From Actinomycetota bacterium (lineage in GTDB: Bacteria; Actinomycetota; Acidimicrobiia; Spongiisociales; ZC4RG35), in NCBI GenBank assembly GCA_019347585.1, contig JAHWLC010000003.1, forward strand, positions 1-16,431: a DNA stretch of 16,431 nt, written 5' to 3'. Both the position numbers and the translations under genes were made by a program. This document shows, piece by piece, positions 1 through 16,431 of the stretch. The notes beneath the pieces are model-generated. The model did no database searches and had not been told where the DNA came from. It saw nothing but the letters and a program-made list of their open reading frames with translations. Position 1 is the first letter of the stretch. Each line of letters opens with the position of its first letter.

Positions 1-446
1 CCCACCCTCTCCAATGCCTCGGCTGCGGTCATGTCCGCACCCAACGGCGCCTCCGGCCAGACCTCGGCCAGGGGACGGAGGGCGAACTCACGCTCACCGA
101 CCCGTGGGTGGGGCACCTCGAGTGCGTCGGTGCTCACCGGCCCGACATCAGAGGCCAAGATGTCTAGGTCCAGGGTTCGGGGGCCCCACCGCTCTTCCCT
201 CGCCCGCCCGGCCTGGTCCTCGATGCGGGCCAGGGCCTCGAGCAACGCGACAGGGCCGAGCTCGCTCTCCAGGATCGCCACCGCGTTGAGATAGGGGCCT
301 TGGGAGGGGCCTCCCAGCGGCTCGGTCCCGTAGACCGATGAGAGGGCCTGCACCGATCCGAGCGATCTCAGACCCCTGACCCCGGCTCGCAAGTTGTCGA
401 GGCGATCCCCGAGGTTCGAGCCCAGACCGATGGCGTAACGGGTCAA
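1..446 (-). CDS. folK: 2-amino-4-hydroxy-6-hydroxymethyldihydropteridine pyrophosphokinase (HPPK), 3' end outside window
   Basis: HPPK transfers pyrophosphate from ATP to 6-hydroxymethyl-7,8-dihydropterin, the step before dihydropteroate synthase in cytoplasmic folate synthesis. The reading frame starts at a TTG at 446 and gives MTRYAIGLGSNLGDRLDNL, the typical HPPK N-terminus with its GLGSNLGDR loop. Further on come the family signature RWGPRTLDLDIL (acidic pair that binds Mg-ATP) and VPHPRVGEREFAL, also conserved. About 148 codons are visible of a usual 155-175, so only the extreme C-terminus is missing at the window edge. The TTG overlaps the folB stop as TTGA, so translation is probably coupled to folB. 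No better start lies nearby, because the family begins two or three residues before the YAIGLGSN strand. The identification is firm; the TTG start is inferred. Confidence 0.93.
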   Translation of the reverse strand, partial: MTRYAIGLGSNLGDRLDNLRAGVRGLRSLGSVQALSSVYGTEPLGGPSQGPYLNAVAILESELGPVALLEALARIEDQAGRAREERWGPRTLDLDILASDVGPVSTDALEVPHPRVGEREFALRPLAEVWPEAPLGADMTAAEALERV

Positions 447-802
447 CTACTTCTGTCGACGGTCACCGAGACGTCGTCGAGGACCGCCCCCAGCTCCGCC
501 TCCGGCTTGTGGATGGTCACCACCACCCGCTCCGCCCGGGGATCGGCGAGCACCGTCTCCGCCACGCGATGGGCGACGCTCTCGATGAGCTTGTGCGACT
601 CCCCGCCCACCGTCTCGTTCACCTGCTCGGCCAGCCGTCGGTAGTCGATGGTGTCGTCGAGGTCGTCAGACCTGCCCGCCGGGGCGAGGTCGGCGAACAC
701 CACGAGATCGACCCGGAACACCTGCGGCCTGACCTGTTCTTCCTCGAGGACCCCGTGCCTGGCGTAGACTTCGATCCCCCGCAGCTCGATGCGGCCGCTC
801 AC
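443..802 (-). CDS. folB: Dihydroneopterin aldolase
   Basis: FolB converts 7,8-dihydroneopterin to 6-hydroxymethyl-7,8-dihydropterin plus glycolaldehyde and feeds FolK. The 119-residue product is the normal family length. It shows RIELRGIEVYARHGVLEEE at residues 4-22 (the strand and loop with the pterin-site glutamate), DYRRLAEQV near 53, HKLIESVAHRVAETVL from 70, and VTIHKPEAEL near 95. In that last motif K99 matches the catalytic lysine of the family. The GTG start at 802 is chosen because the aldolase fold begins at once after it and because GTGA overlaps the stop of the upstream gene. A longer in-frame extension to 1252 is unrelated sequence antisense-shifted against the upstream gene. The 3' end overlaps folK by four bases. 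Confidence 0.94.
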   Translation of the reverse strand: MSGRIELRGIEVYARHGVLEEEQVRPQVFRVDLVVFADLAPAGRSDDLDDTIDYRRLAEQVNETVGGESHKLIESVAHRVAETVLADPRAERVVVTIHKPEAELGAVLDDVSVTVDRSS

Positions 803-1293
803 GAAGCCGAGGACGCCGGGATCAGCGACCGGCCCTCGGGCCCGAGCGCCCTGCCCAGGATCTGCTGGATCACTGCAAGGGCAAGGATCGGGTTCTCCAC
901 CAGGCCAGAGGTGACCAGGTAGCTGCCCAGAAGGCCGCCGACGGTGTCGTCGATCGACTCGCGATGAACCAGCACGCGCCCGTGACTGCGACTCATCGCC
1001 TGCGACAGGGTGTTGACGAAGCGCATCACGTCGGCCGGCTCGACTGGTGAGCTCACGGGGCAGGAGTAGGTGGCGATCCCCGCTTGCCGATAGGCGGCCA
1101 GATTCTGGTTGGCGGGGAGCATGGAGACGATGGTGTTGATCCCGGCCTCCTCGACCAGCCAGGTGATCTCCTCCTCCCGTCTCACCTTGCGGTGCTGGAA
1201 GCCCGAGCCCCCGACCCGGTCCGAAACGGCCAGGCGATCGGCGATGACCCACTTGAAAGCTCGAGGCTTCAGTCCAGCGGCCATGCGTCCCAT
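799..1293 (-). CDS. Dual-specificity-phosphatase-like protein lacking catalytic Cys and Arg (putative pseudo-phosphatase)
   Basis: This 164-residue protein has the layout of a cysteine (dual-specificity) phosphatase. A segment EEAGINTIVSMLP (48-60) resembles the GI-x-x-V-x-x-L strand. A CPVSSPVEPADVMRFVNTL stretch sits where DSPs carry the general-acid loop. GRVLVH (105-110) leads into the P-loop and is followed by a helix GGLLGSYLVTSGLVENPILAL. At the P-loop the family reads HCxxGxxR, but here it reads HRESIDDT: R111 replaces the nucleophilic cysteine and T117 replaces the phosphate-binding arginine. Ordinary phosphatase chemistry is therefore not expected. It sits between folP (its ATG touches the folP stop) and folB (4-bp overlap), so it is co-translated with folate enzymes. 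A binding or regulatory role is an inference. It is not assigned to the dihydroneopterin triphosphate dephosphorylation step. The start could also be the Met at codon 4. Confidence 0.75.
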   Translation of the reverse strand: MGRMAAGLKPRAFKWVIADRLAVSDRVGGSGFQHRKVRREEEITWLVEEAGINTIVSMLPANQNLAAYRQAGIATYSCPVSSPVEPADVMRFVNTLSQAMSRSHGRVLVHRESIDDTVGGLLGSYLVTSGLVENPILALAVIQQILGRALGPEGRSLIPASSAS

Positions 1294-2133
1294 CTATCGG
1301 GTCACCATAGCTGTGGCAAGGGCCAAGGCCTGCCGGGAGCGGAGGACGTCATGGACGCGAAATACCCGGGCCCCATTGATAAAACCGACGGCAGTGGTGA
1401 CGGCGGTGGCCATATCGAGATCTGCCGTGGAGCGAGCTTCGACCACGGTGCCCAGGAACCTCTTGCGGGAAGTGCCGAGCACCACCGGAGCGTGCCGAGA
1501 CAGCCGCCCCAGCCCTCCCAGCAGCTCCAGATTGTGGTCCTTGGTCTTCCCGAACCCGATTCCCGGATCGATCGCGATCCGGGAGCGAGCCACGCCGGCG
1601 GCGACGACCGCCTCGATGCGCTCCTCGAGGAATCTCTCCACTTCCTCTTTGACGTCCTCGTAGGAGGGATCGAGATGCATGTGGCGCGGCTCTCCTCGCA
1701 TGTGCATCAAGATCACCCCACACCCGGCGTCTGCGATGAGATCGGTCATGCCCTCGGACCGGCAGGCCATCACGTCGTTGACCAACTCTGCTCCCCGTGC
1801 CAGGGCTTGCTCGGCGACCTCGGGCTTGGAGGTGTCGATGCTCACCACGACTCCCCTGCCGGCCAGCCCCGCGACCACAGGAAGGACCCTCGCCATCTCC
1901 TCCTCGGAGGGAACAGGCTCCGCACCGGGGCGTGTCGACTCGCCTCCGATGTCGACTATGTCGGCCCCATCGGCTACGAGGGAGAGCCCATGGTCGATGG
2001 CTGCCCCGGGCTCGAGGAACTTGCCGCCGTCCGAGAAGGAATCGGGTGTGACGTTGACGATACCCATCAGCACCCCGCCGGCGAGCCCGACCTCAGCCGA
2101 CCGCAGACGCCAAATGGGCTCCGATGTGGCCAA
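1294..2133 (-). CDS. folP: Dihydropteroate synthase
   Basis: FolP condenses 6-hydroxymethyl-7,8-dihydropterin pyrophosphate with p-aminobenzoate to give 7,8-dihydropteroate, and is the sulfonamide target. All hallmark blocks of the TIM barrel are present in order: MGIVNVTPDSFSDGG (23-37, mobile loop 1), DIGGESTRPG (61-70), SIDTSKPEVAEQAL near 98, LVNDV near 117, LMHMRG near 142, IDPGIGFGKT (188-197) and GTSRKRFLG (220-228, with K224 the pterin-pocket lysine). The 279-residue length is normal. The ATG at 2133 starts 3 bases after the folE stop, and the gene's TAG directly abuts the ATG of the phosphatase-like gene. No truncation or resistance-type insertion is visible in the mobile loops. Confidence 0.97.
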   Translation of the reverse strand: MATSEPIWRLRSAEVGLAGGVLMGIVNVTPDSFSDGGKFLEPGAAIDHGLSLVADGADIVDIGGESTRPGAEPVPSEEEMARVLPVVAGLAGRGVVVSIDTSKPEVAEQALARGAELVNDVMACRSEGMTDLIADAGCGVILMHMRGEPRHMHLDPSYEDVKEEVERFLEERIEAVVAAGVARSRIAIDPGIGFGKTKDHNLELLGGLGRLSRHAPVVLGTSRKRFLGTVVEARSTADLDMATAVTTAVGFINGARVFRVHDVLRSRQALALATAMVTR

Positions 2134-2136
2134 CCG

Positions 2137-2712
2137 TCAGCTTCGCGTCCCCAGCAGGAGGGACATGGCCTCGGCCCTCGTCGCCGGGCTGCTCTCCATC
2201 AGCCCACGCACCGCCGAGGTCACCGTTTTGGCCCCCGGCTTCTTCACGCCCCTCATCGACATGCAGAGATGTTCCGCCTCGATCACCACCAGGACCCCCA
2301 GCGGGTCGAGACGCTCGTCGAGGCAGTCGGCCACCTGTGCGGTGAGCCGCTCTTGCATCTGCGGCCTCCGGGCGAATCCCTCCACGAGACGGGCCAGCTT
2401 GGACAATCCGGTGACCCGGTCCCGGGGCATGTACCCGACATGGGCCTGCCCGTGGAAGGGGACGAAGTGGTGCTCGCACATCGAATAGAACGGGATCTCC
2501 CTCACCATCACGATCTCCTGATAGTGCTCTTTGCCGAAGAAGGCGTCGATCTCCTCGCCGGGATCGCGGTGGATCCCCTCGAAGACCTCCTCGTAGAAGC
2601 TGGCCATCCGCTCCGGGGTCCCGATGAGACCTTCCCGCAGTGGGTCCTCCCCCAGCGCCTCGATGATCTCCCGAACCGCCTTCTCGATTCTTCCCCGGTC
2701 GATTTGTGCCAT
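2137..2712 (-). CDS. folE: GTP cyclohydrolase I
   Basis: FolE opens GTP to 7,8-dihydroneopterin triphosphate, the first committed step of folate synthesis. From the ATG at 2712 the protein is 191 residues, the typical size of the type IA enzyme. It carries [16 protein letters not shown] (32-47), [20 protein letters not shown] (75-94), [20 protein letters not shown] (102-121) and [12 protein letters not shown] (144-155). The zinc ligands are C79, H82 and C150, all intact, so this is the zinc-dependent form. The gene leads the folate operon and its coding DNA runs away from the plus-strand RHH module. Longer in-frame starts exist at 2766 (ATG) and 2781 (TTG), but they add sequence not typical of the family. 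The ribosome-binding context of the ATG is poor (see the leader hairpin). Confidence 0.96.
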
Positions 2713-2716
2713 CACT

Positions 2717-2738
2717 GGAGGAATCTTCGCAGTCCTCC
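2717..2738 (-). promoter_or_regulatory. Short inverted repeat holding a Shine-Dalgarno-like sequence in the folE leader
   Basis: On the minus strand GGAGGA is followed after 10 bases by TCCTCC, a perfect 6-bp stem lying 4 bases upstream of the folE ATG. The GGAGGA is a strong Shine-Dalgarno sequence, but it is 20 bases from the ATG and 17 from the adjacent in-frame GTG. Only an in-frame ATT at 2724-2722 has standard spacing, 8 bases. Either the stem masks the site, or folE uses an unusual start, or the pairing is coincidence. What is seen is the repeat; any regulatory role is inference. Confidence 0.3.
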
Positions 2739-2785
2739 GACAAATTCCCGAAAAAGCTGGTGCCATCCGTTTTCCTGGCAATGGG

Positions 2786-2814
2786 TTGACGCGATGTCCC
2801 CATGACGTTATAGT
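2786..2814 (+). promoter_or_regulatory. Sigma-70-type promoter of the RHH-DUF4097 module
   Basis: A -35 hexamer TTGACG (2786-2791) and a -10 hexamer TATAGT (2809-2814) are separated by exactly 17 bases. That is close to the housekeeping consensus and conspicuous in this GC-rich DNA. Transcription would start near 2821, about 45 bases before the first start codon at 2866. The -10 box and start site lie inside the 11-bp box array, which fits repression by a protein bound there. Confidence 0.75.
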
Positions 2815-2846
2815 GACATCATCATGACATCATACAGATGTCGAAG
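2792..2846 (+). promoter_or_regulatory. Tandem 11-bp operator-like array (five GAYRTC-type boxes)
   Basis: Hexamers starting at 2793 (GATGTC), 2804 (GACGTT), 2815 (GACATC), 2826 (GACATC) and 2837 (GATGTC) lie exactly 11 bases apart. Four of the five fit the palindromic consensus GAYRTC; the fifth has T in the last position. The register means every box faces the same side of the helix. Ribbon-helix-helix (RHH) repressors of the Arc/MetJ type bind cooperatively to such arrays of short half-sites. The array covers the region from the -35 spacer to past the predicted start site, and an RHH gene follows, so autoregulation is the simplest reading. Confidence 0.65.
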
Positions 2847-2865
2847 AGACGAGAGGAAAGCCCTC

Positions 2866-2946
2866 ATGCTGGTCTTCATGACTCCGAAACAGATAGAAGC
2901 GCTGCTCGAGCAGCGGATTCGCAACCACGTGAGGAGAGCTCGCTGA
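2866..2946 (+). CDS. 26-residue micro-ORF preceding the RHH regulator
   Basis: An ATG at 2866 opens 26 codons ending in TGA at 2944-2946, one base before the ATG of the next gene. The leader GAGAGGAAAG supplies an AGGA-type ribosome site 8 bases from this ATG. The peptide begins MLVFMTPKQIEALLEQ and ends in an arginine-rich segment RNHVRRAR, so it could form one short basic amphipathic helix. No family is recognised. It could be a real small protein, a leader peptide coupling translation to the RHH gene, or chance. The ribosome site and the tight spacing support translation; the function is unknown. Confidence 0.5.
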   Translation: MLVFMTPKQIEALLEQRIRNHVRRAR

Positions 2947-2947
2947 G

Positions 2948-3403
2948 ATGCAGCTCTCCCACGCCATTTCCGGTCTGGAGAACGCGGTCGAGGCCCAGCT
3001 CCGGGTGGCCGGCTCGGAGACCGCCGACATCGGCTCCCAGCTCCTCAACGCCCTCCGCCCCGCCATCAGACAGACGTTGATGGAGGTGGTGACCATGGCC
3101 GCCACCGAAGTCTCCAGCCAGCTCCGCGGTTCCCGCGTCGAGGTCCGCCTGGTAGACGGAGACCCCGAGCTGATAGTGGCAGAGGACGCTTCCGCGGTGC
3201 CCCCTCCCCCGCCTCCCCCGGGGACGGATGACGACGAGGCTCGCATCACGCTTCGTCTCCCCGGCTATCTCAAGGAGCTCATCGCCGAAGCCGCCGCCGG
3301 CTCCGGTGATTCGCTGAACGCCTTCGTCGTCGACGCTCTGCGCTCCAAGACCCACAGCTCCGGCAAGTCCGGCTCCCGATACCGCACCACCATCGAGCTG
3401 TGA
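2948..3403 (+). CDS. Ribbon-helix-helix (Arc/HicB-antitoxin-like) transcriptional regulator
   Basis: The 151-residue protein has three parts. An N-terminal helical and strand region (1-78, including QLRGSRVEVRLVDGDPELIV) is followed by a linker with seven consecutive prolines (85-91) and acidic residues. The third part, ARITLRLPGYLKELIAEAAA (98-117) then SLNAFVVDALRSK (122-134), is the beta-strand plus two helices of an RHH DNA-binding domain. RHH proteins dimerise and insert the strand into the major groove. The start ATG has GAGGAG-type ribosome binding 9 bases upstream, inside the end of the micro-ORF. Its stop overlaps the DUF4097 start as GTGA. From general knowledge, similar RHH proteins annotated as HicB-family antitoxins precede DUF4097 genes in actinobacteria. 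No toxin gene is visible here, so a regulator is preferred over an antitoxin. It probably binds the 11-bp array in front of the module. Confidence 0.8.
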   Translation: MQLSHAISGLENAVEAQLRVAGSETADIGSQLLNALRPAIRQTLMEVVTMAATEVSSQLRGSRVEVRLVDGDPELIVAEDASAVPPPPPPPGTDDDEARITLRLPGYLKELIAEAAAGSGDSLNAFVVDALRSKTHSSGKSGSRYRTTIEL

Positions 3404-4164
3404 TCAGCGAAGAGTTCACCGTCACCGGCACCCCCGAGGTCGAGGTGCGCATCGCTTCGGGAAGGGTCGAGATCATCGAGGGAGACCCGGGTCTGGTCGC
3501 GGTGGAGGTCGAGACCAAGGACCCAGATTTCATCGTGGAGCAGCGGGGCAACCTCGTATTCGTTTCCTCCGACCGGAACTCGGGTTGGTTGTCCCGCGGC
3601 TCCGCCTTCGTCACCGTCAGGATGCCATCAGGCGGCGAGGCCAGGGTGAGCACCGCCTCTGCCCGCATCGACTGCGAGCCCCACATGGGTCGCATCGAGG
3701 TGAAGACCGCCTCGGGCGACGTCGAAGTGGAGAGCGCAGAGATCGTCACCATCAAGACGGCAAGTGGCGACGTGGGGCTCGGCGACGCGACCAAGGCCGT
3801 GCGGGTGGCCACCGCCTCGGGTGACATCTTCGTGAGAGGCGGCTCCGAGGGCAGCCTGGGGTGCAACACCGCATCCGGGGAGGTCCACATCGAACGGTGC
3901 AGCGGGGCCCTCGACGTCAACACCGTCTCCGGAAACGTCTACGTCCGGCGATTCACCGGAAGCCAGGCCAACTTCAAGTCGATGTCGGGATCGATCGACC
4001 TGGGTATCCCGGAGGGGACCCGAATCGACCTCGACGCCAGCATCCTCTCCGGGAAGCTGCGCACCCCGCCCACGAAACAGCCCTCGGTGCCGGTGGAACG
4101 CCATATGACGGTCAAGGCGAAGCTGGTATCGGGTGATCTCGCCATAGATCGTCTCGAGGCGTGA
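3400..4164 (+). CDS. DUF4097-type beta-strand repeat protein
   Basis: This 254-residue protein consists mainly of short beta repeats built around a T-A-S-G-D-V core: TASARI (85), TASGDV (103), TASGDV (120), TASGDI (138), TASGEV (157), TVSGNV (175), SMSGSI (194), ILSGKL (215) and LVSGDL (242). The spacing is mostly 17-21 residues, as in a right-handed beta-solenoid of the DUF4097 family (YvlB/LiaX-like proteins). There is no signal peptide or membrane segment, so it is predicted cytoplasmic. The GTG start overlaps the RHH stop (GTGA), so the two are translationally coupled. Some DUF4097 proteins elsewhere act in cell-envelope stress responses, but nothing here shows which process this one serves. 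The ligand and partner are unknown. Confidence 0.85.
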   Translation: MISEEFTVTGTPEVEVRIASGRVEIIEGDPGLVAVEVETKDPDFIVEQRGNLVFVSSDRNSGWLSRGSAFVTVRMPSGGEARVSTASARIDCEPHMGRIEVKTASGDVEVESAEIVTIKTASGDVGLGDATKAVRVATASGDIFVRGGSEGSLGCNTASGEVHIERCSGALDVNTVSGNVYVRRFTGSQANFKSMSGSIDLGIPEGTRIDLDASILSGKLRTPPTKQPSVPVERHMTVKAKLVSGDLAIDRLEA

Positions 4165-4181
4165 CGGTTCGACAAACCTCC

Positions 4182-4213
4182 GGTAGTTAGGCCCGTATCC
4201 GGGCCTAACTACC
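4182..4213. repeat. Hairpin A, 14-bp stem
   Basis: Arms GGTAGTTAGGCCCG (4182-4195) and CGGGCCTAACTACC (4200-4213) pair perfectly around a TATC loop. Its central 24 bases (4186-4209) share their architecture with hairpin B: GTTAG-x-CCC-y-4-nt loop-y'-GGG-x'-CTAAC. Confidence 0.9.
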
Positions 4214-4233
4214 TCGAGAAACGACATGCGGAT

Positions 4234-4255
4234 CGCCTCGAGAATTCTCGAGGCG
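4234..4255. repeat. Perfect 22-base palindrome C
   Basis: CGCCTCGAGAA is followed directly by its exact reverse complement TTCTCGAGGCG. The CCTCGAGAA half also occurs at 4212-4220, and TCTCGAGGCG occurs at the end of the DUF4097 gene (4152-4161), so this palindrome has alternative pairing partners. Confidence 0.85.
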
Positions 4256-4279
4256 GTTAGTCCCATATATGGGACTAAC
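4256..4279. repeat. Hairpin B, perfect 24-base palindrome related to hairpin A
   Basis: GTTAGTCCCATA is followed by its exact reverse complement. Compared with the core of hairpin A, a G-C pair has become T-A and another G-C pair has become A-T, with every pairing kept. This is the pattern expected of two related copies under selection for structure. Confidence 0.88.
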
Positions 4280-4297
4280 TACCGGAGGTTGTTCTGA

Positions 4298-5398
4298 TCA
4301 GGCCTCGGCGGGCCGGCCCTTGGTCCGGGGAAGCTTGCGGCCCAACCGGAGCGACTCGGTGACCTCCTCGGTCTCCTCCTCCTTCTCCTCCTCGGTGGCC
4401 GCCGCGATGTCCTCCCGCTCCTGGGGAAGGACCGGGTTCTCCGGGTACTTGATCCGGAGCGACCCGTCCCTGGCGTGCTCCCACTTGGGGACGTCGGCGA
4501 AGATCACCGCCACCTGCTCCCGGTCGACTGTCTCGTTCTCGAGCAGGTCGGCCACCATCCGCTCCATGGCGTCCCGGTGCCGGTCGAGGATGGTGCGAGC
4601 CTCCTCGTGGGCGGCGTTGATCATCTTCCTCACCTCGGCGTCTATGAAGGCGGCCACCTCGTCGGAATAGTCCTGCTGGCGGGAGTAGTCGCGGCCGAGA
4701 AAGACCTCACCGGTGGGACGTCCGTATTGCATCGGCCCCAGCTCATCGCTCATCCCGTACTCCATCACCATGCGGCGGGCGATGGCGGTCGCCTTCTCGA
4801 TGTCGTTGGCCGCCCCGGTGCTGGGGTCGGCGAATATGAGCTCTTCGGCGGTGCGGCCCCCGAGGAGCATGGCGAGCTGGTCGACGAGCTCGCTCCGTTT
4901 GGAGATGTACTTGTCGTGGGTGGGCAGCGCGAGGGTGTGCCCCAGGGACCTCCCCCGCGCCACGATGGTGACCTTGTGCACGGGGTCAGCGTTGGGCAGC
5001 GCATAGCCGACCAGAGCGTGTCCCGTCTCGTGGTAGGCGATGACCTTGCGCTCCTCCTCGCTCATCACCCGGCTGCGACGCTCGGGCCCGGCGATCACGC
5101 GATCGATGGCCTCCTCCAGCTCCAGCATGGTGATCTCCTTCTTGCGCCTGCGGGCGGCGAGAAGGGCTGCCTCGTTGATCAGATTGGCCAGATCGGCGCC
5201 GGTGAAGCCGGGGGTGCGGCGAGCGAGCACCTCGAGGTTGATCTCACCGGCGAGCGGCTTGCCCTTGGAATGCACCTCGAGGATGGCCTCCCGGCCCTCG
5301 ATATCGGGAGCGTCGATCGTGATCTGGCGGTCAAAGCGGCCCGGGCGGATGAGCGCCGGGTCGAGCATGCCCGCGCGGTTGGTTGCGGCAATCACCAC
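4298..5398 (-). CDS. ftsH: ATP-dependent zinc metalloprotease FtsH, C-terminal fragment (split by frameshift)
   Basis: This frame carries the second half of Fts[21 protein letters not shown] is the AAA second region of homology with the arginine finger. The lid contains [18 protein letters not shown]. The zinc protease site is HETGH (123-127 of this fragment), and an aspartate in [15 protein letters not shown] matches the third zinc ligand. The tail is acidic ([11 protein letters not shown]) and typical of the family. The frame continues upstream of the nominal GTG at 5398 as [20 protein letters not shown], expected FtsH sequence, up to a run of seven G. The N-terminal frame is left at that run. 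Joined with the N-terminal part, the protein would be about 666 residues, a normal FtsH. On its own this fragment lacks the Walker motifs and should not function. Confidence 0.93.
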
Positions 5399-6297
5399 GA
5401 CTCCGGCCCGATCCCCAAAGCCATCGAGTTCGAGCAGGATCTGGTTGAGGGTCTGATCGGTCTCACGGCCCCCCCGCCGAGACCAGCGCCGCGGTGGCGG
5501 CCGACGGCATCGATCTCGTCGATGAAGACGATGGCAGGGGCGCTCTGCTTGGCCTGATCGAAGAGGTCTCTGACCCGGGCGGCGCCGACACCGACGAACA
5601 TCTCGACGAAGTCGGACCCCGAGATCGACATGAAGGGGACTCCCGCTTCTCCGGCCACCGCCCGCGCCAGCAGGGTCTTTCCGGTGCCGGGAGGGCCGAA
5701 GAGGAGGACGCCTTTGGGGATCTTGGCTCCCATCTGCCGGTAGCGGTCGGGGCTGGCCAGGAAGTCCTTGATCTCCTCCAGCTCCTCCTTGGCCTCCTCG
5801 AGACCGGCCACGTCGTCGAAAGTGACCTTGGGCTGCTCCTTGCCCACCAGCTTGGCCCGGGACTTGCCGAACTGCATCACCCGGTTCCCGCCCCCCTGCA
5901 TCTGCATGAAGATGAAGACCATGAACCCGAGCAGGAAGAGCCAGGGGAGGAAGCTGATCAGGAGCTCCCAGAAGCCTGGTGGCTCGGGGTCCGCCGACCA
6001 GGGGATCCCGTTGCGATCCAGGGTGGCGGTCAGGGTGGGCTCGAACCCCTCGACGTAGTTGGCGACGTGGTCGAAGGCTCCCTCCTCGGCGGTGGTCCCC
6101 GTGAGGCGGCCCCGTGCCTGGAGGGTGTTCTTGCCGAGGACGACCGCCTCGTACTCACCCTCCTCGATGTTCTCCATGAACTGGGAGATGGGGACTTCCT
6201 CGGGCCCGGCCACCTGGTCGAACCACCAGGAGAACATGATCGCCACCAGGATGATCGACATCCCGTAGACGATGAGGGTGCGCAGGGTGCGGTTCAA
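5392..6297 (-). CDS. ftsH: ATP-dependent zinc metalloprotease FtsH, N-terminal fragment (split by frameshift)
   Basis: FtsH is a hexameric inner-membrane AAA protease that extracts and degrades membrane and cytoplasmic proteins. This part shows a first membrane helix (about 8-24), an extracytoplasmic domain with [19 protein letters not shown], and a second membrane helix (about 109-131). Then come Walker A GPPGTGKT (201-208), [17 protein letters not shown], and Walker B IVFIDEID (256-263). Up to GAGLGGG (270-276) it is normal. After the seven-G run (plus-strand C run 5469-5475) the frame reads unrelated sequence and stops at 5392. One more G would restore canonical length and sequence. The TTG start at 6297 fits the usual N-terminus, with GAGG 5 bases upstream. 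hpt lies 68 bases upstream. A sequencing or assembly indel is likely; a real mutation or slippage is possible. Confidence 0.93.
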
Positions 6298-6365
6298 AGA
6301 GACCTCGGGTTTCTCGAGTGACCCAGAGCCAATGCTACGCCGGGCCGGTGGCTAGGCGACGCTGC

Positions 6366-6887
6366 TCACGGCTGACCGCCCATCACCCCCACGTAGGGCA
6401 GGTTGCGGTACTTCCCGGCATAATCCAGGCCATAACCCACCACGAACTCGGGGCCGATGTTGAAGGCCACGTATCTGACATCTATCGGCACCCGCTGGAT
6501 GCCCTCTTTAATCAGCAGCGCGGCGATCTCCAGTGAGGCGGGCTTGCGCACCCGGAGACTCTTCACCAGGTAGTTCAGCGTCAGCCCGGAGTCGATGATG
6601 TCCTCGACGATGAGGACGTGACGACCCTCGATCTCCTCGTCCAGGTCCTTGAGGATGCGGACCACACCTGACGTCTGGGTCGAAGCTCCGTATGAGGAGA
6701 CCGCCATGAAGTCGAACTCGCAGGCGAGGTCGATGTGGCGGGCCAGATCGGCCATGACCATGAAGGCGCCGCGGAGCACTCCGACGAAGAGCAGCTCCTC
6801 CCCGGCGTAGTCCTCCGAGATCTGCTTCCCCATCTCGGCCAGCTTCGCGTCGATCTGGGAGGCGGTGATCAGCGGCTCGATGTCCAT
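6366..6887 (-). CDS. hpt: Hypoxanthine phosphoribosyltransferase
   Basis: Hpt salvages hypoxanthine (and often guanine) to IMP/GMP using PRPP in the cytoplasm. The 173-residue protein has the type I phosphoribosyltransferase fold. The FVGVLRGAFMVMADLARHI segment (34-52) holds the pyrophosphate loop. SSYGASTQTSGVVRI (64-78) forms the flexible loop. VLIVEDIIDSGLTLNYL (91-107) is the PRPP-binding motif with its paired acidic residues. VAFNIGPEFVVGYGLDYAGKYRNLPYVGV near the C-terminus is the conserved purine-site region. The ATG at 6887 has an excellent GGAGG site 8 bases upstream. The gene overlaps the end of tilS by 19 bases, the common actinobacterial tilS-hpt arrangement. A longer in-frame extension to 7079 is only out-of-frame tilS sequence. 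Confidence 0.96.
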   Translation of the reverse strand: MDIEPLITASQIDAKLAEMGKQISEDYAGEELLFVGVLRGAFMVMADLARHIDLACEFDFMAVSSYGASTQTSGVVRILKDLDEEIEGRHVLIVEDIIDSGLTLNYLVKSLRVRKPASLEIAALLIKEGIQRVPIDVRYVAFNIGPEFVVGYGLDYAGKYRNLPYVGVMGGQP

Positions 6888-8113
6888 CCCGGTTTCCTCC
6901 GTGCGGACACCACAAGGTAGCCACTGGCGCCCGGCTCGTACCAGGCGACCGGCAGTCTCTCCCCCCCCGGGACCCACGCCGGCTCGCCGTCGGCCAGGAC
7001 CATTCCCTCGGGAGTGGCGGTGAGGCGGGTCCCTGCGGGGAAGAGCGCCAACCATCGGCTCAGCGGCGCCACCCTGCAAACTCCGTTTCTGGCGGCGACC
7101 TCGAAGACCAGCGAGCCCACCAGGACGCGACCCGAGTCAGAGAGGTCGACCTCATCGGCTCCATCCGCCCTCGAATCGTCGGCTCCGGCGGAGATCACCA
7201 GCAGCGGGCCCTCCCGGTTCGCCGAGGCTCCGGCGGCGATCTCCTGGCGCCCGCTGTCGCCATGAGCCACCGACCATGCCCGCTCCACGGCCCCGACCTC
7301 CACCCGATCGCTCCCCGCGACGTGGGCGATCATCTTCGCCAGGACGCGGTCTGCCAGTGGCCGGGGGGAGGTTACGAGCACTCCGACGGGAATCGAGGCG
7401 AGATCGTCCTCCAAGCGGGGCCGTAGCTCGCCGGCGAGACGATCCAACAGCTCGTCATCGTCTCTCACCTGCCGGGAGAGACGGCCGATCGCCTCCAGGA
7501 GCGAGGGATTGATCTGAGAGAGGACCGGGATCATCTGACGCCGGACCAGATTTCGGGTGATGTTGGGGTCGAGGTTCATCGGGTCGTCGACGAAGCTCAG
7601 CCCGCCAAGAGCGGCGATCTCCCTGGTCTCCGCCCTGCCCAGCGCCAGTATCGGCCGGTAGACGTTGGGAGGGCGGAAGGAGGGGATGCCGGTCAGCCCG
7701 GTGGGCCCGGTCCCTCTGATCAAGTTGATGAGCACGGTCTCGGCGCTGTCGTCGGCGGTGTGACCGGTGAGCAGCCGGTCGTCTGGGCCAGTGCCCTCGC
7801 CGAAGGCCCGGTAGCGGGCCTCCCGTGCCCGAGCCTCGGGTGACGGGCCCTCGTCGACGACGGTCTCCACCACCTCGAGGGCGATGCCGATCTCATCGGC
7901 GATCGCCTTCGCCGCGGCCCGCATCGTGGCGGAGTAGGCCAGCCCGTGATCGACGTGAAGGGCACGCGGCTTGCGGCCCCCACTCAGGACGAGGTAGGCG
8001 AGAGCGGCGGAGTCGGCGCCTCCGGACAGGGCAACGACGAGCTCGCCATCAGGGAGCGTCATGCGCTCCGAGGCGGAGGAGACCAGCTCCTTCAGGCGAC
8101 GCGGGCCAGCCAT
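6869..8113 (-). CDS. tilS: tRNA(Ile)-lysidine synthetase
   Basis: TilS attaches lysine to C34 of the CAU-anticodon tRNA-Ile with ATP, changing its charging from methionine to isoleucine and its decoding to AUA. It is normally essential. The 414-residue protein has the N-type ATP pyrophosphatase P-loop ALSGGADSAALAYL (28-41), then HVDHGL (53-58). TGHTADDSAETVLINLIRGT (116-135) and FVDDPMNLDPNITRNLVRRQ are both diagnostic of TilS. Substrate-binding and C-terminal regions follow, ending in an AWYEPGASGYLVVSARRK segment with no recognised family. The ATG at 8113 overlaps the end of the metalloprotease gene by 22 bases, with GAGGA about 11 bases upstream; a later Met (codon 18) is less likely. Confidence 0.95.
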   Translation of the reverse strand: MAGPRRLKELVSSASERMTLPDGELVVALSGGADSAALAYLVLSGGRKPRALHVDHGLAYSATMRAAAKAIADEIGIALEVVETVVDEGPSPEARAREARYRAFGEGTGPDDRLLTGHTADDSAETVLINLIRGTGPTGLTGIPSFRPPNVYRPILALGRAETREIAALGGLSFVDDPMNLDPNITRNLVRRQMIPVLSQINPSLLEAIGRLSRQVRDDDELLDRLAGELRPRLEDDLASIPVGVLVTSPRPLADRVLAKMIAHVAGSDRVEVGAVERAWSVAHGDSGRQEIAAGASANREGPLLVISAGADDSRADGADEVDLSDSGRVLVGSLVFEVAARNGVCRVAPLSRWLALFPAGTRLTATPEGMVLADGEPAWVPGGERLPVAWYEPGASGYLVVSARRKPGWTSSR

Positions 8114-9120
8114 CGCGCCGGATCCTCGATCTCGGCGAGGGTGGGGAGACTCGAGGCCCCCCGGAAGGCCAGCCCGACGGCATCCCAGCCCGCCTCACGC
8201 TCGACTCCGAGGACGAATTGCTCTCCCATGCGGTACTGCCTCAGCTTCATCTCCAGCCCGGTGAGACGGAAGAACGCCGCGGTTCGCTTGTCCTGCCTGC
8301 GCTCTCTGAGGACGCGGCTCATCCTGGCCTGGGACTTGATGTGCTCGGCCCCGAGGCGGTCCATGACGACATGGCCGTGACCTTCGAGGAGGGACATCAG
8401 CGCCTGGACCTTGTCGACGATCTCGCTCTGCTCCGGAGTGGCGAATAGGCCGAAAAGCCCTCGATGGTCGATGAGTGGCTTCCCCTGGGCCCTCCGGCTC
8501 CCCAGCTCCTCGAGCACCCGCCCCAGCTTCCCCGGCTCGGGGCGGGCGGACTCGACCAGCTCGGTGACTAGGCCCATGAAGTAGTCGCGCATCCATGGCA
8601 CGCCCTGGAACTGGGCGCGATGGGTGAGCTCGTGGAGGGCCACCCAGAACCGGAAGTCCGGGGGCCGAAACTGGCGAGCTCTCTCGATCTGGAGGATGTT
8701 GGGCCCGACGTAGGCGACGGTGTCGGCCGATCCGCCGGTGGGGAGCACCAGTTCGTACTGGCCGAGCACCCTCTTGGCGAGGACGCTCAGGATGGCAGCG
8801 GTCTCCGCCTGCACCAGGTGGCCGGCGAGGGCGATGGCGCCCCGGCTCGCCCCCCGCTCCTCCATTCGCTCCTCGAGCTGGCGCACCGCAGGCTCGGTGA
8901 GATGAGCGAATGTGGAGACGTTGCGGTCGATCCACTGGGCGCGGTCGATGACCGCCGTCTCGGGTCGGCCGGTCAGAGGGAGGTGGGTCGCCTCGGCGAC
9001 GAGAGCCGAGGCCCGCTCGGTCGCCTGCTCCATCTCGGAGGTGAGGGCGGCCCGGTGATAGGTCTCGGCGAGGGGGTAACTGCCGGCGAATCGTCCGAAG
9101 AGGCGGCCCGAGACGGTCAC
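8092..9120 (-). CDS. Zinc-dependent metalloprotease of the DUF2342 / F420-biosynthesis-associated family
   Basis: The 342-residue protein contains the zincin motif HELTH (163-167) in the context FWVALHELTHRAQFQGVPWM, a hallmark of the actinobacterial DUF2342 family. Genome annotation often labels members coenzyme F420 biosynthesis-associated, but their substrate is not established to my knowledge. The N-terminus SGRLFGRFAGSYPL resembles the family's G-x-x-L-x-G pattern. No signal peptide or membrane helix is seen, so it is probably cytoplasmic. The GTG start at 9120 overlaps the upstream stop (GTGA); an in-frame extension to 9237 runs through the upstream gene in another frame and is rejected. 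Placement directly upstream of tilS-hpt is typical of actinobacteria. Nothing else in the window relates to F420. Confidence 0.88.
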   Translation of the reverse strand: MTVSGRLFGRFAGSYPLAETYHRAALTSEMEQATERASALVAEATHLPLTGRPETAVIDRAQWIDRNVSTFAHLTEPAVRQLEERMEERGASRGAIALAGHLVQAETAAILSVLAKRVLGQYELVLPTGGSADTVAYVGPNILQIERARQFRPPDFRFWVALHELTHRAQFQGVPWMRDYFMGLVTELVESARPEPGKLGRVLEELGSRRAQGKPLIDHRGLFGLFATPEQSEIVDKVQALMSLLEGHGHVVMDRLGAEHIKSQARMSRVLRERRQDKRTAAFFRLTGLEMKLRQYRMGEQFVLGVEREAGWDAVGLAFRGASSLPTLAEIEDPARWLARVA

Positions 9121-9452
9121 TCTTCGATGACTCGGTACCGATTCCTGACCACGTCGCTGAAGTAGCGGATCGAGATCACCAGGATGATCAACACCGCGAG
9201 GACCAGGGCCGTCGGGATCAGGTAGCGATACGTCCATTGCGGGTTGGCCGCCACTTCCTCCTCGTCGAGCACCTCTACTGCCGGTCTGAGCCCGGTCGTG
9301 GTGGCCGGCGCCTCGGCGACGGTCGTCTCCGTCGCGGCAATGGTGGTAGTCGTCTCCTCACCCTCTTCCTGGGCGAATGCCACAGCCGGGATCAGCATGG
9401 CCAGGGACAGCAGGAACAGCAGGGCCGGGGTGCGGTGACCGCGGTTGGTCAT
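9117..9452 (-). CDS. Small membrane-anchored protein with Thr-rich extracytoplasmic linker, function unknown
   Basis: I do not recognise a family. The 111-residue protein starts with a basic stretch and a hydrophobic segment (9-26) ending in AFA-QE, which looks like a signal peptide cleavage site. An acidic and threonine/alanine-rich region follows (29-56, including EETTTT and APATTT). A second hydrophobic helix (about 78-95, YLIPTALVLAVLIILVISI) and a short basic cytoplasmic tail RYFSDVVRNRYRVIEE complete it. The predicted topology is one exported, flexible, low-complexity segment held by a C-terminal membrane anchor. The gene lies 38 bases after the anti-sigma gene and overlaps the metalloprotease start by four bases (GTGA), so it belongs to the same operon. 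The ribosome site is weak (AGGTAGG, 12 bases from the ATG). Confidence 0.8.
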   Translation of the reverse strand: MTNRGHRTPALLFLLSLAMLIPAVAFAQEEGEETTTTIAATETTVAEAPATTTGLRPAVEVLDEEEVAANPQWTYRYLIPTALVLAVLIILVISIRYFSDVVRNRYRVIEE

Positions 9453-9490
9453 GCGGCCAGCCTACCTGTGGGTGTTTACCAGTCGTAGCG

Positions 9491-9736
9491 CTACAGGATG
9501 TGCCGCTCGACGCGAATCGCCTCCCGCACACGCACCACGAATTCCCGCGGGACTTCTTCGTCGAGCCGCTGCCTGACCACCATCTTGAGCCGCCGCTCGA
9601 AGTCGAACGGTCCCAGGCACCCGCCGCACATCTCGAGATGGGCACGAATCCGCTCGGCCGACACCTGGTCGAGCTCGGAGTCGAGATATAGATACAGATT
9701 GGCGAGTGCTTCGTCGCAGTCGCAGGGTTGGCTCAT
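9491..9736 (-). CDS. rsrA: Zinc-binding anti-sigma factor, RsrA/RshA-like
   Basis: RsrA-type proteins hold their SigR/SigH sigma factor inactive under reducing conditions. They release it when zinc-ligand cysteines form a disulfide. The 81-residue protein has the ZAS signature H-x3-C-x2-C as HLEMCGGC (H33, C37, C40) plus N-terminal cysteines C5 and C7. It therefore has the ligands for a redox-responsive zinc site. Its length is typical of this short class. The ATG at 9736 overlaps the stop of the sigma gene (ATGA), the usual coupled sigma/anti-sigma arrangement. A longer frame to 9787 would lie inside the sigma gene and is rejected. The symbol follows the Streptomyces naming; orthology is inferred from motif and context. 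Confidence 0.88.
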
Positions 9737-10311
9737 GGTCTCTCGGCGTCCTCGGGCACCAGCCCGCGTTGTCGTGCAAACTCCCACAACCGCTTCTGCA
9801 TGGCTTTTCTTCCGCGGTGCAGCCGCGACATCACGGTCCCGATGGGGATGTCCAGGATCTCGGCGATCTCCTTGTAGGCGAATCCTTCGAGATCGGCGAG
9901 GACCACGGCGATGCGGAAGTTCTCGGGGAGACTCTCCACCGCCTCCTTGACGTCTGACTCCACGAGCCCATCGAGGACTTTGTCCTCGACGGTCCGGGCC
10001 ATGTCCGCAGAGTCCTCCGAGCCGATACGCCGATAGAGGTAGAGGTCCTCGACCTCGCCGAGATCGACCTCGGAGGGTCGTCTCGACTGCTTCCGGTATT
10101 TGTTGATGTAGGTGTTGGTGAGGATGCGATAGAGCCAGGCCTTGAGATTGGTGCCTGCCTCGAAAGTGTCGTAAGCCCGATACGCCTTGAGCAGGGTCTC
10201 CTGCACCAGGTCCTCGGCGTCGGCGGGGTTACGGGACATGCGCAGGGCCGCCGAATAGAGCTGCCGGGTGTACTGCATCGCATCCTGCTCGAAGTCCGCC
10301 TGATCGGCCAT
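9733..10311 (-). CDS. sigR: ECF-type RNA polymerase sigma factor, SigR/SigH-like
   Basis: This 192-residue ECF sigma factor has region 2 at about 12-78: [37 protein letters not shown] and KYRKQSRRP, the last typical of the SigR/SigH group. Region 4 lies at about 125-178, with the helix-turn-helix [20 protein letters not shown]. This group directs thiol-oxidative and heat stress genes (thioredoxin, mycothiol recycling, proteases) in actinobacteria and recognises GGAAT...GTT promoters. None is visible in front of this gene, so autoregulation through its own promoter is not supported here. The start lies 48 bases downstream of the tRNA-Thr 3' end. No Shine-Dalgarno precedes the ATG, suggesting leaderless translation or expression from the tRNA transcript. 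Confidence 0.92.
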
Positions 10312-10359
10312 GGGTTCGGCACGCTAGCCGGGGGTGCCGGGGCGACGAGACGGCTGCCG

Positions 10360-10431
10360 AGCCGGAGAGGGGGATCGAACCCCTGGCCTACGGTTTACGA
10401 AACCGTTGCTCTACCACTGAGCTACTCCGGC
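10360..10431 (-). tRNA. tRNA-Thr (anticodon CGU)
   Basis: The 72-base minus-strand cloverleaf has acceptor arms GCCGGAG / CTCCGGC and the D arm GCTCAGTGGTAGAGC. The anticodon stem ACGGT / ACCGT holds loop TTCGTAA, giving anticodon CGT (reads ACG). The T arm is AGGGG / CCCCT with loop TTCGATC, and the discriminator is U. CCA is not encoded. A tRNA-Thr next to holB is a familiar actinobacterial arrangement. Confidence 0.97.
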
Positions 10432-10443
10432 GGGGAGACCCCG

Positions 10444-10449
10444 ATTTTA
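10444..10449 (-). promoter_or_regulatory. Possible -10 element of the tRNA-Thr gene
   Basis: TAAAAT on the minus strand ends 12 bases before the tRNA 5' end, a sensible distance for a short tRNA leader. It stands out in a GC-rich gap. The matching -35 position (about 10467-10472) reads CTGGCC, a poor match. The 88-base gap between holB and the tRNA holds nothing else recognisable. Confidence 0.35.
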
Positions 10450-10519
10450 GGAAGAACGGGCCACTCGGCCAGATCCAGCGGCCCCCTTCCGCCGCCACGG
10501 GACTCCTCGGCCAACGGCT

Positions 10520-11545
10520 CTAAGCCCCGGATCCCAGAGAGGCGAAGAGATTGGCCAGAACCAGCTCCCTGCGCAGGTTGGCCTGGATGTCCACCACGGC
10601 GTCGAGGACCGCCTCCGCGGACCGCACCGCCTGACGGGGAGGCACTGCGGTGAGGCTGGTGAGTGGGATGTCGCCGTTGCGAACCGGCCCGCCGAGCTGG
10701 AGCGCGGCCGCGTCGCTGTACCAGGAGGCGAGGATCTCGAGTCCTCCGACCAACAGCGCCATCTCGGCCCGTCTCCTCGTCCGCTGTGCCTTGTCCTTGG
10801 GGAGGTCGTCGCCAACCGATCTCCCCACCAGAGGGCCCAGCTCGGTGAGCACGACGGAGGCGAGCCTCTGCCCGTCTCCCGGCCGAGGGGTCACCCTGTC
10901 CGGGATCGACAGCCACAAGCTCCTGAACCCGGCCACCTCGGGCTGGGTCATCAATGAGAGGGCGAGGCCGGGACGGCCCCCGGACACCACAGCGACGTCG
11001 CCGGCCTCCTCCGGGCGAAGGCCCCGCTCCTCGAGGGCGGCGATGATCTCCGCCCCGATGACCCGACCCATGTGCACGGTGCGGCAGCGAGAGGCCACGG
11101 TGGCCGGGAAGTCGTCCTCCGACTCGGCAACGAGGAGGAAAACCGCGGAGGCGGAAGGCTCTTCGAGCGTCTTGAGGAGTGCGTTCGCCGCCGGCTCGGT
11201 CATCGTGCCCGCCTCGGGGAACAGGAACACCGTCCGGGCAGCCTCCACCGGGAGCATGGAGGCTCGGGTGACCACCTCGCGCGCCTGGTCGACGCCGATG
11301 CTGGTCGCCCCCTCGGGCTCGATGATTCGGAGGTCGGGATGGGTCGAGGCCAGGGCGAGTCGACGGGACCGTTCGTCGTCGTCGCCGCCGAGGAGCCCGG
11401 CGGCGAACCTGAGGGCAACGGTCGATTTCCCCACCGACTCCGGGCCCACGAACAGGTATGCCTGAGCTGGCGCGAGGATCTCGCTTTCGAGCAGGCCGGT
11501 GACATTGGCATGACCGATGACGTCGGAGAACAGCGAGCCGCTCAA
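10520..11545 (-). CDS. holB: DNA polymerase III delta-prime subunit
   Basis: HolB is the clamp-loader subunit that helps load the beta sliding clamp at the replication fork. The 341-residue protein has an intact Walker A GPESVGKST (34-42). HPDLRIIEPEG and the VDQAREVV segment follow. FLFPEAGTMTEPAANALLKT, the EEPSASAVFLLVAES strand and the SRC motif (ASRCRTVHM) are all characteristic of the delta-prime/gamma family. The remaining C-terminal collar domain is divergent, as usual. The TTG start at 11545 overlaps the tmk stop (TTGA). DnaX is unlikely, because the protein is too short and lacks the zinc-module cysteines. The tmk-holB pair is a standard bacterial arrangement. Confidence 0.92.
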   Translation of the reverse strand: MSGSLFSDVIGHANVTGLLESEILAPAQAYLFVGPESVGKSTVALRFAAGLLGGDDDERSRRLALASTHPDLRIIEPEGATSIGVDQAREVVTRASMLPVEAARTVFLFPEAGTMTEPAANALLKTLEEPSASAVFLLVAESEDDFPATVASRCRTVHMGRVIGAEIIAALEERGLRPEEAGDVAVVSGGRPGLALSLMTQPEVAGFRSLWLSIPDRVTPRPGDGQRLASVVLTELGPLVGRSVGDDLPKDKAQRTRRRAEMALLVGGLEILASWYSDAAALQLGGPVRNGDIPLTSLTAVPPRQAVRSAEAVLDAVVDIQANLRRELVLANLFASLGSGA

Positions 11546-12129
11546 GTCGCCACCTCGAGGATCCGCTCGATCAGGTCCTCGACCCGCTGGGAGCCGTCGA
11601 GCACCACCACCTTCTCGTCGGCGGCGGCAAGAGCCAGATATGCCTTGCGCACCTCCTCCTGGAAGGGGATTCCTTCGGCCCCGATGCGATCGGCACGATG
11701 CTGTCTGGGCATGGCGGTCTCCGGAGCGACGTCGAGCACGAAGACCTGATCGGGGAGAACATCGCCGAGACCGATCTCGTTGATCTGGCGTACCGCCTCC
11801 TCACCGAGCCCGCGGGCGCGTCCCTGGTAGGCGATCGAGGAGTAGTAGGTGCGGTCGGAGATCACCCATTTCCCCTCGGAGAGCGCGGGCGCCACCACTC
11901 GCCGGGCGAGCTCGGCGCGTTGAGCGGCAAAGAGAAAGGCCTCTGCCCAGTCGTCAAGGATCTCGGAGTCGAGGAGAAGCTCGCGCACCGCCTCGCCCAG
12001 CGCTGTCCCGCCTGGCTCACGCACCACGACGACCTCGTCGCCCCGGGCGCGGAGACGGCCGGCAAGGGCGTCGGCCACGGTGGTCTTCCCCGAGCCGTCA
12101 CCACCCTCGAGGGCGAGGTATCTGCTCAC
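11542..12129 (-). CDS. tmk: Thymidylate kinase
   Basis: Tmk phosphorylates dTMP to dTDP in the cytoplasm for DNA synthesis. From the GTG at 12129 the protein is 195 residues. The family core begins at once: SRYLALEGGDGSGKTT with P-loop GGDGSGKTT (9-17), VVREPGGTALGE (about 36-47, dTMP binding), SDRTYYSSIAYQG (conserved DR motif near 93), and a lid segment around PRQHRADRI. An ATG at 12177 in frame would add 16 residues and cannot be excluded. It is disfavoured because family members start about 7-8 residues before the P-loop. No clear ribosome site precedes the GTG, so the transcript may be nearly leaderless. The gene is divergent from topA. Confidence 0.93.
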   Translation of the reverse strand: MSRYLALEGGDGSGKTTVADALAGRLRARGDEVVVVREPGGTALGEAVRELLLDSEILDDWAEAFLFAAQRAELARRVVAPALSEGKWVISDRTYYSSIAYQGRARGLGEEAVRQINEIGLGDVLPDQVFVLDVAPETAMPRQHRADRIGAEGIPFQEEVRKAYLALAAADEKVVVLDGSQRVEDLIERILEVAT

Positions 12130-12170
12130 ACCCGCGACGGTAACCGGGCGGGGTGACAGCGGCGCCAAGA

Positions 12171-12200
12171 TTGACATAGCACCCCGTCATGGGGTCAACT
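12171..12200. promoter_or_regulatory. Divergent tmk/topA control region with overlapping -35-like elements and a dyad
   Basis: The plus strand has a perfect TTGACA (12171-12176) pointing to topA, but the -10 position 17-18 bases on reads only TCAACT or similar. The minus strand has TTGACC (12198-12193) pointing to tmk. Between them lies a dyad ACCCC-GTCAT-GGGGT (12181-12195). The facing TTGAC elements suggest overlapping divergent promoters. The weak -10 boxes keep confidence low. Confidence 0.4.
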
Positions 12201-12208
12201 GCCGGGCA

Positions 12209-14770
12209 ATGGCCAAGAGCCTCGTCATCGTGGAGTCACCCACCAAGGCCCGCACCATCTCGTCGTTCCTCGGCGGGAAATCCACCGTGGAGTCATCGAT
12301 GGGCCACGTCAGAGACCTGCCACGCTCCGCTTCGGAGATCCCCGGCCGGGCCAAAGGCAAGGAATGGGCCCGCCTCGGAGTCAATGTGGAGAATGACTTC
12401 GAGCCTCTCTACATCGTGCCCAAGGAGCGCAAGCAGCAAATCAAGAAGCTGAAGGAGCTGCTGGAGGAGGCCGACGAGCTCTATCTGGCCACCGACGAGG
12501 ACCGGGAGGGCGAGGCGATCGCCTGGCATCTGGTCGAAGTCCTCAAGCCGAAGGTCCCGGTGCGGCGGATGGTGTTTCACGAGATCACCAAGCAGGCCAT
12601 CGAGCAGGCCTTCGCCAACCCCCGCGATCTGGACGACCGGTTGGTGCAGGCCCAGGAGGCGCGTCGCATCCTCGACCGTCTCTACGGCTACGAGGTGTCC
12701 CCGGTCCTCTGGAAGAAGATCCAGCCCAAGCTGTCGGCGGGGCGGGTGCAGAGCGTGGCGGTCAGGATCGTGGTGGAGAGAGAGCGGGAGCGGATCGCCT
12801 TCAACCCAGCCGCCTACTGGGGCCTGGAAGGAAGCTTCGCCCCCGCCGACGACCTCGACCAGGCCTTTGATGCCACCCTGCTCTCGATCGGCGAGGAACG
12901 GGTGGCGACGGGGAGGGACTTCGACTCCACCGGCAAGGCCAAGGAAGGAGTGGCGGTCCTCGACCAGGAGCGTGCCACTGCCTTGGCCGAGGACCTGGCG
13001 GACTCCACGTTCGAGGTGACCGGGGTCGAGAGCAAACCCTACAAGCGCAGCCCCTATCCCCCGTTCCGCACCTCCACCCTGCAGCAGGAGGCTGGGCGCA
13101 AGCTCCGGTTCTCGTCGGCGCGGACCATGTCTGTGGCGCAGCGTCTATACGAGAACGGGTACATCACCTACATGAGGACCGACTCGGTCTCCCTCTCCGA
13201 TTCGGCGCTGGCGGCGGCCCGAGCGGGCATCACCAGGCTCTACGGCGACGCCTACCTGTCGCCGGCCCCCCGCCGGTACGCCGGGAAGGTGAAAGGCGCC
13301 CAGGAGGCCCACGAGGCGATCAGGCCGGCCGGAGAGACCTTCCGGACCCCGGAGCAGATCGCCAGCGGGGTGGGTGCCGACGAGCGGGCGCTCTACGACC
13401 TGATCTGGAAGCGGACCATGGCCTCGCAGATGGCCGATGCCACCGGGGTCAGCGTCTCGCTCCGGATCGGCGCCCGATCCGGGTCCGGGGAAGACGTGAC
13501 GTTCGGAGCGTCGGGGAGGACCATAACCTTTCCCGGCTTTCTCCGGGCCTACGTGGAGGGGTCCGACGACCCCGAATCGGAGCTCGACGACCGGGAGAAG
13601 ATCCTCCCGCCGCTGGAGCAGGGCGATGCCCTGGCGGTGGAGCATCTCGAGCCCACCGGCCACGAGACCCGCCCCCCGGCCCGGTACACGGAGGCCTCAC
13701 TCGTGCAGAGGCTCGAGGAGCTCGGGGTGGGGCGGCCCTCGACCTACTCCTCGATCATGACCACCATCCAGGACCGGGGCTACGTGTTCAAGCGGGGATC
13801 GGCGCTGGTCCCCACCTTCACCGCCTTCGGGGTCGTGTCCCTGCTCGAGAAGCACTTCCCCAACCTGGTCGACTACGAGTTCACCGCCGAGATGGAGTCC
13901 GACCTCGACCGGATCGCCGGTGGGGAGGAGGAGTCGGTGCCTTGGCTGTCGGCCTTCTACTTCGGCGGCGACGGGCTCAAGAAGAGGGTGGCGGAGCGTC
14001 TCGACGAGATCGACTCCAGGGAGGTGAATTCCATACCGCTCGGCGAGGACGAACAGGGAAACCCGGTCGTGGCCAGGGTGGGGCGGTACGGGCCCTATGT
14101 GGAGAGGCAGGAGGAGCGGGCGTCCCTGCCCGACGACCTTGCACCCGACGAGCTCACGGTGGAGAAGGCACTGGAGCTGATCGAGGTCCAGAATGCCGGG
14201 GACAAGATCCTGGGGACCGATCCCGAGAGCGGCCTGGTCGTCTATGCCAAGACGGGCCGCTTCGGACCCTATGTCCAGCTCGGCGAGCAGGAAGAGGCCA
14301 GCAAGGAGAAGCCGAAGCGGGCCTCCCTTCTCTCGTCGATGTCCATCGACGAGCTGAGCCTCGACGACGCCCTCAAGCTGCTCTCACTGCCCCGCACGGT
14401 GGGGACCGACGAGGCGGGCGTCGAGATCCTCGCCCTCAACGGGCGCTACGGCCCCTACATCCAGAGGGGCGAGGACCGAAGATCGCTGGAGAGCGAGGAG
14501 CAGCTGTTCACCATCGACGTCGAGGAGGCGCTCGCTCTCCTCGCCGAGCCCCCGAAGCGCCGGGGCCAGCGAAAATCCTCCACTCTCAAGGAGCTGGGTG
14601 ACGACCCGGCCACCGGGAAGAAGGTGAGCCTCCGCTCCGGCCGTTACGGGCCGTACGTGACCGACGGCGAGGTGAACGCATCGCTCCGGAAGGGGGACTC
14701 GCCGGAGTCGGTCACCATCGAGCGCGCCGCGGAGCTGCTGGCCGACCGCCGGGAGCGGGTCGGCGGCTAG
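12209..14770 (+). CDS. topA: DNA topoisomerase I (type IA)
   Basis: TopA relaxes negative supercoils through a 5'-phosphotyrosine intermediate. The 853-residue protein has the TOPRIM domain with E9 in VIVESPTKA and D96/D98/E100 in ATDEDREGE. LSAGRVQSVAVRIVVERE (175-192) follows, then the catalytic tyrosine Y321 in YITYMRTDS. The core ends with the TEASLVQRLEELGVGRPSTY block, which is also conserved. In place of zinc fingers, the C-terminus carries four GR[YF]GPY[VI] repeats at about 628, 684, 745 and 811, the actinobacterial TopA tail. There is no long lysine-rich extension of the kind seen in mycobacteria. The ATG at 12209 matches the family N-terminus MAKSLVIVESP. The stop shares bases with that of the convergent PhoH gene. 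Confidence 0.97.
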   Translation: MAKSLVIVESPTKARTISSFLGGKSTVESSMGHVRDLPRSASEIPGRAKGKEWARLGVNVENDFEPLYIVPKERKQQIKKLKELLEEADELYLATDEDREGEAIAWHLVEVLKPKVPVRRMVFHEITKQAIEQAFANPRDLDDRLVQAQEARRILDRLYGYEVSPVLWKKIQPKLSAGRVQSVAVRIVVERERERIAFNPAAYWGLEGSFAPADDLDQAFDATLLSIGEERVATGRDFDSTGKAKEGVAVLDQERATALAEDLADSTFEVTGVESKPYKRSPYPPFRTSTLQQEAGRKLRFSSARTMSVAQRLYENGYITYMRTDSVSLSDSALAAARAGITRLYGDAYLSPAPRRYAGKVKGAQEAHEAIRPAGETFRTPEQIASGVGADERALYDLIWKRTMASQMADATGVSVSLRIGARSGSGEDVTFGASGRTITFPGFLRAYVEGSDDPESELDDREKILPPLEQGDALAVEHLEPTGHETRPPARYTEASLVQRLEELGVGRPSTYSSIMTTIQDRGYVFKRGSALVPTFTAFGVVSLLEKHFPNLVDYEFTAEMESDLDRIAGGEEESVPWLSAFYFGGDGLKKRVAERLDEIDSREVNSIPLGEDEQGNPVVARVGRYGPYVERQEERASLPDDLAPDELTVEKALELIEVQNAGDKILGTDPESGLVVYAKTGRFGPYVQLGEQEEASKEKPKRASLLSSMSIDELSLDDALKLLSLPRTVGTDEAGVEILALNGRYGPYIQRGEDRRSLESEEQLFTIDVEEALALLAEPPKRRGQRKSSTLKELGDDPATGKKVSLRSGRYGPYVTDGEVNASLRKGDSPESVTIERAAELLADRRERVGG

Positions 14771-16074
14771 AGGACGGTGGCGGCCATCTCGGCCAGCGGG
14801 GAGCGAACTGATCGCTCCAGGTTCACGTGGGCGAAGATCGGCGAGCCTTTGAACTTCTCGATGAGCGCCGCCATCCCCCCGAACGGCGAGATGTAGGGAT
14901 TGTCCACCTGGGTGAGGTCTCCGCAGAAGACCACTTTGGAGTCCTTCGACATCCGGGTCAGGATCACCTTGAGCGTTGACACCTCCAGGTTCTGGGCCTC
15001 ATCGATGATCACGAACTCCCCGGTGATCGAGCGCCCCCGCAGATAGGTGACCGACGCCATCTCCAGCTCGCCTCGGTCGATGAGCTCGTCGATGGCACCC
15101 CTGGCCCCGTCGATGCCGGCATCCGAGAAGAGCGCGTAGAGATTGTCGTGCACGGCGGCCATCCAGGGAGCCAGCTTCTCGTTGATGTCACCCGGCAGAT
15201 AGCCCAGCTCCTGACGTCCGACCGCCACCAACGGGCGGTAGACCGACACCCTGCGGTAACGAGCCTGCTCCAGCACTTGCTCCAGAGCCGCGGCCAACGA
15301 GAGGAAGGTCTTGCCGGTGCCGGCCATGCCCATGATCGACACCGCCGGGATGTCGGGGTCGAGAAGCTGGTGGAGGGCCACCGTCTGCCGGACGTTCTTC
15401 GGCTCAACGCCGAAGGCGCGGACGTGGGTGGGCACTCGTTCGACGACCACCGTCGGCTCCGACTGGATCACTCTCGCCAGAGCCGAGTGCGATGCCCCGC
15501 TGCGGAGGACGACGAACTCGTTGACCAGGGCGTTCAACCCGGCCACCTCGAACTTGCCTTCCTCGAAGAGCCGATCGATCGTGGCGGCGTCGGTGGGGTG
15601 CTCGACCAGGCCGGAGTGCAGCTCCTCGACGGGCGCGGTGTCGGCCCGGTAGTCCTGGACCCGGACCCCGAGTTGCGCCCCTTTGATGCGGAGGGCGGCG
15701 TCCTTGGTGACCAGCACCGGGTCGGCCGCCGCTCCCAGATTGAGGCAGCTGGCCAGGATCCGGTGGTCGGGAGTGGTCGGATCGAGGATGGCGGGCAGCC
15801 TGTCGGAGACGATCCCGTTGAGCTCGATGCGCACCGACCCGCCGTTGGCCAGGCTCGCCGGGTTCGCCAGACCACCGTGCTTGGAGGCGCCGAGGTCCTC
15901 GAGGAGACGGATCGCAGCCCGGGCATTGGCCCCGACCTCGTCGAGACGGGTCTTCTGCCGGTCCAGCTCTTCCACCACGACCAGCGGGATCACCACATGG
16001 TGCTCGTCGAAGCGGAGCAGGGATCTGGGATCGGCCAACAGGACACAGGTGTCGAGCACGAAGGTGGAAGCCAC
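14767..16074 (-). CDS. PIN domain-PhoH ATPase fusion (PhoH2-like, putative RNase/RNA helicase)
   Basis: The N-terminal PIN domain (about 1-140) carries the acidic metal-binding residues in FVLDTCVLLADP, VVVEELDRQK, TPDHRILASC and LVTKDAALRI. The C-terminal PhoH ATPase (about 215-435) has Walker A GMAGTGKT (249-256), YLRGRSI, Walker B VIIDEAQN (355-362) and KVVFCGDLTQVDNP. PIN-PhoH proteins of this arrangement are known in actinobacteria as sequence-specific RNA-unwinding ribonucleases. The family members make that role likely here, not proven. The GTG at 16074 is preferred over a TTG at 16104, because AGGAG lies 9 bases upstream and the family begins about five residues before VLDT. The product is then 435 residues. 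No toxin-antitoxin partner gene (PhoAT-like) lies directly upstream. Confidence 0.93.
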   Translation of the reverse strand: MASTFVLDTCVLLADPRSLLRFDEHHVVIPLVVVEELDRQKTRLDEVGANARAAIRLLEDLGASKHGGLANPASLANGGSVRIELNGIVSDRLPAILDPTTPDHRILASCLNLGAAADPVLVTKDAALRIKGAQLGVRVQDYRADTAPVEELHSGLVEHPTDAATIDRLFEEGKFEVAGLNALVNEFVVLRSGASHSALARVIQSEPTVVVERVPTHVRAFGVEPKNVRQTVALHQLLDPDIPAVSIMGMAGTGKTFLSLAAALEQVLEQARYRRVSVYRPLVAVGRQELGYLPGDINEKLAPWMAAVHDNLYALFSDAGIDGARGAIDELIDRGELEMASVTYLRGRSITGEFVIIDEAQNLEVSTLKVILTRMSKDSKVVFCGDLTQVDNPYISPFGGMAALIEKFKGSPIFAHVNLERSVRSPLAEMAATVL

Positions 16075-16166
16075 CGGGGGATTCTCCTGTCGAGAGGACG
16101 CCAAGGGTCCACAGCTTCACTTCTGAGGAGCCAAATTACAAGGATCGGATTCAGAGTCGTTGCCCA

Positions 16167-16431
16167 CTAGGGGCGGCGCTCCGCTACCCAAGCCCTGATC
16201 GCCCCCACCGGCCGGGTGTTGAGGACCTGGTCGGCGGTGACCCATCCCCGCTGGGCGTAGAGCACACCGAAGCCCATCCGCACCAGATCGCCGGTGTGAT
16301 GGGAGTCGGTGTCGATGACGATCGTGACCCCCAGGGCCATGGCCATGTGGGCGACCTCGGCGGTGGCGTCCAACCGGTCCAGGGCCCCGTTGACCTCGAG
16401 GGCGACCCCGGTCGCCGCCAGCGCCTCGAGG
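16167..16431 (-). CDS. C-terminal PHP domain of a PolX-like DNA polymerase/3'-5' exonuclease, 5' part outside window
   Basis: About 87 codons are visible and the frame enters from the right edge. ALEVNGALDRLD, then VTIVIDTDSHHTGDL and MGFGVLYAQRGWVTADQVLNT, match the end of the PHP (polymerase and histidinol phosphatase) metal-dependent phosphoesterase domain at the C-terminus of bacterial PolX. The D-S-H triplet supplies typical metal ligands. PolX is a gap-filling repair polymerase with exonuclease or AP-endonuclease activity. Only this tail can be seen, so a stand-alone PHP hydrolase remains possible. The 92 bases to the PhoH start hold no clear terminator; a TGTAAT near 16135-16140 on the minus strand could be a -10 box for the PhoH gene. 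Confidence 0.82.
   Translation of the reverse strand, partial: LEALAATGVALEVNGALDRLDATAEVAHMAMALGVTIVIDTDSHHTGDLVRMGFGVLYAQRGWVTADQVLNTRPVGAIRAWVAERRP

Follow-up and report, generated by a model that had tools for sequence, protein, structure and literature searches.

A REPIN-like palindromic repeat at an ftsH junction in Acidimicrobiia and its candidate AbiEi_4-DUF559 partner protein

The closest described counterparts of the repeat reported here are the REP/REPIN–RAYT systems. The cited parts of the literature portray them as short extragenic palindromes that form inverted doublets of fixed length with a convergent/tandem bias (PMC2817692, PMC3116915, PMC3733652) and that adopt two alternative folds, a clover or a long hairpin (PMC3116915); their gene is bracketed by two inverted repeats and stays at a fixed, inherited locus while the repeats spread. 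According to the section cited, RAYTs were first tied to REPs by this inverted-REP bracketing and by gene/repeat co-occurrence (PMC2817692). CGTC-tagged REPs apparently lack a dedicated transposase, and the phyla given for them in the cited text exclude Actinobacteria (PMC3733652). The repeat described below resembles REP/REPIN–RAYT systems in the traits just listed and, compared by description only, resembles the CGTC-tagged REPs as a dispersed palindrome with no RAYT adjoining. It differs from REP/REPIN–RAYT systems in that no Y1 HUH transposase was found, the candidate partner is an AbiEi_4-DUF559 nuclease-like protein, and the copies found number tens, versus hundreds. The GTAG foot of REPs is present in most units of the genome of origin, is GTAA in genome G008 and mostly GTTG in G024, and is thus not conserved between genera. 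ERIC sequences are imperfect palindromes of about 100–130 bp located between genes; they and BIME-1 are similar to the element in size, imperfect palindromy and intergenic siting, on a comparison by description only.

The window, that is, the whole 16,431-nucleotide stretch analysed, belongs to a draft genome of 1.4 Mb in 265 contigs that is 75.6% complete (G000). The element sits between the stop codons of two convergent genes, and the features of the region are the following.

3400–4164, plus strand: DUF4097 ('toastrack') gene (Pfam PF13349, E 3.8e-22), its stop 10 nt before the element
4175–4290, no strand assigned: complete doublet of two inverted 46–47-nt units, the inserted element, recognised by its 46-nt inverted arms
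4175–4221, plus strand: unit A, outer end AACCTCCGG, inner end CTCGAGAAA, 76 bits with covariance model R1, whose training set includes this unit
4182–4213, no strand assigned: hairpin A, a 14-bp stem (4182–4195/4200–4213) with a 4-nt loop
4234–4255, no strand assigned: central (third) hairpin CGCCTCGAGAATTCTCGAGGCG, from sequence and predicted folds
4244–4290, minus strand: unit B, 70.6 bits with model R1, which was likewise trained on it
4256–4279, no strand assigned: hairpin B, 12-nt perfect inverted arms (4256–4267/4268–4279)
4298–5398, minus strand: C-terminal part of ftsH (AAA lid, peptidase M41; PF01434, E 1.9e-71), its stop 7 nt from the element

Hairpins A and B had been singled out by a sequence-only reading of the window. 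Both were found where it placed them, with two differences in each of which both partners are altered, and they are halves of one larger inverted doublet that extends past the coordinates it first gave. The element is 116 nt long and its 46-nt arms are 85% complementary. The predicted fold of 4165–4300 reaches −77.5 kcal/mol, whereas shuffles average −40.0 (z −11.0; 0 of 200 match it). No Rfam family scored above its gathering score in the window except a tRNA, at 10360–10431 (minus strand, 74.1 bits). The ftsH reading frame is split across two frames (5392–6297 and 4298–5398, minus strand), perhaps through an assembly indel. Upstream of the DUF4097 gene, 2948–3403 on the plus strand encodes a 151-residue protein whose C-terminal portion is TacA1/HicB-like (E 3e-5 to 5e-5).

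The convergent ftsH–DUF4097 junction is present in 12 of 30 ftsH loci, the window included, and the element occupies it in the window only. The stop-to-stop gap ranges from −4 to 74 nt in the 11 relatives and measures 133 nt in the window, or 17 nt once the element is subtracted. Five of these relatives (G008, G019, G023, G024 and G025) bear copies elsewhere in their genomes. Uncompensated, stem-breaking changes at this junction, which the sequence-only reading had named as evidence against itself, were not seen in the 11 relatives, where the junction holds no element at all. These junctions show that the element is an insertion, the doublet having apparently entered this intergenic gap whole.

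The element is a dispersed repeat. BLAST with 4165–4300 matched 13 places in the genome of origin, five further places with E above 1 having been dropped. Five of the 13, including the copy in the window, are near-full-length doublets (contigs C199, C209, C205, C243 and C236), and the other eight are single units or shortened copies. The pattern GTTAGNCCCN6GGGNCTAAC occurs at seven places in the same genome and its backward-read control at none, which bears out the earlier suggestion of a palindromic element repeated elsewhere in the genome. With the covariance model R1, trained on 23 half-units, kin were detected in 9 of 34 family genomes, the genome of origin included, and in 6 of 18 genera; the copy counts are lower bounds, because just 150 candidates were scored per genome. 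From 90 loci taken, 88 yielded 92 elements; for 47 of these, an orthologous flank exists in a second genome, often with a different element sequence. At one convergent junction (L139, L016, L156 and L175), elements of differing sequence are found in four species of two genera, a hint of concerted change or repeated replacement.

In a genome collection that may leave out records near the genome of origin, the exact pattern occurs in 32 stretches, and five of them carry the element, all from Acidimicrobiia (four SZUA-217, one CSMAG_3164). The other 27 were set aside, their flanks being unlike the element, and they include a separate Bacteroidales repeat. Five viral stretches with the pattern were rejected for the same reason, and matches in G004 and G006 were dropped for want of AACC ends. 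An unrelated dispersed palindrome, gcgctaGTTAGNCCCGC..GCGGGNCTAACtgagcgag, was observed in several Bacteroidales (L051, L052, L054, L057, L060–L062, L064, L066, L069, L071, L072 and L077). The G008 contigs C13 (39) and C14 (24) start within 40 nt of a repeat unit; the repeats may therefore break assemblies and be under-counted in drafts.

Doublets of fixed length are evident in G008, where AACCTCAGGTNNT occurs 59 times and these motifs give 23 inward inverted pairs, 10 of them of exactly 108 bp and 20 of at most 164 bp; other arrangements within 2 kb number zero. Single units are common in the other genomes. In four of the five doublets of the genome of origin, the loop is ATATAT in one unit and GTATCC or GTATAC in its partner. 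Predicted folds take either of two forms, a clover (C199) or a long hairpin. Outer-arm pairing within the doublet was rejected as a conserved structure (0.802 observed in G008 versus 0.837 shuffled), and the arms of one doublet match each other no better than arms drawn from different doublets.

From the paired differences between hairpins A and B, the sequence-only reading had concluded that structure rather than sequence is maintained. This holds between genera, where structure is kept, and is not a safe inference from covariation inside one genome. Templated repair of a quasi-palindrome can alter both arms simultaneously. Among 22 distinct half-units, both-sided changes affect 3 of 14 pairs (shuffle mean 2.0, reached by 116 of 500 shuffles) and amount to 10 cells (shuffle mean 4.0, reached by 0 of 500); 9% of cells are unpaired, and pair 17/30, the G-C to T-A swap of the earlier reading, is broken in 4 of the 22. 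Eight genomes supplied 104 distinct 47-nt units, in which pairing is 83% versus 75.5% in pooled and 81.5% in within-genome shuffles, a value reached by 0 of 2000 shuffles of either kind. Taken genome by genome, the signal is clear in G023 (0 of 1000 shuffles reach it) and G015 (5 of 1000), less so in G000 (29 of 1000), and weak in G024, G025 and G026. G008, the best-populated genome, gave no pairing signal (74.5% versus 75.6% shuffled; 915 of 1000 reach it).

Genes for AbiEi_4-DUF559 proteins are bracketed by these and other palindromes. G008 has three long inverted pairs of 0.8–1.3 kb: one encloses such a gene, and the other two (L215, 793 bp; L216, 1274 bp) each enclose a single gene without a Pfam match. 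In G024, a 1039-bp pair encloses the gene, with units of the window family on both sides. The G008 gene is preceded by a full unit and followed by a 13-nt outer arm, and the G015 gene (C19) has weak unit matches on both sides. In G000 (C64), G023 and G032, units flank the assembled side and the contig ends within the gene. The sole full-length homologue seen in the genome of origin (C185) is bracketed by a different palindrome, TACCTAATGCA (L240), and homologues elsewhere have brackets of other sequence again (AAACCTAAGG in G009 and G010, GAACCCNGGGTTC in several). The bracket is closest to the dispersed units of its own genome in G008, G000 and G015, and to those of its own or a sister genome in G024; the gene-flanking unit of G023 has no preference (own units 0.79, G026 0.81, G000 0.80).

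The bracketing exceeds that of control genes. With a word cut of 10 nt that was set after seeing the data, the two flanks share an inverted word of at least this length at 27 of 40 usable family loci versus 3 of 104 control genes (Fisher 3e-16), the 40 being what remained of 47 loci chosen from homologue matches once seven truncated, short or unusable ones were removed. In a phylum sample the counts are 12 of 30 loci versus 0 of 39 controls (Fisher 1e-5), with all 30 loci used, including two from the window's own family (one among the 12) and one with a short upstream flank (L300). These three loci were left out of a mixed-flank comparison, in which flanks paired across different loci share such a word in 95 of 1560 family and 16 of 702 phylum combinations, versus 27 of 40 and 11 of 27 for a gene's own flanks. 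Direct words of at least 10 nt are also shared, at 20 of 40 family and 8 of 27 phylum loci, as palindromic units must, and the brackets are therefore not simple terminal inverted repeats. No common 10-nt word was found in the flanks of 13 of 40 family and 18 of 30 phylum loci.

Gene and repeat also co-occur. A close homologue, defined by a 44% identity cut likewise chosen after seeing the data, accompanies R1 copies in 8 of 9 copy-bearing genomes versus 1 of 25 others (p 4e-6), a table counted by hand in which the full-length homologue of G000 (C185) has a different bracket palindrome. The exceptions are G011, with a close homologue and no R1 copies detected, and G025 (75% complete), with R1 copies and no close homologue. 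The bracket palindrome GAACCCNGGGTTC is itself dispersed, in 11 of 16 genomes tested (67 copies in G028, 49 in G009, 38 in G010, 14 in G012, 13 each in G014 and G022, 8 in G019, 7 in G021, 4 in G027, 3 in G013 and 2 in G002), with a backward control of zero except for one in G002. Of four homologue-free genomes, three lack it (G020, G031 and G033) and G002 has the two already counted; G001 and G016 have homologues, yet no GAACCCNGGGTTC (GAACCC) copies. In G049, a single-contig genome from another family, the gene has a 48-nt palindrome on either side, and this bracketing accounts for 4 of the 12 places of the palindrome; eight others are elsewhere and the control is zero.

The protein is predicted to fold as an N-terminal AbiEi domain joined to a C-terminal nuclease of the Vsr/I-Bth0305I type, and conserved E, D and H residues are present in the nuclease-like domain. 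I-Bth0305I belongs to the EDxHD family. Such proteins occur in 124 of 396 sampled phylum genomes (E ≤ 1e-20), and some sources name them antitoxins or very-short-patch-repair endonucleases; PADLOC models match the genes. The N-terminal domain is of the type that marks AbiE type IV toxin-antitoxin systems, from which the protein differs in its extra Vsr-like domain. The three scanned neighbours, a Bmp lipoprotein and VanY at L155 and an aldo/keto reductase at L031, include no AbiEii toxin. It differs from Vsr and the homing endonuclease I-Bth0305I in the fusion of the nuclease to an AbiEi domain. The cited part of PMC12907096 treats a Caulobacter DUF559 protein as a Vsr-like mismatch enzyme. 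VanY neighbours the gene in six genomes of five genera, so the gene was probably inherited in place. A search of plasmids with one distant homologue (L270) gave no match.

On balance, our data favour the view that the element is a REPIN-like, non-autonomous miniature repeat whose partner is the AbiEi_4-DUF559 protein instead of a RAYT. By analogy, the evidence is of the same kind as that which first linked RAYTs to REPs, with a different enzyme. We infer that the protein binds, cuts and mobilises the repeat. Recognition of the palindrome, as a duplex, a cruciform or a single-strand hairpin, would fall to the N-terminal AbiEi domain; the C-terminal nuclease would cut at the palindrome or adjacent to it, and repair after cutting would copy or relocate the doublet. 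As with RAYTs, the gene would keep its one inherited place as the units disperse. It is an even call whether AbiEi_4-DUF559 proteins at large are the dedicated enzymes of a separate bacterial REP-type class, with a Vsr/homing-type nuclease in place of an HUH or DDE transposase.

The siting of the copies bears on an alternative in which no dedicated enzyme is involved. The 88 element-bearing gaps comprise 40 convergent, 41 tandem and 7 divergent ones, versus 2, 26 and 10 among 38 element-free control gaps of at least 60 nt, with gene calls from a home-made codon model and controls drawn from the same loci. Convergent gaps are enriched (Fisher 3e-6; 2e-5 to 2e-4 with stricter gene cut-offs) and divergent ones depleted (Fisher 0.009; about 0.035 with the stricter cut-offs). 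In tandem gaps the element is nearer the 3' end in 36 of 41 cases, at a median of 11 nt. Three G008 copies lie 10–30 nt past tRNA 3' ends, and a tRNA in G023 has a copy on its 5' side. At the ftsH–DUF4097 site, the hairpins probably act on transcript 3' ends from both sides.

The repeats could accordingly be bidirectional terminators or mRNA 3'-end protectors useful to the host and spread by ordinary recombination, their proximity to the gene being incidental. The 3'-end bias, the very stable folds and the copies behind tRNAs argue for this account, which we nevertheless consider unlikely. No T-run intrinsic terminator was found in 3900–4600, which weakens the duplicated terminator hairpin suggested earlier, though the 3'-end siting would fit ending or protecting transcripts. 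The ftsH–DUF4097 junction does without the element in 11 relatives, and the seven divergent gaps include one in the genome of origin (C209), where the copy is separated by 37 and 47 nt from the two called starts, those of SelA and of a metallo-beta-lactamase-fold gene. The excess of bracketing over controls would also be left unexplained.

A regulatory role, with the palindromes as operators, the AbiEi_4-DUF559 protein as a genome-wide regulator and the dispersed copies as its regulon, is improbable. In its favour, the cited part of PMC7319586 describes AbiEi antitoxins as binding inverted repeats within the promoters of their own genes; such binding alone could explain a palindrome upstream of the gene, which also counts against the mobilisation reading favoured above. 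A copy also lies past the gene's stop, however, the copies prefer 3' ends and are under-represented in divergent gaps, and the nuclease-like domain with its conserved residues would have no job. A classical MITE of an ordinary DDE or HUH insertion sequence, its full copy lost or unassembled, would suit the inverted ends of the doublets, the insertion at a junction otherwise empty and the 75% completeness of G000, but is very improbable given that Y1_Tnp (PF01797, RAYT) was detected in 0 of 9 copy-bearing genomes, several of them incomplete, versus 5 of 14 control genomes in the same search, and that the three long G008 inverted pairs enclose no recognised transposase.

REPs that have no RAYT are not known to have a named enzyme. 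If the link between the AbiEi_4-DUF559 protein and its repeats holds, a large family named for an antitoxin-like domain would be a mobile-DNA enzyme, the repeats of a genome would be predictable from the flanks of the gene, and mobility of the REPIN kind would have at least two origins that differ in chemistry. It would then also be unwise to label these genes as toxin-antitoxin or defence genes on the strength of an N-terminal match only. Among the matches listed in open-licence papers, no title or abstract connects AbiEi or DUF559 proteins with dispersed repeats.

Integron attC sites carry the consensus boxes RYYYAAC ... GTTRRRY. An attC site was ruled out because the G008 stems and most G024 stems lack these boxes. 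In the genome of origin, at least two other palindrome types lie beside AbiEi_4-DUF559 genes or fragments, one of the TACCTAATGCA type (C185) and one of the GAACCCAGGGTTC type (C85, L265 about 919–975).
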